Assembly (NCBI GenBank): GCA_902793285.1
Contig: CADBCV010000013.1
Span: 1-64,000, forward strand
Source: Oscillospiraceae bacterium
GTDB taxonomy: Bacteria > Bacillota > Clostridia > Oscillospirales > Oscillospiraceae
Reading direction: 5' to 3'
DNA: 64,000 bases
The notes under the pieces were generated by a model. The model had not been told where the DNA came from, made no database searches, and saw nothing but the letters and a program-made list of their open reading frames with translations. Numbering within the stretch: position 1 is the stretch's first letter; every line of letters starts with the position of its first letter. Positions 1 through 64,000 of the stretch are shown here, one piece after another. The position numbers were made by a program, and so were the translations under genes.

Positions 1-366
1 ACATTCCCGGCAAGGCTCTACAAGATTACCCCGCTGTTCAATGCACTTAGGCCATTTTGAGCCCTTTTTTATTTTTCCTACAACTACTTGACACGGACAT
101 TCTTTCACGTCCTCTTGCGCCCATTCCCTCGTTTGATTAAGGCAAGGAAGAACAAGGATCAGCTTTATGTCCGGATAATCTGCTTTCAATTCAAGGACGG
201 TTTGAGCGGCAAGCATGTCAAAGCCTAAAGCTCCGCCTGCGCCGAAATAGCGATAACCGTTTCGTATAGCGTCAGTTATGGCTGATTTTACTTTGGCTTT
301 TAATCTTCGCTTCTGAAAAAACGGTATTTCTCTGTGGCCTGTAAAACAAGCTGTTTGGTTTTTCAT
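1..366 (-). CDS. SLOG (YpsA/DUF1273-like) protein, 3' end outside window
   Basis: The gene starts at ATG 366 on the minus strand with a good ribosome site (GGAGTGAG) and stays open for 122 codons to the window edge. The N-terminus reads CFTGHREIP, then RYFGAGGALGFDMLAAQ and KLILVLPC, which is the Rossmann-like SLOG pattern seen in YpsA/DUF1273 proteins carried by clostridial mobile elements. SLOG domains are thought to bind nucleotides or related ligands; the exact role here is unknown. Beyond about residue 85 the sequence (cysteine- and lysine-rich) departs from what I expect of the family, so the C-terminal half is uncertain. A second SLOG protein lies at 11,296. Confidence 0.7.
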   Translation of the reverse strand, partial: MKNQTACFTGHREIPFFQKRRLKAKVKSAITDAIRNGYRYFGAGGALGFDMLAAQTVLELKADYPDIKLILVLPCLNQTREWAQEDVKECPCQVVVGKIKKGSKWPKCIEQRGNLVEPCREC

Positions 367-455
367 TATGCTCACTCCTTCATCCCTTGAGTGAAATATA
401 ACACAAAACTCTCAATTAGTACAGCTACAGGGACTAATGCTGCGCATGTTTTTCC

Positions 456-461
456 TATAAT
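456..461 (+). promoter_or_regulatory. -10 box TATAAT upstream of the small XRE gene
   Basis: A perfect TATAAT lies here; no clear -35 is visible. It would start transcription near 468, just downstream of the first in-frame ATG (465). That makes the GTG at 495 the more credible start of the HTH protein. Confidence 0.4.
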
Positions 462-494
462 AAAATGCAACTACAGGAACGGTGTGGTGATATT

Positions 495-734
495 GTGCAG
501 CTAAACGAAGCCGTAAGCATGAGACTGAAGGAGCTTTTGGTCGAACGGGATATGACGCAATACCAGCTTTATATGAAAAGCGGTGTACCGAAGTCATCTA
601 TTGGGAATATCGTGAATTGCGCCTATGATTCTGTAAAGCTAAGATTGATCCACGAGATCTGCCAGGGATTGAACATCAGCATATCCGATTTCTTTAACTC
701 GCCGTTCTTCGACGAAACGAATCTTGAACCATAG
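495..734 (+). CDS. Small XRE-family HTH regulator
   Basis: A 79-residue protein made almost wholly of a Cro/C1-type helix-turn-helix (MTQYQLYMKSGVPKSSIGNI, followed by a conserved HEICQGLNISISDFF segment). This is a common clostridial family of one-domain DNA-binding proteins found beside mobilization genes; probable role is repression of element genes. An in-frame ATG exists at 465 but has no ribosome site and sits at or before the predicted transcription start. The GTG at 495 begins the conserved QLNEAVSMRLKELL segment and is preferred. A terminator hairpin follows directly. Confidence 0.8.
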   Translation: MQLNEAVSMRLKELLVERDMTQYQLYMKSGVPKSSIGNIVNCAYDSVKLRLIHEICQGLNISISDFFNSPFFDETNLEP

Positions 735-765
735 CCGGAGGGAATTGCCTCCGGCTATTTCTTTA
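733..765 (+). terminator. Rho-independent terminator after XRE gene
   Basis: AGCCGGAGG and CCTCCGGCT form a 9-bp stem overlapping the stop codon region, followed by ATTTCTTT. Confidence 0.75.
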
Positions 766-859
766 CAAAAAAGGGTACACCGCAGAGCTGTACGCCAGAG
801 CTCTCTTTGTCGCTAAACAAACCCTTCAAAGCAAAAGGGAATGCGAAGCTGGATAATAC

Positions 860-2296
860 GTGAATTATGAAGGAGATGACGCTATCGCAACAACAAGGAT
901 CATAGCCATGCACCTTAACAAAGGAAAAACTCTATCTCAGTGTCTGCACAACCGCACAGCTTATGCCATGAATCCGGAGAAAACCAACGAACAGGAGTTG
1001 GTCAAATCCTATGAATGTGATCCGCACACGATAGAGAATGAGTTTCTGCTTGCAAAGAGACAATACGCTTTGCTCACCGGGCGCTGCCAGAAGAATGATG
1101 TAATCGCCTACCAGGTGCGCCAATCGTTCAAACCCGGTGAGATCACACCGGAAGAGGCCAACCGGGTAGGCTGCGAATTTGCAGAACGATTTTTAAAAGG
1201 AAAGTTTGCCTTCATCGTATGTACGCACACAGATCGTGCGCATATACACAATCACATCATATGGAACTCTACTTCCCTTGACTGCAAGCACAAATTCAGA
1301 GACTTTCTTCGTTCCGGCAGAGCCGTCAGCAAACTCAGCGATCTGATCTGCACAGAGCACAATCTTTCAGTGATCGAAAAGCCGAAAGGCAAAGGCAAGC
1401 CCTATAACATCTGGCTTGGCAAAGAGAAAAAGACTTCGCACCGGGAGCAGCTTCGTGCCGCCATTGATGAAGCGTTGTCCAAAGGGCCTCAGAGTTTTGG
1501 CGAACTGCTTTCAATGCTGGAATCTTCCGGCTGTGAAATAAAGCAGCACAAAAACCCATCCATCAGGATAGACGGTAAACACAGGTTTGCACGATTTGAT
1601 ACGCTTGGCACCGGATACTCTGCTGATGAGCTGAGCGCTATCATTTCCGGAACAAAGAAAAAGCCGGAGCGAAAAAGAAAAGCTAAGGCCAAAGAGGGTG
1701 TCAGTCTTTTGGTGGACATTCAGGAAAAGATGCAGCAAGGCAAAGGGCCGGGTTACGCGCGCTGGGCAAAGTCCTTTAATCTCAAGCAAATGGCCCAGAC
1801 CATTCTTTATCTGCAAGAGCATAAGCTTTACGATTACGAAGAACTGTCCCAAAAAGCCAAAGCATCAAAGGATCAATTCAATATACTCTCTGCTCAGATA
1901 AAAGACGCTGAAAAGCGCATGGCGGAAATATCTGTCATGAAAAAGCAGCTAATCAACTATTCAAAGACACGTCAGGTCTATGCAGACTATCGCAAAGCCG
2001 GATACTCAAAGAAGTATCTTGCAGAGCATGAGCCAGATATTATTCTTCACAAAGCGGCCAAGAAATTTTTAGATGAGGCCGGGTTAAAGCACTTCCCGTC
2101 TGTTAAGCAGCTCGACACAGAGTATGCTGAGCTGCTTTTAAAGAAGAAAGAAATCTACGCCGCGTATCGAAAAGCAAGAGAAGAATCGAGAGAGCTACTC
2201 ACAGTCAAGGCAAATGTAGATCGCATCCTCGGCATTGAAAAAGACGATGCCTCTGAAAAAGAGGCACCGTCTGAGAAGTATCATCGAGATAAATAA
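860..2296 (+). CDS. Relaxase/mobilization nuclease (MobA/VirD2 family)
   Basis: Nicks DNA at an origin of transfer and covalently carries the strand during conjugation or mobilization. The HUH metal-binding motif is clear (HTDRAHIHNHI, about residue 122-132), with the Rlx-type N-terminus ATTRIIAMHLNKGKTL and a long charged helical C-terminus (about residues 290-470). The expected start is odd: where relatives begin M-ATTR the codon here is ATC (884), although AAGGAG stands 8 nt upstream of it. The only in-frame canonical start upstream is the GTG at 860, which has a weak ribosome site. No MobC-type accessory gene is visible upstream. Family call is firm; whether the gene is still translated well is open. 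Confidence 0.85.
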   Translation: MNYEGDDAIATTRIIAMHLNKGKTLSQCLHNRTAYAMNPEKTNEQELVKSYECDPHTIENEFLLAKRQYALLTGRCQKNDVIAYQVRQSFKPGEITPEEANRVGCEFAERFLKGKFAFIVCTHTDRAHIHNHIIWNSTSLDCKHKFRDFLRSGRAVSKLSDLICTEHNLSVIEKPKGKGKPYNIWLGKEKKTSHREQLRAAIDEALSKGPQSFGELLSMLESSGCEIKQHKNPSIRIDGKHRFARFDTLGTGYSADELSAIISGTKKKPERKRKAKAKEGVSLLVDIQEKMQQGKGPGYARWAKSFNLKQMAQTILYLQEHKLYDYEELSQKAKASKDQFNILSAQIKDAEKRMAEISVMKKQLINYSKTRQVYADYRKAGYSKKYLAEHEPDIILHKAAKKFLDEAGLKHFPSVKQLDTEYAELLLKKKEIYAAYRKAREESRELLTVKANVDRILGIEKDDASEKEAPSEKYHRDK

Positions 2297-2323
2297 GAGG
2301 GTATTTTAATCGCCCGGCAGAGG

Positions 2324-2479
2324 TCAACTATCTGTCAACACGCTTTTAAGTGTCGAATATATGTCATCGCGCACGCCAACATAAATACGTCCGCCGGACG
2401 CATTGGCATGGCTGCATATCCATTTCAGATAATCGTCTTTCCAGGATTCTTTATACTCAATATTCTGACTCTCTGCCAT
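2324..2479 (-). pseudogene. N-terminal stub of a Schlafen/AlbA-type protein
   Basis: Starts at ATG 2479 behind a strong site (GGGAGGATACTGT). The first 38 residues read like an AlbA_2/Schlafen domain: QNIEYKESWKDDYLKWICSH then NASGGRIYVGV. The match stops at about residue 40 and the frame ends after 51 codons, while the family normally has about 350-450 residues. The 3' part has been deleted, probably by recombination near 2,350. A separate full-length AlbA-type gene is at 7,245. Confidence 0.6.
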
Positions 2480-2515
2480 ACAGTATCCTCCCTTGCTTTT
2501 TTACGAAGGTGCCCT

Positions 2516-3593
2516 TCAGTTTTCAATCCCCCAGCATTTTTTCAGGCGGTCAATGGTGAAAACCCACTTTTCAGCAGTTGGGCGGCAGACGGAATTTTGG
2601 TTGCCGAAGAAGCCGATCTCCTTCACGGCTTTGGATGCGGCGACAGTTTTAATCCACTGAACTTTCACAACATACTCCGCGTTTTCCGGATCATCTTCAG
2701 AATAGAAGTATTTTCCTTGAAGCGGAAGTTCTCTCATTGGCGTCAGCGCGTTGTCATAGTCGATAACCACGTCTTTCGCTTGCTGTACTGTGTCTGTGAC
2801 AACACCGACACCGACATAGCCAGTATGTGGGATATTAACCCAGACGCGATCACCGGGCGACAGCAGATTCAGAGTCTTAGTGTACCATGGTCCGCCGCCG
2901 GCTGAAATGAAGCCGTACTTTCTGGCATCATCCCATTTTCGTTGTCCTTCGTCTTCACCAAAAGACACATAGTATTCACCATTCCAGGAGCCTTTGTTTG
3001 ATGTCACGGCGGGAGTAGCTTCCTCAAGATCTTCCTCAAACCAGGCCCGACTGATCAAGCGCTCACCCCCCACATTGGAAAACGTGGAAGAAGAGAATGT
3101 TAATATCGACCTGGTATGTATCACGCAGGAAGCGAATGATTCTCTCCGTCCCATCATCCATCTTCGCGGCAACTATGACCATTTTGACCTTTTGATTCAC
3201 ACTGCTCTCATCGAGTTCCGCCTTGAATTTCTTGAGGAAAGCATCATTTAGAGTCTCATTGCTTTTGGTGAAAGAATGGTACAGCTGAGAAATCTCAGTT
3301 GTCGTCATCTTGGAAACGCTGGCCGCATAGTCGATGACCTGAGCCGTAACCTCGCGCGGCGTCAGGTCTTTTTTCAGCTCTACAACAACCATATCTCCGT
3401 CGTGATCAATACAAAGAATATCAATGAACTTACCGGCATCAGTTTTTACCTGATTGCTGATCACTAGCCATCCCTTATTAAGGATCTCTATGTTGTCTTG
3501 CAGGAGCAGTTCGAGCTCTTTTTCATCTATTAGGCTTGCTGACTCCAGTGGCTTTTTCTCGTCAAGAGACCAAACAGTATGTGAAATAGACAA
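2516..3593 (-). pseudogene. NucS/DUF91-like endonuclease, frameshifted
   Basis: Two adjacent minus-strand frames form one protein. The first (3593 to 3063, TTG start behind AAAGGAG) has the restriction-like fold signature of DUF91/NucS-type nucleases: GKFIDILCIDHDGDMVVVEL gives the D...E-x-K catalytic pattern. It then runs into a stop directly after FFHVFQCGG. The reading continues in the next frame (GGERLISRAWFEEDLEE...) down to 2516, with a beta-rich C-terminal domain (YVSFGEDEGQRKWDDARKYG...). The switch lies at a run of six C on the plus strand (3066-3071); removing one base restores a single frame of about 358 codons. Known family role is DNA cleavage, so a defence function is inferred. 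It may be a sequencing slip, a phase-variable tract or a true pseudogene. Confidence 0.65.
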
Positions 3594-3650
3594 TGATATT
3601 ATCTCCTTTGACTCAAGGTCGAGTTCTCTGCCTGGAAAAAGAATTATGTA

Positions 3651-5220
3651 TTATCTAATGGTTTCGTTTTCTTCTATTAAGGTTGTTTGTTGTCCACCTT
3701 GACTATATAATGAGCAAACTTTCTCAATATCGATTTTCAGCCACCTGCGGAGACTCTTTACTATCAAATCATCCGCTTTATCCGGATCAATTTCTTTGAC
3801 AATTGTTTTGAGCACTTCAATATCGCGGTGTCTATTTTGATGAATGAGATTTGTCGGGTACACCCAGTGAAACCAATGCCTGAACTTAGTGAGAACCTCG
3901 GGTGATGCATCATTAAGGAGAGCAACCCATATTTCGCTATCAACAGATGAAAAGACAGTCCCATACGGATCATCCTTAAGGTTATGCCGCTCGACAAATG
4001 GGGTTAATTGATCAACCCAATCTTCTTGTTTAAGGATTTCGTCAAGGCTCAGTTCTTTTTCTATGCTATTTCGTTCAGCAACGGCATTTTGTATTTCGGT
4101 TAACACCTGTTTAGCTCAAAGCACTCTATCGGGAATGTCTTCAAAAACCACAAGATGATCGTTTGGAGCCTGTGGATGGTCTGCTTTTTCGATATTTGCA
4201 ATCATGAGTTGTTTTGCATCGTCAAGACTACGCTTGTCAAAACCCATACTTTCCAAGATGAGTAGCGGACGAAGCACTTCTCCATAAGCGATAGTAGGAT
4301 ATACATTTCCCTTTAGATTATCAAGAATTTCCGTAATCCGCTCTTCACACCAAGACTGAGAATGCAAATAGTATTCCTTCTGAAGCATTTTATACGGATC
4401 ATCGGCAGGAATGAGGTCAATTACATTTTCATCAATAAATCGATTGATCTCTTCTTGCAGCTTTTCAATCTTTAGTTCACCGGTTTCAATGTATTGTTTA
4501 ATTGCTTTTGACCGCTTTTCTTGAAGCAATTCAAAAGTTATCCGCGCTATTCTATCCTCGGGCGGCTGAACGTTTGCTTTAAAATCTACTGCGCTTGAAA
4601 AACAATCTGAAACAATCTTGTATTCAACTGCTTCCGCATACTCAAAAGGAATAGTTAAACTGGACAGAGAAGAAATAATGTTGTTCAGTTTGGATAGGAA
4701 GAATTGAAATGTACGCAAATTGAGATGGTTCATATTTTGCATGGTAGCATAATATGAATCTAGATTTTTGAGAAGAGTCTCTTTAATCTCATCAGAAATA
4801 GGTGAAGTACGTATCATTTCTGAGCAAATCGGTTTTGCGTCCGGCTGAAAACGCAAAGTTATACCGATCAACTTTTCCCTGATCTTTTTAAATTCATCAT
4901 CGACCAGATTCTTGGGAAACAGTATCTTTCTCCGGCGCTCCAGTTCTTCAGCTGTTAAAGGTACTTTCCTGTTTTCGTCTCTCCAGATATCTTCGACATT
5001 TGGGTATTCAATTTCTTCATTCAGCGCGACAAGGTATTGGAGTTCCTTCCTATCAATCTCTTCTTTAATTTGGATTTCTTTCTCGTTGGCGACAAGTATG
5101 ACTTTCACGCCCTCATGTTCAACAAGGCCATTTATGAATCCAAGAATCTCATTTAAGGAACAGTCGCATCTTTCAATATCGTCAAAGATAAAAATATACG
5201 ATGTCAAGTCTCTCCATGGT
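3651..5220 (-). pseudogene. KAP-family P-loop NTPase, 5'-truncated with in-frame stop
   Basis: The open part begins near 5,220 and has the KAP Walker B region (SYIFIFDDIERC), then INGLVEHEGVKVILVANEKE. The N-terminal Walker A half is missing; upstream sequence belongs to a recombinase tail. The frame is stopped by TGA at 4116-4118 (after IPDRVL) and continues in the same frame as AKQVLTEIQNAVAERNS down to 3651. Thus a 5' deletion and one nonsense codon have both hit it. KAP NTPases are membrane-associated ATPases often found in phage-defence loci; this copy lacks ATP-binding residues and is very probably dead. Confidence 0.7.
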
Positions 5221-5376
5221 TCTTCAATTGAGATGTTCCTGACGGACCTGAAGAAGCGGGAGTCGCTGACAATCTTCCGGGATGAGGACTGGCTGGCGAT
5301 GGCGGACTACATCACCGTTCACAGAAAGAACGACATCCGGGTGACCTTCAAGGACGGCACCGAGATTAAAGCATAA
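5221..5376 (+). pseudogene. C-terminal remnant of a large serine recombinase
   Basis: About 50 codons read MFLTDLKKRESLTIF, DEDWLAMADYITV and KNDIRVTFKDGTEIKA followed by TAA. This resembles the extreme C-terminus of large serine recombinases (DUF4368-type) of clostridial transposons. The rest of the gene is absent: sequence to the left is the truncated KAP gene on the other strand. The remnant marks a recombination junction near 5,220-5,230. Confidence 0.5.
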
Positions 5377-5428
5377 CCCCATAGACGCAGCAACGCTTCT
5401 GAACCACATCGGCTCGGAGGCGTTTTCG

Positions 5429-6199
5429 TTATTTGAAGAACTCAGAGAGAGATAATACTTTTATGCTTTCACTCAGTTTAACTGGGTAACTGGTCCCTTT
5501 CGATACTTTTTCGTGTGGGAGGACTATTCTATATTCTTGCTCATCACTAAAGAATACATCCTTACAGAAAAGAGCCCTGAAAACATAGTCCGCTTGAAAA
5601 GAATATGTTGTCTTTCCATCCTTGATCACCGGCGGGACATCCTGCATCAGATATTTCATATACTCCATATCTATTGCTCTTTGATTGCTACCCTCGATTT
5701 CTAACCCTTCATCAATATGGAAATAGTGTACTTCTCCATGCTTTATCTCGCAGCCTATAGATTCGCTTACATCATCGAGAAATTTATAGGGCTCAGTAAT
5801 AATGGCTACAGAGTTTGCTTTTGGAAAATGTTTCTTAATCGTCTCTTTCTTTTCCTCCGAAAGATTTATGATGTACTGCCCATTCTTATCTATCCCACAG
5901 TCATCTTCATAAACGGCAAAAAGGCAAAAAACGGGTATATGCTTTGCTGGCTCAAGATGAACAAGAATATTTCCGCTCATGTTAAAAGAAGTAATTGAAC
6001 CGGTGTCGAGAGATTGCATTGTCATATTTTGAGAAAAAATCCTCGATCCAGCTTCGAGAATATCCCCTTGTCCTTTTATCTTTTGCTTGCCTTCAATTCC
6101 CCAAAAAGTCTCTGCGTTTGAGCAATATAAACTTCCTTTGGCAAATTCCTTTAGGTGCGATTCTTCTCCAAACTTTAGTAAGAATTTTATATGTCCCAT
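5429..6199 (-). CDS. Conserved hypothetical protein (DUF2971-like?)
   Basis: A 256-residue protein; ATG 6199 is chosen because GGAGAG lies just upstream (a TTG 12 nt earlier is also in frame). The start MGHIKFLLKFGEESHLKEF with SLYCSNAETFW is reminiscent of DUF2971-type proteins, which open with a similar short segment, but the likeness is weak. No membrane segment, no signal peptide, no catalytic motif that I recognise. It is followed at a short distance upstream by two small genes on the same strand, suggesting a shared transcript. Function unknown. Confidence 0.6.
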   Translation of the reverse strand: MGHIKFLLKFGEESHLKEFAKGSLYCSNAETFWGIEGKQKIKGQGDILEAGSRIFSQNMTMQSLDTGSITSFNMSGNILVHLEPAKHIPVFCLFAVYEDDCGIDKNGQYIINLSEEKKETIKKHFPKANSVAIITEPYKFLDDVSESIGCEIKHGEVHYFHIDEGLEIEGSNQRAIDMEYMKYLMQDVPPVIKDGKTTYSFQADYVFRALFCKDVFFSDEQEYRIVLPHEKVSKGTSYPVKLSESIKVLSLSEFFK

Positions 6200-6231
6200 T
6201 ATTCTCTCCAATCATTTTTTCTGCACAGAGA

Positions 6232-6417
6232 TTATCTCTCCTCAGGTGGACAGAGCTTCGGGAGAATTTCAAGGAAGTGCTGACCGATCTTTTCTGCGTC
6301 ATATCCGTTTGCCTCGCAGATGAACCGGACTGTATCCGGCAGAAGGATGTGGCCCTTTGCTTTCTCCGCTTTGTATTTCTGCCACTCTTCATATTCTTTG
6401 TTCGTGATTTGCTTCAT
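6232..6417 (-). CDS. Small conserved hypothetical protein
   Basis: A 61-residue protein with ATG 6417 behind GAGGTAACC. It begins MKQITNKEYEEWQKYKAEKA and is charged and helical. Real coding is supported by the ribosome site and the tight placement between two same-strand genes (28 nt after the GNAT gene, 32 nt before the next). No domain recognised; no function proposed. Confidence 0.6.
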   Translation of the reverse strand: MKQITNKEYEEWQKYKAEKAKGHILLPDTVRFICEANGYDAEKIGQHFLEILPKLCPPEER

Positions 6418-6445
6418 GGCGGTTACCTCGATATACTGGGATTTG

Positions 6446-6859
6446 TTAATCCAGATATTTGATGTAAAAGTACTTGTTCAGTCTGTGATCTGTTTTATTT
6501 TCCCTTACAAACTCAAGTTCAAATCCACATTTTTCGTAGAAACCTGATGCCTGAAATCCATTTGTACAGAGATTTATGTTATTGAATCCCTGACCGCCAA
6601 AGTATTCTTCAACTGCTCTGATCAACTGCCTTCCGACGCTTTTCCTTCTATATCCATCCTTAACGACCAGTTCATCGATATATACTTCAGAAAAGAAGCT
6701 TGCACCCGAAACAGCACCGATCATCTCATCACCATGCTTTGCCACAAAGCAAAACGGTGTGTAATTACAGGATATCCCATTGTTCGTTTCATATTTTTCC
6801 TGTTCTGCTTCTATGAAGGATTCGATTTTTGAGTCCAATTCGACTTTACTGATTTCCAT
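6446..6859 (-). CDS. GNAT-family N-acetyltransferase
   Basis: A 137-residue protein that would transfer an acetyl group from acetyl-CoA to an unknown amine. The fold is complete: YIDELVVKDGYRRKSVGRQL is motif A with the R-x-x-S-V-G-R pyrophosphate loop, preceded by a strand with AVSGASFFSE and followed by GFYEKCGFE near the C-terminus. ATG 6859 is favoured (AGAGGTG upstream) over a GTG two codons earlier. The substrate cannot be told from sequence; small GNATs on mobile elements are often drug- or toxin-modifying, but nothing here shows that. Confidence 0.85.
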   Translation of the reverse strand: MEISKVELDSKIESFIEAEQEKYETNNGISCNYTPFCFVAKHGDEMIGAVSGASFFSEVYIDELVVKDGYRRKSVGRQLIRAVEEYFGGQGFNNINLCTNGFQASGFYEKCGFELEFVRENKTDHRLNKYFYIKYLD

Positions 6860-6955
6860 AAGCACCTCTGAAAAAACAGACTTCTCGTCGTCTATTATAC
6901 TGACGAAGTATGAACATTTCTACTGATAAAAACAGCCGGGAAGCCCCGACTTCCA

Positions 6956-6989
6956 CAACTTACCCCTCAAACGCCAACTTACCCCTCAA
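6956..6989. repeat. Two 15-bp direct repeats, IS21-like end
   Basis: CAACTTACCCCTCAA occurs at 6956-6970 and again at 6975-6989 (19-bp period). Tandem repeats of this size are typical of the ends of IS21-family elements. They sit exactly where the methyltransferase gene breaks off, and no istA/istB gene remains. Called as a relic end. Confidence 0.45.
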
Positions 6990-7258
6990 GCGGCAAAATC
7001 GGCGGAGGAATAATTAAATTGTGTCAATCTCGGTGTTTTTATATCGATATAGATGCACTTGACCCGGCCCTCATAGCGGGGCAACAAAGATTTCAGCGCG
7101 TCCAGATTATCCCCGTGGATGATTATGTTCTCGCTGCCGTTGTCCTTGTCATGCTGCCCGTTTTCATCATAACTGTACTTCCGCTCCAGCACCCGGTACG
7201 GAACATCCAGATGATGATTGATGACTTTCTCTTTTCCGATCCATTCAAGCGTCGGCAT
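6986..7258 (-). pseudogene. N-terminal stub of a type III-like site-specific DNA methyltransferase
   Basis: ATG 7258 has a near-ideal site (GGAGGAAAC). The first 70 residues (MPTLEWIGKEKVINHH, NIIIHGDNLDALKSLLPRY, VKCIYID) are the start of Mod-type N6-adenine methyltransferases, which then continue with a DPPYNTG catalytic motif. Here the sequence departs right after CIYID and ends within the IS21-like repeats, so the catalytic motif and target-recognition domain are lost. The start codon overlaps the end of the AlbA-type gene (ATG inside its last four codons), so the two were translationally coupled. Confidence 0.7.
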
Positions 7259-8435
7259 GATATGTTTCCTCCAATGCAGCAAACCGGGATTTTTCTTTTC
7301 TGAACTCAATCAGCATTTTCTGAAGAACAAGTGCAGATCGATAGTCTTTCTTGTACTCGTCCATGATCAAACCTTGGATATTTGGAAAGTGTGGAAGTCC
7401 TTCGTCTCCTTGCAGCGCATATAATTCTTGATACAGAGTAGGGTTTCCATTGACGTAATCAAAAAAGCAATTCCGTTCTTCTTCTGATTCAAAGACGATA
7501 ATTGCTTTCATAAAAATGCTGTACGAAAACTCATCTGCCGATTCTTTCTGATGAAAAAACTCCAATAGTCGTGATCTTAAATCATTGCATACAAAGAATG
7601 CGACAGCAGATGCACCAATATGATTTAGCTCGTATGCTCTGCATGGTGCCACGACGAAAATTCTTCCGCCGTCAAGAGTGAGCCCTAAGAATTGCTTAAT
7701 AGCTGTTTGATAGTATTTTAGGGTAATGATCCACCATCGCAAGCTATTATTCATTTGACCAAACGAATAGTATTCATACCCATTTCTATGCTCATCCTCT
7801 TCGCAGGCAATCGTAAACTCAGGTGCTCTTTTATAATAATATGCCATATCACGATCATCAATAGAATCCCAATCAGAGGGATCTGATAGATGATAACAGA
7901 ACCTTTCCAGAGGAGTCTCATCTAAAAAGAACCGTTTCCGCCATAAATACTCAATATGGTTGATATCTGCGGTTTTATCAACTGGAGTGTTTGTGTCCAT
8001 TACGCGTGTGTAGATGTGGTTTGCACGAATGCCTATGTATTGATCGATAAGGAAGAATGGCGTGTTGTGGCTATTATCGATTACAATAACATCTATTTGA
8101 CCACGGCGCAGAACGATCTGTTCAACATGGACGATGGGACGAATACCCCCGGCGAACTTTTTATCTTTCAGAAAATCTACAATATTCTGTGTGTTCCGGC
8201 GGTTTGGATCGTTTTGGGTATCTACGATTGAACAATCCATCTCTTCATCTACACCAATAATAATATATGAATCTCGGTTGTGGAGATTGTTTGCCATGCA
8301 GATAATGTCATGCAAAAGGTCACCATTGTTTTCATACCACTGCTTTTTAAAATCCCAGTAACCGCCTTCTTGACGAAGAAATATCAATTTGAGTATTTCT
8401 TCTTCAAAAATTTTTTCCGAACCTGTACGCCTCAC
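7245..8435 (-). CDS. Schlafen/AlbA_2-domain protein
   Basis: A 396-residue protein with GTG 8435 behind GGAGGG. Residues about 20-75 carry the AlbA_2/Schlafen signature: EGGYWDFKKQWYEN, DIICMANNLHNRDSYIIIGV. The rest is an alpha/beta region with no recognised motif. Proteins of this family act on nucleic acid, and several take part in phage defence; here defence is inferred from the company of a TIR gene, an ATPase and a methyltransferase stub on the same strand. Its last bases overlap the start of the methyltransferase stub. Confidence 0.75.
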   Translation of the reverse strand: MRRTGSEKIFEEEILKLIFLRQEGGYWDFKKQWYENNGDLLHDIICMANNLHNRDSYIIIGVDEEMDCSIVDTQNDPNRRNTQNIVDFLKDKKFAGGIRPIVHVEQIVLRRGQIDVIVIDNSHNTPFFLIDQYIGIRANHIYTRVMDTNTPVDKTADINHIEYLWRKRFFLDETPLERFCYHLSDPSDWDSIDDRDMAYYYKRAPEFTIACEEDEHRNGYEYYSFGQMNNSLRWWIITLKYYQTAIKQFLGLTLDGGRIFVVAPCRAYELNHIGASAVAFFVCNDLRSRLLEFFHQKESADEFSYSIFMKAIIVFESEEERNCFFDYVNGNPTLYQELYALQGDEGLPHFPNIQGLIMDEYKKDYRSALVLQKMLIEFRKEKSRFAALEETYHADA

Positions 8436-8569
8436 AAACGCTACCCTCCTACTATCTCTTTGTTCAAGGGTTAATCAAATGATTCTTCACAGCAATATTG
8501 ATTGATCTTGTCAATACTGTTCCCTGTTTCAGTACCAAGAATGGAAACTCCATATAATTGGCAACTATA

Positions 8570-9382
8570 TCATCCAAGCGTCGGTATTGATAGCTCCTCA
8601 ATTTTTGCAATAAAAGTATCCCGCGCTTCTTCCCAAGCGTTCGGAGTTAAAGGATCTATGCCGAACATCGTATCGATTTGTTGTTTAAATGTATTTAGGC
8701 GATACTTATCATTTGCCCGGAACCAAACGGACTGTTTATCCAGCAAACCACCAATCTTGGCACTCTGGAAACCTGGTACAAGTATCTCTTGATATTTCTT
8801 GTTCATCACCCAAATCGCACCGGCTTCATTCAAACACGCTTGGCTCTCAAAATAGCTGTCTGTATACCATAGGATAAAATATGTATGATCAGGGCTATTA
8901 AATTGCTTCTTTATTTCATCCAAATTCCTTACGCCATTATCAATATATGTTGAAGGGTGCGATGTGCAAAAAATTACTTTCTCATCATTCCCGACTGTTG
9001 GGCGCGGAATCCCAATGGCATAGAGTAATTCTATAAAAGCATCTACTTGTGCTCGATCTTTCTCGCGATGACTAATAAAAATCTTCTCGAATGCGTCAGG
9101 GAACAATTCATGCTTCAAGCCGATGACCGTATCTCGAATGGCCTTCGCTTCGCTCAAATTAACAGTGTAGCTATAGTTATTAAAGTACAGCAAGCGAAGA
9201 ATGGCAAAAGGCCCGTAATCATTTCGCATCAGTTTATGTGATGTAAGAAATGAGTTTATTCTTTCTTTGTACTCTTCGTATTCTTGATTGCGAGAATAGA
9301 GAATCCCATCGTTGCGGATCTGTTTTATCATTGCATCACAGATGGAAATGATCTCGTTTATTTCTTTCAGCTCGGTATTCAT
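8570..9382 (-). CDS. TIR-domain protein (probable NAD-cleaving defence effector)
   Basis: A 270-residue protein with an N-terminal helical region (1-100) and a C-terminal TIR domain (about 103-235). Box 1 is KIFISHREKDRAQVDAF; the later region HTYFILWYTDSYFES then CLNEAGAIWVMNKKY contains the glutamate (in C-x-N-E) that is catalytic in NAD-hydrolysing TIR domains. TIR enzymes in bacterial defence degrade NAD or make cyclic-ADP-ribose signals after phage sensing. No ThsA, SIR2 or pAgo partner is adjacent. The gene lies between an AAA ATPase (65 nt upstream) and the AlbA gene (134 nt downstream). Confidence 0.8.
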   Translation of the reverse strand: MNTELKEINEIISICDAMIKQIRNDGILYSRNQEYEEYKERINSFLTSHKLMRNDYGPFAILRLLYFNNYSYTVNLSEAKAIRDTVIGLKHELFPDAFEKIFISHREKDRAQVDAFIELLYAIGIPRPTVGNDEKVIFCTSHPSTYIDNGVRNLDEIKKQFNSPDHTYFILWYTDSYFESQACLNEAGAIWVMNKKYQEILVPGFQSAKIGGLLDKQSVWFRANDKYRLNTFKQQIDTMFGIDPLTPNAWEEARDTFIAKIEELSIPTLG

Positions 9383-9447
9383 TATACAATAATGCCTCTT
9401 TTTCTATGCTTTTTTCTGCCCAGTCGGGAAAATGCTTCTACTCGAGT

Positions 9448-10740
9448 TCAATCCCTCATCGTCCCAATCGGAATGATTTTGACCCCATCTTCACGTGTAT
9501 AGGCAATCTCACCGCCGGTGATTACCATAAGAAGATCAGGCTCACGCAGGGGAACCTGGGCTTCTTTTTCATTGTATTTTTTTATTAGCTGCTTGAGTTG
9601 CAGTAGGTGGCTCGCACCTTCCTCGATCTCTCTGCTGCCCAACTTGAACTCAATCAACGCATAGCGGCCATCATCCAAATGCAGCACCGCATCCGCTTCC
9701 AGATCATAACGATCATGATAATAGGAGAGCTTTCCGCCGAGCGCCTGAGAATAAACCTTGAGATCGCGGATGCAGAGGCACTCGAAGATAAAGCCAAATG
9801 TTTTCAGGTCGGTCTGCAAATAATTCGGCGTCAGGCCTAGTGCCGCCACGGCAATCGAAGGGTCGGTGAACTCACGCTTTTTGCCGGAGCGAATCGTGGT
9901 TGCCGAACGGATCGCAGGACACCAGGCGTCCACATCCTCGATCACGAACAGCTTTTCCAGCGCGTTGAGGTAGCTGTCCATGGTAACAGAGGTCATACTG
10001 TCCGCGTTTGCGGCGACATCTTTATAGATGTTCGTCTTTTTCGCCAGCGTGGAAATATTGCGCGCGTAGGAGCGCAGGATCATATTTGTCCAAACGGGAT
10101 TGCGCTGCACGCCGTCTACGGTCGATATATCTGATTCACAGATGTTGTTCAGATAGTCCTTTGCAATCATCAGCTTTGCGTTGTCGCTCTTCCGGCGCAG
10201 TGCCCCAGGCCAGCCGCCGCGGCAGGCAGCAAAGATCAGGTTTTCAATAGAAAGATCCGATGTGATCCCGTCAATGTCCAAGCCCGGATCATTGAACAGA
10301 GCCTTCAAGGAAATCCCGCCGTTGGATTCTTTCGATTCAAACAGGCTCATCGGAAACATTTTCATGCGAGAGATACGCCCGGTGCCGGAGTGCATGATCT
10401 TGCTGTTATCTACGGATGTCGAGCCGGTAAGAATGAAAAGCCCTTCTTCCTGCCGCTGATCCACCGCAGTGCGCACAGCATCCCACAGCACGGGTGCGAC
10501 CTGCCATTCGTCGATCAGGCGGGGATTTGCTCCACGCAAAAGCAGAGAGGGCTTGGTGTTAGCAGTCGCCATGTACCCTTCCCGCCGGTCGGGGTCCTGC
10601 ATACGCAAAATACTTTTTGCTTTTTGCTCACCCGTCGTCGTTTTGCCGCACCACTTCGGGCCGACAATCAGCGTCGCACCAAAAGCCTCCAGTCGCAAGT
10701 CAAGCTCGTCGTCTACAATTCTTGGAAGATATTCGGGCAT
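9448..10740 (-). CDS. AAA ATPase with DUF4143 C-terminal domain
   Basis: A 430-residue protein with an AAA_14-type ATPase core: Walker A GPKWCGKTTT (residues 27-36), Walker B PRLIDEWQ (about 73-80), sensor-like FILTGST. The C-terminal half has the DUF4143 nuclease-like region (LEADAVLHLDDGRYALIEFK, with an E-x-K pair). This is a widespread family of unknown role, often on mobile DNA. Start ATG 10740 follows GGAGGG. It heads the minus-strand run ATPase, TIR, AlbA, methyltransferase stub. Confidence 0.85.
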   Translation of the reverse strand: MPEYLPRIVDDELDLRLEAFGATLIVGPKWCGKTTTGEQKAKSILRMQDPDRREGYMATANTKPSLLLRGANPRLIDEWQVAPVLWDAVRTAVDQRQEEGLFILTGSTSVDNSKIMHSGTGRISRMKMFPMSLFESKESNGGISLKALFNDPGLDIDGITSDLSIENLIFAACRGGWPGALRRKSDNAKLMIAKDYLNNICESDISTVDGVQRNPVWTNMILRSYARNISTLAKKTNIYKDVAANADSMTSVTMDSYLNALEKLFVIEDVDAWCPAIRSATTIRSGKKREFTDPSIAVAALGLTPNYLQTDLKTFGFIFECLCIRDLKVYSQALGGKLSYYHDRYDLEADAVLHLDDGRYALIEFKLGSREIEEGASHLLQLKQLIKKYNEKEAQVPLREPDLLMVITGGEIAYTREDGVKIIPIGTMRD

Positions 10741-10957
10741 TGTTCATCCCTCCATGGATCATCATTTGATCGTATTATATAGCACTGGCCTCATAGCGTC
10801 AATCATATTTTATGTTTTTGACGGTCTTTGTTTTATATTTTTGACTTTGTCGTTTTTTGAAAATTGATATTCATTTGCTTATAAAGCGTTTCGCAAAAAC
10901 GCGCAGCCATTGGAGACTTCCAATGTTCCGGGGGGATTGGGGGAACTCCACCAACAA

Positions 10958-11001
10958 GCAAAATGCCACGGGTCAGAAAAACCGACCCGTGGCATTTTTG
11001 C
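10958..11001. terminator. Strong bidirectional terminator hairpin
   Basis: AAATGCCACGGGTC and GACCCGTGGCATTT form a 14-bp perfect stem around AGAAAAACC, with T runs on the plus side and A runs on the minus side. Confidence 0.75.
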
Positions 11002-11102
11002 AGAGTGTGGCCACACCTGCCCTGCTTGCTGATGTTATCCCGAATTTGGCTGGTTCACCGTAAAAGCGAATTTCTTTCATTGCTTTTGAGAGGCCTTCGT
11101 GT

Positions 11103-11275
11103 TATACTTTGCTTGCGACGCAGTTAAATATGACTTCATTTGGAGAAGTGCGCTTTTGCTTCGGCAAAAACGCTTCTCCTGCTTTGCATTTCTCCAAAGA
11201 AGTCAAAGCTGCGTCGCGGCAAGGGAGTTCAGCGTTTTTCGGGTGCGGTGCTCTGGTGCCGCGCCCTTTTTGTTT
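11103..11275 (+). ncRNA. Structured leader with terminator before SLOG gene (candidate switch or small RNA)
   Basis: A -10 like TATACT (11103-11108) would start transcription at about 11,114. The transcript folds at once: GCGACGCAG (11115-11123) pairs perfectly with CTGCGTCGC (11209-11217). Inside, 11131-11147 pairs with 11189-11205 over 16 bp with one bulged A. Innermost is a UUCG-capped hairpin (11150-11173). GGAGAAG (11142-11148) can instead pair with CTTCTCC (11173-11179), because TTCTCC is present twice, so two exclusive folds exist. A terminator follows: GGGTGCGGTGC (11241-11251), loop TCTG, GTGCCGCGCCC, then TTTTTG. The SLOG gene starts 24 nt later. This fits an attenuator-type leader, or a small RNA ending at 11,272, or a dispersed repeat. 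Confidence 0.5.
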
Positions 11276-11295
11276 GTCAAAAAAGAGAGAAAGAT

Positions 11296-11811
11296 ATGGA
11301 TAATATGAACTGTGCTGTGATAGCGGAGCCGCCGATCTGCTTCCCATGGGGCTTCGACGAAGAAGATCAACGTTGCGCCGGACTAAAATTGTTAATATTG
11401 AATCGCCTGTCCTATATGCAGACGGAAGGCGTGACGCGCTTCTTTATCCCGATAGACGCGGGGTTTGGGCTGTATACTTCGGAGCTTGTCGTCTCTCTGA
11501 TGGAAACCGATAAGGAGCTTCAGTTATACAGTCTGATCTCCTATGAGGAGCAAGCAGTCAAGTGGTCGCCTGAACTGCGGAACCGTTATTATTCTGTATT
11601 GGAGAAATGTACTGAGCCTGTCACTATTTCCGTAGAGCGGACGCCGACCTGTGAGCTGGACGCCATGCTGGAGGCAATTGATCGGTCAAGCCGAGTCCTC
11701 GCTGTATGCGCCGGAAAGCGGGCAAAGGATAGAAACTCTGTCGTCGCGCTGCGTTACGCACAGAAAAATAGCAGTGATATACAGTCCATTACCACGCTGA
11801 AAAGCTTTTGA
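11296..11811 (+). CDS. SLOG (DUF1273-like) protein
   Basis: A 171-residue protein. Start ATG 11296 follows AGAGAGAAAG; the frame is open further upstream but that part is the structured leader. Motifs: CFPWGFDEEDQRC, LNRLSYMQTEGVTRFFIPI, DAGFGLYTSELVVSLM, then AVKWSPELRNRYYSVLEKC. These match the DUF1273/YpsA version of the SLOG Rossmann fold. Such proteins are common cargo of clostridial conjugative elements and are thought to sense or bind nucleotide-like ligands. It is the second SLOG protein in the window. Confidence 0.7.
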   Translation: MDNMNCAVIAEPPICFPWGFDEEDQRCAGLKLLILNRLSYMQTEGVTRFFIPIDAGFGLYTSELVVSLMETDKELQLYSLISYEEQAVKWSPELRNRYYSVLEKCTEPVTISVERTPTCELDAMLEAIDRSSRVLAVCAGKRAKDRNSVVALRYAQKNSSDIQSITTLKSF

Positions 11812-11845
11812 CGATTGCTTTTACTATATAACGTATTATGCAAAT

Positions 11846-12022
11846 ATGCGTGATAACTATGAGGCAACGTCAGATGGCGCTGCTTCAATTTTTCACGAAA
11901 AAGCAACCCCTATTAAGAAAAGAATGCCCTCTCCAAATGATAAAGGCAGTCTTTCTGTTAAAACTTACGGTTCTACATCGGCATATACGATAGAACTATC
12001 GCTATCTTCTGGGGCAATGTAA
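11846..12022 (+). CDS. Doubtful 58-codon ORF, possible N-terminal remnant
   Basis: Reads MRDNYEATSDGAASIFHEK then PIKKRMPSPNDKGSL, a natural-looking, lysine- and serine-rich start. It has no good ribosome site and runs into the 3' end of the convergent 574-residue gene. It may be the surviving start of an element gene cut off by insertion of that cassette. I do not recognise the family. Confidence 0.2.
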   Translation: MRDNYEATSDGAASIFHEKATPIKKRMPSPNDKGSLSVKTYGSTSAYTIELSLSSGAM

Positions 12023-13689
12023 TCGTAGTAAACACCAGTTTTTCTTCCGTTACCAGGAACATAGTTTATCTTAATCGAATCACCATCATCAAGTACTTCC
12101 GCTTTTCGTTTTGTTTTCTCTAACTCATATACTTGTGCACACTCGATTTTTCGCATTATCGGTAATTGGAGTTCTTTCCCCAAAAGGTCAATTTCAGTTG
12201 GGCTGATATACCAAAGCGAATAATTTGCATTGGTTAATTCAGAAACACGTTGCTTAGTATTACTGGAAACTGTAAAATCAAAATTCATCTTTGTCCAACT
12301 GCCTTTATATTTACCAGTTTCAAGTAATGTGTTTAAGTGTTCAAGAGTATCATAGTCATTCCTGGAAATTTCATCAGGTAATTCAAAACAACAGTTGAAA
12401 GCTTCTTCAATATTCGTAACCATTTCCAGAAAATGAATCTCAAAACTATAGTCAGCACTATCAGAAGTCGTAGCAAGCCCTTTTATAATTACCTCATTTG
12501 TCGACAATACTTTTATCTGCATTTCTCCCCCGCAAGCTAAAGATGAAATGAATTGATAATATTGAAGTATTTCGGAACTTGATGTGGAATTAATGTGAAT
12601 TGTGAAGGAATACTGCTCTGACTGATGGTTATAGCTTACACTAATATCAAAAGGAAAGCTTTTTTGCTCTTCATTAGAGATTATTACTGTACCATCGTCA
12701 AGTATCTCCTTCGTTCTTAAGAGAACATATTCAAAGCAAAGAACATCATCAATACTAATACTACAGGCAAACGCGGGCGGGAAAGGAGGGGGTGTCATTA
12801 TAACATGAGCACCTGTCATCTGTTCTGCTTCTCTTTGGCTAGGATCAAGAATATCCCCAAGGTATTTTCTCGCTGTAACAACATCCATTGAAATTGGAAC
12901 CTGATGTCGATATGATTTTGAAAAAACATCATTATCAATCTTGCTTATGACAGTATCTCCCAATCGAACAGATGAAGCTGTAACATTAAACCGTGGCGGA
13001 TATAACTTGACAGCATCATCTGTTAAGGGAATGCTGACCAAGTTGTCTTGGCCTTCCATTTTGTAGCCGTAATACGGGAACAACTTATGTGTTGAACTGA
13101 TAGCTTTTAGTGCCGCAGAAAGATTACGTTCGATTTGCGATAGGTTCCCTGCTTGAGCCAGTGCAATATTTGCATCAAGCGACATAAGATTAGCCGCTTC
13201 AACTTTTGCTTCGATTTGGGCAATCTTTGCAGAAACATCCTGGTTTACGTCATCTATTCTTTTTGAAAAAGTATCCTCAATTTGGGTCGCAATAAAAAGC
13301 AGTTCTCGGTTAACTTTGCTGCGATAGTATCCTTGAAGAATGGCTATAGAATCCTCGACCATCTTTTGCGCTCGTTTTTCTGACAAATTTGTTTGTGATT
13401 GAGCATATAAAGTCGCTTTTCTAAGGATAGTATCTCTTGCTTTAGCACGCTCTTCTGTTTTACCAAAAAGACGAAGTTTTACATCTTCGATCAGCTCTTC
13501 ACGGATGTATTTTGCAAGACCTTCAAAATCGATCTCTTCATCTCTTGAGCAAATTTCGTTTACTTCTCTCTGCCTCTCTAAATAATCCTCTAGCCGATCA
13601 TAAACGGCAACTGTCTTATTGGAATCCATTATACGATCCTTTACAACATCAAATCCTATGTTGCAAAGGTAGTCAACAACAATCCCCAT
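11965..13689 (-). CDS. Orphan 574-residue protein, two-part architecture
   Basis: The N-terminal 200 residues are helical and charged (EGLAKYIREELIEDVKLRLF, KVNRELLFIATQIEDTF) and end in a coiled-coil-like stretch (DVSAKIAQIEAKVEAANLM). The C-terminal 350 residues are beta-rich without transmembrane segments. The helical part recalls N-terminal signalling domains ahead of STAND/NACHT-type defence ATPases, but no NTPase motif follows. I cannot name the family. It has its own promoter (13723-13751), stands alone, and is AT-rich compared with the core genome, which suggests an independently acquired cassette. Confidence 0.6.
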   Translation of the reverse strand: MGIVVDYLCNIGFDVVKDRIMDSNKTVAVYDRLEDYLERQREVNEICSRDEEIDFEGLAKYIREELIEDVKLRLFGKTEERAKARDTILRKATLYAQSQTNLSEKRAQKMVEDSIAILQGYYRSKVNRELLFIATQIEDTFSKRIDDVNQDVSAKIAQIEAKVEAANLMSLDANIALAQAGNLSQIERNLSAALKAISSTHKLFPYYGYKMEGQDNLVSIPLTDDAVKLYPPRFNVTASSVRLGDTVISKIDNDVFSKSYRHQVPISMDVVTARKYLGDILDPSQREAEQMTGAHVIMTPPPFPPAFACSISIDDVLCFEYVLLRTKEILDDGTVIISNEEQKSFPFDISVSYNHQSEQYSFTIHINSTSSSEILQYYQFISSLACGGEMQIKVLSTNEVIIKGLATTSDSADYSFEIHFLEMVTNIEEAFNCCFELPDEISRNDYDTLEHLNTLLETGKYKGSWTKMNFDFTVSSNTKQRVSELTNANYSLWYISPTEIDLLGKELQLPIMRKIECAQVYELEKTKRKAEVLDDGDSIKINYVPGNGRKTGVYYDYIAPEDSDSSIVYADVEP

Positions 13690-13722
13690 AAATCAAACTC
13701 CTTTTTGCCTGATATTGTCTTT

Positions 13723-13751
13723 ATAATACCACAAAACAAGCTGTTTCTCAA
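13723..13751 (-). promoter_or_regulatory. Promoter of the 574-residue gene
   Basis: Minus strand: TTGAGA (13746-13751), 17-nt spacer, TATTAT (13723-13728), 34 nt before the start codon. The remaining intergenic DNA up to 14,021 is very AT-rich and shows no gene; no clear sigma-A promoter for the sigma gene on the plus strand was found in it. Confidence 0.55.
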
Positions 13752-14021
13752 TAAGTATTGATTTCGTAGACTATGTTTATCCGCAATTGTCCTTGAAACA
13801 ACTAATATGCTATGATAATAAATCTGCAACTCGGCTTACGATATAACTGATTCTTGACAAAAGACGGCGAAAAATTGCATTATTTTGTATAATATGTTAT
13901 TAATAATTTAATTTAGAAAAAAGACTTTTTACTCTGCCCCAAAATTTTTTCTTTTCTTTGTGACCAAGCGGATTAGTTCTCGTAATTTATGGTTGAGAAC
14001 ACTTATACAAGGAGGATCAGT

Positions 14022-14579
14022 ATGGAAGATTCAGCGATTGTTGATCTTTACTGGCAGCGTTCTGATCGGGCCATATCTGAAACAGACCGCAAGTATGGCA
14101 GGTATTGTCATACTATCGCGTATAACATTTGCGCAGACAACGAAGACGCGGAGGAATGTGTAAACGATACATGGTTCAGCGCATGGAACTCCATGCCGGA
14201 CAAGCGTCCCTCTATTCTCTCGACGTTCTTGGGGTACATCACACGAAATTTTGCCATTGACCGATTTAAGCTAAAAAATGCCCGAAAACGGGGCGGGGGT
14301 GAGATGCCCCTTGCCTTGGACGAACTGGAAGAATGTATTTCTTCTCCTGTCGATCCAGCCCATGAGGTCGAACAAAAGGAATTGGAATCCGCAGTTGACG
14401 CTTTCGTGCGCGGCCTGTCGGACACGGAAAGAAGAATGTTTATAGCCCGATACTGGTTCTTAATCCCGGTTGCTGAGATTTCAGAACGCATGGGTTGTAG
14501 CCAGAGCAAGACGAAAACAACACTCTATCGGACAAGAAACAAACTGCGCACATATTTACAGGAGGAAGGCTTATGTTAG
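14022..14579 (+). CDS. ECF-type sigma-70 family sigma factor
   Basis: A 185-residue sigma factor. Start ATG 14022 follows AAGGAGG. Region 2 is EDAEECVNDTWFSAWNSMP with TFLGYITRNFAIDRF; region 4 is MFIARYWFLIPVAEISERM then SQSKTKTTLYRTRNKLRTYL. It would direct RNA polymerase to a small regulon, probably its own operon. The stop codon overlaps the start of the next gene (ATGTTAG), so the sigma and its membrane partner are translationally coupled. Two paralogues occur at 17,110 and 34,209. Confidence 0.9.
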   Translation: MEDSAIVDLYWQRSDRAISETDRKYGRYCHTIAYNICADNEDAEECVNDTWFSAWNSMPDKRPSILSTFLGYITRNFAIDRFKLKNARKRGGGEMPLALDELEECISSPVDPAHEVEQKELESAVDAFVRGLSDTERRMFIARYWFLIPVAEISERMGCSQSKTKTTLYRTRNKLRTYLQEEGLC

Positions 14580-15793
14580 ATTCTATCACCCTATTGTGCG
14601 CTGTAGGGGAAATAGGGGAAGAAAGTGTTTTAGATACAATCAGAGTATTGCACCTTCTCAATGATCAGCCCCATCAACGCCATACGAGCAGGAAAATATG
14701 GCGAATTGTACTGATTGCTGCAATCATAGCCGTGCTTTTGACTGCCTGTGCCGTTGGGTATTCTATACACCAGCGACGCCAGCAGGAACTCCGCGCGGCG
14801 CATGAAGTGGAAGCAAAACATGTGGACGCTTGGGTGGACTATGAAGTGCCGGGCTTTGCAGCTGCTGTCCCGACCGAGCCGACACTCACGCTGTTGTCAA
14901 CATACAATGATGGAGTGTTTTGCTGGGCTTTTGTCAACGTGAGCCCGGTTGAGGATGAGGAAGCCGTTACGAGCGTAGATCAAGAAGTCCTTGAAAATGG
15001 CTGGGTTCACTGGCTGAGTTATCATTTTATGCTCGGAGGGGACGAATCCCTTTATTCTGCCTATCCGGTCTGGAACGGTAAAGGCGAATATGGGCCGGAG
15101 GATTTGATCAGCAATGAGCTTGTCAATTCCGACGGCAGGCTTATACCGCGGGTAACAAGAGAAGCCCAGCACAGGGAAGTTAAAAAGCAGTGCTATGATC
15201 CCGCAAGCAAAACTATGACGTTTAAATGCGCGATCCTTCTGGAATGGGTTGACCCGGATAAGCCAATCACTTTGGAGCTGAGCCTGTGGGACCACTGGCA
15301 GCGCAGCGAAAAACATGCTGTGAATGACTATGATATACAAACGCAGGATGAGTTACGCCGATCCTTTGGTATGGTCACTTTCAACATTCCCGCGCCGCAA
15401 TTCTGCACAATTCGCTTCAATAATCCGCCGGTCTTTGCCAATGATGAGCGCGGCAAAACGGGCAGCATACTCGGTGCGGACATTTCCGCGACGCAAATTG
15501 TCTGGCACCTTACCCATGAGGAGTGGGAGGACGAGAGCTTTGAAGTCTCTCTATCCTGGATTAACTGCATTGACAGTGTGCTACAAGGGGCAACGTTGAA
15601 TTTTGCCGACGGGACAAGTCTCCCTTGTGGTGGGTCCGTGGCCGCGCCAACAGTAAATAGCGAGATTGAAGTTGTCTCTTATCACACCATGGATGGAGTC
15701 GGCCCGACAGTCATCGACGTACATGAACTTGCCTCAGTCACCGTCGCAGGCAAGACTTATCCTTTACCATCTATCATTGACAGTCAAAACTGA
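14573..15793 (+). CDS. Membrane-anchored DUF4179-type partner of ECF sigma (putative anti-sigma)
   Basis: A 406-residue protein: a short cytoplasmic N-terminus (about 40 residues, LITLL-type start then RHTSRKIWR), one transmembrane helix (IVLIAAIIAVLLTACAVGY), and a large extracellular beta-rich domain. This is the usual layout of the protein encoded after clostridial ECF sigma genes and is taken to be the anti-sigma or sensor. Overlap with the sigma gene supports coupling. The next gene is a close paralogue, so this sigma has two candidate partners. No protease site or ligand motif can be read. Confidence 0.75.
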   Translation: MLDSITLLCAVGEIGEESVLDTIRVLHLLNDQPHQRHTSRKIWRIVLIAAIIAVLLTACAVGYSIHQRRQQELRAAHEVEAKHVDAWVDYEVPGFAAAVPTEPTLTLLSTYNDGVFCWAFVNVSPVEDEEAVTSVDQEVLENGWVHWLSYHFMLGGDESLYSAYPVWNGKGEYGPEDLISNELVNSDGRLIPRVTREAQHREVKKQCYDPASKTMTFKCAILLEWVDPDKPITLELSLWDHWQRSEKHAVNDYDIQTQDELRRSFGMVTFNIPAPQFCTIRFNNPPVFANDERGKTGSILGADISATQIVWHLTHEEWEDESFEVSLSWINCIDSVLQGATLNFADGTSLPCGGSVAAPTVNSEIEVVSYHTMDGVGPTVIDVHELASVTVAGKTYPLPSIIDSQN

Positions 15794-15805
15794 GGGGGAG
15801 GACTT

Positions 15806-17017
15806 ATGGTAAATTCTATTACCCTTTTATATGCTGTTGGTGGAATCCGAGAAGATCATGTTTTGGATACTATAAAGGCATTACGTCTCCTGGATGATCA
15901 GACTCATCAGCGGCATAGAAATAGGAAAAAATGGCGAATTGTACTGATTGCTGCAATCATAGCCGCACTTTTGACCGCCTGTGCAGTTGGGTACACAATT
16001 CACCAAAGACGGCAGATTGAATTGAAAGCCGCCTTGCAGATCGAAAGCAACTCCGTGGAAGGTTATACGGAATACACTGAAACTGATGCCGGAACAGGCC
16101 AAGCCAATAAAACGGCAGCTTCCGACATAGCCCCTCATATTCAACTGATCTCCTCAATCCAGCAGGGAGAGAATCAGCTTGTCTATTTCAGCGTTGCGCC
16201 TGTCACGGAGGAAGAAGCCCACAGTTATATCTATGACAGCTTCGTGACCGCTTTTGTAAGTCTTGCCAGCAATAAACCTATCCCGGAAGCCTACTGGATG
16301 AATGATTCCGAGCTGAGAAACGATTCGTCTAAAAACTTCGCTGATCCAGCAATGATCATGCTGGCTGCGAAAACAGACATGAAAGAAGCAGCAATAACCA
16401 CTACTGCAATAGACCCGGAACAAGCAAAAGCTGCCATTATGTCGCGCTGTTACGATGTAGATACGCAGAGCCTGATGCTTCAAAGCTATGTCAACAGGAA
16501 TAATGTGGACTTCTCCATGCCGGTGTATTTTTCCGTCCGCTGTTTGGATTTTGAATCTATGCGAATCCCCGGAGAAGATTATCGTGTAACAGAAAACCCG
16601 ACTGCATTTGAACTCGGTGATCCGGTTTACTCTCATGATTACGGGACTTCAATTCTGCGAGGCGAGGAAACAGTTTTTGCTTCAGTGAATTTTACATCGC
16701 CTATCGTTTTGTATAACGAGACTACCGGCGGTCAATGCAAAGTTTTGAGCGTTCGCCTGTCAGCAAATTGCGCGGAATGGAAACTTAGCCATGATGATAT
16801 GTGCGCAAATCCTGTTGAATGGTACGGCTTCTACGATGAGCTTATGAACAGCTCGTATCTCACATTGGAGGACGGCAGTACAATCACAATGACAAGAGCA
16901 CCGTGGGTCGATTTTGAGGGGAATGCTGTGATTCTATTCACCGAATGGCCGGGTACGATTGATATTAGTAAGACCGAGTATTTCTGTATTATGGGTAAAC
17001 AATTCACGTTCTCCTGA
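15806..17017 (+). CDS. Second membrane-anchored sigma partner, paralogue of the preceding gene
   Basis: A 403-residue protein starting 12 nt after the preceding gene behind GGGGGAGG. The first 70 residues closely copy the preceding protein (NSITLLYAVGGIREDHVLDT; RKKWRIVLIAAIIAALLTAC), while the extracellular domain is much more divergent. That pattern, conserved cytoplasmic tail and helix with a variable outer domain, suggests both bind the same sigma factor but sense different signals. It arose by tandem duplication. Confidence 0.75.
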   Translation: MVNSITLLYAVGGIREDHVLDTIKALRLLDDQTHQRHRNRKKWRIVLIAAIIAALLTACAVGYTIHQRRQIELKAALQIESNSVEGYTEYTETDAGTGQANKTAASDIAPHIQLISSIQQGENQLVYFSVAPVTEEEAHSYIYDSFVTAFVSLASNKPIPEAYWMNDSELRNDSSKNFADPAMIMLAAKTDMKEAAITTTAIDPEQAKAAIMSRCYDVDTQSLMLQSYVNRNNVDFSMPVYFSVRCLDFESMRIPGEDYRVTENPTAFELGDPVYSHDYGTSILRGEETVFASVNFTSPIVLYNETTGGQCKVLSVRLSANCAEWKLSHDDMCANPVEWYGFYDELMNSSYLTLEDGSTITMTRAPWVDFEGNAVILFTEWPGTIDISKTEYFCIMGKQFTFS

Positions 17018-17049
17018 AAAAAGTGGGAAAAACTTTCCTTGTAAGTGGC

Positions 17050-17070
17050 AATCCAATTATAATTTGGATT
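17050..17070. promoter_or_regulatory. Palindrome upstream of the second sigma gene
   Basis: AATCCAA-TTATAAT-TTGGATT has 7-bp inverted arms around a TATAAT-like centre, 40 nt before the sigma start codon. Placement suggests an operator or the promoter itself; no -35 at good spacing was found. Confidence 0.35.
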
Positions 17071-17109
17071 TATAATAGTGAAGGCCCTTCAACATAAAGG
17101 AGACAAGGT

Positions 17110-17685
17110 ATGAACGACAAAGATATTGTAAATCTGTACTGGGAACGCTCAGAACAAGCCATTGTAGAGACAGAAAAGAAATATGGACGATATTGCCATA
17201 TCATTGCGTACAATATACTGAATAGCAGTGAAGACTCTGAGGAATGTGTTAATGATACCTGGATGAGCGCGTGGAATGCAATGCCCGATAAGCGTCCGGA
17301 GCGGCTTAGCCCCTTTCTTGCTAAGATCACGCGCAATTTTGCGTTGACCAAGATCGTACGCCGCACAGCAAAAAAGCGCGGCGGCGGTGAAACGGGGCTT
17401 GCACTGGAAGAGTTGGACGAGTGCGTTGCTTCCAACTATGATCTGGAACAGGAGATTGAGGGGCGCGAACTCAGCCAAGCTATTGATCATTTTTTGGACA
17501 GTCTACCGGAAGAGGAACAACTAATATTTCTAGGTCGCTATTGGTTCCTGGCAACTGAACAGGAGATAGCAGAGAAAACAGGTTTGAGCCGAAGCGGTGT
17601 TGCTGCTGCATTAAAGCGGACAAGAAACAAGCTGAAAACCTATCTAATTACGGAGGGCTTATGTACTATTCAGAAAGAATCCTGA
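17110..17685 (+). CDS. ECF-type sigma factor, second copy
   Basis: A 191-residue sigma factor with ATG 17110 after AAAGGAGACAAG. Region 2: EDSEECVNDTWMSAWNAMP, PFLAKITRNFALTKI; region 4: LIFLGRYWFLATEQEIAEKT then SRSGVAAALKRTRNKLKTYL. It differs enough from the 14,022 copy to recognise other promoters. Its last 25 nt overlap the start of the DUF4179 gene downstream, showing translational coupling. Confidence 0.9.
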   Translation: MNDKDIVNLYWERSEQAIVETEKKYGRYCHIIAYNILNSSEDSEECVNDTWMSAWNAMPDKRPERLSPFLAKITRNFALTKIVRRTAKKRGGGETGLALEELDECVASNYDLEQEIEGRELSQAIDHFLDSLPEEEQLIFLGRYWFLATEQEIAEKTGLSRSGVAAALKRTRNKLKTYLITEGLCTIQKES

Positions 17686-18722
17686 TAGCCATCGGAGACG
17701 TCTCCGATGACAAGATTGAAAAAGTCAGTCAAGCCTTGAGCTATCAGAAATCAGAACATGGCAAACCCCATGCGTCCCATAGACCGATAAAAATTATCGT
17801 CATTGCAGCGGTAATTGCACTGATTATGGCTCTTGGCATGACGGCCTATGCAATTTATACTCACTGGTCACGCGGCATGGAGCAACAGTTCCCGGTCACG
17901 GACGTGGAGAAAGAACTAGCAGAGCAGAGCGGCCTGTCCGACATTTCCCAGACTGTCAGCGCCACAGCCAACGGCGTGACGATCTCGGTGGAGCAGACCG
18001 TCATCGACAGAGATACTGCTCACATCGCTCTGCGAATTGAGGGCTTTATGCTCCAGGAGGGACAATATCCCGACATTGGCGGCTGGTTACTAGCCTTTGA
18101 CGGAGAACGGGCGCCCAACATGACCGGCGGCTTCGTCGTGGAAAGAGATGCCAATGACAAGCTACTCTTCACTGCTCCAGACGGCTCGATGGAGTTTGAT
18201 TTCGCCGCAAAAGCCGGAGGCAAATGGGCGTCCTTCGAGGGGAAAGAGATCCGTGTGGTTCTCGAAAGCCTCGGCACCGGCGATAAAGGCAAGTACCAGC
18301 CGCTGGTGGAAGGCCCCTGGGAGCTTGTCTGGACGCCCAGCAGCAACAGCAAGCGGTTGACCATCCAGCCCGACGCAGCCCTCGGTGATACCGGGATCAA
18401 GCTGATCTCCGCAGAGGTTGGCCCAATTTCTGCGAAGGTCACGATGCAGCTTCCCGAACTCTGGGAGGGCTACAAGACCTTGGAGCATCACGATCTCCAG
18501 CTTGTAGGCGTGCGGCTAACGGACGGCACGGTGCTGACCAACATCTTCGGGCCTCCCTCGCAGGAGGGCTATGTGGATATTGACAATCTGATTCTTGAGC
18601 TGGACTACTCTTCTCACCAAATCCTCCAGCCAGAGCAGGTAGACACACTGATTTTTGCGAGCAATTTCCCTTGGGCGCGGACACTGACAAATAGTGAGCT
18701 AATAGTTGTTCCAATCAATTGA
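17661..18722 (+). CDS. DUF4179 membrane protein, putative anti-sigma of second ECF
   Basis: A 353-residue protein: cytoplasmic 45 residues, one transmembrane helix (IIVIAAVIALIMALGMTAYA), then a DUF4179 outer region (VTISVEQTVIDRDTAHIALR) and an immunoglobulin-like C-terminal part. This is the standard partner of this ECF group. It overlaps the sigma gene by 25 nt. Function as anti-sigma is inferred from position and topology, not from a recognised anti-sigma motif. Confidence 0.8.
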   Translation: MYYSERILIAIGDVSDDKIEKVSQALSYQKSEHGKPHASHRPIKIIVIAAVIALIMALGMTAYAIYTHWSRGMEQQFPVTDVEKELAEQSGLSDISQTVSATANGVTISVEQTVIDRDTAHIALRIEGFMLQEGQYPDIGGWLLAFDGERAPNMTGGFVVERDANDKLLFTAPDGSMEFDFAAKAGGKWASFEGKEIRVVLESLGTGDKGKYQPLVEGPWELVWTPSSNSKRLTIQPDAALGDTGIKLISAEVGPISAKVTMQLPELWEGYKTLEHHDLQLVGVRLTDGTVLTNIFGPPSQEGYVDIDNLILELDYSSHQILQPEQVDTLIFASNFPWARTLTNSELIVVPIN

Positions 18723-18997
18723 ACTATGGTGATAGCGTAAAGTGGACACCGGAAGCTGATGAAGAGATGATGGGAGCTTTTTGGGAATTCCCACAGATAA
18801 TTGAAGATCCGAGAATACTGAGGTGTAAACTGGGATTATTGAAAACGGCTGTCTGTTTACAGGTCACTTTGCTGAACGAATCTGAAATGGAGCGCCTGCG
18901 GGCAATTGGACCACAACAGTTCAGCGAATACCTTTATCCGGAAACCGGTGGTACATGGCATTATTTGTCTCAGAGAAAACGAGACGATAAGTTTTAA
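18719..18997 (+). CDS. Small hypothetical protein, weakly supported
   Basis: A 92-residue frame with a TTG start overlapping the stop of the DUF4179 gene. It reads MNYGDSVKWTPEADEEMMGA at the start and ends GTWHYLSQRKRDDKF. No domain is recognised. The overlap would allow coupled translation, but a TTG start and lack of known relatives keep the call weak; it may be a gene remnant. Confidence 0.3.
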   Translation: MNYGDSVKWTPEADEEMMGAFWEFPQIIEDPRILRCKLGLLKTAVCLQVTLLNESEMERLRAIGPQQFSEYLYPETGGTWHYLSQRKRDDKF

Positions 18998-19055
18998 GCG
19001 ACGCTCTTACCTGCACAAATCAATAATAGCAGAATGTATTCAGGAGGAACAAAAC

Positions 19056-19943
19056 ATGTCGGTCGATGTGATTATCAGACAGAAGGGGCTTTTTAGAAAG
19101 ACGCTTGCGCTGCAGCCTGTAACAGGCGGGGAACTGCGGTATGGAAAATATAACAGCGGTTGGCGGCTTGAAGAGGATGAAAAGCTTGACCTGACGGATT
19201 TCACCTGTTATCTGCCGGAGGCCATCGGGCGGGGGATCAGCGTAACATGGGACCCGAGGCAAAAACGCGAGGTATCGCTGCGTCTGCTGACGCCCACCGG
19301 CACCGAAGAGATCCGCGCCTTTTACCGCATGGTGGAGCGTGTCGTACACTTCTGGCACGGCGAGCTGGAGGTAGACGGCGGCACCATCAGTCTGGAGGAG
19401 TGGCTGAAGGGGCAGGAAGACTATTTTCGGTTCAATACTGAGGCGCTGAAGACCTTTTGTGAAGAGGTATTGAGGGGGGAGGGCGGCCAGTGCTTCTTCA
19501 GCGCCCGCTGGCCGCTTTTTCTGGGAAAAGAGGAAGCGCTGCTTTTCCTGAATCACCCGGAGACCTTCGATGCCTGGCTCCATGAGCGGCAGAGCGTGGA
19601 TGCCTATTACGCTGTTCCGGGATTCTTTGTAGATGAAAACGGTGAGACCTTCGGGCGCTATGCGCTTCCGGAGGACTGCCGCAGTATTTTCCCGCGCAAA
19701 GGCAGCGTCCCCTTCGGCGCGATTGATCCCGCGACAGGGAAAGCGTTGGAATGCACACGCTATGAGCTGGCGCTCTACTCAGGTACAGAAGGGCGTATCA
19801 TTGGGACAATTCCCTATGAGCGACTCTTTGAACGCTTCCCGCAGGACAAGCTCAGCCGCTACGATGATAGGTGCATGCTTTTAGAACCGCTTACGCTGGA
19901 TGAACTTCGGGCCTTGATGGGCGAAGACAATCATGATATTTAA
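19056..19943 (+). CDS. DUF4299 family protein
   Basis: A 295-residue protein whose start is set by AGGAGGA six nt before ATG 19056. It opens SVDVIIRQKGLFRKTLALQP and has acidic, beta-rich content with FYRMVERVVHFWHGELEVDG in the middle. I associate this pattern with DUF4299, a family of unknown function found in Firmicutes, commonly in clusters of small hypothetical genes as here. No signal peptide or catalytic motif seen. Confidence 0.6.
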   Translation: MSVDVIIRQKGLFRKTLALQPVTGGELRYGKYNSGWRLEEDEKLDLTDFTCYLPEAIGRGISVTWDPRQKREVSLRLLTPTGTEEIRAFYRMVERVVHFWHGELEVDGGTISLEEWLKGQEDYFRFNTEALKTFCEEVLRGEGGQCFFSARWPLFLGKEEALLFLNHPETFDAWLHERQSVDAYYAVPGFFVDENGETFGRYALPEDCRSIFPRKGSVPFGAIDPATGKALECTRYELALYSGTEGRIIGTIPYERLFERFPQDKLSRYDDRCMLLEPLTLDELRALMGEDNHDI

Positions 19944-19979
19944 CTATGACGTATAATGAAAAGATGCAAGGGAAATAAC

Positions 19980-20387
19980 ATGTGGACTGAACTGAAAACC
20001 GAGGAGGAGCTTGCAGCCTTTATGAATCAAGTATGCGGCTTCCACGACAGCGTGCTCAAGGAGCTTTCCTATGTCAGCGGCGCGCATGTGGACAAAGATT
20101 TGAACATGCACCCCGTGGATGACAAAGCCTGCCTTCGTGTGCTGATCCAGCGGCAGGACGAGACGCTGCCCGCGCTGGAATTGGAGTTTTCGGGCTTACA
20201 GGAACTGCGGCTTTACCCGACTGATCCGGCTTACACCAGCGAGATTCTGGACGCCGCCCTGTTCCTTTGGGATGGACTCATCTGCTGGTGTGACTGCGGC
20301 GACATTGGCCCGGAAAATTTCGACGACTACCGTGGGACAAGCGTCCGCGCCAAGTCTCTCCGCTGGCGGCCAATCGCCGGAGCATAG
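19980..20387 (+). CDS. Hypothetical protein
   Basis: A 135-residue protein; ATG 19980 is preceded by AAGGGAAATAAC. Sequence features are a HDSVLKELSYVSGAHVD segment and a cysteine-containing patch LICWCDCGDIGPENFDDYRG. This type of small acidic protein resembles polymorphic-toxin immunity proteins in style only; no family is recognised and no toxin gene is adjacent. It follows the DUF4299 gene by 36 nt and may share its transcript. Confidence 0.55.
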   Translation: MWTELKTEEELAAFMNQVCGFHDSVLKELSYVSGAHVDKDLNMHPVDDKACLRVLIQRQDETLPALELEFSGLQELRLYPTDPAYTSEILDAALFLWDGLICWCDCGDIGPENFDDYRGTSVRAKSLRWRPIAGA

Positions 20388-20392
20388 GATAA

Positions 20393-20800
20393 GGGGGCAG
20401 TTATCTCTCAGACGGACAGCTCGTGGCCTCGGAGCGTTACGAAGACGGTCGTGTATCCGAACGTGAGTTTATCCTTCGAGAAGAGAAACGAGAGATTGGG
20501 CTCTCTTTTACGCTTCCAGAACATTTTCCGCCCGAGCTCTTCTTTGTCAGTCTGTGTCAATACGATGACGCAGGGAAGCTTGTAAGCTATTCTGCTCTGC
20601 TTGCTCGTGTTACGGTTTTCTGGGAGGAATGGTATGAATACCGGGGCGATGGTCTGATTGACAGGGCCTATTACCGGGAGACAATCGCGACGCACGGAAC
20701 CGGCAGCCAGTCCAGCCACCGCCTTCTGCACGATGAGAACGGTATCGTGACCGCATATGAATCGGAGAACGGTCATGTGTATGAGGTTCAGAGGGGATAA
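20393..20800 (+). pseudogene. Hypothetical protein, apparently N-terminally truncated
   Basis: The frame opens right after TAA 20390 and reads GGSYLSDGQLVASERYEDGR onward to VYEVQRG without a credible start codon or ribosome site; the first candidate is GTG 20423, which lies inside what looks like a continuous domain. That suggests the 5' part was lost in the junction with the preceding gene. The remaining part is beta-rich (RREFILREEKREIGL-like, WEEWYEYRGDGLIDRAYY). Family unknown. Confidence 0.4.
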
Positions 20801-20829
20801 CAGAGGAGAATTTGAGAGACTGAAAGAAT

Positions 20830-21471
20830 ATGAGTTTGAAAGTATTGAGTCTGGCGATCGGCGCAATATGGGGCTTGCTTGCGTGGATGTTTCTGCGCGC
20901 GGTAAATCCGGAGAATGCGTGGATGGCAATTCCGGCGGGGATCGGCTTTACACTGCTGCTGTATGCTCTTTTAAAAATCATCCTGCACTTTGAGGATAAG
21001 CGCTATGCACAGGTCGAGGCTGGGTTCAGCGAAACACCGCGCTTTGCCTGCGAAGGAGTCGTTTATCTCGGCAGGGAAGTCCGCGGTGTACGAATCTATC
21101 TCTTTGAGAGCAGTATCAAGCTTGTCAGCATGGACAAAAAGCCCGGACTTGATTTTACAATGCCCTTTTCCTGTATTCAGAAGGTTCAGCGAGAGGAAAC
21201 GCGCAGCCTTATGATACTCCATATGTACGGCGCTGATGAGAACATGGAGCTTCACTTTGCCAGCCGCGATGCCATGAAGGTCGCCGACATGATCGACACG
21301 GCTATGAGAGAATCAAACGATTTCGGTTTAGGAGAGAAGGATATGGCTGCCATGCCCGAAATGCGGGGCCAGAAGCAAGATCAAAATCTACGAGGACACT
21401 GTACTATTGAAATTTCCCCTATACTGTACCAAGTGCAAGAAAGAAACCAAACTCGGCGTGATAAAATTTAA
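20830..21471 (+). CDS. Two-helix membrane protein with out-of-frame 3' fusion
   Basis: A 213-residue frame with ATG 20830. Two transmembrane helices lie at about 3-22 and 31-50, followed by a PH-like soluble domain (FACEGVVYLGREVRGVRIYL; SLMILHMYGADENMELHF). Native sequence appears to end near residue 171 (GLGEKD); the last 42 residues are the antisense of nothing but an out-of-frame reading of a KTR-type gene. The original stop was therefore lost by fusion. Function unknown. Confidence 0.55.
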   Translation: MSLKVLSLAIGAIWGLLAWMFLRAVNPENAWMAIPAGIGFTLLLYALLKIILHFEDKRYAQVEAGFSETPRFACEGVVYLGREVRGVRIYLFESSIKLVSMDKKPGLDFTMPFSCIQKVQREETRSLMILHMYGADENMELHFASRDAMKVADMIDTAMRESNDFGLGEKDMAAMPEMRGQKQDQNLRGHCTIEISPILYQVQERNQTRRDKI

Positions 21472-21502
21472 GATCGTAGTCAGCGACGAGCCAGACGCTT
21501 AA
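21344..21502 (+). pseudogene. Cysteine-rich KTR-domain protein, start codon lost
   Basis: In the +1 frame relative to the membrane protein, 52 codons read WLPCPKCGARSKIKIYEDTV then LLKFPLYCTKCKKETKL and end EPDA-TAA. The paired CxxC motifs and TVLLKFPL core are those of the Cys_rich_KTR proteins (a zinc-ribbon type found in Tn916-like elements). The usual M-W start is missing: ATG at 21343 is two bases out of register. A small deletion or fusion has removed the start. Confidence 0.6.
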
Positions 21503-21507
21503 AGCGC

Positions 21508-21549
21508 AGAGCCTGCTACTCCGTGAGTGGAGAAGCAGGCTCTTTTTTA
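21508..21549. terminator. Terminator between convergent genes
   Basis: AGAGCCTGCT and AGCAGGCTCT form a 10-bp stem, followed by TTTTTT on the plus strand. Confidence 0.75.
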
Positions 21550-21897
21550 TTTTGCGGCAGCAAGGCTTTGACTTTTGACTATTTCCAGCGCAGCCTGGAC
21601 AACAGGAAGAAGGGCTCTTATTTGTTCATCGTTGCAGTCTGAAAGCATAATCTCAAGCTGCTTTCTGGCAGGATCATCTTCAGATTTGCCAGGGTAAAAG
21701 ATCGCTGTTGGGTCAAATTGCAGTTCTGTGACCAGCGCATACAGTAAATCCAACTGCGGATTACCTTCACCATGTTCAATTTTGCGGATTGTTTGCTCCG
21801 TTATACCAGCTTTTTCTGCAAGCTCTGCCTGTGTCATTTTCAGACGCTTACGATTATTGAAAATTAAATCGCCCAAGCGTTTCGCATAATCCGACAT
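21547..21897 (-). CDS. XRE-family HTH regulator
   Basis: A 116-residue protein with an N-terminal Cro/C1 helix-turn-helix (KMTQAELAEKAGITEQTIRK IEHG, residues about 18-42) and a helical C-terminal tail. ATG 21897 follows AGGTGAAG. Sits near the integrase end of the element and would be a candidate repressor of excision or transfer genes; this is inferred from position only. Confidence 0.85.
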   Translation of the reverse strand: MSDYAKRLGDLIFNNRKRLKMTQAELAEKAGITEQTIRKIEHGEGNPQLDLLYALVTELQFDPTAIFYPGKSEDDPARKQLEIMLSDCNDEQIRALLPVVQAALEIVKSQSLAAAK

Positions 21898-22159
21898 TTT
21901 TCTTCACCTCAAGCCGATTTTACAATATCGGTTTTGCTGCCGGAATCAAGCAAATTTTCTTTTTTACCGAAAATTTAGTAATGGTAAACTTTTTATGACC
22001 AAAAGCGCGAACAGATTACAAGAATTGTCGAATGCCGGTGAGAATGTTCTTCTCTCGTAGTGTTTATAGAGGAGCGCGTCGAGCGACACGGCAACACAAA
22101 ACGAATTATGTGCGGTATTATATAAGCGCAGTTCAAAAAATAATCATAGGAGAAAGAGT

Positions 22160-22532
22160 ATGAATTGTTTATGTCAGGAGATCGAAAAGAATCTGGTGCA
22201 GCCGGAGGAAATTGCCAGATTGCTTAGGAGCATCGGAGCGTCGGGGAGACTCGTAGGGTTCAAGTATGTAGTGTTTATTGTCTTCATGAACATGCAGAAA
22301 CCGGATGAACGCTACTGGATTACCAAATGTGCCCCCGGACGCGGCAAAGGAATTTCATGTCCGGCCTTCTTCTGTCGAACACGCAATCCGTACCCTGATT
22401 GCCTCCTGCTGGGATCGTAATGACCATTCTGATCTAAACCGTGTGGCTGGAATTAAACTGGAGAAAATGCCAAAAAACAGCGAGTTTATTGATATTCTCG
22501 TCTCGTATCTGCGATACGGTACATACAAATGA
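22160..22532 (+). pseudogene. Stand-alone Spo0A C-terminal domain protein, frameshifted
   Basis: ATG 22160 behind AGGAG. The first frame reads EEIARLLRSIGASGRLVGFK and ends its match at YWITK; the match resumes in another frame as PDAAKEFHVRPSSVEHAIRT and runs to 22532. Together they form one Spo0A_C-like DNA-binding domain (HVRPSSVEHAIR is the recognition-helix region). The switch lies at a run of five C (22332-22336); one C fewer restores C-A-P-D-A-A-K. Such short Spo0A_C proteins occur on clostridial mobile elements. Either a sequencing slip or a real mutation. Confidence 0.6.
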
Positions 22533-22639
22533 CAGCGTTAACGAAGTGAACGGTCTTGCCCGTTCACAGAAGCGCACCGACTCAGCGCGTTTCTGTGAGC
22601 CGGGAGGCTCCATATTTTACTCTAACGTGAAACGCTAAT

Positions 22640-23200
22640 AATTGACAGGGCAGGTAGATTCATCCTGCTTGCGGGAAGCCAGACAGCGGGTGAACTGAAC
22701 TGTGCCCCTTCCGAGACTCGAAAGAATGGCAACAGCACCAATGCTGTACAAGAAAACAGAAAAATGGTCTTGAAAACCGTTTTAAGCGGAAGGGGCTTTT
22801 CGGCCCGTCTGAATCGTAACTTGAAAACTGAATATACAGTGTTAAAGGCACAAAACCTGCGTGGCCGAAAGGCCAGCGGCATAAGGAACGGCGCCAGGAT
22901 GGTATTTGAGATATCGGAGCGATCTACGGAGCCTTAGACCCGGTTGTGGTAAACCGGTGCGCCATGACAGCGCAGGGGATCATGAAACTTGCTCACGCGC
23001 TCCCACGGATTTGAGGGGCAGTACGGAAACACTCGCCAGCCGATCACAGACGGCGGTGCTTCGGTGCTATGACAGTCTGAACCGCAGACGGCCTTTAACA
23101 TTCCCGCGTCAGGGTGCGTGGCAAATATGACGAACTCAGGTAAATGACAACAGGCTAATACTACGATTATTTTTCTGCTTTAGAAAAATTTTCAGGCACT
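22640..23200 (+). ncRNA. Candidate large structured RNA upstream of excisionase
   Basis: About 560 nt hold no gene but many stable hairpins. CCCCTTCCG (22705-22713) pairs perfectly with CGGAAGGGG (22787-22795), closing a junction that contains ACAGC/GCTGT (22732-22747) and an 8-bp stem (22761-22783). Further: a GAAA-tetraloop hairpin TGGCC-GAAA-GGCCA (22862-22875), CCGGTT/AACCGG (22940-22957), GCGC/GCGC nearby, a UUCG-loop hairpin GGTGC/GTGCT (23055-23068), and GTCTG/CAGAC (23075-23089). GNRA and UUCG caps point to selection at RNA level. Size and context (mobile element, next to tRNA-targeted integrase) recall ornate large RNAs such as ROOL or GOLLD, but I cannot confirm any class. Strand is inferred from the tetraloops. 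TTGACA is at 22642 without a clear -10. Confidence 0.5.
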
Positions 23201-23303
23201 GTAGTCTGTCGAAGCCAGATACCACGCGTTGGCTGCAAAAAAACGCCAGCGCGTTCATGTGGCTTTGATGAAAAGCAAGGAAAATAAACAGGAGGCTTTC
23301 AAT

Positions 23304-23492
23304 ATGGAATGTACAGAAGCGATTGCCCGCAGAACTTATCGTGTAGAGGAAATAGCGACGATGCTCGGTATCAGTCGTGCAGCGGCTTATAACTTAGTCA
23401 GCTCGGGGCATATACGCGCGATTCGCGCCGGGCGTCTGATTCTGATCCCAGTGGATGCGCTGGAGGACTTTCTACAGCGTACCTCCCGATAA
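23304..23492 (+). CDS. xis: Excisionase-type HTH protein
   Basis: A 62-residue MerR/Xis-like winged helix protein: YRVEEIATMLGISRAAAYNL then IRAIRAGRLILIPVDALEDF. This is the standard DNA-binding excisionase fold of helix_turn_helix_17 type. Start ATG 23304 is set by AGGAGG nine nt upstream. It lies 115 nt before the integrase gene, the classic xis-int order, and would bend DNA at the attachment site to favour excision. Confidence 0.8.
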   Translation: MECTEAIARRTYRVEEIATMLGISRAAAYNLVSSGHIRAIRAGRLILIPVDALEDFLQRTSR

Positions 23493-23607
23493 AGGCGTAA
23501 TCCTCCCGCCTGCCAAACTTGCCAACGCCATACCGTCATGGTAGTATGGGCGCGAGCAAACAATCAATAGACGGCAGAGGGGAGGTTATACGAAGGAGAT
23601 TTTTAAT

Positions 23608-24873
23608 ATGTCGTGTGAAAAACGTGGCAAGGTTTGGCGCGTATCCTACCGCCATAACGGAGTTATCTACAAAGAGACTTTTGATACGGAAAAACAGGCA
23701 CGGGCAAGAGATGCCATTGTAAAAGCAGAAAAGGAGTCGGGGACTTTTTCTCCCCCTCATGCGCTGATTGACCCTGAAAAGAATCCGCGCGGTTATGGCA
23801 AGGGCATCACGGTTCGGGAGCTGATGAAGCGTTTTGTCGAAGAATACGGCCCGACTGAGTGGAAGCCGAATGTGCTGGCGCAGAATCGCAACCGGATCGA
23901 GTATTACATTAACCCTTTCCTGGGCGATGAGCTTCTTATGGACCTCAGTGTACAGCGTATTGAGCGTTACTACAGAGATCTGCTCAAAACCCCTTCGGTG
24001 GACGATCCCGATGAGACGGTAGGGAAGAGCGTGATCGAGAAGATCCACACCATGCTGTGTACAGCCTACAAGCAGGCCCAGCGTTGGGGCTATGTCCCCC
24101 GCGATGAAAAGACCGTTGTGTCCCTGGCTCGCCGTCCAAGGTACAGGTCGGATGAACGGGAGATCTGGACGCCGCAGCAGTATCGTACAGCGCTGGATTC
24201 CTGCGAGCACCACGGTTTGCGGCTCTGGCTGCTTCTTTCCGCCTCCTGTTCGGCGCGGATCGGGGAGCTGCTCGGCCTCCAATGGGACTGTGTAGAGTTC
24301 AGCGACGACGGCACTGCCTCGATTACCTTCCGCCAGCAGCTCCAGCGTATGGATCGGGAGGGGATGACCAACAGCGAAAAGTTTGAGGTCTATTATGCCT
24401 TCCCGTCCGGCAGGGACAGCAAAACAGTCCTGGCCTTGTGCGGTATGAAGGATAAGACCGGAGCTGCCGCTCCTCCTCGGACAGTCTATGTGGGGGCTCA
24501 GGTCGCCGCAGCTCTGAAAGCGGAGCAGCAGCGCCAGAAAACGCTCAAGATCGTACACGGACGGCATTACGAGGATTTCAATATCGTCATCGCCCAGGAC
24601 TTGGGCAGGCCGTTTGAAGAGCATGAGATTCGCAGAAAGCTCAAAAAACTTTGCGAGGATGCGTCTCTGCCGGTGGTCGTCCCTCATGCGATGCGGCATC
24701 TGAGCGTGACCCTGAAGCTCCTGATTTCCGGGGATGTCAAGGCTGTTCAGGCTGACAGCGGCCATAAGGACGCCGGAATGGTCCTGAATCGGTATAGTCA
24801 TGCCATAGATGCTGAGCGGAAAAAGATGGCGATGCAGCTCGACGGGTTGCTTTACTGTCCCGGTCAGACGTGA
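23608..24873 (+). CDS. int: Tyrosine site-specific integrase
   Basis: A 421-residue phage-type integrase that would recombine the element with the tRNA-Thr site. Order: N-terminal arm-binding AP2-like domain (VWRVSYRHNGVIYKETFDTE, 8-50), core-binding SAM-like domain (about 70-175), catalytic domain. Catalytic residues visible: Arg in CSARIGELLGLQWD, HAMRH (H-x-x-R), GHKDAGMVLNRYSH with the His and the tyrosine nucleophile. Length is normal. ATG 23608 follows GAAGGAG. The gene points toward the tRNA-Thr 3' end 264 nt away, and repeated TGTTCCCAA sites lie between. Confidence 0.92.
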   Translation: MSCEKRGKVWRVSYRHNGVIYKETFDTEKQARARDAIVKAEKESGTFSPPHALIDPEKNPRGYGKGITVRELMKRFVEEYGPTEWKPNVLAQNRNRIEYYINPFLGDELLMDLSVQRIERYYRDLLKTPSVDDPDETVGKSVIEKIHTMLCTAYKQAQRWGYVPRDEKTVVSLARRPRYRSDEREIWTPQQYRTALDSCEHHGLRLWLLLSASCSARIGELLGLQWDCVEFSDDGTASITFRQQLQRMDREGMTNSEKFEVYYAFPSGRDSKTVLALCGMKDKTGAAAPPRTVYVGAQVAAALKAEQQRQKTLKIVHGRHYEDFNIVIAQDLGRPFEEHEIRRKLKKLCEDASLPVVVPHAMRHLSVTLKLLISGDVKAVQADSGHKDAGMVLNRYSHAIDAERKKMAMQLDGLLYCPGQT

Positions 24874-24882
24874 CCGAAAGAG

Positions 24883-25063
24883 TGTTCCCAAGCAAGCCTC
24901 CGCGACAGGAGCGTGTTTCCAATGTCCCCAATGTTCCCATGCTGTCTGATGCGTCTAAAGCGCAAAAATAGTCTCTCAGATAGCCTGAGAGACGGTAAAA
25001 TCAGCACTTTTTTGGAGAAATGAAAGCGCACGCAAAAGACTGGGCGTTCCCAAGTGTTCCCAA
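24883..25063 (+). repeat. Six TGTTCCCAA-like direct repeats, candidate integrase arm sites
   Basis: Nine-base copies at 24883 (TGTTCCCAA), 24914 (TGTTTCCAA), 24923 (TGTCCCCAA), 24932 (TGTTCCCAT), 25045 (CGTTCCCAA) and 25055 (TGTTCCCAA). Three are exactly head to tail. They lie between int and the tRNA, where the arm-binding domain of a tyrosine integrase is expected to bind. A 9-bp hairpin (GTCTCTCAG/CTGAGAGAC, 24972-24994) separates the two groups. Confidence 0.55.
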
Positions 25064-25110
25064 AGGAAAACGCACTACAAAAACCCCCTCGAAAATGCCC
25101 CGAAAAGTTA

Positions 25111-25137
25111 AAAAAACACCCGAAAATCGGGTGTTTT
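25111..25137 (-). terminator. Terminator of tRNA-Thr
   Basis: AACACCCGA/TCGGGTGTT stem with T run in the minus direction, directly after the CCA end of the tRNA. Confidence 0.75.
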
Positions 25138-25213
<76 letters not shown>

Positions 25214-25247
25214 AAAGTATATGCCCCTTATAGAAGGGGCATATCTG

Positions 25248-25312
25248 TGGCGACCGAGAAGGGACTTGAACCCTCGACCTCCGGCGTGACAGGCCGGCGT
25301 TCTAACCCAGAC
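25248..25312 (-). pseudogene. 5'-truncated tRNA-Asp relic (anticodon GTC)
   Basis: The 3' part of a tRNA-Asp is perfect: end of D loop (GGTTAGAAC), anticodon arm GCCGGCC-TGTCACG-type with GTC, T arm GAGGG-TTCAAGT-CCCTT, acceptor strand CTCGGTCG and CCA. The 5' acceptor strand and D-stem strand (about 16 nt) are missing and replaced by unrelated sequence (GGGTCCC). It cannot fold into a tRNA. Such 3' fragments are left at the far end of elements that integrate into tRNA genes, or arise by deletion. Confidence 0.7.
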
Positions 25313-25445
25313 GGGACCCGATTTGTCAAGCGCCTTTTTCAAAAAATTCCCCATCTTTTCTTGGCGCGGCAGGGACAGCCTCGGGCGGCGGGCCTGGCGG
25401 CGGAAAAAATGCAGCGCTTTTTCGCCCAAAGTCGGGGGCTTTTGC

Positions 25446-25474
25446 TTGCAAACGGAGAGGCAGAATGTTATACT
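25446..25474 (+). promoter_or_regulatory. Promoter of the LRR gene cluster
   Basis: TTGCAA (25446-25451), 17-nt spacer, TATACT (25469-25474), 54 nt before the first LRR gene. Confidence 0.55.
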
Positions 25475-25527
25475 TTCTAATTACAGTGCAATCGCGCGCC
25501 AAGCTATTGAAGCGCCGGAGGGTGGAG

Positions 25528-27168
25528 ATGGAATTGAAAAGAGTAGCGCAGAGATTTCTGGCTCTGCTGATTCTGGGCGGGGCCCTGGTCTTCGGTATGT
25601 CCGGCGTCTATCATGAGGCCCCCTGGATCGTCGCGCCGCTGTTCGGCAGCGTGAAGATCGAACTCGGCGGCAGGCGCGTCGCGGCGAACACCGAAACGCT
25701 CACCGCCCGCGTCTCAAAGCGGGACCTTTCGCAGCTCGCCTATCTCACAAAGCTTAAAAGCGCAGACCTGCGCGGGAGCGAGTGCTACGAGGAGATTACG
25801 GCCTGGCGCAATGCCCACCCGGAGGTGGAGGTTCTCTACTCTGTCCCGCTTCCCGACGGGCAGTGGGTGGATAATACCGCGAGCGAGCTGAACCTCACCG
25901 CCGTCCGGAGCGAGCAGACATCCCAGCTTCTCGATGCCATCGCCTGTATGCCCAATATCCGCGAGGTCTATCTCGGCGAGGTCGGCGGAGAGCGTCTCAA
26001 TATTCAGTCCATGCGCGAGATCCGCGAGGTGCTGCCCGGGGCGGATTTCCACTTCTCCGCGGTCATCGGCGGCAAGCTCTTTGACGGCGAGGCTGAAACG
26101 CTCGACCTGCGGGACATCCGGCACGAGCAGGCCCAGGATCTCGCGGTGGTGCTCGGGTGCATGAACAGACTCAAGTCGGTCGAGCTCGGCAGCGACGCCA
26201 CGGGCTCCGTCCCCTGGGAGGATATCGCCCTGCTCAAATCCAACTGCGCCGATGTGCGCTTTCGCTACAGCTTCACGCTCTACGGGCAGGCTCTCGATCT
26301 CGACACCGAGAGGCTGGACTTTCGCGGGACCGAGGTCACGGACAACGGCAACGCCCTCTACGCGGTCCTCTCCTGCATGAATAACTGCACGTATCTCGAC
26401 ATGGACAGTACCGGCGTCTCGAACGAATCCCTCGCCCGCCTGCAGGAGCTCTTCCCCAAGACCCGCATCGTCTGGCGCGTGTGGTTCGGGGAGAACTACA
26501 GCGTGCGCACGGACGCGGAAAAGATCCTCGCCTCCAAACCCACGGTCGGCGGCATGATTTACGATGCGTCGGTACTGCAATACTGCACAGACATCAAGTA
26601 TCTCGACCTCGGCCACAATGACGATCTCGCGGATCTCTCCTTCGCGGCGAAGATGCCGAAGCTCGAGGTGCTCATCATCGCCATGACCGCCATCACGGAT
26701 CTGTCTCCGCTGAGAAGCTGCCCGAATCTGGAATACGTGGAGCTCAACTCCACCAACATCGCGGACCTCACGCCGCTCGAGAACGCCGTCGGCCTGCACC
26801 ATCTGAACATCGCCGGCTGCCCCAATATCCGCGACATCACGCCCCTCTACAATCTCGTGAATCTGGAGCGCCTCTGGATCGGGCGCGACACGCCGGTCCC
26901 CGAGGAGCAGGCGCAGAAGATGCGGGAGCTCGTGCCCGGCTGCAAGGTCAACACCACGACGGACGATCCCCACGGCGACGCCTGGCGCTTTACCGCCTAC
27001 GATCCCGAGGAGCCCAAGTATTACTGGGTGCCGCGCTATGAGCTTTTAAGAGAGCAGATGGGCTATAATTATCAGGAGTACAGCTTCTACTGGCTGGACC
27101 CCCTGTGCGATCTGGAGGCCCCGGAGGAGTATCGGGGCATGTACGGAAAAGAGGTTTACGGACTATGA
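25528..27168 (+). CDS. Leucine-rich-repeat protein A, membrane-anchored
   Basis: A 546-residue protein; ATG 25528 follows GGAGGGTGGAG. One N-terminal hydrophobic helix (RFLALLILGGALVFGMSGVY) without a lipobox cysteine anchors an extracellular protein. Then a module shared with C and D (SADLRGSECYEEITAWRNAH, PEVEVLYSVPLPDG), a second LTLYGQALDLDTERLDF-type module, a conserved block YLDMDSTGVSN with IVWRVWFGENYSVRTDAE, several LRRs (YLDLGHNDDLADLSF, PNLEYVELNSTNIADLTPLE), and a C-terminal signature RYELLREQMGYNYQEYSFYW. First of four tandem paralogues; its stop overlaps the next gene. Probably binds a ligand or surface partner. Confidence 0.8.
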   Translation: MELKRVAQRFLALLILGGALVFGMSGVYHEAPWIVAPLFGSVKIELGGRRVAANTETLTARVSKRDLSQLAYLTKLKSADLRGSECYEEITAWRNAHPEVEVLYSVPLPDGQWVDNTASELNLTAVRSEQTSQLLDAIACMPNIREVYLGEVGGERLNIQSMREIREVLPGADFHFSAVIGGKLFDGEAETLDLRDIRHEQAQDLAVVLGCMNRLKSVELGSDATGSVPWEDIALLKSNCADVRFRYSFTLYGQALDLDTERLDFRGTEVTDNGNALYAVLSCMNNCTYLDMDSTGVSNESLARLQELFPKTRIVWRVWFGENYSVRTDAEKILASKPTVGGMIYDASVLQYCTDIKYLDLGHNDDLADLSFAAKMPKLEVLIIAMTAITDLSPLRSCPNLEYVELNSTNIADLTPLENAVGLHHLNIAGCPNIRDITPLYNLVNLERLWIGRDTPVPEEQAQKMRELVPGCKVNTTTDDPHGDAWRFTAYDPEEPKYYWVPRYELLREQMGYNYQEYSFYWLDPLCDLEAPEEYRGMYGKEVYGL

Positions 27169-28457
27169 GCATGAAAAACCACCGCCTGTTCTGCTTTGTT
27201 CTGTGCCTTGCGCTGTGCCTGCTCCTCGCGGGCTGCGGCGGCACAAAGGCGGCGGCCGTGTCCGCCCCGGCGGAGACGGCAGAGCCTGCGCCAGAGCCAG
27301 CGCCGACACCGACCCCGGAGCCGACGCCGGAGCCTGTGTTCAGCGTGCTCGGGCGGGAATACACCCCCTCCAGCACGACGCTGGAGCTTGCGGGCCTCAC
27401 GGAGGCACAGGCCCCGGAGATCGCAAAAATCCTCCCGGCGCTCACAGGGCTTGAGACCGTCCACATCGGGAGCGAGACGGAAACTCCCCTCTCCTGGGAG
27501 ACGCTCAAAACCCTGCACGATGCCGCGCCCTGGGCCGCGCTCGACTACGGCTTTACGATCTTCGGAAAAGCCTTCAATCTCAGCGATGAGGAGATGGATC
27601 TCAAGTACATCCCCATGGAGGACGAGGGGGAGCTCGTGGGCAAGGTAGCCGCCTGCATGTCGAGGCTCAAGACTCTCGACATGGATAGCTGCCGCGTCTC
27701 CAACGAGGCGATGGCAAGGCTCCGCGACAGCCTGCCGGAGACCGAGGTCATCTGGCGCGTCAACTTCGCCCAGGGCTACACCGCCCGCACCAACGAGACG
27801 CGCATCCTCGCCTCCATGCCCGGGCAGGCGGGGGAGCTTGTGCACAACAATGTGGAAAATCTCAAATACTGCACGAAGGTGAAGTATCTCGATCTCGGCC
27901 ACAACAACTATCTCGACACGCTCGAATTTATCCGCACGATGCCGGATCTTGAGGTGCTGATCGCGGCGCTGAGCTTTATTGAGGATTTCTCCCCCGTGGC
28001 GGACTGCCCGAAGCTCGAGTATGTGGAAGCCTTCACCACGAGGCTGCACGATCTCACGCCGTTTGCGGAGCTTCACAACTTAAAGCATCTCAACATCTGC
28101 TATAACTTTGCCGTCACGGACATCACGCCCCTCTACGGGCTCGACCTCGAGCGGCTCTGGATCGGGATGCACGACCCCGTCCCGCCCGAGCAGATCGCGG
28201 AGTTTAAGCGCCTGCACCCCAACTGCGTGGTGAACGACACCACCCCCGACCCCACCGAGGAGTACTGGCGCTTTGCCGAGCACGGGGACGAGATGGGAAA
28301 CCAGCGCTACGATCCCCGCTATGAGCTCCTGCGGGAGCAGATGCGCTATTCGGACGAGGCGTACAATTTCTACTGGACAGATCCCCTCTACGACTGGACC
28401 TGCCCGCGCGAGGTGACCCCGGACCCGGAGGTCAAGGATTTTCAGGATCTGTACTAA
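27165..28457 (+). CDS. Leucine-rich-repeat lipoprotein B
   Basis: A 430-residue lipoprotein: signal peptide with lipobox LLAGC (Cys about residue 22), a proline/threonine/glutamate linker (PAPEPAPTPTPEPTPEP), then LRR region with YLDLGHNNYLDTLEFI and KLEYVEAFTTRLHDLTPFAE, ending RYELLREQMRYSDEAYNFYW. It lacks the first ADLSGSE module of its paralogues. The start overlaps the stop of gene A as ATGA, so the two are coupled. Surface-exposed after lipid attachment. Confidence 0.85.
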   Translation: MSMKNHRLFCFVLCLALCLLLAGCGGTKAAAVSAPAETAEPAPEPAPTPTPEPTPEPVFSVLGREYTPSSTTLELAGLTEAQAPEIAKILPALTGLETVHIGSETETPLSWETLKTLHDAAPWAALDYGFTIFGKAFNLSDEEMDLKYIPMEDEGELVGKVAACMSRLKTLDMDSCRVSNEAMARLRDSLPETEVIWRVNFAQGYTARTNETRILASMPGQAGELVHNNVENLKYCTKVKYLDLGHNNYLDTLEFIRTMPDLEVLIAALSFIEDFSPVADCPKLEYVEAFTTRLHDLTPFAELHNLKHLNICYNFAVTDITPLYGLDLERLWIGMHDPVPPEQIAEFKRLHPNCVVNDTTPDPTEEYWRFAEHGDEMGNQRYDPRYELLREQMRYSDEAYNFYWTDPLYDWTCPREVTPDPEVKDFQDLY

Positions 28458-28458
28458 A

Positions 28459-28487
28459 TTCAATGGCAAACGCGGTTTGCCATTGAA
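28459..28487. terminator. Long hairpin after LRR gene B
   Basis: TTCAATGGCAAAC and GTTTGCCATTGAA form a 13-bp perfect stem starting two nt after the stop codon. There is no T run, so it may act as a weak terminator or a transcript-stabilising end. Confidence 0.5.
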
Positions 28488-28554
28488 TACTCGCGCTTAT
28501 CGCACGCGGCGGAGCGTGCCGCGCCCGTCAGCGAAGCGTCGAAACCACTATTCC

Positions 28555-28775
28555 GTAGGGGTCGACGGTCAGACCGGCTTCTCTTGCCGCCATGCGGCAA
28601 TTCACCTTCTCCCCAGACCGACCCGAAACCTCACCGCATCAGGAATGCGGGTACAGGGGTAAAAGCCCGCCCGGCGGTACAATGTTGGTTTCCGTATTCG
28701 CCTGGGCACAGAGAAAAAACGCCGGTTTCCCCGCGCGGGCCGATGAAGGCATCGGCCCCTACGATGCAGATTAAC
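28555..28775. repeat. Dispersed repeat block, GTAGGGG family
   Basis: Contains CCGTAGGGGTCGACGG, GACCCGAAACCTCACCGCAT and a closing GGCCGATGAAGGCATCGGCC-type palindrome ending CCCCTACG. The same words recur at 52,578-52,720. No gene is visible between 28,488 and 28,875; the small frames here come from the repeat. Confidence 0.5.
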
Positions 28776-28875
28776 GCTGTAAGTGTTGAATCTGTCTGTC
28801 TTTCAGTATGAAACCGAAACCCATATCTTGAAATGATATAGAAGGCTGTTATCAGCAAGTTCTAAGGAGTATTCC

Positions 28876-30234
28876 ATGCAGAACAGAACAATTCGCGCCC
28901 TTCTGTGCGCCGCGCTTTTGTGCCTGCTGCCCGCGGGCTGCGGGAAAAGCGCCGACGCCGCGCTCGCGCCATCAACGCCCCCGGTCTCCGCGGAGATCGT
29001 GTTTGCCGCGGGCAGCGTTTCCCCGGACGCCGGGGAAGTGAAGCTCGCCCTTCGCGCGGGGGAGACCGCGCTGCTCGATTCCCTGCCCGCCCTCTCTTCC
29101 GCCGATCTCAGCGGCAGCGAGGATGAGCGGGAGGTCGCCGCCTGGTGTAAGGCCCACCCGGAGGTCGAATGCTATTATACCGTCACCCTCCCCGGCGGGG
29201 AGGTGCTGGATTCCGGCACGAAGAGCTATGACCTGAGCGGGGCGTCGCCTGAGGACGCCATAGCCGCGGCAGAGAAGCTGGCCCTGCTGCCGGCGCTCAG
29301 AACCCTGCGCCTCGGCGCGGAGGGCGGGAGCCAGACCTGGGAGAGCCTTGCCAAACTCCGCGAGCTCCTCCCGGACACGGTCTTTCGCTACGGCTTCACG
29401 CTCTACGGAAAAAGCTGCGACCTCTCGGACGCCTCGCTCAATCTGCGCGGCGTGCCTGTTTCGGACGGCGGCGCGGAGCTCCGGCGCGTGATCCCCCTGA
29501 TGCACGATCTCAACTATGTGGACATGGACAGTACCGGCGTCTCGAACGGGGAGATGGAGAAGCTGCGCGCGGACTACCCGGATGTGAAATTCGTCTGGCG
29601 CGTCTTCTTCGGCGACAGCTACAGCGTCCGCACGGACGTGCAGCGTATCCTCGCCTCCAAGCCCTCCGCGGGCGGGATGCTCTATGACTGGGACGTGGAA
29701 GCCCTCTCCTGCTGCCATGACGTGGTGTTTCTCGATCTCGGCCACAACCAGGGGCTCACGGACATCTCCTTTGTGAGCCAGATGCCGAAGCTCGAGGTCG
29801 CGATCCTCGGCATGTGCGGCTGGTCCGACGCGACGCCCCTCGCGGACTGCCCGGAGCTTGAGTATCTTGAAATGTTCTCTACGAACTGCACGGATCTCTC
29901 GCCGCTTGCCAAGTGCAAAAATCTCAAGCACTTAAACGCCGCGAACATCGTCGATCTGGAGGATATCTCCCCCATGTATACCATGACGCAGCTCGAGCGC
30001 TTTTACATCGGCAGCATGAACCGCGTCCCCTGGGAGCAGTGTGAGGAGTTTCAGAAGCGCGTGCCCGACTGCGAGTTTGACACCCTCGTCTACGAGGACC
30101 CCACCGGCGGGCACTGGCGCTGGGACGAGAATGCCGATCAGGTCCCGCGCTACTACCTTCTGCGGATGCAGTTCGGAAACTATGAGAGCGAGGTCTACTC
30201 CTTCACCTGGAATGACAAGCTCTATAACCCGTGA
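28876..30234 (+). CDS. Leucine-rich-repeat lipoprotein C
   Basis: A 452-residue lipoprotein with signal peptide and lipobox LPAGC, ATG 28876 after AAGGAG. Modules in order: SADLSGSEDEREVAAWCKAH (about 76), YYTVTLPGGEVLDSG, YGFTLYGKSCDLSD, YVDMDSTGVSNGEME, FVWRVFFGDSYSVRTDVQ, FLDLGHNQGLTDISF, LEYLEMFSTNCTDLSPLAKC, and the C-terminal YYLLRMQFGNYESEVYSFTW. Closest to paralogue D. Outer-surface location is clear; ligand unknown. Confidence 0.85.
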   Translation: MQNRTIRALLCAALLCLLPAGCGKSADAALAPSTPPVSAEIVFAAGSVSPDAGEVKLALRAGETALLDSLPALSSADLSGSEDEREVAAWCKAHPEVECYYTVTLPGGEVLDSGTKSYDLSGASPEDAIAAAEKLALLPALRTLRLGAEGGSQTWESLAKLRELLPDTVFRYGFTLYGKSCDLSDASLNLRGVPVSDGGAELRRVIPLMHDLNYVDMDSTGVSNGEMEKLRADYPDVKFVWRVFFGDSYSVRTDVQRILASKPSAGGMLYDWDVEALSCCHDVVFLDLGHNQGLTDISFVSQMPKLEVAILGMCGWSDATPLADCPELEYLEMFSTNCTDLSPLAKCKNLKHLNAANIVDLEDISPMYTMTQLERFYIGSMNRVPWEQCEEFQKRVPDCEFDTLVYEDPTGGHWRWDENADQVPRYYLLRMQFGNYESEVYSFTWNDKLYNP

Positions 30235-30249
30235 TAAAGGAGAAACGCC

Positions 30250-32094
30250 ATGAAATGTAAAAGAATTCTGTGCGCGGCGCTGCTGCTTGCGCTGTGCCTG
30301 CTCCTCGCCGCCTGCGGAAAGGTGAAGTCCCTTCCCGCCGCCCCCGCCGCGACCGAGGCTCCGCCGACGAGCGTACACTTTGCCGCGGGGGACGTCGATC
30401 TCGCGGCGACGGACTTGAAGCTCCGCCTTGCCTCCGGGGAGACGGCGCTGCTCGACTCTCTCACCGCCCTCAAAACCGCCGACTTCAGCGGCAGCGAGAA
30501 TGAGGAGGAGGTCGCCGCCTGGGTGAAGGCCCACCCCCAGATCCAGGCCCGCTACACCGTCACGCTCCCGAACGGGACGGCGCTGGACTCCGACGCGAAG
30601 AGCGCCGATCTCAGTTCCATGTCGCCCGCCGACGCGGAGAGCGCCGCGCGAAAGCTCGCCCTCCTGCCGGGCCTCACACGCGTGAATCTCGGCCGCGAGG
30701 GGGGCGGCTTCACCTGGAGCGATATCGCCCGCCTGCGGGAGATCCTGCCGGCGGTGCCGTTCCAGTACGCCTTCAAGCTCTACGGCAAGGACTGCGACCT
30801 CTCGGACACGACCATCAATCTCTTCCGCGTGCAGGTGCCCGATAACGGCAATCTCATTGATGAGGTCATGGGCTACATGCCCCAGCTCACTTACGTGGAC
30901 ATGGATAGCTGCGGCCTTGAGCCGAAGCGTCTCGAGGAGATCAATCTCCGCCACCCCGACGCGAAGCTCGTCTTCCGCGTCTACTTCGGCGACAACTACA
31001 CCGCCCGCACCGATGCCGAGCGCATCCTCGCCTCCATGGCGAGCCGCGGCGGGATGCTCACAAACTACAACGTGGACGGGCTCTACTACTGCCACGATGT
31101 AAAGTATCTTGATCTCGGCCACAACACGGAGCTCACAGACATCGGCTTTGCCGCGCAGATGCCGAAGCTCGAGGTCGCCATTTTCTCCATGTGCAACGTC
31201 TCGGATCTCACGCCCCTCGCCTCCTGCCCAGAGCTTGAGTATCTGGAGCTCTCCAACACCTACGCAAGCGACCTGCGTCCCCTGTCCGGGCTCAAAAAGC
31301 TGCGCCACCTGAACGTGGCGAGCATCGGCTTTGACCAGCCCTGGGACGGGTCTGAGCGCATCCAGCTCAAGGACATCACGCCGCTCTACCCGCTCACGGA
31401 GCTGGAGCGCCTCTGGATCGGGGCCTATAACCCCGTCCCGCCCGAGCAGGTGGAGGAGATGCGCCGCCGCGCCCCGAACTGCGAGATCGACCTCACCGTG
31501 TATGAGGACCCGGTGGGCGGCCGCTGGCGCTATGTGGCGATGGCGGACTATATCAACACCTACGTCGACACCTACCATGAGCGCTATGTGAAGCTGCGCG
31601 AACAGTTCGGCGACTACGACTACGCCGCCTTCAACTTCACCTGGAACGACCCCATGCTCGACCCCAATTACGATCCCGCGACCGCGCCGACGGCCACGCC
31701 GAAGCCCGCGGCCGCGCCGACCCAGGCGCCCACCTATGTACAGCCCTATGTGCCGGTGGAGGAAGAGGAGGAGGAAGAGCCGTACGAGGTCTATACCCCG
31801 CCCTTCGACCCCTACGCCGATCAGAGCGTGCCGCTCATCCCGGCCCAGCCCCCTGAGACGAGCGAGGATATCCTCGGCGAGTCTGACGGCGAGGGCGGCG
31901 TGGAATTCAGCGACGTCTTCGGCGACAGCAGCGGCAGCGTCGCCCAGACCGACGGCGGCGAGAGCGGCAGCGAGAGCAGCGGCGAGGGCGGCTCCGGCGA
32001 GGGCGGCGGAGACGGCTTCACGAATGAGAGCGGCGGCAGCGTCTTCCCCGAGGGGGAGGGCATTGTCAGCGCAGAAGAGGGAGGCACACCTTGA
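30250..32094 (+). CDS. Leucine-rich-repeat lipoprotein D with acidic tail
   Basis: A 614-residue lipoprotein: lipobox LLAAC, the same module order as C (TADFSGSENEEEVAAWVKAH; YAFKLYGKDCDLSDTT; FRVYFGDNYTARTDAERILA; YLDLGHNTELTDIGF; VKLREQFGDYDYAAFNFTW). It alone has a 140-residue C-terminal extension: a TATPKPAAAPTQAP linker, an EEEEEEEPYE patch, then a Ser/Gly/Glu low-complexity tail. It follows C by 15 nt. Its stop overlaps the TTG start of nadE. Confidence 0.85.
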   Translation: MKCKRILCAALLLALCLLLAACGKVKSLPAAPAATEAPPTSVHFAAGDVDLAATDLKLRLASGETALLDSLTALKTADFSGSENEEEVAAWVKAHPQIQARYTVTLPNGTALDSDAKSADLSSMSPADAESAARKLALLPGLTRVNLGREGGGFTWSDIARLREILPAVPFQYAFKLYGKDCDLSDTTINLFRVQVPDNGNLIDEVMGYMPQLTYVDMDSCGLEPKRLEEINLRHPDAKLVFRVYFGDNYTARTDAERILASMASRGGMLTNYNVDGLYYCHDVKYLDLGHNTELTDIGFAAQMPKLEVAIFSMCNVSDLTPLASCPELEYLELSNTYASDLRPLSGLKKLRHLNVASIGFDQPWDGSERIQLKDITPLYPLTELERLWIGAYNPVPPEQVEEMRRRAPNCEIDLTVYEDPVGGRWRYVAMADYINTYVDTYHERYVKLREQFGDYDYAAFNFTWNDPMLDPNYDPATAPTATPKPAAAPTQAPTYVQPYVPVEEEEEEEPYEVYTPPFDPYADQSVPLIPAQPPETSEDILGESDGEGGVEFSDVFGDSSGSVAQTDGGESGSESSGEGGSGEGGGDGFTNESGGSVFPEGEGIVSAEEGGTP

Positions 32095-32822
32095 GAGACT
32101 ATCAGGCGGAATTTGAAAAGCGCGTGGCCTATATCCGCGCAAAGCTCCAAGAGGCCCACGCCAACGGGATTGTCTTCGGAAACTCCGGCGGCAAGGACAG
32201 CGCCCTTGTCGGCATCCTCTGCAAGGCGGCGTGCGGCAACACCCTCGGCGTCATCATGCCCTGCGCCTCCCGGCAGAACTACGGCCAGGACCGGGACGAC
32301 GGCAACGCCCTCGCCGAAAAGTTCGGCATCGAGACGCGCACGGTCGATCTCACCGCCGTGCGGGAGGCGGAGCTCAAGGCGCTCGCGGGGGTCGCCTCGC
32401 TCAACGACATGGCCCTCACGAACATCGCCCCGCGCCTTCGCATGACGACGCTCTATACCATCGCCGCGGCCGAGAACCGTCTCGTCGCCGGCACCGGCAA
32501 CCGCAGCGAGATCTACATGGGCTACTTCACCAAATGGGGCGACGGGGCCAGCGACTTTAACCCCATCGCGGACCTCTGCGCCACCGAGGTATTCGAGTTC
32601 CTGCGCTTTCTGAACGCGCCCTCCTCCATCGTGGAGAAGGCCCCCTCCGCCGGGCTCTTTGAAGGGCAGACGGACGAGCAGGAGATGGGCGTGACTTACC
32701 GCGCCATCGACAGCTATCTCCACGGCGGGGAAGTTTCGGACGCGGACCGGGCCATCATCGACCGCTATCACAGCCGCAGCGAGCATAAGCGCCGCCCCGT
32801 CAGCACCTTTGAAAACCCGTGA
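32091..32822 (+). CDS. nadE: NAD synthetase, ammonia-dependent type
   Basis: A 243-residue enzyme that amidates nicotinate adenine dinucleotide to NAD. The ATP-pyrophosphatase loop is GNSGGKDSALV (residues 30-40), followed by the NAD synthase pattern RLVAGTGNRSEIYMGYFTKW with GDGASDFNPIADL and EKAPSAGLFEGQTDEQEMG. There is no N-terminal nitrilase glutaminase domain, so it uses free ammonia. TTG 32091 is the likely start, with GGGAGG eight nt upstream, overlapping the LRR gene stop. A terminator follows. Confidence 0.92.
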   Translation: MRDYQAEFEKRVAYIRAKLQEAHANGIVFGNSGGKDSALVGILCKAACGNTLGVIMPCASRQNYGQDRDDGNALAEKFGIETRTVDLTAVREAELKALAGVASLNDMALTNIAPRLRMTTLYTIAAAENRLVAGTGNRSEIYMGYFTKWGDGASDFNPIADLCATEVFEFLRFLNAPSSIVEKAPSAGLFEGQTDEQEMGVTYRAIDSYLHGGEVSDADRAIIDRYHSRSEHKRRPVSTFENP

Positions 32823-32825
32823 AAC

Positions 32826-32857
32826 GAAAAACGCCGTCCGTCCGGGCGGCGTTTTCT
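32826..32857 (+). terminator. Terminator of nadE
   Basis: AAACGCCG and CGGCGTTT stem with TTTTC following, just after the stop codon. Confidence 0.7.
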
Positions 32858-32936
32858 TGTGCGTGCAATCTGACATTTTTTACAAACATCCGGCGGTGAA
32901 ACTGTATTATTTCTCTATATCGCGGCGTAAAAAAAC

Positions 32937-32965
32937 TTGTTGCGGGGAAAAGATTGCTGTATAAT
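32937..32965 (+). promoter_or_regulatory. Promoter of the GMP synthase gene
   Basis: TTGTTG (32937-32942), exactly 17 nt, TATAAT (32960-32965). No purine riboswitch is seen in the 35-nt leader. Confidence 0.7.
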
Positions 32966-33005
32966 AACCGCGTTAAAAAATCTAAAATAGAAAGGTGTCT
33001 GTACT

Positions 33006-33986
33006 ATGGAACAAGCAAGACGTCCCGAAAGCATGGCGCGCATCACCACCCCGGCCCTCGCCCAGGCTTTTATTGACGAGCAGATTGCAGCCCTGCGCGC
33101 CCAGATCGGCGACAAGAAGGTCCTGCTGGCCCTCTCCGGCGGCGTGGATTCCTCCGTCGTCGCGGCGCTTCTCATCCGGGCTGTGGGCAGGCAGCTCGTC
33201 TGCGTCCATGTTAATCACGGCCTTCTCCGCAAGGGCGAGCCTGAGCAGGTGATCCAGGTCTTCCGCAACGAGATGGACGCGAACCTCATCTACGTCGACG
33301 CGGTGGACCGCTTCCTCGACCAGCTTGCCGGCGTCTCCGATCCCGAGCAGAAGCGCAAGATCATCGGCAAGGTGTTTATCGACGTCTTTGCCGAGGAAGC
33401 CAAAAAGCTCGACGGCATCAGCTTCCTCGCCCAGGGCACCATCTATCCCGATATCCTGGAGTCCGGCCCCGTCAAGTCTCACCATAATGTGGGCGGCCTG
33501 CCCCCGGAGCTCGACTTTGAGCTTGTGGAGCCCGTCAAGTTCCTGTATAAGGACGAGGTCCGCGTGGTCGGCAAGGCCCTGGGCCTCCCGGACGGCATGG
33601 TCTACCGCCAGCCCTTCCCGGGCCCCGGTCTCGGCGTGCGCTGCGTCGGTGCCATCACCCGCGACCGGCTCGAGGCTGTGCGCGAGTCCGACGCGATTCT
33701 GCGCGAGGAGTTTAAGAAAAACGGTCTTGAGGGCAAGGTCTGGCAGTACTTCACCATCGTGCCCGACTTTAAGTCCACCGGCATTACCGACGGCCTGCGC
33801 ACCTACGAGTGGCCCGTCGTGATCCGCGCCGTCAACACCGTGGACGCCGTCACCGCCGAGGTTGCGGAGCTCGACTTCAAGCTCATGGCCCACATCGTCG
33901 AGCGCATCACGCACGAGGTCAAGGGCGTCAACCGCGTCCTCTGGGACCTCACCCCCAAGCCCACCGGAACGATCGAGTGGGAATAA
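33006..33986 (+). CDS. guaA: GMP synthase, ATP-pyrophosphatase subunit only
   Basis: A 326-residue protein that would amidate XMP to GMP. P-loop LLALSGGVDSSVVAALL (about residue 41-57), then VNHGLLRKGEPEQV, FLAQGTIYPDILESG, HHNVGGLPPELDFELVEP, RQPFPGPGLGVRCVGAIT and the C-terminal dimerisation domain ending PKPTGTIEWE. The usual bacterial GuaA has a glutamine amidotransferase domain of about 190 residues before this; here it is absent and the native start (ATG 33006 after AAAGGTG) is clear. Either a separate glutaminase subunit is encoded elsewhere, as in archaea, or free ammonia is used. Confidence 0.92.
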   Translation: MEQARRPESMARITTPALAQAFIDEQIAALRAQIGDKKVLLALSGGVDSSVVAALLIRAVGRQLVCVHVNHGLLRKGEPEQVIQVFRNEMDANLIYVDAVDRFLDQLAGVSDPEQKRKIIGKVFIDVFAEEAKKLDGISFLAQGTIYPDILESGPVKSHHNVGGLPPELDFELVEPVKFLYKDEVRVVGKALGLPDGMVYRQPFPGPGLGVRCVGAITRDRLEAVRESDAILREEFKKNGLEGKVWQYFTIVPDFKSTGITDGLRTYEWPVVIRAVNTVDAVTAEVAELDFKLMAHIVERITHEVKGVNRVLWDLTPKPTGTIEWE

Positions 33987-34005
33987 GCAGAATCTATCAC
34001 AGCTT

Positions 34006-34048
34006 ATCGACAAATCCAGAATCGGATTCTGGATTTGTCGATATTTTC
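34006..34048 (+). terminator. Terminator of guaA
   Basis: ATCGACAAATCCAGAAT pairs perfectly with ATTCTGGATTTGTCGAT (17 bp), followed by ATTTTC. Confidence 0.75.
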
Positions 34049-34089
34049 AAAATGCCAGACACTGTCTGTTAAATTCGGGCGACCATGTG

Positions 34090-34120
34090 AATGCGGCGGG
34101 GAGCAGTCCCCGCCGCATTT
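34090..34120 (+). terminator. Second GC-rich hairpin upstream of sigma gene
   Basis: AATGCGGCGGGGA and TCCCCGCCGCATT form a 13-bp stem, then TTGC. It isolates the sigma gene from guaA transcription. Confidence 0.5.
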
Positions 34121-34208
34121 GCAGTGAGATGAAAAAAACATTTTTAAAACCTTCGCCGCGTTTTGGTGTCTATATGGGTGAGAGCTCTTGAAAAGAAGGA
34201 GGTTCCGT

Positions 34209-34775
34209 ATGGAAGACAGAGAAATTGTTGATCTGTACTGGCAGCGTTCCGATCTGGCCATATCGGAAACGGAACAAAAATACGGCAGATACTGCCGCAC
34301 GATTGCCTATAACATCTGCGGAACAGAGGAGGACGCGGAGGAGTGCGTGAACGACACCTGGTTTCGCGCGTGGAACCGTATGCCCTCCGAGCGCCCGACG
34401 GTGCTGTCGGCATTTCTCGGCTGTATCACAAGAAATCTCGCCATCAACACGATCAAGGCGAAAAACAGAATCAAGCGCGGCGGAGGGGAAGCGTCTCTTG
34501 CCCTGGAGGAACTCAGCGAGTGCATCCCCGGCGGGAGAAGCCCCGAAAGAGTCCTGGAGGAAAAGGAATTGGAAAAGCGGATCGGGCGCTTCACGGCGGA
34601 ATTAAAGGAGGCAGACCGGATGATCTTTGTCCTGCGGTACTGGTATCTTGTGCCAATTGCGGACATTGCGGAGAAGCTGCAATGCAGCGAGGCGAAGGTC
34701 AAAAGCAGCCTGTTTCGCACCCGAAAAAAGCTGATGGAAACCTTACAGGAGGAGGGCTTATATTGGACAAACTGA
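34209..34775 (+). CDS. ECF-type sigma factor, third copy
   Basis: A 188-residue sigma factor starting at ATG 34209 after AAGGAGG. Region 2: EDAEECVNDTWFRAWNRMP, AFLGCITRNLAINTI; region 4: MIFVLRYWYLVPIADIAEKL, EAKVKSSLFRTRKKLMETL. Very similar to the 14,022 copy inside the mobile element (both begin ME-D-x-x-IVDLYWQRSD). GC-rich codon use fits the chromosome core. Overlaps the downstream membrane gene. Confidence 0.9.
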   Translation: MEDREIVDLYWQRSDLAISETEQKYGRYCRTIAYNICGTEEDAEECVNDTWFRAWNRMPSERPTVLSAFLGCITRNLAINTIKAKNRIKRGGGEASLALEELSECIPGGRSPERVLEEKELEKRIGRFTAELKEADRMIFVLRYWYLVPIADIAEKLQCSEAKVKSSLFRTRKKLMETLQEEGLYWTN

Positions 34776-35833
34776 CACTTCTGCGCGCGATGAACGGCAT
34801 TCATGAGGAGGATGTAGTCATGGCCGGAAAGCTCTATTTTCACGGGAACAAAACGCATAGAACAACAAAACGCCTGCTCACGCTCGCGCTTGCGGCGGCG
34901 CTGATGCTTGCGCTGGGGGCCGCGGCCTGGGCGGTATGGAGCGTCCATATCGCCCGGCAGCAGGATCTGAGAGCCGATTTGAAGATCGAGGAGAGCAAGG
35001 TAAACAGCTATATGGAATACGATGTGACGCAGCAGGAGAAGGCCGGGAGCGCGGCAAGTCTCGTCCTGCTCTCCGCCGTCAACGACGGGACTGAGCAGCG
35101 GATCTATGTCGATGTCTCCCCGGTGGCAAAAGAAGACATCGCCCGCTTCCCCGCCGATGTACGCTTTGCCTGGAGCATTGCCGGCACGGAGATCGGCGGC
35201 TTTGCCGGCCCCCAGCTTCCGGTAACGCTTAACTTATCAGGAGACGAGGCGATCCGAAACGCCGTGCTGGACTACGCATACGACGAAGAAACGGAGACCC
35301 TGACCCTGCAATGCTATGCGGATGTAAAGTCCCTTGAAAAGGGAATGGCTGATCTCGGCACGGACAGTGTTCCGCTGCAGGTCCACATGATCGTCGGGGA
35401 AGACGACTCCCACACATTCGGCCCCGTCCCCTTCCTGCTGACGGCGGAGCAGAAACGCAGCTTTGACTTCGGACATGCACAGTACCATGACAAGGAGCTT
35501 GACAAGACTATCGAGATCGTCGGGCTGGAGCTCACGCCCTTCAGCGCGGTCTGGAAGGTAAACTATGAGGGCGCGGCATCCTTCCACGAGCCGGGCGCAG
35601 ACCCGGAAGCCTACAGGCCCTGGAGCATCCTGGAGGACAGGGTGTGCATCGAGGCAAAGCTCATTTTCTCCGACGGCTCGACATTTTCCACCGGCGGCGC
35701 GCTGACCTGTCCCTTTGAAAACGGCGTGGTTGAGCTCCACTGCGGCTGGGGCAGTGCGATCGACATCAACGATGTGCAGCGCATCGTGCTGGGGGATCTT
35801 GTGCTCTGGGAGAGAGAGGCAGACAGCCGGTAA
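34763..35833 (+). CDS. Membrane-anchored sigma partner (DUF4179-type)
   Basis: A 356-residue protein with TTG 34763 start (GGAGG seven nt upstream), overlapping the sigma gene by 13 nt. Cytoplasmic N-terminus DKLTLLRAMNGIHEEDV, one transmembrane helix (LLTLALAAALMLALGAAAWA), large extracellular domain. Same plan as the partners at 14,573 and 15,806, including the HIARQQDLRADLKIE segment just outside the membrane. Presumed anti-sigma. Confidence 0.75.
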   Translation: MDKLTLLRAMNGIHEEDVVMAGKLYFHGNKTHRTTKRLLTLALAAALMLALGAAAWAVWSVHIARQQDLRADLKIEESKVNSYMEYDVTQQEKAGSAASLVLLSAVNDGTEQRIYVDVSPVAKEDIARFPADVRFAWSIAGTEIGGFAGPQLPVTLNLSGDEAIRNAVLDYAYDEETETLTLQCYADVKSLEKGMADLGTDSVPLQVHMIVGEDDSHTFGPVPFLLTAEQKRSFDFGHAQYHDKELDKTIEIVGLELTPFSAVWKVNYEGAASFHEPGADPEAYRPWSILEDRVCIEAKLIFSDGSTFSTGGALTCPFENGVVELHCGWGSAIDINDVQRIVLGDLVLWEREADSR

Positions 35834-36776
35834 ATACGCCGGCACAGAAGCTCTGCGCCGGAACCGGGCCAAAACCGGGCTTGACCGCTACAAGGCCATC
35901 CTGATCGCGGACTCGGACAACGACGCTGTAAACGGCAGCGCCGACGTTCCGGCGGCGGAGAGGGCGCGCCAGGCGGCAGGCGCGCTCAACTCCTACACCG
36001 TCTACCCGCTGACGCTGAAAACCTACAGCGACATCGGCCAGCGCTGGACTATCCCCCTGTTCACGGGAACAAGATTCGACGCGCTGATCGACTGGGCCGC
36101 CTTTGTGGGCACGCTCTCGCCGCAGGACAAGACCCCCGTGGAGGCGATCCTGCCGGACGATGAGGACGACTGGGACGAGGACGGCTGGGACGACGACGAT
36201 TGGGACTACGAATGGGAATATGACGTGGAAGAGGAAGACCAGCCTGCAGCCGCCGGCGGTGAGGATGTCTGGTATGAAGCCGCCTGGGACCCGTATGACT
36301 GGGAGAACTTTGACTGGGACGAATTCGCCTGGGAGGATTTTGACTGGGAAGACATGGACATGGACACGCTCGAGGCATTTCTGGACTGTGTGCCGACGGA
36401 GCTGATCTGGGAGCTTCCGGACGCGGCAGCGGAGCGGGCCGGGGACAGCGGCTTTCTCGCGGCGGTCACGACCCGGATGGCCGAGAAGGACGTCACGGTT
36501 CTCTCCCCCTCGGGCTGGCGGTACAGCCTCTCCAAGGGCGGGCGCTTCCTCCTCACCGTGCGCACAGATCGGACCGAGCTTCTGAACGTCCTGCTGGACG
36601 GGAAGGCGCTCACCGAGTATCGGAAGGATTTTGATGTGATCGGCGAGAACACAGGCTCCTTCCTCATGCTCTTCAGCGAGACCGTTATGCAGGGCCTCAA
36701 CGAGGGCAAGCATACGATCACGCTCGATATCAACGGCATCGGCACGATCACGAGAAGCATCAGCGTTGAAAAATAA
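35834..36776 (+). pseudogene. C-terminal fragment of a secreted acidic Trp/Asp-rich protein
   Basis: An open frame runs straight out of the sigma-partner gene region with no credible start codon. It reads KAILIADSDNDAVNGSADVP, SYTVYPLTLKTYSDIGQRW, then a striking acidic/aromatic stretch (DDWDEDGWDDDDWDYEWEYD, and ENFDWDEFAWEDFDWEDMD) and a beta-sandwich-like C-terminus (LLDGKALTEYRKDFDVIGEN; GKHTITLDINGIGTITRSI). The 5' part has been lost where the sigma operon joins it. Alternatively it is translated from a non-ATG start. Family unknown. Confidence 0.4.
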
Positions 36777-36782
36777 ATAAAA

Positions 36783-36840
36783 CAGCCGGCATTGCCTGAC
36801 GCGCATCTTTTCACGCGGCGGACAATGCCGGTTTTCTTTG
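36783..36840 (+). terminator. Terminator after acidic protein fragment
   Basis: CCGGCATTG and CAATGCCGG with an inner CGCG/CGCG stem, followed by TTTTCTTTG. Confidence 0.7.
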
Positions 36841-36893
36841 TCCGGGTCAATTTGTTTGACGCTTACTGCAAACGGCCCGCATCGGCAGTAGGG

Positions 36894-37050
36894 AACCTCT
36901 AAAAACTCAGGTCTGGTGATGCGTCGAGAGATTTTGTTCCAGATTGAAGGGCAAAAAACGCAGGAATCCTTTGTAGCTTTCAAGTTTTTTGCACGAAAAG
37001 CTGGGACAAAAGATCCGGCGCAGCGCCGGGCAGGAGTTTTTAGAGGTGAC
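36894..37050. mobile_element. 157-bp MITE with 8-bp target duplication
   Basis: Terminal inverted repeats ACCTCTAAAAACTC (36895-36908) and GAGTTTTTAGAGGT (37034-37047) are perfect over 14 bp. The element is flanked by CAGTAGGG at 36886-36893 and again at 37051-37058, a target-site duplication. The inside holds no gene. It must have been moved by a transposase encoded elsewhere. The insertion lies at the edge of a GTAGGGG palindrome. Confidence 0.7.
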
Positions 37051-37051
37051 C

Positions 37052-37088
37052 AGTAGGGGCGGCTATCATGTCAGCCGCCCCTACAGTA
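37052..37088. repeat. GTAGGGG-family palindrome
   Basis: GTAGGGGCGGCT and AGCCGCCCCTAC form a 12-bp inverted repeat around ATCATGTC. It belongs to the same family as copies at 28.6, 41.9, 52.6 and 52.8 kb. Nothing else is seen up to the ABC gene at 37,190. Confidence 0.6.
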
Positions 37089-37189
37089 TAGAAGGCGTGA
37101 ACCGACTTATTTCACAGCCGCATTTTTAAAAATCATCGCGCAGCGATACCTTCACTCCACTCTCTACACTCCAAACTCCGCGAAGCGGT

Positions 37190-38263
37190 TCAGGTGCTGA
37201 TCTCGAGCATCTGTTCCAGAAGCCCGTCGTCCGGGAAGACCATCATGTCCCGCACGCCGAGCGTCACGGCCGCGCCGGTTTTGAGGGTACGGAAGGCAAA
37301 GCCGTTTGTGATGACGCGCACAAGGCTCTCCCCGATGCGCACGCGGCAGTCGTCCACGTCGCCGAGATAGTACTGCCGCTCGAGCGTGCCGTGAAGGGGG
37401 CCGTCGGCCGTGAAGTAGAAGTTCTCCGGCCGGATGGCCGCGTCCACCTTCCCGCGCTGCGCCCCGGCGTAGGGGATACTCTGCCCGCCGAGGGCGGGGA
37501 TGACGACCTCACCGTCTCGCGCCTCGCCCTTGAAGAAGTCCACCTTGCCGAGAAAGTCCGCCACAAACTGGTTTGCGGGCGTGTTATAGATCTCCTCCGG
37601 CGTGCCGCACTGCTGCACGACGCCGCGGTTGATGAGGAAGATCCGGTCACTCATGGCCATGGCCTCAGTCTGGTCGTGGGTGACATAGACCACGTTGATG
37701 CCGAGCTTCTGCTGGATCTCCTTGATCTCAAAGCGCATGGACTCCCGCAGCTTCGCGTCGAGATTGGAAAGCGGCTCGTCGAGAAGCAGGAGCTTCGGCT
37801 CCGCCACGAGCGCCCGCGCGAGGGCGACGCGCTGCTGCTGCCCGCCGGAGAGCTGACTCGGCAGGCGTTCGGCGTAGCGGCTGAGATGCACGATGGCAAG
37901 CACCTTCTCCACGCGCGCTTTGATCTCGCTCTTCGGCGTGTGCCGGATCGTGAGGGGGTAGGCCACGTTTTCGAAGACGTCCATGTGGGGCCAGACGGCG
38001 TAGCTCTGGAAGACCATGCCGACGCCGCGCTTTTCCGGGGGGACAAAGGTCCTGCCGCCGGAGACGAGCATGTCGTCAAAATAAATCTCCCCCTCCGTCG
38101 GCCTTTCAAAGCCCGCGATCATGCGCAGCATCGTGGTCTTGCCGCAGCCGGAGGGCCCGAGGAGGGTGATGAACTCCCCCTCCCCGAACACGGCGTCAAA
38201 TTCCCGGAGGACCACATTGTCACCGAATGCCTTGGTGACCTTCTGAATTGTGACAGTTGCCAT
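37190..38263 (-). CDS. fbpC: Fe3+-type ABC transporter ATPase
   Basis: A 357-residue ATPase that powers import. Walker A GPSGCGKTT, Q loop MVFQSYAVWPH, signature LSGGQQQRVALARAL, Walker B LLLLDEPLSNLD, H loop YVTHDQTEAMAMSD, then a C-terminal TOBE domain (about 240-357). This is the FbpC/PotA branch. It is the last gene of a three-gene operon, 11 nt after the permease. Substrate is inferred from the FbpA-like binding protein: ferric iron is most likely, but phosphonate or polyamine transporters share this layout. Confidence 0.88.
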   Translation of the reverse strand: MATVTIQKVTKAFGDNVVLREFDAVFGEGEFITLLGPSGCGKTTMLRMIAGFERPTEGEIYFDDMLVSGGRTFVPPEKRGVGMVFQSYAVWPHMDVFENVAYPLTIRHTPKSEIKARVEKVLAIVHLSRYAERLPSQLSGGQQQRVALARALVAEPKLLLLDEPLSNLDAKLRESMRFEIKEIQQKLGINVVYVTHDQTEAMAMSDRIFLINRGVVQQCGTPEEIYNTPANQFVADFLGKVDFFKGEARDGEVVIPALGGQSIPYAGAQRGKVDAAIRPENFYFTADGPLHGTLERQYYLGDVDDCRVRIGESLVRVITNGFAFRTLKTGAAVTLGVRDMMVFPDDGLLEQMLEIST

Positions 38264-38274
38264 TTTGGGCCCCC

Positions 38275-40764
38275 TTAGATGGAGAACTCGCCCTTTGTGA
38301 GGCGGTTCAGGATGAGATTCAGGAGCATGACGATCAACAGGATGCCGAAGGCCATGGCGCAGCTCATGGGCTGGCTTGTGAAGGTCCAGTACTCATAGAG
38401 CTGGAAGCCGATGGTCTTGGTGGTGCTGGAATAGAGCAGCGTCGTCATGGAGAGCTCATAAAAGCTCGGGATGAAGATGAGAAACCAGCCCGCCGCGATG
38501 GACGGGAAGATGAGCGGCCCCGTGATGCGGCGCATCGTGCGCCCCCAGCCCGCGCCGGAGATCTGGCTGCTCTCCTCGAGCGAGACGTGGATCTGGCTCA
38601 TGGCGGAGACGACGGTGCGCATCCCCATCATGAGGTACTTGATGAGATAGGCGATGATCATGATGTATGCGGTGTTGTAGATGTTGATGCCGAAATTGCC
38701 CTTCATGGTCATGATGAGGCCGAGGGCGATGACGACAGACGGCGTGCCGGAGCCGAGCGTGATGAGAAAGTCCGGCAGCTTTCTGCCCCGGATGCGGGTG
38801 CGCTGCAGAAGATAGCTCACGGTGCAGGCGATCAGGATGCCGACGGTCGCCGCGACAGAGGCAAAGAGGAGGGAGTTTTTGAGACTGTTCACCGTCTCGG
38901 TCCGCGCGAAGACGGTCTTCCAGTTGGAGAGCGTGAAGTTCCCCGCCGAAAGGACGCTCTTGCCCACGTCGATCTTAAAGGAGGTGAGGAGGATCGTCGC
39001 AAAGGGGATGAGGATCACGACGACGGCGAAGAGGGAAACCAGCGCCGTGAGCGGCAGGCGCCAGCGCCCGAGCTCCACCAGGGCGGGCCGGACGGATTTG
39101 CCGGAGACCGTGATGTACTGCCGCCGCGCGAGCACCACGTCCGAGAGGAAGAGGATCACGACGGCGAGGAGCATGAGGAAGACCGCCATGCCGGTCGCGT
39201 CGTGCAGGCCCTGCTGGCCGAGGGAGACATACTCCACGATGCGCGTCGTGACCGTGTGCACGCGCCCGGGGCTGCCGATGATGGAGGGGATGCCGTAGCA
39301 GCTCATGGCGCTCACAAACACGAGAAGCGCCCCGGAGATGAGGGACGGGAGCATCATCGGGAGCGTCACGGTGAAGACGGTTTTGAGGGGCGATGCCCCG
39401 CTCACGCGGCTCGCCTCCTCGAGCGAGGGGTCCATCTTCTCCATGGCGCGGCTCACAGTGATGAAGGCGTAGGGGTAATAAAAGCTCGTGAGCACCCAGA
39501 CCATGCCGGGCAGGGTGTAGACATTGAGGGGGCCCGGCGCGTCGCTGAGGCGCAGAAGGGCGCGCAGCCAGCGGTTCACCGTGCCGACGTTGGGATTTAG
39601 AAGCCGCAGCCAGGCCATGGCCCCCACATAGGGCGGGACCATGTAGGTGAGGACAAAAAGGCCGCGGAAAAATTTTTTGCCGTACAGATCCGTCCGCCCC
39701 ACGAGCCAGGCGAGCGGAAAGGCGAGGAGGGTGCCGAAGGCCATCGTCATGGTCGCGGCGATCAGGGTGTTTTTCACCGCGTCCAGGTTGAGGGAATAGG
39801 TATAGAGGCGGCGGATGGTCTCAAGCGAGAAGCGCCCCTCCGGGAAGAGGGCGCGAATCAGCATGTACACGAGGGGCAGAAGCTGAAAGAGGAGCAGAAA
39901 GTCCACGATGAGAAGGATCAAAACCCACTTGAGATTGAGCCGCCAGACCCCCTCCCCCGCCATGAAAAACGCGAGCAGCAGGGCGTTGAAGGCGAGGATC
40001 GCGCCGAGGAGGATGGCGGTCCGGCTGTGGCCCACGACGAGCTGTTCAACGGCGGAGACCTCGCCCCGCGCGATCATGCGGAAGGCGGTGAGCTGGGCGG
40101 CCTTGTCCCGCACGCTCTTTTTGAGGGTGTTGACCTGCTCCATGACGTCCGGCTCCGAGGCCCCGGCGCTCACATAGTACGCCTGCATGAGCATCGCGGC
40201 ACGCTCCGTGCCGGTGCGCTTTTCCGTGAGCTTTTGCGCGGCCTCCGGAACCTCCGCCTTCTCATCGAGCACGGCAGCGAGGAGTGCCGTGCGGAGCTCC
40301 GCTGCCGCCTCCCCGGTCTGGGCCGTGATCTGCTTGCGGTTCGCGGTGCTCAGCTTCGGCCCCGCCGTGAGGTAGCTGGCATAGAGGAGCTTTTGAGAGA
40401 GCTCCTCCCCTGCTGCCCCGTCCGCAGTTTGTAGTAAGGCGTCCGCCTCGGCCCCGCCGCCCTTCTGGAGGCTCTCCCAGCTCTCGCGCAAAAGCGCGGC
40501 CGTGGTCTCTGCGAGGCGGTCCCTGTCAGCGTCCGGGAGGGTTTTGAGCGCGGGGGCGAGGGTTTTGTCCCAGGCGCGCGCCGTCTCCCGCCCGAGCTGA
40601 TAGACGGCCCTGTAGGCAGACTCGGCGCTGAAGCCGGAGGCGGCATACTCCCGCATCCCGCGCCGCCCATTGAGGATGAGGCCGGCTCCGAGGAGAAAGA
40701 GGGCCAGGAGCAGCGCCTTCACCGCGAGCGCCGCGCGGGACTGTGATCGGTCGATCTTCCGCAT
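38275..40764 (-). CDS. fbpB: Fused double permease of Fe3+-type ABC transporter with extra N-terminal domain
   Basis: An 829-residue permease with two BPD_transp_1 units in one chain. EAA loops are EASRVSGASPLKTVFTVTLP (about 440) and EESSQISGAGWGRTMRRITG (about 740). The usual FbpB has about 500-560 residues; here a helix at 12-30 is followed by a 200-residue soluble, Ala/Glu-rich helical region (about 35-245) outside the membrane before the normal transporter begins. The extension could contact the binding protein or sense substrate; this is inference. Lies 8 nt after the binding-protein gene. Confidence 0.87.
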   Translation of the reverse strand: MRKIDRSQSRAALAVKALLLALFLLGAGLILNGRRGMREYAASGFSAESAYRAVYQLGRETARAWDKTLAPALKTLPDADRDRLAETTAALLRESWESLQKGGGAEADALLQTADGAAGEELSQKLLYASYLTAGPKLSTANRKQITAQTGEAAAELRTALLAAVLDEKAEVPEAAQKLTEKRTGTERAAMLMQAYYVSAGASEPDVMEQVNTLKKSVRDKAAQLTAFRMIARGEVSAVEQLVVGHSRTAILLGAILAFNALLLAFFMAGEGVWRLNLKWVLILLIVDFLLLFQLLPLVYMLIRALFPEGRFSLETIRRLYTYSLNLDAVKNTLIAATMTMAFGTLLAFPLAWLVGRTDLYGKKFFRGLFVLTYMVPPYVGAMAWLRLLNPNVGTVNRWLRALLRLSDAPGPLNVYTLPGMVWVLTSFYYPYAFITVSRAMEKMDPSLEEASRVSGASPLKTVFTVTLPMMLPSLISGALLVFVSAMSCYGIPSIIGSPGRVHTVTTRIVEYVSLGQQGLHDATGMAVFLMLLAVVILFLSDVVLARRQYITVSGKSVRPALVELGRWRLPLTALVSLFAVVVILIPFATILLTSFKIDVGKSVLSAGNFTLSNWKTVFARTETVNSLKNSLLFASVAATVGILIACTVSYLLQRTRIRGRKLPDFLITLGSGTPSVVIALGLIMTMKGNFGINIYNTAYIMIIAYLIKYLMMGMRTVVSAMSQIHVSLEESSQISGAGWGRTMRRITGPLIFPSIAAGWFLIFIPSFYELSMTTLLYSSTTKTIGFQLYEYWTFTSQPMSCAMAFGILLIVMLLNLILNRLTKGEFSI

Positions 40765-40772
40765 GGGGGCCC

Positions 40773-41852
40773 TTACTTCGCCGTGACGATCTCGGTCCAG
40801 GCGGTGTTGATGGCCTCGCGGTTACGGTAGGCGTTCTCCCAGTCCACGCCGAGATCGTGGTCGATGAGCCACTGGGTGTCCACGGAGCCGTGGGGGATCT
40901 CCTCCATGCCCTTGAAGACGGAGTGCATGTAGCCCTCGAGGATGAGCTTCTGGGCGTCCTCGCTCAGAAACCACTGTTCAAGCGCCTCGCACGCCTCGGT
41001 ATTGACGTTTTTGCTGTGCTCCTCCGCGACGGTCATCACAGTGGAGGGGATGAGCACCACGCCGTCCTCCGGGTAGATGCAGGCGAGATTCGTGACGGGG
41101 GTGCCGGCGTCCTCGGCCTCCTTGAGGACCTTGAGCACGGACTCCTCGAGGATCATGATGGCGGCGCACTCGCCGGTCTGGAGCTTCGTGATGGCGGTGG
41201 AGCCGGATTCGATCATGACGTTATTGGCGGCAAGGCCGCGGAGATAGTCCTCGCCGTAGTGGTCGTCCTGCGTGAGGGATGCGACGGCGGCGAAGGTGGT
41301 GCCGCTCGACATGGGGTTGCCCATGGAGATATAGCCCTTGAGGGCGGGGTCGGTGGCAAAGTCATGGAAGCTCTTCGGGATGGCGACGCCCTTCGCGGCC
41401 CAGGCTTCCTCCATCTCGGGGTTATAGGCGAGGACCATGTTGCACACGCGCACGGGGTACCAGTAGCCCTCCTCGTCATAGGGGAAGCGGAGCAGGTCCG
41501 CAGGGTCCTCGATCTCCACCGGCTCTAAGTAGCCCGCCTCCTTGAGCTCGAGCGAGAGGGCGGGCTCCGCGACCAGCATCATGTCGCAGTCGAGCGCGCC
41601 GGTCTCCATCTCGCCGTAGATCTTGGTGATGAGGGAGCTTGTGCCGCCGTAGAAGAAGAAGCTGCCGTTGTTGCCGGGTGTGAGATTCGGGAACTCCTTT
41701 TTGATCGCCTCGTCCAGCATGTCGAGCACGAACTGGTACATGGAGGAGTAGATGACGACCTCGCCCTCCACATCCTCATTCACGGCGAAGGCGGCGGAGC
41801 CGAGGGACAGCATCAGCGCGAGCGTTAGCGCAAAGGCCAGGATTTTTTTCAT
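40773..41852 (-). CDS. fbpA: Fe3+-type ABC transporter substrate-binding protein
   Basis: A 359-residue secreted protein. ATG 41852 follows GGAGG and starts a signal peptide (KKILAFALTLALMLSLGSAAFA) with an AFA-type cleavage site and no lipobox. The mature part is an SBP type 2 fold: EVVIYSSMYQFVLDMLDEAI, FFFYGGTSSLITKIYGEM, DCDMMLVAEPALSLELKEAG, and later MSSGTTFAAVASLTQDDHYG. This is the FbpA/AfuA pattern. Lack of a lipid anchor is unusual in a Gram-positive cell unless another tether exists. First gene of the operon. Confidence 0.87.
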   Translation of the reverse strand: MKKILAFALTLALMLSLGSAAFAVNEDVEGEVVIYSSMYQFVLDMLDEAIKKEFPNLTPGNNGSFFFYGGTSSLITKIYGEMETGALDCDMMLVAEPALSLELKEAGYLEPVEIEDPADLLRFPYDEEGYWYPVRVCNMVLAYNPEMEEAWAAKGVAIPKSFHDFATDPALKGYISMGNPMSSGTTFAAVASLTQDDHYGEDYLRGLAANNVMIESGSTAITKLQTGECAAIMILEESVLKVLKEAEDAGTPVTNLACIYPEDGVVLIPSTVMTVAEEHSKNVNTEACEALEQWFLSEDAQKLILEGYMHSVFKGMEEIPHGSVDTQWLIDHDLGVDWENAYRNREAINTAWTEIVTAK

Positions 41853-41887
41853 GTTGCATACCTCCGTTGTTTGATTTTCGGTTTTAT

Positions 41888-41980
41888 CGGATTGCGGGCG
41901 GGGCAAGCCCCGCCCCTACGACAGGCGGGAACATTTACACATATGGGACGATTGTGCCGGGTCGCAGGCTGCGCGCGCTC
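41888..41980. repeat. GTAGGGG-family palindrome between operons
   Basis: GGGCGGGGC/GCCCCGCCC inverted repeat followed by CCTACGACAGGCGGGAACATT and GGGTCGCAGGCTGCG. The right half resembles the copy at 52,826-52,960. It stands between the end of the aromatic operon and the transporter operon and may also act as a transcription end. Confidence 0.5.
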
Positions 41981-41982
41981 TC

Positions 41983-43149
41983 TCAGCCCATGATCTTCTT
42001 GAGATCGGCGAGGCGCTCGAGGGCGGCGTTGAGGGTCTCGTCCTTCTTGGCAAAGTGGAGGCGGATGATGTGGTTCACGTTCTCCCGGAAGAAGGAGCTG
42101 CCCGGGACGCCCGCGACGCCGACCTTCGCGGCCATCTCCTCGCAGAATTCCACGTCGCTCTGCCCCTTTTTGAGATAGGGGGAGATGTCGGTGAGGAGAA
42201 AGTATGTCCCCTCGGGATCGGTGAAGGGAATGCCGAGATCGCGGAGCCCTCCCGTGAAGAGGGCCTTCATGTGGGCGTAGTGGGCGGTAAAGTCGGTATA
42301 ATAGCTGTCGGGCATCTCAAGGCCCACGATGGCGGCCTCCATGAGGGGTGCGGGCGCGCCGACGGCGTTGAAGTCGTGAAACTGCTTGATCTTGTCCATG
42401 AGGTGCTTCGGCGCGATGGCGTAGCCGAGACGCCAGCCCGTGATGGAATAGGTCTTGGAGAGAGAGTTGCAGGTGACGGTGCGCTCCCACATGCCGGGGA
42501 GATTGGCGAGGTAGGTGTGGACGTGCCCCTCGTAGATGATATGCTCATACACCTCGTCCGTGACGGCGTAGACGTCGTACTTGATGCAGAGGGCGGCGAT
42601 GAGCTCCAGCTCCTCCTTCGTGAAGACGCGGCCGCTGGGGTTTGAGGGGTTGCAGAGGATGATGGCCTTGATGCCCTTTTTGAACACATCCTCGAGGACG
42701 TTGGGGTCAAAGCGGAAGGAGGGCGGGACGAGGGGGATGAAGACCGGCTCGCAGTCGGCGAAGAGGGTCTGGGCGGCGTAGTTTTCAAAATACGGGGAGA
42801 ACATGGCGATCTTGTCCCCGGGATTCGTGAGGGCGAAAAGCGTGTCCACCATGGCCTCGGTCGAGCCGATGGTCACGACGATCTCGGTCTCGGGGTCGAT
42901 GTCGCGGCCCATGAAGCGCCTGGTCTTCGCGGCGACGGCGCGGCGGAAGTTCGGCGCGCCCATCGTGATGGGGTACTGGTGAGGGCCGACGGCGGCGACC
43001 TCGGCAAGCCTGTCGGTCATGGCCTTGGGCGGGTCAAAGTCCGGGAAGCCCTGGGCGAGGTTGATGGCGTTATTCGCGATGGCGATGCGCGTCATGCGGC
43101 GGATGACGGAGTCTGTGAACTGGCTGCACTTTTGATTCATGGGTTTCAT
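41983..43149 (-). CDS. PLP-dependent class I aminotransferase, last gene of aromatic operon
   Basis: A 388-residue fold-type I aminotransferase. NAINLAQGFPDFDPPKAM, ILCNPSNPSGRVFTKEEL, VTDEVYEHIIYEG, and the lysine motif CNSLSKTYSITGWRLGY with HLRLHFA-type ending. Start ATG 43149 overlaps the aroQ stop (ATGA). In this operon it most likely converts phenylpyruvate and hydroxyphenylpyruvate to phenylalanine and tyrosine with glutamate, completing the pathway. The family also includes kynurenine/methionine aminotransferases, so substrate is inferred from context. Confidence 0.88.
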   Translation of the reverse strand: MKPMNQKCSQFTDSVIRRMTRIAIANNAINLAQGFPDFDPPKAMTDRLAEVAAVGPHQYPITMGAPNFRRAVAAKTRRFMGRDIDPETEIVVTIGSTEAMVDTLFALTNPGDKIAMFSPYFENYAAQTLFADCEPVFIPLVPPSFRFDPNVLEDVFKKGIKAIILCNPSNPSGRVFTKEELELIAALCIKYDVYAVTDEVYEHIIYEGHVHTYLANLPGMWERTVTCNSLSKTYSITGWRLGYAIAPKHLMDKIKQFHDFNAVGAPAPLMEAAIVGLEMPDSYYTDFTAHYAHMKALFTGGLRDLGIPFTDPEGTYFLLTDISPYLKKGQSDVEFCEEMAAKVGVAGVPGSSFFRENVNHIIRLHFAKKDETLNAALERLADLKKIMG

Positions 43150-43592
43150 GTGTTTTCTCTCCCCTCCAGATAGTTTTTGAGAAACAGGATGGCCTGCCGG
43201 TAGCCCTCGAAGCCGAGGCCGATATAGCTTTTTACGCACGCGAGGCCCGCGTAGGAGATCTGCCGGAAGCTCTCGCGCTTTGTGACGTCGGAAAGGTGCA
43301 CCTCCACGGCGGGGATACTGACGGCCTTGAGCGCGTCGAGGATGGCGACGCTCGTGTGCGTGTAGGCCGCGGGGTTTATCACAATGCCGTCAATGCGGCC
43401 GTACGCGCCCTGGATCGTGTCCACGATGGCCCCCTCGTGATTGGACTGGAAAAGCTCCGCCTCGATGCCCTGCGCTTCACAGGTCTCGCGGATGAAGTTT
43501 TCCAGCGCCGCAAAGTCCTGCCTGCCGTAGATGTCCGGCTCCCGCAGGCCGAGCATGTTGAGATTCGGCCCGTTGATGATGAGCAGCTTCAT
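43146..43592 (-). CDS. aroQ: 3-dehydroquinate dehydratase, type II
   Basis: A 148-residue enzyme that makes 3-dehydroshikimate. Signature LLIINGPNLNMLGLREPDIY with catalytic Tyr, QSNHEGAIVDTIQ, IVINPAAYTHTSVAILDAL (His) and EVHLSDVTKRESFR. Normal length. Start ATG overlaps the aroE-aroK stop (ATGA). Confidence 0.95.
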   Translation of the reverse strand: MKLLIINGPNLNMLGLREPDIYGRQDFAALENFIRETCEAQGIEAELFQSNHEGAIVDTIQGAYGRIDGIVINPAAYTHTSVAILDALKAVSIPAVEVHLSDVTKRESFRQISYAGLACVKSYIGLGFEGYRQAILFLKNYLEGRENT

Positions 43593-44809
43593 CCCAGCGC
43601 CTCCAGAACGGCGCGCGCGGTCTCCTCCGGCGTGCCGGTATTTTCGACGGTGAAGTCGGCAAACTGCGCGTACAGCGGGGCGCGGCGGGCGTACATGGCG
43701 CCGAGGTCCGCGTTTTCCGACAGGGGCCTCCCCTTTCGCGCAAGCTCCCCGACCGGCCGCGTGAGCCAGACGAGACGCCCGTTCTGGTGCAGGAGCGGGT
43801 AGTTTTCCGCCCGGGTGACGCAGCCGCCGCCCGTGGCGATAACCGTGTGGGACTCTTTGCCGAGCGCCGCGAGGACGGCCGTCTCCCGCCGGCGAAAGCC
43901 CGCCTCCCCCTCCAGCTCGAAGATGCGGGGGATGGACATGCCGGCCTCGCGCTCGATCTCTCTGTCCGCCTCGGCACAGGGGCGGCCCAGCCGCTGCGCG
44001 AGGAGCGCTCCCACGGTGGACTTGCCGCAGCCCGGCATCCCGATGAGGATGATGTTCTGCATGGAGGCGTCGAGAAGGGCTGTGATACGGGCGATCTCGG
44101 AATCGGGGAGGGCGCGGCCCTGGAAGATTTCGCTTGCGCGCTTGGCCTGGGCCACCAGCATCGTAAGACCCCCGGCGCAGGGGATGCCGCGCGCCTCCGC
44201 CTGCAGAAGGAGGGCGGTGCGCTTCGGGTTATACACCACATCCAAGACAGCCTCGAGCCCCGGGAAGCTGCAGAGCTCCACCGGGCTCACGCCGTTTTTG
44301 GGGTACATGCCGAGGGGCGTGGTGTTCACAAGGATTTTCGCGTCCGCGTGGCGGTCGAGGTTCTGGTAGTTATTCTCACCATTCCGGGAGATGGGCACCA
44401 CCTCGGCCCCGTGCGCTCTCAGCACCGCGCAGACCGTGACGGATGCCCCGCCGGTGCCGAGGACGAGGGCCTTATTCCCCGCGATGCTGCCGGGGAGCGT
44501 TTGACGCAGCAGCGTCTCGAAGCCGAAGGCGTCGGTATTGTCGCCGAAGATCGTGCCGTCCTCGCGCCGCAGGAGAGTGTTGACGCTGCCGATGGTCCTT
44601 GCCGTGTCGGAGAGCGCATCGCAGAGGGGGATGACGGTCTTTTTATACGGGATCGTGACGTTGAGGCCGTGCCAGGCGCCCTCCCGGATGAAAGCCTCCA
44701 GCTCCGCCGGCGCTTTTTCATAGAGGGCGTAGTCATAGTCCGCAAGTTCCCGGTGGATGCGGGGGGAGTAGCTGTGGCCGAGCTTTTCGCCGAGCAGTCC
44801 GCATTGCAT
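43589..44809 (-). CDS. aroE-aroK: Shikimate dehydrogenase - shikimate kinase fusion
   Basis: A 406-residue bifunctional protein. Residues 1-245 are shikimate dehydrogenase: GLLGEKLGHSYSPRIHRELA, NVTIPYKKTVIPLCD (catalytic Lys), LGTGGASVTVCAVLRAHG (NADPH loop), NTTPLGMYP. Residues about 250-406 are shikimate kinase: ILIGMPGCGKSTVGALLAQ (P-loop), EADREIEREAGMSIPRIFEL, IATGGGCVTRAENYPLL. It performs two consecutive steps either side of shikimate. The fusion is not the usual arrangement. One nt separates it from pheA. Confidence 0.93.
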   Translation of the reverse strand: MQCGLLGEKLGHSYSPRIHRELADYDYALYEKAPAELEAFIREGAWHGLNVTIPYKKTVIPLCDALSDTARTIGSVNTLLRREDGTIFGDNTDAFGFETLLRQTLPGSIAGNKALVLGTGGASVTVCAVLRAHGAEVVPISRNGENNYQNLDRHADAKILVNTTPLGMYPKNGVSPVELCSFPGLEAVLDVVYNPKRTALLLQAEARGIPCAGGLTMLVAQAKRASEIFQGRALPDSEIARITALLDASMQNIILIGMPGCGKSTVGALLAQRLGRPCAEADREIEREAGMSIPRIFELEGEAGFRRRETAVLAALGKESHTVIATGGGCVTRAENYPLLHQNGRLVWLTRPVGELARKGRPLSENADLGAMYARRAPLYAQFADFTVENTGTPEETARAVLEALG

Positions 44810-44810
44810 G

Positions 44811-45953
44811 TCAGATCACCTCGCTGTAGCTGCCGAGATACTCGTACTCGTCCGTGAGCTCGCCGAGCTCGCCCATGAGCTGGATGAAGCGCGGGGAGTA
44901 GACCGAGGTCTCGAAGTCAAAGTAGAACATGAACTCGAAGCTCCGCTCCGGCATGGGGCGGCTTTCGAGCTTTGTGACATTGATGCCGAGGGCGTTGAAG
45001 CGGGAGAGGAGCTTATAGAGAGAGCCCGGCTCGTGCGGCAGGACCATCATGACGCTGGTCCGGTCCGCGCCGGGGTAGATTTCAAGATTGCGGGAAATGC
45101 AGATGAAGCGGGTGTAGTTGTTGCCGGAGTCCTGCACGTCGCTCTTTAAGATATCGAGCCCGTAGAGTCTCGAGCAGGCGCGGGAGGAGAGGGCCGCGAT
45201 CCCGGGCTCTGTGGACTCCGCCGCCATTTTCGCGGCGAGGGCGGTGTTCTCGCAGGGGATGACCTTCACCTTCGGCAGGGTCTGCAGAAAGGCCGCGCAC
45301 TGGGCGATGGCCTGGGGGTGGGAGTAGATCTCGCGGATGTCCTCGAGCTTCGTGCCCGGGCGGACGAGGAGGTTGTGGTCCACCTTTACCCGCACGGAGC
45401 GCACGATGCGAAAATCGTGCTTTCGCATGAGGTCGTAGACTGCGTTCACCGTGCCGGCGGTGCTGTTTTCCACCGGGATGACCCCATAGCGGCAGAGGCC
45501 CTTTTCGATGGCTGCGAAGACCGCGTCAAAGCTCGAGAAATAAAAGGTGCTGGGGCGCTTGAAGAGCTTTTCGCAGGCGATGCCGGAGTAGGCCCCCTCC
45601 ACCCCCTGGCAGGCCACCGTGGCCGTCTCGGGAAAGAGCTGGGGCGTTTCCCGCAGGGCCTTTTCGATGGCGCGGGTCTCGGCGCTCTCGGGGCGGAGGA
45701 TGCGCGTCTGATAGCTGCGGGAGAGCTCCATGATGAGGGAGAAGAGGGAGAAAGCGTACTCGCGCATCTCCTCCGGGCACTGGGCCTCCAGGGTGCGGAG
45801 CTTCTCCTTTTCCCGGCGCAGGTCCAGAACGCGCATCCCGTTATCCCGCTTCCAGAGGGCGATGTCGCCCGCGATGTCCATGCGGCGGTTGAAGAGCCCT
45901 AAAAGCTCGGCATCCAGCTCGTCAAGCTGCCTGCGGTAGTCCTGTAATTCCAT
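44811..45953 (-). CDS. pheA: Chorismate mutase / prephenate dehydratase
   Basis: A 380-residue P-protein for phenylalanine. Residues 1-85 are an AroQ-type chorismate mutase (ELDAELLGLFNRRMDIAGDI). Then prephenate dehydratase: CQGVEGAYSGIACEKLF, YGVIPVENSTAGTVNAVYDL, and a C-terminal ACT domain with the phenylalanine-binding type ESRPMPERSFEFMFYFDFE (about 300-375), which gives feedback control. ATG 45953 lies 13 nt after aroC. Confidence 0.94.
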   Translation of the reverse strand: MELQDYRRQLDELDAELLGLFNRRMDIAGDIALWKRDNGMRVLDLRREKEKLRTLEAQCPEEMREYAFSLFSLIMELSRSYQTRILRPESAETRAIEKALRETPQLFPETATVACQGVEGAYSGIACEKLFKRPSTFYFSSFDAVFAAIEKGLCRYGVIPVENSTAGTVNAVYDLMRKHDFRIVRSVRVKVDHNLLVRPGTKLEDIREIYSHPQAIAQCAAFLQTLPKVKVIPCENTALAAKMAAESTEPGIAALSSRACSRLYGLDILKSDVQDSGNNYTRFICISRNLEIYPGADRTSVMMVLPHEPGSLYKLLSRFNALGINVTKLESRPMPERSFEFMFYFDFETSVYSPRFIQLMGELGELTDEYEYLGSYSEVI

Positions 45954-45966
45954 GTGGGTCCCTCCC

Positions 45967-47019
45967 TCAAATGATCATATCATAGACCGCGACGGCGGCC
46001 GCGGCCTCGAGGACCGGGACGGCGCGCGGAACGATGCAGGGGTCGTGCCGCCCCTCGACCGTGAGCGTCTCAGGCGAGAGCGTTTTGAGATTCACGCTCT
46101 GCTGCGCCCGCGCAATCGACGGGGTGGGCTTGATCGCGGCTCTGAACACCAGGGGCATCCCGTTTGAAATGCCGCCGAGGATGCCGCCCGCGTGGTTCGT
46201 GACGGTTTCGACGCGCCCGGCGTTTACACAGAAGGCATCGTTATGCTCACTGCCGCGCATCCGGGCGGCCCGGAAGCCCGCGCCGAACTCCACGCCCTTC
46301 ACGGCGGGGACGGCGAAGACGAGGCGGGCGATCTGGTTCTCAAGCCCGTCAAACATCGGCTCCCCCACGCCGGGAGGCAGGCCGCGCACCACGCACTCGA
46401 TGATGCCGCCGACGGAGTCCCCCTCCGCCCGGGCGCTCTGAATGGCAAGGCGCATTTGCTCCCCCGCGGCGTCGTCCACGACGGGGAAGGACTTTTCCGC
46501 GACGGAGCTTTCAAACGCGCCCTCGTCCCGGATGCCCGCGAGCTCCCAAATCCGGGCATCGACCGTGATGCCCCGTACCGCGAGCGCCTGCCTGAGGATG
46601 CCCCCCGCGACGCAGAGGGGCGCCGTGAGCCTGCCGGAGAAGTGGCCCCCGCCGCTGAAGTCCTGAAAGCCGCCGAACTTCACCTCCGCGGTGTAGTCGG
46701 CATGGCCCGGGCGGGGCGTGATTTTGAGCTTGGAATAATCCCGCGGTCTTGTGTTGGTGTTTCGGATTACGGCGGTCAGCGGCGCGCCGCAGGTACAGCC
46801 GTCCTTGAGCCCTGCGAGAAATTCCGGGCGGTCTGCCTCCCTGCGGGGGGTGGACCAATCGTTCTGTCCGGGGGCGCGGCGGTTTAAGAAGGCTTGCAGC
46901 GCCTCCGTGTCCACGGGCAGCCCCGCGGGCAGGCCGTCGAGCGTCATGCCGATGGCCTCCGAATGGCTCTGCCCGAAAATGCTCAGGCGCAGGCGCCGGC
47001 CGATAAAGGTACTGCTCAT
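45967..47019 (-). CDS. aroC: Chorismate synthase
   Basis: A 350-residue FMN-dependent enzyme converting EPSP to chorismate. FGQSHSEAIGMTLDGLPAG, ITPRPGHADYTAEVKFGG, FSGGGHFSGRLTAPL, GDSVGGIIECVVRGLPPGVG, TNHAGGILGGISNGMPLVF, RHDPCIVPRAVPVLEAA are the family signatures. Start ATG 47019 overlaps the aroA stop (ATGA); a GTG three codons earlier is less likely. Confidence 0.95.
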   Translation of the reverse strand: MSSTFIGRRLRLSIFGQSHSEAIGMTLDGLPAGLPVDTEALQAFLNRRAPGQNDWSTPRREADRPEFLAGLKDGCTCGAPLTAVIRNTNTRPRDYSKLKITPRPGHADYTAEVKFGGFQDFSGGGHFSGRLTAPLCVAGGILRQALAVRGITVDARIWELAGIRDEGAFESSVAEKSFPVVDDAAGEQMRLAIQSARAEGDSVGGIIECVVRGLPPGVGEPMFDGLENQIARLVFAVPAVKGVEFGAGFRAARMRGSEHNDAFCVNAGRVETVTNHAGGILGGISNGMPLVFRAAIKPTPSIARAQQSVNLKTLSPETLTVEGRHDPCIVPRAVPVLEAAAAVAVYDMII

Positions 47020-48278
47020 CTCGCGCACCTCCAGAAGTCCTCCCAGAAAGCGGGATAGGATTTTCGCACGCAGTCTGCGCCGCTGATCGTTACGCTCTCA
47101 CGGCAGAGGCCGGCGGCAACGGCGGCGCTCATGGCGATGCGGTGGTCGCGGCAGGAATCAACGTCACCGCCGCGAAGTCCGCCCGTGCCGTGGATGACGA
47201 GGCCGTCGGGCAGCTCCTCCGCCGCCCCGCCGAGGTCGCGTATCAGCTTTGCCGTCGTTTGCAGGCGGTCGGACTCCTTCATGCGAAGCCGCGCCGCGTT
47301 TACGATGCGCGTGTCGCCCTCCGCCCCGCAGGCGAGCACCGACAGAACCGGAACCAGATCGGGGATCGGGGCGGCGTCAATGGTGAGAGGCCGCAGCTTT
47401 GCGCGCCGTACTGTCACCTCGCCCTCGGAGGCTTCGAGCGAAGCGCCGAACTGTCTTAAGATTTCCAGAACGGCCATGTCCCCCTGGGCAGAGCGGAGAT
47501 TCAGCCCGCGCACGGTGACGCCCTTTTCGCTCAGCGCGCCCATACAGAGGAAGAAGGCGGCGTTTGACCAGTCCCCTTCCGCGCGCAGGACGCCGGGAAG
47601 CGCAAAACCTTGGAGGCCGGGGATGCGCCAGCTCTGTCCCGCCCGCTCGATCCGGACGCCGGAGCGCGTGAGCGCGTCCTCCGTCAGGCGGAGATAGCCC
47701 GCGGATTCAAGCGTCCCCTCCGCCGTGACCGAGCTCGCGCCCGAAAGCCGCGGCAGGGCCATCAGGAGGCCCGAGAAATACTGGCTTGACACGTCCCCCG
47801 CGAGGCTGTAGGCCCCGCTCTGGAGCTGTCCGCCGAAACGCAGCCAGCTCCCGTCCCGGGAAATCTCCATCCCGTGGGCGCGCAGGACGTCTTCATAGAT
47901 CTGCATGGGCCGCTCGGGCAGGCGGCCCTCCATTTTGAAACAGCCTGAGACGCCGAGCGCCCCGGCCACGGGGAGCAGAAAGCGGAGCGTTGAGCCGCTC
48001 TCCCCGCAGGGGAGCAGGCCGCCGCTGACCGGCTTTTGAATGGGCGTGACACGGATGCGGCGTCCCTTCGTTTCGATCCCCGCGCCAAGCGCTTTGAGGC
48101 ACTTCGCCGTGGCGAGGATGTCCTTGGAAAAGCCGTCGATCAGAAGGGTTGTTTTCTCCGTCCCCAGCGCGGCGCAGATCAGCAGGCGGTGGGCAACAGA
48201 TTTGGAGGAGGGAATACAGACTTTGCCCGCGCAGGGCCCCGGTGTCAGCCCGACAGAAAAACCGCGTTCCTTCTTCAT
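47016..48278 (-). CDS. aroA: EPSP synthase (3-phosphoshikimate 1-carboxyvinyltransferase)
   Basis: A 420-residue enzyme joining PEP and shikimate-3-phosphate. Motifs: PSSKSVAHRLLICAALG, LPCGESGSTLRFLLPVAGAL, PERPMQIYEDVLRAHG, GDVSSQYFSGLLMALP, RMKESDRLQTTAKLIRDLGG, SCRDHRIAMSAAVAAGL. The LxCGESGST stretch differs from the common LGNAGT form, as in many Firmicutes/class II-like enzymes. ATG 48278 overlaps aroB (ATGA). Confidence 0.95.
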   Translation of the reverse strand: MKKERGFSVGLTPGPCAGKVCIPSSKSVAHRLLICAALGTEKTTLLIDGFSKDILATAKCLKALGAGIETKGRRIRVTPIQKPVSGGLLPCGESGSTLRFLLPVAGALGVSGCFKMEGRLPERPMQIYEDVLRAHGMEISRDGSWLRFGGQLQSGAYSLAGDVSSQYFSGLLMALPRLSGASSVTAEGTLESAGYLRLTEDALTRSGVRIERAGQSWRIPGLQGFALPGVLRAEGDWSNAAFFLCMGALSEKGVTVRGLNLRSAQGDMAVLEILRQFGASLEASEGEVTVRRAKLRPLTIDAAPIPDLVPVLSVLACGAEGDTRIVNAARLRMKESDRLQTTAKLIRDLGGAAEELPDGLVIHGTGGLRGGDVDSCRDHRIAMSAAVAAGLCRESVTISGADCVRKSYPAFWEDFWRCAR

Positions 48279-49327
48279 CTCAGCCCCGCCTCCAGCCAGG
48301 TGTACGCCTCCTCCGCCGTCACGGGGAGGATCTCGCACCGGCCGACGGCGCGCGGCACGATGAGGTGCAGCCTGCCGCCGGAAAATTTCTTGTCCAAAAG
48401 TAAGGTATCATAGAGCTCCGCCGCGCTGTACTTTGTCTCGGTTGGAAGATCATATGCGCGCAGGAGGGCGATCACGGCGTCGCGGTCAGCGGGGGCGAGC
48501 AGGCCCTTTTTGCAGGCCGCGCGGCATATCATCGCCGTGCCGACCGAGACGGCCTCCCCGTGCAGGAGAGTGTAGGCGCTGCGGCTCTCCACCGCATGGC
48601 CAAAGGTATGGCCGAGATTCAAAAGTCTGCGCGCCCCGGTATCCCGCTCATCCTCCGCGACGATGGCAGCCTTGTGCCTTACGCAGGTTTCGATGACCTC
48701 CGCTGGCTCGATGCTCTTATCCCCGAGGGCCTTGAAGAGCGCGGGGTCGCCGAGGACGGCGTATTTGATGACCTCCGCGTACCCCGCCGCAAGCTCCCGC
48801 GCCGGCAGGGTTTGGAGAGTGTCGGTATCGCACAGGACCAGGGCGGGCTGATAGAACGCGCCCACCTGGTTTTTCCCCTGGGGCAGGTCGATGGCGGTCT
48901 TCCCGCCGACGGAGGAGTCCACCGCCGCGAGGAGCGTGGTGGGAACCTGGACGAAAGCGATGCCCCGCTGGTAGGTCGCGGCGGCAAAGCCGGCGAGATC
49001 GCCGGTCACCCCGCCGCCGAGGGCGACAAGGCAGTCCGTGCGGGTAAAGCGCCGCTCGGCGAGAAATTCCAAAAGCTCCCCATAGTGCCGCAGGCACTTG
49101 GTCCCCTCCCCCGCCGGGAGGACGAGGGAGCAGGTCTCAAGCCCCGCACCCTGAAGGCTCTCCAAAGCCGCCGCGCCGTAGAGGGGGAAGACGTTCTCCC
49201 CGGCGATGACGGCGCACTTTCGGGCCTTTGTCCTCTCGCGCACGCCCGCGCCCAGGGTTTGAAGGAGCCCCTGGCCGATCCGCACCGCGTAGTGCCCCGA
49301 GGGGGCGTTGACCGTGACGCTTCTCAT
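48275..49327 (-). CDS. aroB: 3-dehydroquinate synthase
   Basis: A 350-residue NAD-dependent enzyme of the second shikimate step. LVALGGGVTGDLAGFAAATY, VQVPTTLLAAVDSSVGGKTA, LPQGKNQVGAFYQPALVLCD, AEVIKYAVLGD and LNLGHTFGHAVES (metal-binding histidines) are all present. ATG 49327 overlaps the tyrA stop (ATGA); upstream in-frame codons lie inside tyrA and are not used. Confidence 0.95.
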   Translation of the reverse strand: MRSVTVNAPSGHYAVRIGQGLLQTLGAGVRERTKARKCAVIAGENVFPLYGAAALESLQGAGLETCSLVLPAGEGTKCLRHYGELLEFLAERRFTRTDCLVALGGGVTGDLAGFAAATYQRGIAFVQVPTTLLAAVDSSVGGKTAIDLPQGKNQVGAFYQPALVLCDTDTLQTLPARELAAGYAEVIKYAVLGDPALFKALGDKSIEPAEVIETCVRHKAAIVAEDERDTGARRLLNLGHTFGHAVESRSAYTLLHGEAVSVGTAMICRAACKKGLLAPADRDAVIALLRAYDLPTETKYSAAELYDTLLLDKKFSGGRLHLIVPRAVGRCEILPVTAEEAYTWLEAGLR

Positions 49328-50160
49328 TTCCCGTCGATCTCCTCTTTGAGGCGCTTCCCCTCGGCAAGCAGGGCCGTGAGGGTTTCCCCGTCCTCCGCCG
49401 CCATGGCGTCGCGGTAGGATTTCAGGTTTTCGATGAGGCAGTCCACCTCGCGGATGAGGTATTCGCGGTTTTCCAGAAAGAGCTCCGACCACATGGGGGC
49501 GTTGAGCCAGGCCACGCGGGTGAGATCCTTGTAGCTGCCGGCGGAGAAGCCGTGGTGGAGCTTTGCCGTGGGGCTTTTCACATAGGCGTTGGACACCACA
49601 TGCGCAAGCTGGGAGGTGAAGGCGATCATCTCGTCGTGGGCCTCGGCCGTCGTGACCGAGAAACGCCCGAAGCCAGCCGGGGCGAGGAGGGTCTTGACTC
49701 TCTCGAGGAGGAAGATATCGTCAAACTGCGGCGGCACGATGACCATGGGCTGGCGGGCGTACATGGTGGCCTTCGCATATTTGTAGCCGGAATACTGGGT
49801 GCCCGCCATGGGGTGGCCGCCCACAAAGGTGAAGCCGTGCTCCGCCGCGATGGGAAAGCACGCCTCGCAGACCGTGCGCTTCGTGCCGCAGCAGTCCATG
49901 ACGAGGGGCTTTTTGCCGATGTAGGGGGCGAAGTCCCGCAGGGTCTCGATGGCGGCCTCCGGGAAGATGGTGAGGAGGACAAGGTCGCAGTCGGAGATGT
50001 TCTCCTTCGTGAGCTCCCCGTCCGCATCGCCGCTCAGGAGGGCGAAGTCCAGGGTGCTCCGGCTGCGGTTGTGGGCGAGGACCGTCCAGCCCGCCGCGTG
50101 GTAGGCCTTCACGAAGCTGCCGCCGATGAGGCCGAGCCCAAATACGCCGACGGTGCTCAT
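49324..50160 (-). CDS. tyrA: Prephenate dehydrogenase
   Basis: A 278-residue NAD-dependent enzyme leading to 4-hydroxyphenylpyruvate for tyrosine. N-terminal Rossmann fold [20 protein letters not shown], then [15 protein letters not shown] and [17 protein letters not shown] with the catalytic histidine region. It has no C-terminal ACT domain, so feedback by tyrosine is not obvious at protein level; control may be by the attenuator. Overlaps aroF stop (ATGA). Confidence 0.93.
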
Positions 50161-51158
50161 CGGATCGCCTCCCGCACGGCGCGGACCTTTTCGGCAAGGG
50201 CCGCAAACTCCTCGGGTCGGAGGCTCTGCGCCCCGTCGCAGAGGGCGTGGATGGGGTCGTTGTGCACCTCGATGATGAGCCCGTCCGCCCCTGCCGCGGT
50301 CGCGGCGAGGGCCATGGGCGGCACCAGGCGCGCGATGCCGGTGGCATGGCTCGGATCCACGATGATGGGCAGGTGCGTAAGCTCCCGCAGCATCGGCACC
50401 GCGGAGAGATCGAGGGTGTTGCGGGTGTAGTCCGAGAAGGTGCGGATGCCCCGCTCGCAGAGCATGACGCGCTCGTTCCCGCTCGCCATGATGTACTCCG
50501 CGCTCATGAGAAGCTCCTTGAGGGTGTTGGCAAGGCCGCGCTTGAGGAGGATCGGCTTATCCACACTGCCGAGCTCGCGCAGAAGGTCGAAGTTCTGCAT
50601 GTTGCGCGCGCCGATCTGGATAACGTCCACATCCTCAAAGAGCGGCAGGTCGTTGATGTTCATGAGCTCCGTCACGATGGGGAGCCCCGTCTCGGCCCGG
50701 GCGATCTTGAGAAGCTCCAGCCCCTCGGCCTTGAGGCCCGCGAAATCATAGGGGGAGGTGCGGGGCTTGAACGCGCCGCCGCGCATGAGCGTCGCGCCCG
50801 CGGCCTTCACGGCCTTCGCCACCGTGACGATCTGCTCCTCCGACTCGACCGAGCAGGGGCCCGCGATCATGACGAAATTGCCCGCGCCGACCTTCACGTC
50901 ACCCACCTCCACCACGAGAGACTCCGGGTGGAACTTCCGGTTGCACATCTTGAAGGGCTCCGACACGCGCTTGACGCTGTCCACGATGTCAAGGCTCTCC
51001 ACAAGGTCGATGTCCACGCGGGAGGTGTCCCCCACGAGGCCGAGGACGGTCTGAAATTCCCCGTCCGAGATGTGGATGCGAAGGCCCAGACCCTGGAGCC
51101 ACGCGATGAGCTGCGCCCGCTTTTCCTCCGGAACGCCGTGCTTTAATACAACGATCAT
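50157..51158 (-). CDS. aroF: DAHP synthase, type I beta with N-terminal regulatory domain
   Basis: A 333-residue enzyme that starts the pathway from PEP and erythrose-4-phosphate. Residues 1-70 form a ferredoxin-like regulatory domain ([20 protein letters not shown]), as in Thermotoga-type enzymes where it gives Tyr/Phe inhibition. The barrel follows: [90 protein letters not shown] 51158 follows AGGAGG. First structural gene of the aromatic operon. Confidence 0.95.
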
Positions 51159-51193
51159 GTGATAATCCTCCTGATTGTATCATTCAAGTCGTT

Positions 51194-51220
51194 TTTCAGG
51201 CAGCTTTGCCGCCTGAAATC
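51194..51220 (-). promoter_or_regulatory. Hairpin between attenuator and aroF
   Basis: TTTCAGGC and GCCTGAAA (8 bp, extended by a GC/GC pair) lie 40-60 nt before the aroF start. No T run follows; it may protect or structure the read-through transcript. Confidence 0.35.
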
Positions 51221-51237
51221 CATGATTTCAATCGAAT

Positions 51238-51269
51238 AAAAAACAAACCGCACAGGATAACCTGTGCGG
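51238..51269 (-). terminator. Attenuator terminator of the aromatic operon
   Basis: On the minus strand CCGCACAGG-TTAT-CCTGTGCGG (51269-51248), a 9-bp perfect stem, followed by TTTGTTTTTT. It lies within the transcribed leader, about 80 nt before aroF, so it must be bypassed for operon expression. Confidence 0.85.
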
Positions 51270-51346
51270 CAAAAAGCTGATTGCGTCCCTCTTTTTTGCG
51301 CCACAAATTATCCTTACCTGGCAAGGCCGGTAAAGAGGTAATAATA
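51254..51346 (-). promoter_or_regulatory. Attenuator arms 1, 2 and 3
   Basis: Arm 2 (51295-51314, minus-strand AGGATAATTTGTGGCGCAAA) pairs with arm 3 (51254-51273, which contains the 5' half of the terminator) over 13 plus 5 bp with two mismatches, forming an antiterminator. Arm 1 (51337-51346) overlaps the TAT-TAT-TAC codons of the leader peptide and can pair with GGTAAGGATAAT at the start of arm 2. A ribosome stalled at the Tyr codons would block 1:2, allow 2:3 and prevent the terminator. Confidence 0.7.
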
Positions 51347-51370
51347 GGCGTAAAACAGAGAAGTGTTCAT
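51314..51370 (-). CDS. Tyr/Phe-rich leader peptide of the aromatic operon
   Basis: An 18-residue peptide, MNTSLFYAYYYLFTGLAR, starting at ATG 51370 with GGGAG nine nt upstream and ending at TAA 51314-51316. Four Tyr and two Phe codons lie within eight positions (FYAYYYLF), a density only expected of an attenuator control peptide. Stop codon is followed at once by the antiterminator arm. Translation speed here would report the supply of charged tRNA-Tyr (and tRNA-Phe). Confidence 0.8.
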   Translation of the reverse strand: MNTSLFYAYYYLFTGLAR

Positions 51371-51403
51371 GAAAAAATCTCCCGATCTTTCATTCTTTAC
51401 TGT

Positions 51404-51432
51404 ATTGTAGCGCAATTTCATTATACTGTCAA
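51404..51432 (-). promoter_or_regulatory. Promoter of the aromatic operon
   Basis: Minus strand: TTGACA (51432-51427), exactly 17 nt, TACAAT (51409-51404). Transcription would begin near 51,397, giving a leader of about 240 nt before aroF. Confidence 0.8.
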
Positions 51433-51546
51433 GCTGAATAAGAATACGAAGAATTTCATGCCTCGGCCCGTTTTTTTGGAAAAATTCACGAAGCGGTGCA
51501 TAGTGCCGGGCCGCTTTCGACAGAGTTTTCGCAGTGTTCACGATTT

Positions 51547-51575
51547 TTGTCTGGTGTTTGTCGAAAGAATATGAT
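51547..51575 (+). promoter_or_regulatory. Promoter of the sortase-like lipoprotein gene
   Basis: TTGTCT (51547-51552), 17-nt spacer, TATGAT (51570-51575), divergent from the aromatic operon promoter. Confidence 0.55.
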
Positions 51576-51616
51576 ATGATACATAAAATCACAAAAAGAA
51601 AAGAGCTGGTTTTTTC

Positions 51617-52576
51617 ATGAAGAGAAAGCTGCTGCTTCCGATGCTTCTGATATTCGCCCTGCTGCTGACAGGCTGCGCCGCGCTCTCCCCCGCGAAGGAA
51701 AGCGCCCTGCCCAGCGCCGCGCCGACGGCGATCCCCGCCCCGACGCCGACGCCGACGCCCACCGTGAAGCCCGTCTCGCCCGAGGTGCAGGCCCTCCAGC
51801 CCCGCAACCAGGAGGTCTGGCGCGAGATGCACCGGCGCGAGGGGATGGACGGCCGCCTGATGATCCCGTCGGCGGGCATCAACGTCGCCCTCTTCACGTG
51901 GATCAACGCCTCCGTCTCCGCCGCCGATCCCGAGGAGATCGTGGCCCAGGTGCGCCAGCTCATCGTGGACTATGAGGACAGCGCCGTTTTGTATAACGAC
52001 GGCTACGGCAGCGTCATCGCGGACCACTCCAACCAGGACTTCTCGACGCTCTCGAACGTCGCGGTGGGCGATCCGGCCTACATCCTCGCGGGCGACCATG
52101 TGGTGAGTCTCCGCTGCAGGCTCGTGACGGACGGCGTCAACACCGGCACCGGCATCACCGACAAGGACGGCAACAACATCACCGCGGGCTCCGACTACAC
52201 CTGCTACACCTGTCTGGAGGACTGGACCCACATTCTCGTGGTGGGGTTTGAGGTCACCGACCGGGACTTCTTCGACGTGGACCGCTTCGATATCGGCGCG
52301 GCGGAGACCCCGAACGGCGCCGCCGTTTCGACCGTGAGCGCAAGCCCCGCCCCCGCCGAGCTGCCGGGCGCCACCACGCCGCCGACGCCGACGCCTATCT
52401 ACACGCCGGTCGGCTCCCCGACGCCGAGCCCCTCCCCCACGCCCGAGCGCGAGGAACGGGAGACGCCGCAGGGCGGCTATGACGACTACTACGACATTCT
52501 CGGCGGCTACGACATCTACGCCGACCCCAGCGGCTCCGCCGGCTCCGGCAGCATCGACGGGGGGTATTTGGCTTAA
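51617..52576 (+). CDS. Sortase-like-domain lipoprotein
   Basis: A 319-residue lipoprotein: signal peptide and lipobox LLTGC (Cys 20), Pro/Thr linker (PTAIPAPTPTPTPTVKP), then a domain at about 80-225 that reads like a sortase barrel: RLMIPSAGINVALFTW, VIADHSNQDFSTLSNVAVGD (His position), YTCYTCLEDWTHILVV (Cys position). The C-terminal 90 residues are a Pro/Thr/Ser linker and a Tyr/Asp/Gly tail. Sortases normally join proteins to the wall and are anchored by a helix; a lipoprotein form with a long tail is unusual, and the catalytic arginine is not evident, so activity is uncertain. Confidence 0.65.
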   Translation: MKRKLLLPMLLIFALLLTGCAALSPAKESALPSAAPTAIPAPTPTPTPTVKPVSPEVQALQPRNQEVWREMHRREGMDGRLMIPSAGINVALFTWINASVSAADPEEIVAQVRQLIVDYEDSAVLYNDGYGSVIADHSNQDFSTLSNVAVGDPAYILAGDHVVSLRCRLVTDGVNTGTGITDKDGNNITAGSDYTCYTCLEDWTHILVVGFEVTDRDFFDVDRFDIGAAETPNGAAVSTVSASPAPAELPGATTPPTPTPIYTPVGSPTPSPSPTPEREERETPQGGYDDYYDILGGYDIYADPSGSAGSGSIDGGYLA

Positions 52577-52577
52577 T

Positions 52578-52720
52578 GCCGTAGGGGTCGATCCCCTGAT
52601 CGACCCGAAACCCCGCCATATCGGAAATGTACGTTGCGTGGTAAAAAATTCCGTCCCCACCGTAGGGGCGGGCGTCCCGACCGCCCGAAACCTCACCGGA
52701 TCGGGAACGTGCGTATAAAC
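52578..52720. repeat. GTAGGGG-family repeat block, two copies
   Basis: CCGTAGGGGTCGATCCCCTGATCGACCC and ACCGTAGGGGCGGGCG each lead into CCGAAACC-type tails ending ATCGGAAATGTACG / ATCGGGAACGTGCG. Two tandem units of the same family as the 28.6-kb block. Confidence 0.5.
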
Positions 52721-52756
52721 AGGAAACGCCCGGCGGCAACGCATCCAAAAACAGAA

Positions 52757-52808
52757 TAGCCCCGGGCGAATCCGCAGCACAGTACGGCTTCGCCCGGGGG
52801 CATTTTTT
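52757..52808 (+). terminator. Terminator downstream of lipoprotein gene
   Basis: GCCCCGGGCGAA and TTCGCCCGGGGGC form a 12-bp stem with ATTTTTTG following. Confidence 0.75.
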
Positions 52809-52825
52809 GTTATGGATCATACCGC

Positions 52826-52954
52826 GCGGGCGGCTGATAGCCGCCCCTACGGAAAAGCGGGACCATTTGTGCACCGCGGTACGGTTGTACCGGGTTGTGG
52901 GCTTGCGGGCTGATGAGGGTGTACGCCCTGCGGGTGCATCGGCCCCTGCGGAAG
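52826..52954. repeat. GTAGGGG-family repeat block
   Basis: CGGGCGGCTGATAGCCGCCC palindrome followed by CTACGGAAAAGCGGGACCATT and CGGTTGTACCGGGTTGTGGGC. The right part is a diverged copy of the 41.9-kb block. Confidence 0.5.
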
Positions 52955-53500
52955 TCACCAGCGGTATTGCCTGTATGTCTCCCCGGACTCGAGGTCGAGC
53001 CAGCGGAAGAGGCCGTCTTCATACACCATGGCGCTGTGGGGGCTCTGCTCCTTGGGGATGGCGGCGGAGCCGGGATTTAAGACCAGGATGCCGTCCCGCT
53101 CCTCGCACACAGGGACGTGGATATGCCCGAAGAGGAAGGCGTCCCCCGCGCAGAGCTTCGGGTGCTCCTCCGGCGTATAGAGGTGGCCGTGGGTCACGAA
53201 GACGCGGCGCGTGCCGCACAGCAGAAGGCTGTAGTCCGCCATGAGGGGAAAGCCCAGGACAGTCTGGTCGATCTCCGCGTCGCAGTTGCCGCGCACGCCG
53301 AAGACCGGGACATCGAGCGCCGTGAGCATGGCGGTGACCTCCTTCGGCGCGTAGTCCCGGGGCAGGTCGTTTCGCGGCCCGTGGTAGAGCGTATCGCCGA
53401 GGAGCAGAAGGCTTTCGCAGCCCTCCTCCCGCAGGCGGTGTATCACTTTGCGGCAGTAATACGCCGAGCCGTGGATGTCAGAGGCGATAAAGAGCTTCAT
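52955..53500 (-). CDS. yfcE: YfcE/MJ0936-type metallophosphoesterase
   Basis: A 181-residue calcineurin-like phosphoesterase. Metal-binding motifs in order: IASDIHGSAYYCRKVI (D-x-H), LLLLGDTLYHGPRNDL (G-D), VRGNCDAEID (G-N-C-D), VTHGHLYTPEE (H), FGHIHVPVCE (G-H-x-H), NPGSAAIPK. This subfamily are small phosphodiesterases of unclear physiological substrate. ATG 53500 lies one nt after the stop of the upstream aminotransferase, so they are cotranscribed. Confidence 0.9.
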   Translation of the reverse strand: MKLFIASDIHGSAYYCRKVIHRLREEGCESLLLLGDTLYHGPRNDLPRDYAPKEVTAMLTALDVPVFGVRGNCDAEIDQTVLGFPLMADYSLLLCGTRRVFVTHGHLYTPEEHPKLCAGDAFLFGHIHVPVCEERDGILVLNPGSAAIPKEQSPHSAMVYEDGLFRWLDLESGETYRQYRW

Positions 53501-53501
53501 C

Positions 53502-54782
53502 TCAATCGGCCAAAAGCGCCTCAACGGCGGCGATGCGCTGGCAGAGGCAGAAGACCTCCATGCTGCCGTGCAGCTCGCTGATGGAGGGGAAGGACGGGGC
53601 GATGCGGATGTTCTTATCCTCCGGGTCGCGGCCATAGGGGAAGGTCGCGCCGGCGTTGGTGAGCTTCACGCCCGCCTCCGCGCAGAGGGAGACGCAGCGC
53701 GCGGCGGTGCCGGGCAGACCGTCAAAGCTGATGAAGTAGCCGCCGTTGGGGTTTGTCCAGGTGCCGATGCCGTAGGGGGCAAGGCCGGTGTCCAGGGCGG
53801 TGAGCACGTAGTCGAACTTGGGGCGCAGGTAGTCTGCCTGCTTTTTCATGTGGGCCTTGATGCCGTCCACGCTCTTGAGATAGTGGACATGGCGGATCTG
53901 GTTGATCTTGTCGTAGCCGATGGTCTGCACACCCATCTGTTTGAGCAGGAACTTGACGTTGTTCGCGCTCGCGGCGAGGACCGCGACGCCGGCGCCGGAG
54001 AAGGTGACCTTGCTTGTGGACATGAACTCATAGACCATATCCTCGCTGCCGCACTCCCGGCAGGCGTCGAAGATGTTCAAGAGCTCGTCGTCCTGCTCGC
54101 GGAAGCCGTGGACGAGATAGGCGTTGTCCCAGAAGATGCGAAAGTCGTCCGCCGCGGGCTTGAGGGCGGCGAAGGCGCGCACCGTCTCGGCGGAGTAGGT
54201 GTAGCCCTGGGGGTTGGAGTACTTCGGCACGCACCAGATGCCCTTGACGCTGGGGTCGGACTCCGCGTACTGGCGCACAAGGTCCATATCCGGGCCGTCC
54301 GGCGTCATGGGGATGTTGATCATCTCCACGCCGAACTCCTGGCAGATGCGGAAGTGCCTGTCATAGCCCGGCACGGGGCAGAGGAAGCGGAGCTGCCCCT
54401 GCTGGCCCCAGGGCTTGCTGCCGCCGTACACGCCGAGCACCAGCGCCTTGATAAAGCAGTCGTACATGAGGGCGAGACTGGACTGGCCGCCCATGATGAT
54501 GTTCTCCATCGGAAGGCCCAGCACCTCGCCGAAGAGCTCCTTGGCCTCGTCCACACCGGCAAGCTCGCCGTAGTTGCGCACGTCGGTCCCCTTGCGGCTG
54601 TAGATGAGCTCATAGGGGTTCATGCTCAGCATATCCATGCTGAGATTGAGCTGGGTGGGGTCGGGCTTGCCGCGCGACATGTCGAGCTTGAGGCCGCGGG
54701 CCTTCACGGTTTCGTAGCGCGCCATGAGCTTTTCATGCTCGCCGCGCAGCTCTTCCTTGGTCATGGACAGGTAATTGTTCAT
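53502..54782 (-). CDS. PLP-dependent aminotransferase (MocR/PF12897-type, aspartate-like)
   Basis: A 426-residue fold-type I aminotransferase of the group that begins GLKLDMSRGKPDPTQLNLSM. Further: FLCPVPGYDRHFRICQEFGV, VPKYSNPQGYTYSAETVRA, IFWDNAYLVHGF, and the PLP-lysine FMSTSKVTFSGAGVAVLAAS. Known relatives are aspartate or alanine aminotransferases. It forms a minus-strand operon with the PHP gene upstream and the phosphoesterase downstream. Confidence 0.88.
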   Translation of the reverse strand: MNNYLSMTKEELRGEHEKLMARYETVKARGLKLDMSRGKPDPTQLNLSMDMLSMNPYELIYSRKGTDVRNYGELAGVDEAKELFGEVLGLPMENIIMGGQSSLALMYDCFIKALVLGVYGGSKPWGQQGQLRFLCPVPGYDRHFRICQEFGVEMINIPMTPDGPDMDLVRQYAESDPSVKGIWCVPKYSNPQGYTYSAETVRAFAALKPAADDFRIFWDNAYLVHGFREQDDELLNIFDACRECGSEDMVYEFMSTSKVTFSGAGVAVLAASANNVKFLLKQMGVQTIGYDKINQIRHVHYLKSVDGIKAHMKKQADYLRPKFDYVLTALDTGLAPYGIGTWTNPNGGYFISFDGLPGTAARCVSLCAEAGVKLTNAGATFPYGRDPEDKNIRIAPSFPSISELHGSMEVFCLCQRIAAVEALLAD

Positions 54783-54823
54783 TGTATTTCCCTCGATTCA
54801 TGAAAGATATAACAAAATGATGC

Positions 54824-55621
54824 TTAGAGCCGGACCGCCTCAAAGCCCGCGCCGGTGAAGTGCCAGAGCTCCCGGAAGCCCGTCTCGCGGGCGAGCGCCT
54901 CGCACCGGTCGAAGGCGCAGGCGATGGCGTTTGCGCTGTGGGCGTCGGAGCTCACGCAGATCCTGCCGCCGAGCTCGCAGAGATGCCGCAGGAGCTCCGG
55001 CGCGGGATAGGGCGTGGTGCGCCAGCCCCGGCTGATGGCCCCGGAGTTGATCTCGAAGATCTTGCCCGCCGCGCTCAGCGTCTCAAGGGCGGCAAAGGCG
55101 GCGTCGCGGTAGGTTTTCGACGTCTCGTCATAGAGGGGCGCGCGCTCGTTGTATTTGGTGAGCAGATCGAAGTGGCCCACGATGGAGATCTCCGGGAAGG
55201 CCGCCATGGTGCAGAGCCTGTCGTAATAGAGCTGGGCCGCCCGGTCCGCCCCGCCGTGGACGGCGATGAGCCGCGCGGCCTCCTCGGGCGTATTGTCGAT
55301 GGCGATGCCGCCCAGCATGTGGCAGGAGCCGATGATGTAGTCATAGGGCGGGGTGCTGCGGCGCGCGGCGTCAAGGTCATACTCGAGCCCGCACCAGACC
55401 GCGATCCTGCCGGCATAGCGCTCGCGGAGGCTTCGCATCTCGGCGATGAAGCGCGCCTCATCCTCCGCGGGGCAGCACCAGTCCGTCTCCCCCTCGATGG
55501 GGCAGTGGAGACTCACCCCGACGGATGTGAGGCCCGCGTCCAGGGCGGCGCGGACCATCGCCTCCGGGCTGTCTCTCCCGTCGTCGAACGTGGTGTGACA
55601 GTGCAGGTTCTGCCGGACCAT
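54824..55621 (-). CDS. hisK: PHP-domain phosphatase, histidinol-phosphatase type
   Basis: A 265-residue PHP hydrolase. Metal ligands: QNLHCHTTFDDGRDSPEAMV (H-x-H), SVGVSLHCPIE, WCGLEYDLD, DYIIGSCHMLGG, IVGHFDLLTKYNE and ICVSSDAHSANAIACAF (D-x-H). This is the HisK/HisJ pattern, removing phosphate from histidinol-phosphate. No other histidine genes are near, so a different phosphoester substrate is possible. Followed after 41 nt by the aminotransferase. Confidence 0.8.
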   Translation of the reverse strand: MVRQNLHCHTTFDDGRDSPEAMVRAALDAGLTSVGVSLHCPIEGETDWCCPAEDEARFIAEMRSLRERYAGRIAVWCGLEYDLDAARRSTPPYDYIIGSCHMLGGIAIDNTPEEAARLIAVHGGADRAAQLYYDRLCTMAAFPEISIVGHFDLLTKYNERAPLYDETSKTYRDAAFAALETLSAAGKIFEINSGAISRGWRTTPYPAPELLRHLCELGGRICVSSDAHSANAIACAFDRCEALARETGFRELWHFTGAGFEAVRL

Positions 55622-55663
55622 GGCGGCGCCCCCCTTTCAATGATACGCTATTCTACCCACAAG

Positions 55664-55701
55664 AAAAGCCCATGTCAAGAAAATCTTGGCATGGGCTTTT
55701 T
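55664..55701 (-). terminator. Terminator of the rubrerythrin/thioredoxin-fold transcript
   Basis: AAGCCCATG(C)CAAGA and TCTTG(A)CATGGGCTT stem with a T run in the minus direction, two nt after the stop of the CxxC gene. Confidence 0.75.
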
Positions 55702-55702
55702 C

Positions 55703-55984
55703 TCAGCCTGCGAGGACCTTATCGAAGGCCGCTCGGATGTTCTGCTTGATGGTGTCGTAGCTGTGGGTGAAGTGCGCCTCATAGAGCTTTTCGCCCTGAT
55801 AGAAGATCGTCGGCACGCTGTAGTAGTCGCGCTTGTCCGCGATCTCGGGTTGCTCGCTCTCCTCGATCCAGTCGATGCGGATATCCCGGTAGGCGGGGTT
55901 TTCCTCCGTGAGCTCCCCGATGGCGCGCTTTGCGTTGCGGCAGTAGGGGCAGGAGGCGAGATAGAAAAGTTCGATTTCCTTCAT
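55703..55984 (-). CDS. Thioredoxin/glutaredoxin-fold protein
   Basis: A 93-residue protein with a redox motif CPYC in LFYLASCPYCRNAKRAIGEL and the cis-proline SVPTIFYQGEKLYEAHF. Likely a small disulfide reductase or electron carrier. It lies 5 nt after the rubrerythrin gene, suggesting it works in peroxide defence with it. Confidence 0.88.
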   Translation of the reverse strand: MKEIELFYLASCPYCRNAKRAIGELTEENPAYRDIRIDWIEESEQPEIADKRDYYSVPTIFYQGEKLYEAHFTHSYDTIKQNIRAAFDKVLAG

Positions 55985-55989
55985 GGGCT

Positions 55990-56529
55990 TTAGTAATTCT
56001 CGGCGTTCACTTCAAAATACGCCTGCGGGTGGTTGCAGACGGGGCAGATCTCGGGCGCGGACTCACCGACGACGATGTGGCCGCAGTTGCGGCACTCCCA
56101 GACCTTCACGCTGCTCTTTTTGAAGACCTCCTGGATCTCCACGTTCTTCAAAAGGGCGCGGTAGCGCTCCTCGTGGTGCTTCTCGATGGCGGCGACGCCG
56201 CGGAATTTGACGGCAAGCTCGGGGAAGCCCTCGGCCTCGGCGGTCTTGGCGAAGCCCTCATACATGTCGGTCCACTCGTAATTCTCCCCGGCCGCCGCGG
56301 CGGCGAGGTTTTCGGCGGTCGTGCCGATGCCGTCGAGCTCCTTGAACCAGAGTTTGGCGTGCTCCTTCTCGTTCTCGGCGGTCTTGAGGAAGAGGGCCGC
56401 GATCTGCTCAAAGCCCTCCTTCTTCGCCTTGGAGGCAAAGTAGGTGTACTTGTTTCTGGCCTGGGATTCGCCCGCGAAGGCGGCCTCCAGGTTCTTCTCG
56501 GTCTGCGTTCCGGCGTACTTGTTTGCCAT
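55990..56529 (-). CDS. rbr: Rubrerythrin
   Basis: A 179-residue protein reducing hydrogen peroxide in anaerobes. Diiron four-helix bundle with [35 protein letters not shown] and [17 protein letters not shown], then a C-terminal rubredoxin-like iron centre [10 protein letters not shown] ... [15 protein letters not shown] 56529 follows GGAGG. Located between mgtE and the CxxC gene. Confidence 0.95.
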
Positions 56530-56555
56530 AAGAAAACCTCCTTGTTTCCATTGAA

Positions 56556-57929
56556 TCAAAATAATACTGCCTTTGCGATGCTGAAATAGACCAGCAGGGA
56601 CAGGGCATCGACGATGGTGGTGATGAAGGGGCTCGCCATGACGGCGGGGTCGAAGCCGAGACGCTTTGCGCAGAGGGGCAGCGTGCAGCCCACGACCTTT
56701 GCCGCGAGGACCGTGAGGGCCATGGTGAGACAGACGACGAAGGCCGTCATCACGGTGATGTCCGTGTTGCCGAGGATCATGCGGTCAAAGACCATGATCT
56801 TCAAAAAGCAGAGCGAGGCAAGGGCCGCGCCGCAGAGGACGGCGGTCTGGATCTCCTTCCAGACGACCTTCGGGAGATCCGGCAGCTCCAGCTCGCCAAG
56901 GGAGAGGGCGCGGATCACGGTGACGGACGCCTGGGAGCCGGAGTTGCCGCCCGTGTCCATGAGCATGGGGATGAAGGCCGTGAGCACCACCTGGGCGGCA
57001 AGGGCGCTTTCAAAGCCGGTGATGATCATGCCGGTGAAGGTGGCCGAGACCATGAGGAGCAAAAGCCACGGGATGCGGTGCCTGAAGAGATCCCAGGGCG
57101 TCGAGCGCAGATAGGTCTTCTCCGAGGGGAGCATACCGGCCATCTTCTCGATATCCTCCGTGGTCTCCTCGACGAGGACGTCCATCGCGTCGTCGAAGGT
57201 CACGATGCCGACCATACGCTCATCCGCGTCCACGACGGGCAGGGCCAGGAAGTTATACTTGGAGAGCATCTGCGCGACCTCTTCCTGGTCCGTCAGGGTG
57301 CTGACGGAGATGACATGCCCGTCCATGATCTCGGAGACGGGGGTATTGTCGTCGGGGGCGAGGAGCAGATCCTTGACCGACACGGTGCCGAGGAGCCGCC
57401 GCGCCTCCGTCACATAGCAGGTGTAGATGGTCTCCTTGTCGACACCGGTGCGGCGGATGCGCTGGATGGCCTCCGCCACGGTCATCTGCGGGCGCAGGGA
57501 CACATACTCCGTGGTCATGATGGAGCCGGCGGAGTTTTCGGGGTAGCGCAGGATCTCGTTGATCTCGCGGCGCATCTCGGGGTCCGCCTGGGCGAGGATG
57601 CGCTTGACGACGCTCGCGGGCATCTCCTCGACAAGATCCGCCGCGTCGTCCACATAGAGCTCGCTCACGACCTCGTGCAGCTCCTTGTCCGAAAAGCCGC
57701 GGATCAGATGCTCCTGCAGCTCCGGTGAGAGCTCCGCGAAAGCCTCCGCCGCAAGCTCCTTCGGCAGAAGGCGGAACAGGAGCGGGGTGCGCTCCTCATC
57801 CAGGTCCTCAAACACCGCCGCGATGTCCGCCGCGTTCATGGTGGCCATCACGTCCTTGAGCGTCTGATACTTCTTCTCCGCCAGGAGCTTCATAAAGGAT
57901 TTTTCAAGCGTGACAAACTGTTCTGCCAT
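56556..57929 (-). CDS. mgtE: Magnesium transporter MgtE
   Basis: A 457-residue Mg2+ channel/transporter. N-terminal MgtE_N superhelical domain (1-130), two CBS domains (about 135-260, [40 protein letters not shown]), and five transmembrane helices with [20 protein letters not shown], the ion-pore signature. ATG 57929 follows AAAGGAGG. A short ORF lies upstream on the same transcript. Confidence 0.95.
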
Positions 57930-57997
57930 CGGGTTTTCCTCCTTTCGGTTTTCGTCCGGGGTGGGAAGCCGACACGCAGACCAAAGTCAACCTTATT

Positions 57998-58078
57998 CTA
58001 TTGTTCCGCGGAAACGCCATGCGTATTCCGCAATCGACTTCGGCCTGCCGATGCGCCGGTACCGCTTCCAGCGTCCAT
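57998..58078 (-). CDS. 26-codon leader ORF upstream of mgtE
   Basis: ATG 58078 has an ideal site (AGAAGGAGG, seven nt upstream) and opens 26 codons (MDAGSGTGASAGRSRLRNTH...) ending at TAG 57998, 68 nt before mgtE. The strong ribosome site shows that ribosomes load here. It may be a control peptide for mgtE, but a second frame on the same stretch (RRIGRPKSIAEYAWRFRGTI) also looks protein-like, so a decayed gene is an alternative. Confidence 0.4.
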   Translation of the reverse strand: MDAGSGTGASAGRSRLRNTHGVSAEQ

Positions 58079-58097
58079 GACGTTTCCTCCTTCTAAT

Positions 58098-58126
58098 TTG
58101 ATAGGATCAGGCACTTGCCCTTTCAA
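58098..58126 (-). promoter_or_regulatory. Possible promoter of leader ORF and mgtE
   Basis: Minus strand: TTGAAA (58126-58121), 17-nt spacer, TATCAA (58103-58098). It lies directly after the terminator of the upstream gene. Confidence 0.4.
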
Positions 58127-58155
58127 ATTTTACCCTGCCGGAGGGTCTTTTGTCA

Positions 58156-58186
58156 ATAAAAAAACCCGGCATTCCTGCCGGGTGGA
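58156..58186 (-). terminator. Terminator of DUF6465 gene
   Basis: ACCCGGCA/TGCCGGGT stem followed by TTTTTTT in the minus direction. Confidence 0.8.
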
Positions 58187-58190
58187 GAGA

Positions 58191-58460
58191 TTACCAAAGA
58201 TTCGTGTCACCGGTTTCTTCGCCGCGTACCCAGTACGCTTTGTTCTGGTCGACTCTCACATATACTTTATCGGCATCGCCGACCTTGGCAAGGATCTCGT
58301 TCACGGAGATCTCACCGCCGAGCGGGGACTGGACGATCACTTCGGCAGTCTTCTTGGCCGCGGCTTTCTTCGCGGCGGGCTTTCTGGCGGCGGGAGCTTC
58401 AGCCTTGGGAGCGGCTTTCTTCGCAGCCGCAGTCTCTTCGCTTGCTTTTCTGGGTGCCAT
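58191..58460 (-). CDS. DUF6465 protein with histone H1-like tail
   Basis: An 89-residue protein. The first 40 residues are a Lys/Ala/Pro repeat (KKAAPKAEAPAARKPAAKKA) like bacterial histone H1-type or nucleic-acid-binding tails. The last 50 residues form a compact domain (EVIVQSPLGGEISVNEIL, DKVYVRVDQNKAYWVRGEE) that I associate with DUF6465 of Clostridia. ATG 58460 follows GGAGG. Single gene with its own terminator. Binding of DNA or RNA is inferred from the basic tail. Confidence 0.75.
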   Translation of the reverse strand: MAPRKASEETAAAKKAAPKAEAPAARKPAAKKAAAKKTAEVIVQSPLGGEISVNEILAKVGDADKVYVRVDQNKAYWVRGEETGDTNLW

Positions 58461-58582
58461 GTGAAATACCTCCTCCTTACAGAATGCGATATCCGTCTTC
58501 GGATAACGCGAATATTATACCACGATTGCGTAAAAAAGCAACTGCTTTTTGTACTATTTCTGAGCTCAGGTGAACTTTTTTT

Positions 58583-58615
58583 GAAAATGCCGCGGGAGCG
58601 CGGCATTTTTTTGCG
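58583..58615. terminator. Bidirectional hairpin in the divergent intergenic region
   Basis: AATGCCGCG and CGCGGCATT with T runs on both sides. Apart from this and the promoter below, 58,461-58,765 shows no gene. Confidence 0.65.
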
Positions 58616-58656
58616 CGCCCCGGGGCAAAACTTTTGCGCACTCCCGTTCAAAATGC

Positions 58657-58685
58657 TTGAAAACAGGGCGGGAAACCTGTATAAT
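58657..58685 (+). promoter_or_regulatory. Promoter of the binding protein - GGDEF operon
   Basis: TTGAAA (58657-58662), 17-nt spacer, TATAAT (58680-58685). Confidence 0.7.
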
Positions 58686-58765
58686 GCATTTAAATTTGGT
58701 TTTTTTATCCTCACATAAACAGGTTTAAAACTCTTCGCGGCCCGGCCGCGTCTGGGGTGAATGAT

Positions 58766-60415
58766 ATGAGACAGCTTAGAAGAATCAAATCCGCCCTTGC
58801 GCTTTTGCTTGCGGGGCTGCTGCTTGCGGGCTGCGCGGGCAATACGGGCAGCTTCCGCGCGGAAACGCTCTCCGAGCAGGACAACACCGCGCCGAAGCCC
58901 CGCTATCTGCGCTTCGTCGGCAGTGACAGCAGCAACGTCGATCCCCAGTGCACAAGCGGCGACTACACCGTGGCGCTGAACGTCTTCGACCGCCTCGTGG
59001 AGGTGCAGACCGACGATGAAAACGGCAGCGCCCTCGTCCCCTCCCTGGCCGAGAGCTGGACCGTCTCGCCGGACGGACTGTGCTACACCTTCCGCCTGCA
59101 CGAGGGGGTCCGCTTCTCGGACGGGAGCCTGCTCACAGCCGGGGACGTGCTCTTCACCATGAAGCGCCTGCTCACCTATCCCGACTCCGTCAACGGCGAT
59201 ATCGCCATGCCCATCCACGGGGCGGCGGCCCTGCGCGCGGGTCTGACGCAGGAGCTGGACGGCTTTCGCATCCTGAGCGACACGGAGTTTGAGATCACCC
59301 TTGCCCAGCCCTATGCCGCCTTTCTCGCAAACCTCTCCACACCCGGCGCCTCGATTCTGAGCGAGGCGGCGACCCTCGCCGCCGGGGAGAGCTTTGGCCG
59401 GGACGCCGCCACCCTCGTCGGCACCGGGCCCTTTATCTTCCGGGACTGGGTGCGCGGCGACCATATGACGCTGGAGGCAAACCCTGCCTGCTGGAGCGGC
59501 GCGCCCCGCTGCGGGGGGCTGGAGATCCGCATCGTCCCGGACCCGGAGCAGCAGCGCCTCCTGTTTACCCGCGGGGAGCTGGACATCCTGGATCTCGAGA
59601 ATATCGGCGACAGCGCGGAGTATTTTATCCGCGGGGAGACCTACCGCGACAAGCTCTGCCGCGGCTCCCGCGTGGGCATCACCTACATCGCCCTGAATGA
59701 GAGCGTCGCGCCCCTCGACAATGCCGACGTGCGCCGCGCGCTGCAGCTGGCTCTCGACCGGAACATCCTGCTCACGGTCGGCGCGGGCGGCAGGGGCCTT
59801 GTGGAAAACGGCATCTTCCCCCACGGTCTCATCGGCTTCAACCCGGAGCTTGAGGAGATCCCCTGTGATCCCGCCGAGGCAAGGCGTCTTTTGGAGCAGG
59901 CGGGCTATGGCGACGGGTTTGACCTCACCCTCATCGTGGACAGCAGCGCCGGCAAGAGCCGGGAGGAAATGCTCACGCTCGTCGCCTCCATGTGGGAGAG
60001 CGTCGGCGTACATACAACGCTCAAGCCCATGGACGAGAATGATTTTATCGCCCTGCGCAAGCAGGGGCTCGCGCCGTGCTACTGCTCCACCTGGTCGGCG
60101 GACTTTAATGACCCCGACAACTTTATCTACACCTTCTTCGGAAACGAGGAGAACACCCGCGCCCGCAGCCTCTGCTACGGGGACAGCGCGGTGATGGAGC
60201 GCGTACACAGCGCGCGGGCCATCGCGGAGGAGGACGCCCGCCTCGCGGAATACCGGGCGCTGGAACAGAAGATCGTCCGGGAGGACGCCGCCTGGATTCC
60301 GCTCTATTCCGCGCAGCACTACTTCGCCGTGAGCGACAGGGTGGAGGGCTTCAAGGTCTCCTGGAACGGCTGGTCCAGTAACCGCTACCAGGACGTGGCG
60401 CTCCGGGAGGGCTGA
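58766..60415 (+). CDS. Peptide/nickel-type ABC substrate-binding lipoprotein (SBP family 5)
   Basis: A 549-residue lipoprotein; ATG 58766 is chosen because GGGGTGA is seven nt upstream (GTG 58757 is in frame but unsupported). Lipobox LLAGC. SBP_bac_5 landmarks: LVPSLAESWTVSPDGLCYTF, LHEGVRFSDGSLLTAGDVLF, LVGTGPFIFRDWVRGDHMTL, YIALNESVAPLDNADVRRAL. No permease or ATPase genes accompany it. It is followed after 4 nt by a Cache-GGDEF protein, suggesting that this binding protein serves as a sensor input rather than, or besides, transport. Confidence 0.88.
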   Translation: MRQLRRIKSALALLLAGLLLAGCAGNTGSFRAETLSEQDNTAPKPRYLRFVGSDSSNVDPQCTSGDYTVALNVFDRLVEVQTDDENGSALVPSLAESWTVSPDGLCYTFRLHEGVRFSDGSLLTAGDVLFTMKRLLTYPDSVNGDIAMPIHGAAALRAGLTQELDGFRILSDTEFEITLAQPYAAFLANLSTPGASILSEAATLAAGESFGRDAATLVGTGPFIFRDWVRGDHMTLEANPACWSGAPRCGGLEIRIVPDPEQQRLLFTRGELDILDLENIGDSAEYFIRGETYRDKLCRGSRVGITYIALNESVAPLDNADVRRALQLALDRNILLTVGAGGRGLVENGIFPHGLIGFNPELEEIPCDPAEARRLLEQAGYGDGFDLTLIVDSSAGKSREEMLTLVASMWESVGVHTTLKPMDENDFIALRKQGLAPCYCSTWSADFNDPDNFIYTFFGNEENTRARSLCYGDSAVMERVHSARAIAEEDARLAEYRALEQKIVREDAAWIPLYSAQHYFAVSDRVEGFKVSWNGWSSNRYQDVALREG

Positions 60416-60419
60416 GCCT

Positions 60420-62174
60420 ATGAAAAAACCGACAAAATCCCTGGCCTTGCGCATCGGCACGCTCTGTATGCTCGCGATCTTCTGCAGCATCGCCATCATC
60501 GGCGGCATCAGCATCTCCGCCATCAAGCGCGAGGGAGACCTGGACTCCTCCCGCCATATGAATCTCGTCTGCGATGACAAGAGCAAGAGTCTCAATGAAT
60601 TTCTCATGAGTGTCGAGCAGTCCGTCGGCGTGGTCGCGCACTTCGCGGCGGAGGATATCAGCAGCGTCGCGCTTGTCAAGGGCGGCGTCATCGGCACGGA
60701 CGGCTTCGGCAGCTATGATCCCGAGGGGAAGATCGACACTGCGCAGAGGCGCGCCCTCGTCGATTATCTCGAGGACCATGTCGGGCGTGTGTTCGCGGTC
60801 CTGCAAAGCTCGGCAAACTACACCCACGGCGCCTATTCCTTCTACTACCGCCTGAGTACCGAGCTCTCTCCGGAGCCGCTCGGCGTCTGGTACGGGAAGG
60901 TGAACAACGAGAGCAATTACACCATGCTCTCCCTCACCGATCTTGAGGAATACGCACCCGACTACTATGCCCGCGTCGGCTGGTATTATGAGCCCCTCAC
61001 GAATGGGGAGCACACCTGGCTGAGCCCCTATTATAACGAAAACCTGGAGGAGAACGTCCTGTCCTACATTGTCCCGGTCTACAAGGCCGGCACCTTCATC
61101 GGGCTTGTCGGCATGGACATCCGCTACGATACCCTTGTGGACCGCATCCGGGATGTCCAGGTCTTTGAAACCGGCTATGCCTATATCACCCGGCCCGACG
61201 GGGAGATTATCTATCACCCCACCATCGACGCCGGCGAAATGCAGGACAGCTTCAACCCGGAGCTCACGCCCGTCGCCCGCTACATCTCCGGCACGGACAG
61301 CACCGGCGAGCATACCATCGCCTACACCTATAACGGCGCGGAGAAGGAGATGGCCTTCTCCACCCTCGCAAACGGCATGAAGCTCATCGTCGTGGCCCCC
61401 TCGCGGGAGATCAACGCCGGCTGGCACCGTCTCGTCAACCGCATCGTCATCGCGGGCCTCGCCCTGCTCATGATCTTCGGCCTCCTTGTCCGCTACACCG
61501 TCCGGCGCATCACGGGGCCCCTCAAGCGCCTCACGCTCGCCTCCCGCCACCTTGCCGAGGGCCACTACGATGTCGAGCTCGATTACAACAGCGAGGATGA
61601 GGTTGGCGTGCTGACGGACGCTTTCCGCACGCTCACTGCCCACCTGCAGATCTACATCAACGATCTCAACAGCCGCGCCTACCGCGACGCGCTGACCGGG
61701 GTGCGCAACAAGGGCGCTTTTGACATCGCCATGCAGAAGCTCGACGATCAGATCCGGACCCAGACCCCGGATCAGCCGCGCCCCGACTTTGCCATCGCCA
61801 TGTTCGACTGCGACCTGCTCAAGCAGATCAACGACGATCACGGCCACGACAAGGGCGACCTCTACCTCCAGAACGCGAGCAGGCTCGTCTGCCGCATCTT
61901 CACGCACAGCCCCGTCTTCCGCATCGGCGGGGACGAGTTCGCGGTCGTCCTGGAAAATGAGGACTTCATCCGCCGTGAGGAGCTTTTTACCGTCATTGAC
62001 CACGCCTGCGAAAACATCAACGCTACCGCCGCCGATCCCTGGGATATGGTTCACATCTCGGGCGGCATGGCGGTCTACGATCCCGCCGAGGATGAAAACG
62101 CGGAGAGCGTCCTCACCCGCGCAGACGCTCTGATGTACGAGGATAAGAAACGGCGCAAGCTCGATGTGCGCTGA
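60420..62174 (+). CDS. Membrane diguanylate cyclase with dCache sensor
   Basis: A 584-residue receptor: transmembrane helix 1 (about 9-30), extracellular double Cache domain (about 35-340; GVWYGKVNNESNYTMLSLTD, YIVPVYKAGTFIGLVGMDIR), helix 2 (about 343-365), HAMP (365-420), GGDEF domain (about 420-584). The active loop is intact, FRIGGDEFAVVLENE at about residue 499, after DALTGVRNKGAFD. It should make cyclic-di-GMP in response to an outside ligand. No inhibitory RxxD site is obvious just before GGDEF. Cotranscribed with the binding protein upstream. Confidence 0.92.
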   Translation: MKKPTKSLALRIGTLCMLAIFCSIAIIGGISISAIKREGDLDSSRHMNLVCDDKSKSLNEFLMSVEQSVGVVAHFAAEDISSVALVKGGVIGTDGFGSYDPEGKIDTAQRRALVDYLEDHVGRVFAVLQSSANYTHGAYSFYYRLSTELSPEPLGVWYGKVNNESNYTMLSLTDLEEYAPDYYARVGWYYEPLTNGEHTWLSPYYNENLEENVLSYIVPVYKAGTFIGLVGMDIRYDTLVDRIRDVQVFETGYAYITRPDGEIIYHPTIDAGEMQDSFNPELTPVARYISGTDSTGEHTIAYTYNGAEKEMAFSTLANGMKLIVVAPSREINAGWHRLVNRIVIAGLALLMIFGLLVRYTVRRITGPLKRLTLASRHLAEGHYDVELDYNSEDEVGVLTDAFRTLTAHLQIYINDLNSRAYRDALTGVRNKGAFDIAMQKLDDQIRTQTPDQPRPDFAIAMFDCDLLKQINDDHGHDKGDLYLQNASRLVCRIFTHSPVFRIGGDEFAVVLENEDFIRREELFTVIDHACENINATAADPWDMVHISGGMAVYDPAEDENAESVLTRADALMYEDKKRRKLDVR

Positions 62175-62182
62175 GCAGATCA

Positions 62183-62226
62183 CGGCGGCCCCGCAGCGTC
62201 CCTGCGGGGCCGTCTTATTATTTTTC
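62183..62226 (+). terminator. Terminator of the GGDEF operon
   Basis: GGCCCCGCAG and CTGCGGGGCC stem (loop CGTCC), followed by a T-rich stretch TCTTATTATTTTT. Confidence 0.75.
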
Positions 62227-62312
62227 GCATAATATTAACAGTTTCTTGATAAAAAAACCGGCGGGCGGGTGTATGCTCCCGGCATGAAGCACGGGAGAGA
62301 AAGGGATGAATC

Positions 62313-62990
62313 ATGGATTTTCAATACCGGCACGAGTGGAAGCATGAGATAAGCTATGCCGACATGCTGGCCCTGCGCCAGCGTCTCAGCGCGGTGATGG
62401 CGCGCGATCCGCACGCTGTGGGCGGGAGCTATCAGATCCGCAGCCTCTACTTCGATAACCTCGCGGACAAGGCCCTGCGCGAGAAGATCGACGGCGTCAA
62501 CATGCGCGAGAAGTTTCGCATACGCCTGTATAATCGGGACAGCTCCGTCATCCACCTCGAGAAGAAGGCCAAGCGCGGCGGTCTCGGCACCAAGTTCTCG
62601 GCCTCCCTCACGGCGGAGGAGGCGCAGAAGATCGTGGACGGCGACACCGCCTGGATGATGGAGAGCGGCCGGGATCTCGTCCAAGAGCTCTGCTGCAAGA
62701 TGCGCTACCAGGGTCTGAGACCCAAAACCATCGTCGATTACACGCGCGAGCCCTTTATCTACCGCCCCGGGAACGTGCGCGTCACACTCGACTACAACAT
62801 CCGCACGGGGCTTTCCTGCCGGGATTTTCTGAATCCCGACTGCGTCACCGTCCCTGCGGGCGACGCCCCCATCCTCCTCGAGGTGAAGTGGGACGCCTTC
62901 CTGCCCGACATCATCCGCGACGCCGTGCAGACCCCCGGCCGCCGCGTGGAGGCTTTTTCCAAGTACGCCCAGTGCCGCGTCTACGATTGA
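62313..62990 (+). CDS. VTC-domain polyphosphate polymerase-like protein
   Basis: A 225-residue VTC domain. Basic tunnel residues are visible: YRHEWKHEISYADM, IRSLYFDNLADKALREKI, KFRIRLYN, IHLEKKAKRGGLGTKFSASL, and VRVTLDYNIRTGLS with LLEVKWD. VTC domains make or bind polyphosphate. In bacteria this gene usually stands with DUF4956 and CotH/carbohydrate-binding genes, as here. ATG 62313 has weak AGGGATG upstream. Confidence 0.88.
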   Translation: MDFQYRHEWKHEISYADMLALRQRLSAVMARDPHAVGGSYQIRSLYFDNLADKALREKIDGVNMREKFRIRLYNRDSSVIHLEKKAKRGGLGTKFSASLTAEEAQKIVDGDTAWMMESGRDLVQELCCKMRYQGLRPKTIVDYTREPFIYRPGNVRVTLDYNIRTGLSCRDFLNPDCVTVPAGDAPILLEVKWDAFLPDIIRDAVQTPGRRVEAFSKYAQCRVYD

Positions 62991-63023
62991 GCGGCACTTA
63001 AATAACAGAAGGAGTTAAACCAT

Positions 63024-63695
63024 ATGAGCTTTCAGGACATTTTCAAATCCAGCTTTCTCGAGAACGTCAACAGCGTGAGCGTGCTGGACATGGCGCTTGC
63101 GATGGTGCTGGCCTTCGGGCTCGGCCTTTTCATCTTCTTTATTTATAAGAAGACCTACGCCGGCGTCATGTACTCCTCGACCTTTGGCGTCACGCTCATC
63201 GCCCTCACCATGATCACGACGCTCGTGATCCTCGCCGTCACATCGAACATCGTGCTGTCCCTCGGCATGGTGGGCGCTCTGTCCATCGTCCGCTTCCGCA
63301 CCGCCATCAAGGAGCCTTTGGACATTGCCTTCCTCTTCTGGGCCATCGCGGCGGGCATCGTGCTCGCGGCGGGGCTCATCCCGCTGGCTGTGTTCGGCAG
63401 CGTCATCATCGGCATCATCCTGCTGGTTTTCGCAAACCTCAAGGATAGCTCCCGCCCCTTCATCGTCGTCATCAACTGCGACGGGCAGAACAGCGAGAAG
63501 GCCGCCATGCGCGTCCTGCGCGAATACGCCGGGCGCTGCTCGGTCAAGAGCAAGACCGCCCGCGAGAACGCGGTCGAGCTCACGGTGGAGATCCGTCTGC
63601 GCGGCGGCAACACCGATTTCATCAACGAGATCGCAAAGCTCAGCGGCGTCTCCAGCGCGGTTCTCGTCAGCTACAACGGCGACTACATGGGCTAA
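63024..63695 (+). CDS. DUF4956 membrane protein
   Basis: A 223-residue protein with three or four transmembrane helices (about 20-40, 50-72, 100-140) and a C-terminal cytoplasmic alpha/beta domain (FIVVINCDGQNSEKAAMRVL). The loop MVGALSIVRFRTAIKEPLDI is the family hallmark. It regularly accompanies VTC polymerases. ATG 63024 follows AAGGAG, 33 nt after the VTC gene. Confidence 0.9.
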   Translation: MSFQDIFKSSFLENVNSVSVLDMALAMVLAFGLGLFIFFIYKKTYAGVMYSSTFGVTLIALTMITTLVILAVTSNIVLSLGMVGALSIVRFRTAIKEPLDIAFLFWAIAAGIVLAAGLIPLAVFGSVIIGIILLVFANLKDSSRPFIVVINCDGQNSEKAAMRVLREYAGRCSVKSKTARENAVELTVEIRLRGGNTDFINEIAKLSGVSSAVLVSYNGDYMG

Positions 63696-63707
63696 GGGGG
63701 CGCGGCG

Positions 63708-64000
63708 GTGTCAACGCACAAGTACATTGATCTCATCTGCGTTGCCGTCCTCGTCTGCACGCTCCTTGTCACGGTCCTGTTCATAAACGGCGAGCGCCTC
63801 GGCATCCAGGCCGTCGTGGACGGGGACTCGATAGAGAGCAGCGATTCCGCCTTCTTCACCCGCAACGACCGAAACGGCAACTGGGACCCCGCCGGCGCGA
63901 CGGAGATCACCCTTCTCGGCGACCACGCCCGCATCAGCGGCGGCGGGGCCTACGCCTATGACAACAAGGTGGTCCTCGCCCAGGCCGGGCGCTATCGCGT
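63708..64000 (+). CDS. Secreted carbohydrate-binding-domain protein, 3' end outside window
   Basis: GTG 63708 behind GGGGG starts a frame open to the window edge (97 codons visible). A signal-anchor helix (YIDLICVAVLVCTLLVTVLF) is followed by ATEITLLGDHARISGGGAYA, the beginning of a DUF4353-type carbohydrate-binding beta-helix domain. It completes the usual VTC - DUF4956 - cell-surface protein trio. It starts 12 nt after DUF4956. Confidence 0.75.
   Translation, partial: MSTHKYIDLICVAVLVCTLLVTVLFINGERLGIQAVVDGDSIESSDSAFFTRNDRNGNWDPAGATEITLLGDHARISGGGAYAYDNKVVLAQAGRYR

Follow-up and report, generated by a model that had tools for sequence, protein, structure and literature searches.

A probable tyrosine/phenylalanine leader-peptide attenuator upstream of the aroF genes in Clostridia

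We describe a leader switch in front of aroF that is, with high probability, a classical ribosome-mediated transcription attenuator sensing charged tRNA-Tyr and tRNA-Phe. The switch and the nine ORFs that follow it are all on the minus strand of the window, that is, the whole stretch of 64,000 nt analysed here. The leader contains the features of a leader-peptide attenuator: a short ORF with a ribosome site, codons for amino acids made by the downstream genes, a terminator, a covarying antiterminator that excludes the terminator, and an arm 1 that competes for arm 2. These parts were observed, as were their conservation and covariation in related leaders and the folds preferred when ribosome positions were simulated. 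The features are as follows (all on the minus strand).

51404..51432, minus: promoter, with the −35 element TTGACA at 51432-51427, 17 nt, and the −10 element TACAAT at 51409-51404; 11 of 12 consensus matches
51379..51383, minus: Shine-Dalgarno-like GGGAG, 8 nt 5' of the leader ATG
51314..51370, minus: leader peptide ORF, MNTSLFYAYYYLFTGLAR followed by stop; 18 codons plus TAA, with Phe or Tyr at five of codons 6-11
51347..51362, minus: arm 1, leader codons 3-8; pairs with 51302-51287 in the predicted 1:2 fold (MFE)
51292..51314, minus: arm 2, AGGATAATTTGTG-GC-GCAAAAAA; begins on the third base of the leader stop codon
51254..51275, minus: arm 3 in the antiterminator, TTTTTGC-CG-CACAGGTTATCCT; comprises the terminator 5' arm, the loop and the first bases of the 3' arm
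51238..51270, minus: intrinsic terminator, stem GCCGCACAGG/CCTGTGCGGT at 51270-51247, loop TTAT, T-rich tail to 51238
50157..51158, minus: aroF, DAHP synthase of the B. subtilis type (TIGR01361); NF006421 478 bits (cut-off 335), TIGR01361 387 bits (cut-off 268)
49324..50160, minus: tyrA, prephenate dehydrogenase; match below model cut-offs
48275..49339, minus: aroB, 3-dehydroquinate synthase; TIGR01357 345.7 bits (cut-off 305)
47016..48278, minus: aroA, EPSP synthase; TIGR01356 above cut-off
45967..47028, minus: aroC, chorismate synthase; NF003793 and TIGR00033 above cut-off
44811..45953, minus: pheA, chorismate mutase/prephenate dehydratase; NF008865 223.6 bits (cut-off 219), chorismate mutase matches below cut-off
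43589..44809, minus: aroE-aroK fusion, shikimate dehydrogenase and shikimate kinase; both halves match, below cut-offs
43146..43592, minus: aroQ, type II 3-dehydroquinate dehydratase; TIGR01088 above cut-off
41983..43149, minus: aminotransferase, last in the presumed operon; NF006488 378.9 bits, below the cut-off of 498

The original prediction, made from this DNA alone, had proposed an attenuator controlling a nine-gene aromatic operon. Nine ORFs in line indeed match the series from aroF to the aminotransferase, three of them below model cut-offs, and their close spacing suggests that they form one transcript. The presumed operon thus comprises most of the shikimate pathway together with tyrA and pheA. 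The predicted promoter, TTGACA and TACAAT separated by 17 nt, was also found. In a scan of 471 bases, six promoter-like sites were detected versus a mean of 1.0 in shuffled sequences, and the other five had 9 of 12 consensus matches each. An exact pattern search of the source genome identified the element at the aroF locus only, a kind of search that a diverged copy would escape. Two other features of the window should be mentioned. The divergent gene (51617-52576, plus strand) encodes a Thr/Pro-rich putative lipoprotein with no Pfam match at E ≤ 10^-5, and a second tRNA-like Rfam match (25251-25323, minus strand; 32.7 bits), located 37 nt from tRNA-Thr and uncalled by ARAGORN, is perhaps a degenerate tRNA.

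The leader was predicted to encode 18 codons with FYAYYYLF, and this is what we found at 51370-51314; its stop codon is directly followed by GGATAATTTGTGGCGCAAAAAA. For the RNA structures, the predicted elements were present with somewhat different dimensions. The antiterminator had been given as 13+5 bp: the 13-bp helix (AGGAUAAUUUGUG/CACAGGUUAUCCU) stood, and after a 2x2 mismatch the second helix (GCAAAAA/UUUUUGC) has 7 bp instead of 5, with a total of −25.4 kcal/mol. Similarly, the terminator and T run before aroF were as expected, and the stem has 10 pairs (including one G-U) rather than 9, followed by TTGTTTTTTA; the hairpin has −18.9 kcal/mol. The statement that arm 1 lies on the Tyr codons was only partly exact: the arm spans codons 3-8 (T S L F Y A), among which Phe and Tyr each occur once, and the inner pairs fall on codons 10-15. 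The leader fold was better than all of 200 dinucleotide shuffles (z = −3.99).

On the basis of these elements, transcription would start from the TTGACA/TACAAT promoter and a ribosome would begin the 18-codon leader. When charged tRNA-Tyr (and tRNA-Phe) is scarce, the ribosome would pause at the FYAYYYLF codons and cover arm 1, so that arm 2 would be free to pair with the emerging arm 3 (13+7 bp), the terminator would be blocked and RNA polymerase would proceed into aroF and the remaining eight genes. When charged tRNAs are plentiful, the ribosome would reach the stop codon and, since this codon is the 5' edge of arm 2, mask arm 2, leaving arms 3 and 4 to form the terminator. If the ribosome is absent, 1:2 pairing is expected, with the same outcome, termination. 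We infer that the leader is translated and that stalling leads to read-through, with Tyr presumably the first and Phe the second signal.

To follow the leader in other organisms, we examined 450 nt 5' of aroF at 159 loci (153 distinct sequences). They came from two overlapping sources, both weighted to close relatives: the best 80 among the matches listed in a scan of named genomes, and the same genus, in which aroF was matched in 81 of 101 genomes and upstream sequences were obtained from 79 of these 81. A short ATG ORF with at least five Phe/Tyr residues per 10 codons was present in 123 of the 153 distinct upstream sequences. Controls gave far smaller numbers: 3/153 in the reverse complements, a mean of 3.35 (maximum 9) of 153 in dinucleotide shuffles, 9/723 upstream of other long ORFs in the same loci and 7/480 in random 450-nt segments of these loci, which possibly included aroF upstream sequences; separate draws of such segments gave 10/480 and 8/480 at thresholds of at least six and at least seven Phe/Tyr residues, respectively. 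When Trp was counted as well, an aromatic ORF was found in 125 of 153 upstream sequences, all with a terminator-like hairpin; a few of these hairpins fell inside the ORF, and stricter terminator placement gave 124. The other 28 contained no ORF of at least five aromatic residues (Trp counted) per 10 codons. Among these, one gene was cut by a contig end (L144) and three had an extrapolated start from a partial gene match (L157, L163 and L167). Others are apparently real absences, mostly in more distant members.

For detailed comparison we used a near set of 60 leaders whose aroF was at least 74% identical, from which two (L017 and L019) were dropped for their different ending and absence of the TTTG motif, leaving 58. 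A Shine-Dalgarno-like motif preceded the leader ATG in 54 of these 58. Three successive columns contained Tyr in 54, 47 and 40 leaders, followed by Phe in 56 and Thr in 55; the tail was variable except for a common final Arg (43/52). On average, the leaders had 18.5 residues with 3.7 Tyr and 3.2 Phe, and only two Trp codons occurred in all 58. In 49 of 58 the stop codon was located 9 nt 5' of the arm-2 TTTG, and TTTG and a GC were invariant in arm 2. The two dropped leaders belong with L173 and L174 to a related group whose peptides end in RWRKF, possibly a variant attenuator; L017 and L019 have no usual arm 2.

Alignment of orthologous leaders was the check put forward with the original prediction, and both the 2:3 and the 3:4 pairings covary in the 58 leaders. 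In the antiterminator, 91.1% of cells were paired (35-54% in slid alignments) and changes on both sides were observed at 8 of 17 pairs. Both-side-change cells numbered 33 versus 10.8 in shuffles, the covariation score was matched by none of 500 shuffles, and the number of further pair types was matched by 3 of 500. Examples of arm 2 and arm 3 changing together include GGATAA/TTATCC, GGGTAA/TTACGCC, GGCTGA/TTAGGCC, GGTTAA/TTAACC, GGTCAA/TTGATCC, GAGTAA/TTACTC and AAGTGA/TTACT; in some leaders, one arm of the 2:3 pair had changed with its partner unchanged. The terminator was 95.6% paired, with both-side changes at 6 of 10 pairs and a covariation score reached in 0 of 500 shuffles.

Complementarity of arms 2 and 3 in relatives was also supported by arm swaps between species, in which own arms outpaired swapped arms overall in the near as well as in a distant set. 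In the 58 near leaders the mean was −21.8 for own versus −18.9 for swapped arms (0/5000 permutations), although the own pair was weaker than the mean of the swapped pairs in 9 of the 34 leaders whose arm-2 hexamer has changed. In 64 distant leaders, with arms chosen free of alignment, the values were −19.1 and −14.3 (0/5000), and 59 of 64 were better than their row mean. It should be noted that the covariation shuffles keep no sequence relatedness, and that neither they nor the arm permutations take shared ancestry out of these figures. Columns 10:76 contained A-U in 25, G-C in 14, G-U in 4, U-A in 3, C-G in 2 and other combinations in 7 leaders; because of these five pair types, shared ancestry is unlikely to be the sole cause of the covariation. 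The competing 1:2 fold was more stable than the average synonymous recoding in all but two of the 58 leaders (56/58; Wilcoxon p = 4 × 10^-11).

We also simulated ribosome positions by placing a footprint that reaches 14 nt past the first base of the A-site codon on each of the 58 leaders. With arm 4 not yet made, the antiterminator was favoured at 215 of 217 Tyr and 183 of 184 Phe positions (398/401), and a ribosome at the stop codon left it in 5 of 58 leaders; with an 11-nt footprint the latter number was 38 of 58. At the same stage, free RNA favoured the antiterminator in 21 of 58 leaders, and non-aromatic codon positions did so in 545 of 614. In the whole leader, the terminator formed from free RNA in 56 of 58, the antiterminator formed with a stop-codon ribosome in none, and antitermination at equilibrium was obtained at 80 of 217 Tyr, 34 of 184 Phe and 46 of 614 other positions. 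Because equilibrium folds antiterminate at few Tyr/Phe positions, the attenuation model needs co-transcriptional kinetics, and because almost any stalled position frees arm 2, specificity would lie in the codons present and not in geometry. Therefore, the sensed amino acid would be set by codon content and the switch by the order of synthesis. The simulation is crude; provided that the RNA folds co-transcriptionally, its results would fit the logic of classical attenuation.

The ease with which simulated stalls free arm 2, at 545 of 614 non-aromatic positions, is what might be expected if translation of the leader were a general translation sensor or coupled to aroF with no amino-acid specificity. 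However, aromatic codons are far above chance across families, and the source leader ends 155 nt 5' of aroF with the terminator in between, and we regard such a role as extremely improbable. A short conserved peptide with a Phe-Thr pair past the Tyr run (Phe in 56 and Thr in 55 of 58 leaders) could instead point to a nascent-peptide arrest switch, in which ribosome stalling is caused by the peptide when it binds a small molecule; TnaC and ErmC are switches of this kind. Against this, the conserved residues are the amino acids made by the operon, the number and order of aromatic residues vary (YYY, YFYF, FFYYF), and three of four tail residues vary. The Phe-Thr codons of the source leader also sit in the 1:2 fold, which may account for their constancy. 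Arrest of this type therefore seems very unlikely, if a little less so than a general sensor.

A T-box, in which uncharged tRNA-Tyr or tRNA-Phe would bind the leader RNA and stabilise the antiterminator, deserves mention because the source genome has eight matches to the T-box model, three above cut-off, one of the eight being 5' of pheS/pheT (84.2 bits, cut-off 93), and in other genomes a T-box was found 5' of aroF itself in 3 of 57 loci scanned (L248, L297 and L298; 0/17 in one subset). At the source aroF locus, however, RF00230 was silent at the gathering score as well as at E ≤ 10, and what is conserved there is an ORF containing Tyr/Phe codons, with the arms behind it. We thus rejected a T-box at this locus, and its probability appears close to nil. 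Compared with all of Rfam at gathering scores, the leader matched no family; none of the seven matches at E ≤ 10 came near its cut-off (16.8 versus 99 bits in one case; lowest E 0.67), and they were discarded as chance. Sensing of Trp was rejected for the genus in view of the two Trp codons in 58 leaders and the near absence of trpE, although Trp codons do occur in a few distant leaders. The ribosome-mediated Tyr/Phe attenuator remains by far the best explanation of the locus.

The distribution of aromatic leaders was then extended to the class and the phylum. In a class sample, aroF was found in 216 of 291 genomes; 89 upstream sequences were taken, mostly from the best-scoring matches and hence skewed to near relatives; after removal of two short sequences, 87 remained. 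At least six aromatic residues (Trp counted) per 10 codons were present in 58 of 87 and at least five in 64 of 87, compared with 1.1% and 5.6% of base shuffles and 5/723 and 15/723 upstream sequences of other genes, respectively. In a phylum sample, aroF was matched in 216 of 249 genomes, the matched ones lying nearly all outside the class, and 68 non-class upstream sequences from the best matches contained such ORFs in 18 (at least six) and 23 (at least five) cases, with base shuffles at 0.3% and 2.5%. A clear leader outside the class is, for example, MTTEYFYYFFSSNFFGWAFCVGSE. In four loci labelled Thermoguttaceae, Lentisphaerae or Kiritimatiellae (L023, L036, L052 and L077), aroF is Clostridia-like and preceded by an aromatic leader, which probably reflects incorrect labels or misbinning of the contigs. 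Downstream of the gene, in the best 80 aroF loci among the matches listed (up to 6 kb past aroF, often cut by contig ends), matches on the aroF strand were found for tyrA in 78, aroA in 68, aroB in 65, aroC in 63, pheA in 55, the aroE-aroK fusion in 52, aroQ in 9 and the aminotransferase in none.

In the source genome, the genes after seven of the eight T-box matches matched valS, a 2-isopropylmalate synthase-like gene, a MetN-like transporter gene, pheS with pheT, an acyl-CoA synthetase-like gene, alaS and a TrpX-like gene, several of them below cut-offs. The last of these (L008, G000:C22:12872-13125) is a TrpX-like tryptophan ABC transporter component (201 bits, cut-off 390) behind a T-box of 69.5 bits, under cut-off. 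The source genome also contains hisG. For trpE, the model had one weak match (37 bits) in the 101 genomes of the genus and none in 34 good genomes; in control genomes it matched in 14 of 14, above cut-off in five. The idea that the whole genus is without Trp genes was rejected, as trpD was above cut-off in 11 of 101 genomes. At both trpD loci inspected (2/2), a T-box precedes trpD. One of them (L262, G072:C12, 3117-7518, minus strand) contains trpD, C, F, B and A after the T-box, with ORFs assigned by eye and trpE and trpG absent from its 9.3 kb; the other is L263 (G053:C12). A trp operon with no trpE suggests dependence on outside anthranilate.

Judging from sequence, Phe and Tyr supply would be governed by the leader peptide, and Trp matters, where seen, by T-boxes; the near absence of Trp codons in the leaders fits the latter. 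T-box and leader at aroF appear to be an exchange of sensors at the same gene. Taken together, the balance tips slightly towards the Tyr/Phe attenuator being the usual and old control of shikimate entry in related gut Clostridia and neighbouring classes, alternating with T-boxes at aroF, in which case the genus would combine the Tyr/Phe leader with Trp under T-boxes and no trpE. Within a single cell, T-boxes thus apparently serve several tRNA ligase genes, pheST included, and a stalling leader serves the aromatic pathway. Moreover, a family of well over a hundred natural variants with covarying arms bears on the evolution of both the amino acid sensed and the type of sensor, and aromatic leaders form a class of short ORFs that annotation likely misses or labels hypothetical.

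For Gram-positive amino-acid operons, the usual textbook mechanisms are T-boxes or TRAP. A TRAP-regulated leader carries repeated (G/U)AG triplets to which TRAP binds, and no such series stands out by eye in the source leader. Aromatic regulation in low-GC Gram-positives was reportedly treated by Panina in 2003, and Neshat et al. are said to have described in 2014 the AroR leader and aroF attenuator of Corynebacterium glutamicum. The original prediction had regarded a Tyr/Phe attenuator of this kind in Clostridia as no textbook case. In the open-access literature searched, no Tyr/Phe leader described in Clostridia was found; the claim of novelty was narrowed because of precedents in C. glutamicum (a described Phe/Tyr aroF leader), Acholeplasma (a candidate) and Eubacteriales (predicted his attenuators). 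For Gram-positives, earlier papers report a predicted his leader in bacilli (PMC2965389) and a predicted Leu leader in Staphylococcus aureus (PMC5794164), and classical his attenuators have been predicted in a total of 17 genomes, among them five Eubacteriales species as well as Erysipelotrichales and members of the Bacillus cereus group (PMC9413887); another paper states that no aminoacyl-tRNA-synthetase gene was then known to be under classical attenuation in Firmicutes (PMC1262725). The present leader resembles the predicted his attenuators in having a classical leader peptide in place of T-boxes, although those sense histidine.

The principle itself is classical. E. coli attenuators have a layout of arms 1-4, and the his leader likewise. 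Among them, the pheL/pheA and trpL leaders are leader-peptide attenuators with codons for the product (PMC11802643); our leader shares with them the product codons, arms 1-4 and a terminator before the operon, and those of E. coli control other genes. The uORFC-13-1 motif is a uORF predicted exclusively 5' of aroF, with a promoter, an RBS and Phe codon(s) shortly before a terminator; its 24 representatives come only from Acholeplasma and environmental sequences and have at least one Phe codon, and its authors call the mechanism possible (PMC8632094). By this description, it is similar to our leader in uORF, promoter, RBS, Phe codons and terminator 5' of aroF. In C. glutamicum, an AroR leader with Phe-Tyr-Phe is reported to precede the aroF operon as an attenuator (PMC11802643). 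Going by the described features, both are Phe/Tyr leader peptides 5' of aroF; unlike that of this actinobacterium, the leader in Clostridia has a Tyr-dominated core and a presumed operon with most of the shikimate pathway, tyrA and pheA. What appears to be new is thus the probable Tyr/Phe aroF attenuator in Clostridia, with an unusually wide and well-supported distribution.
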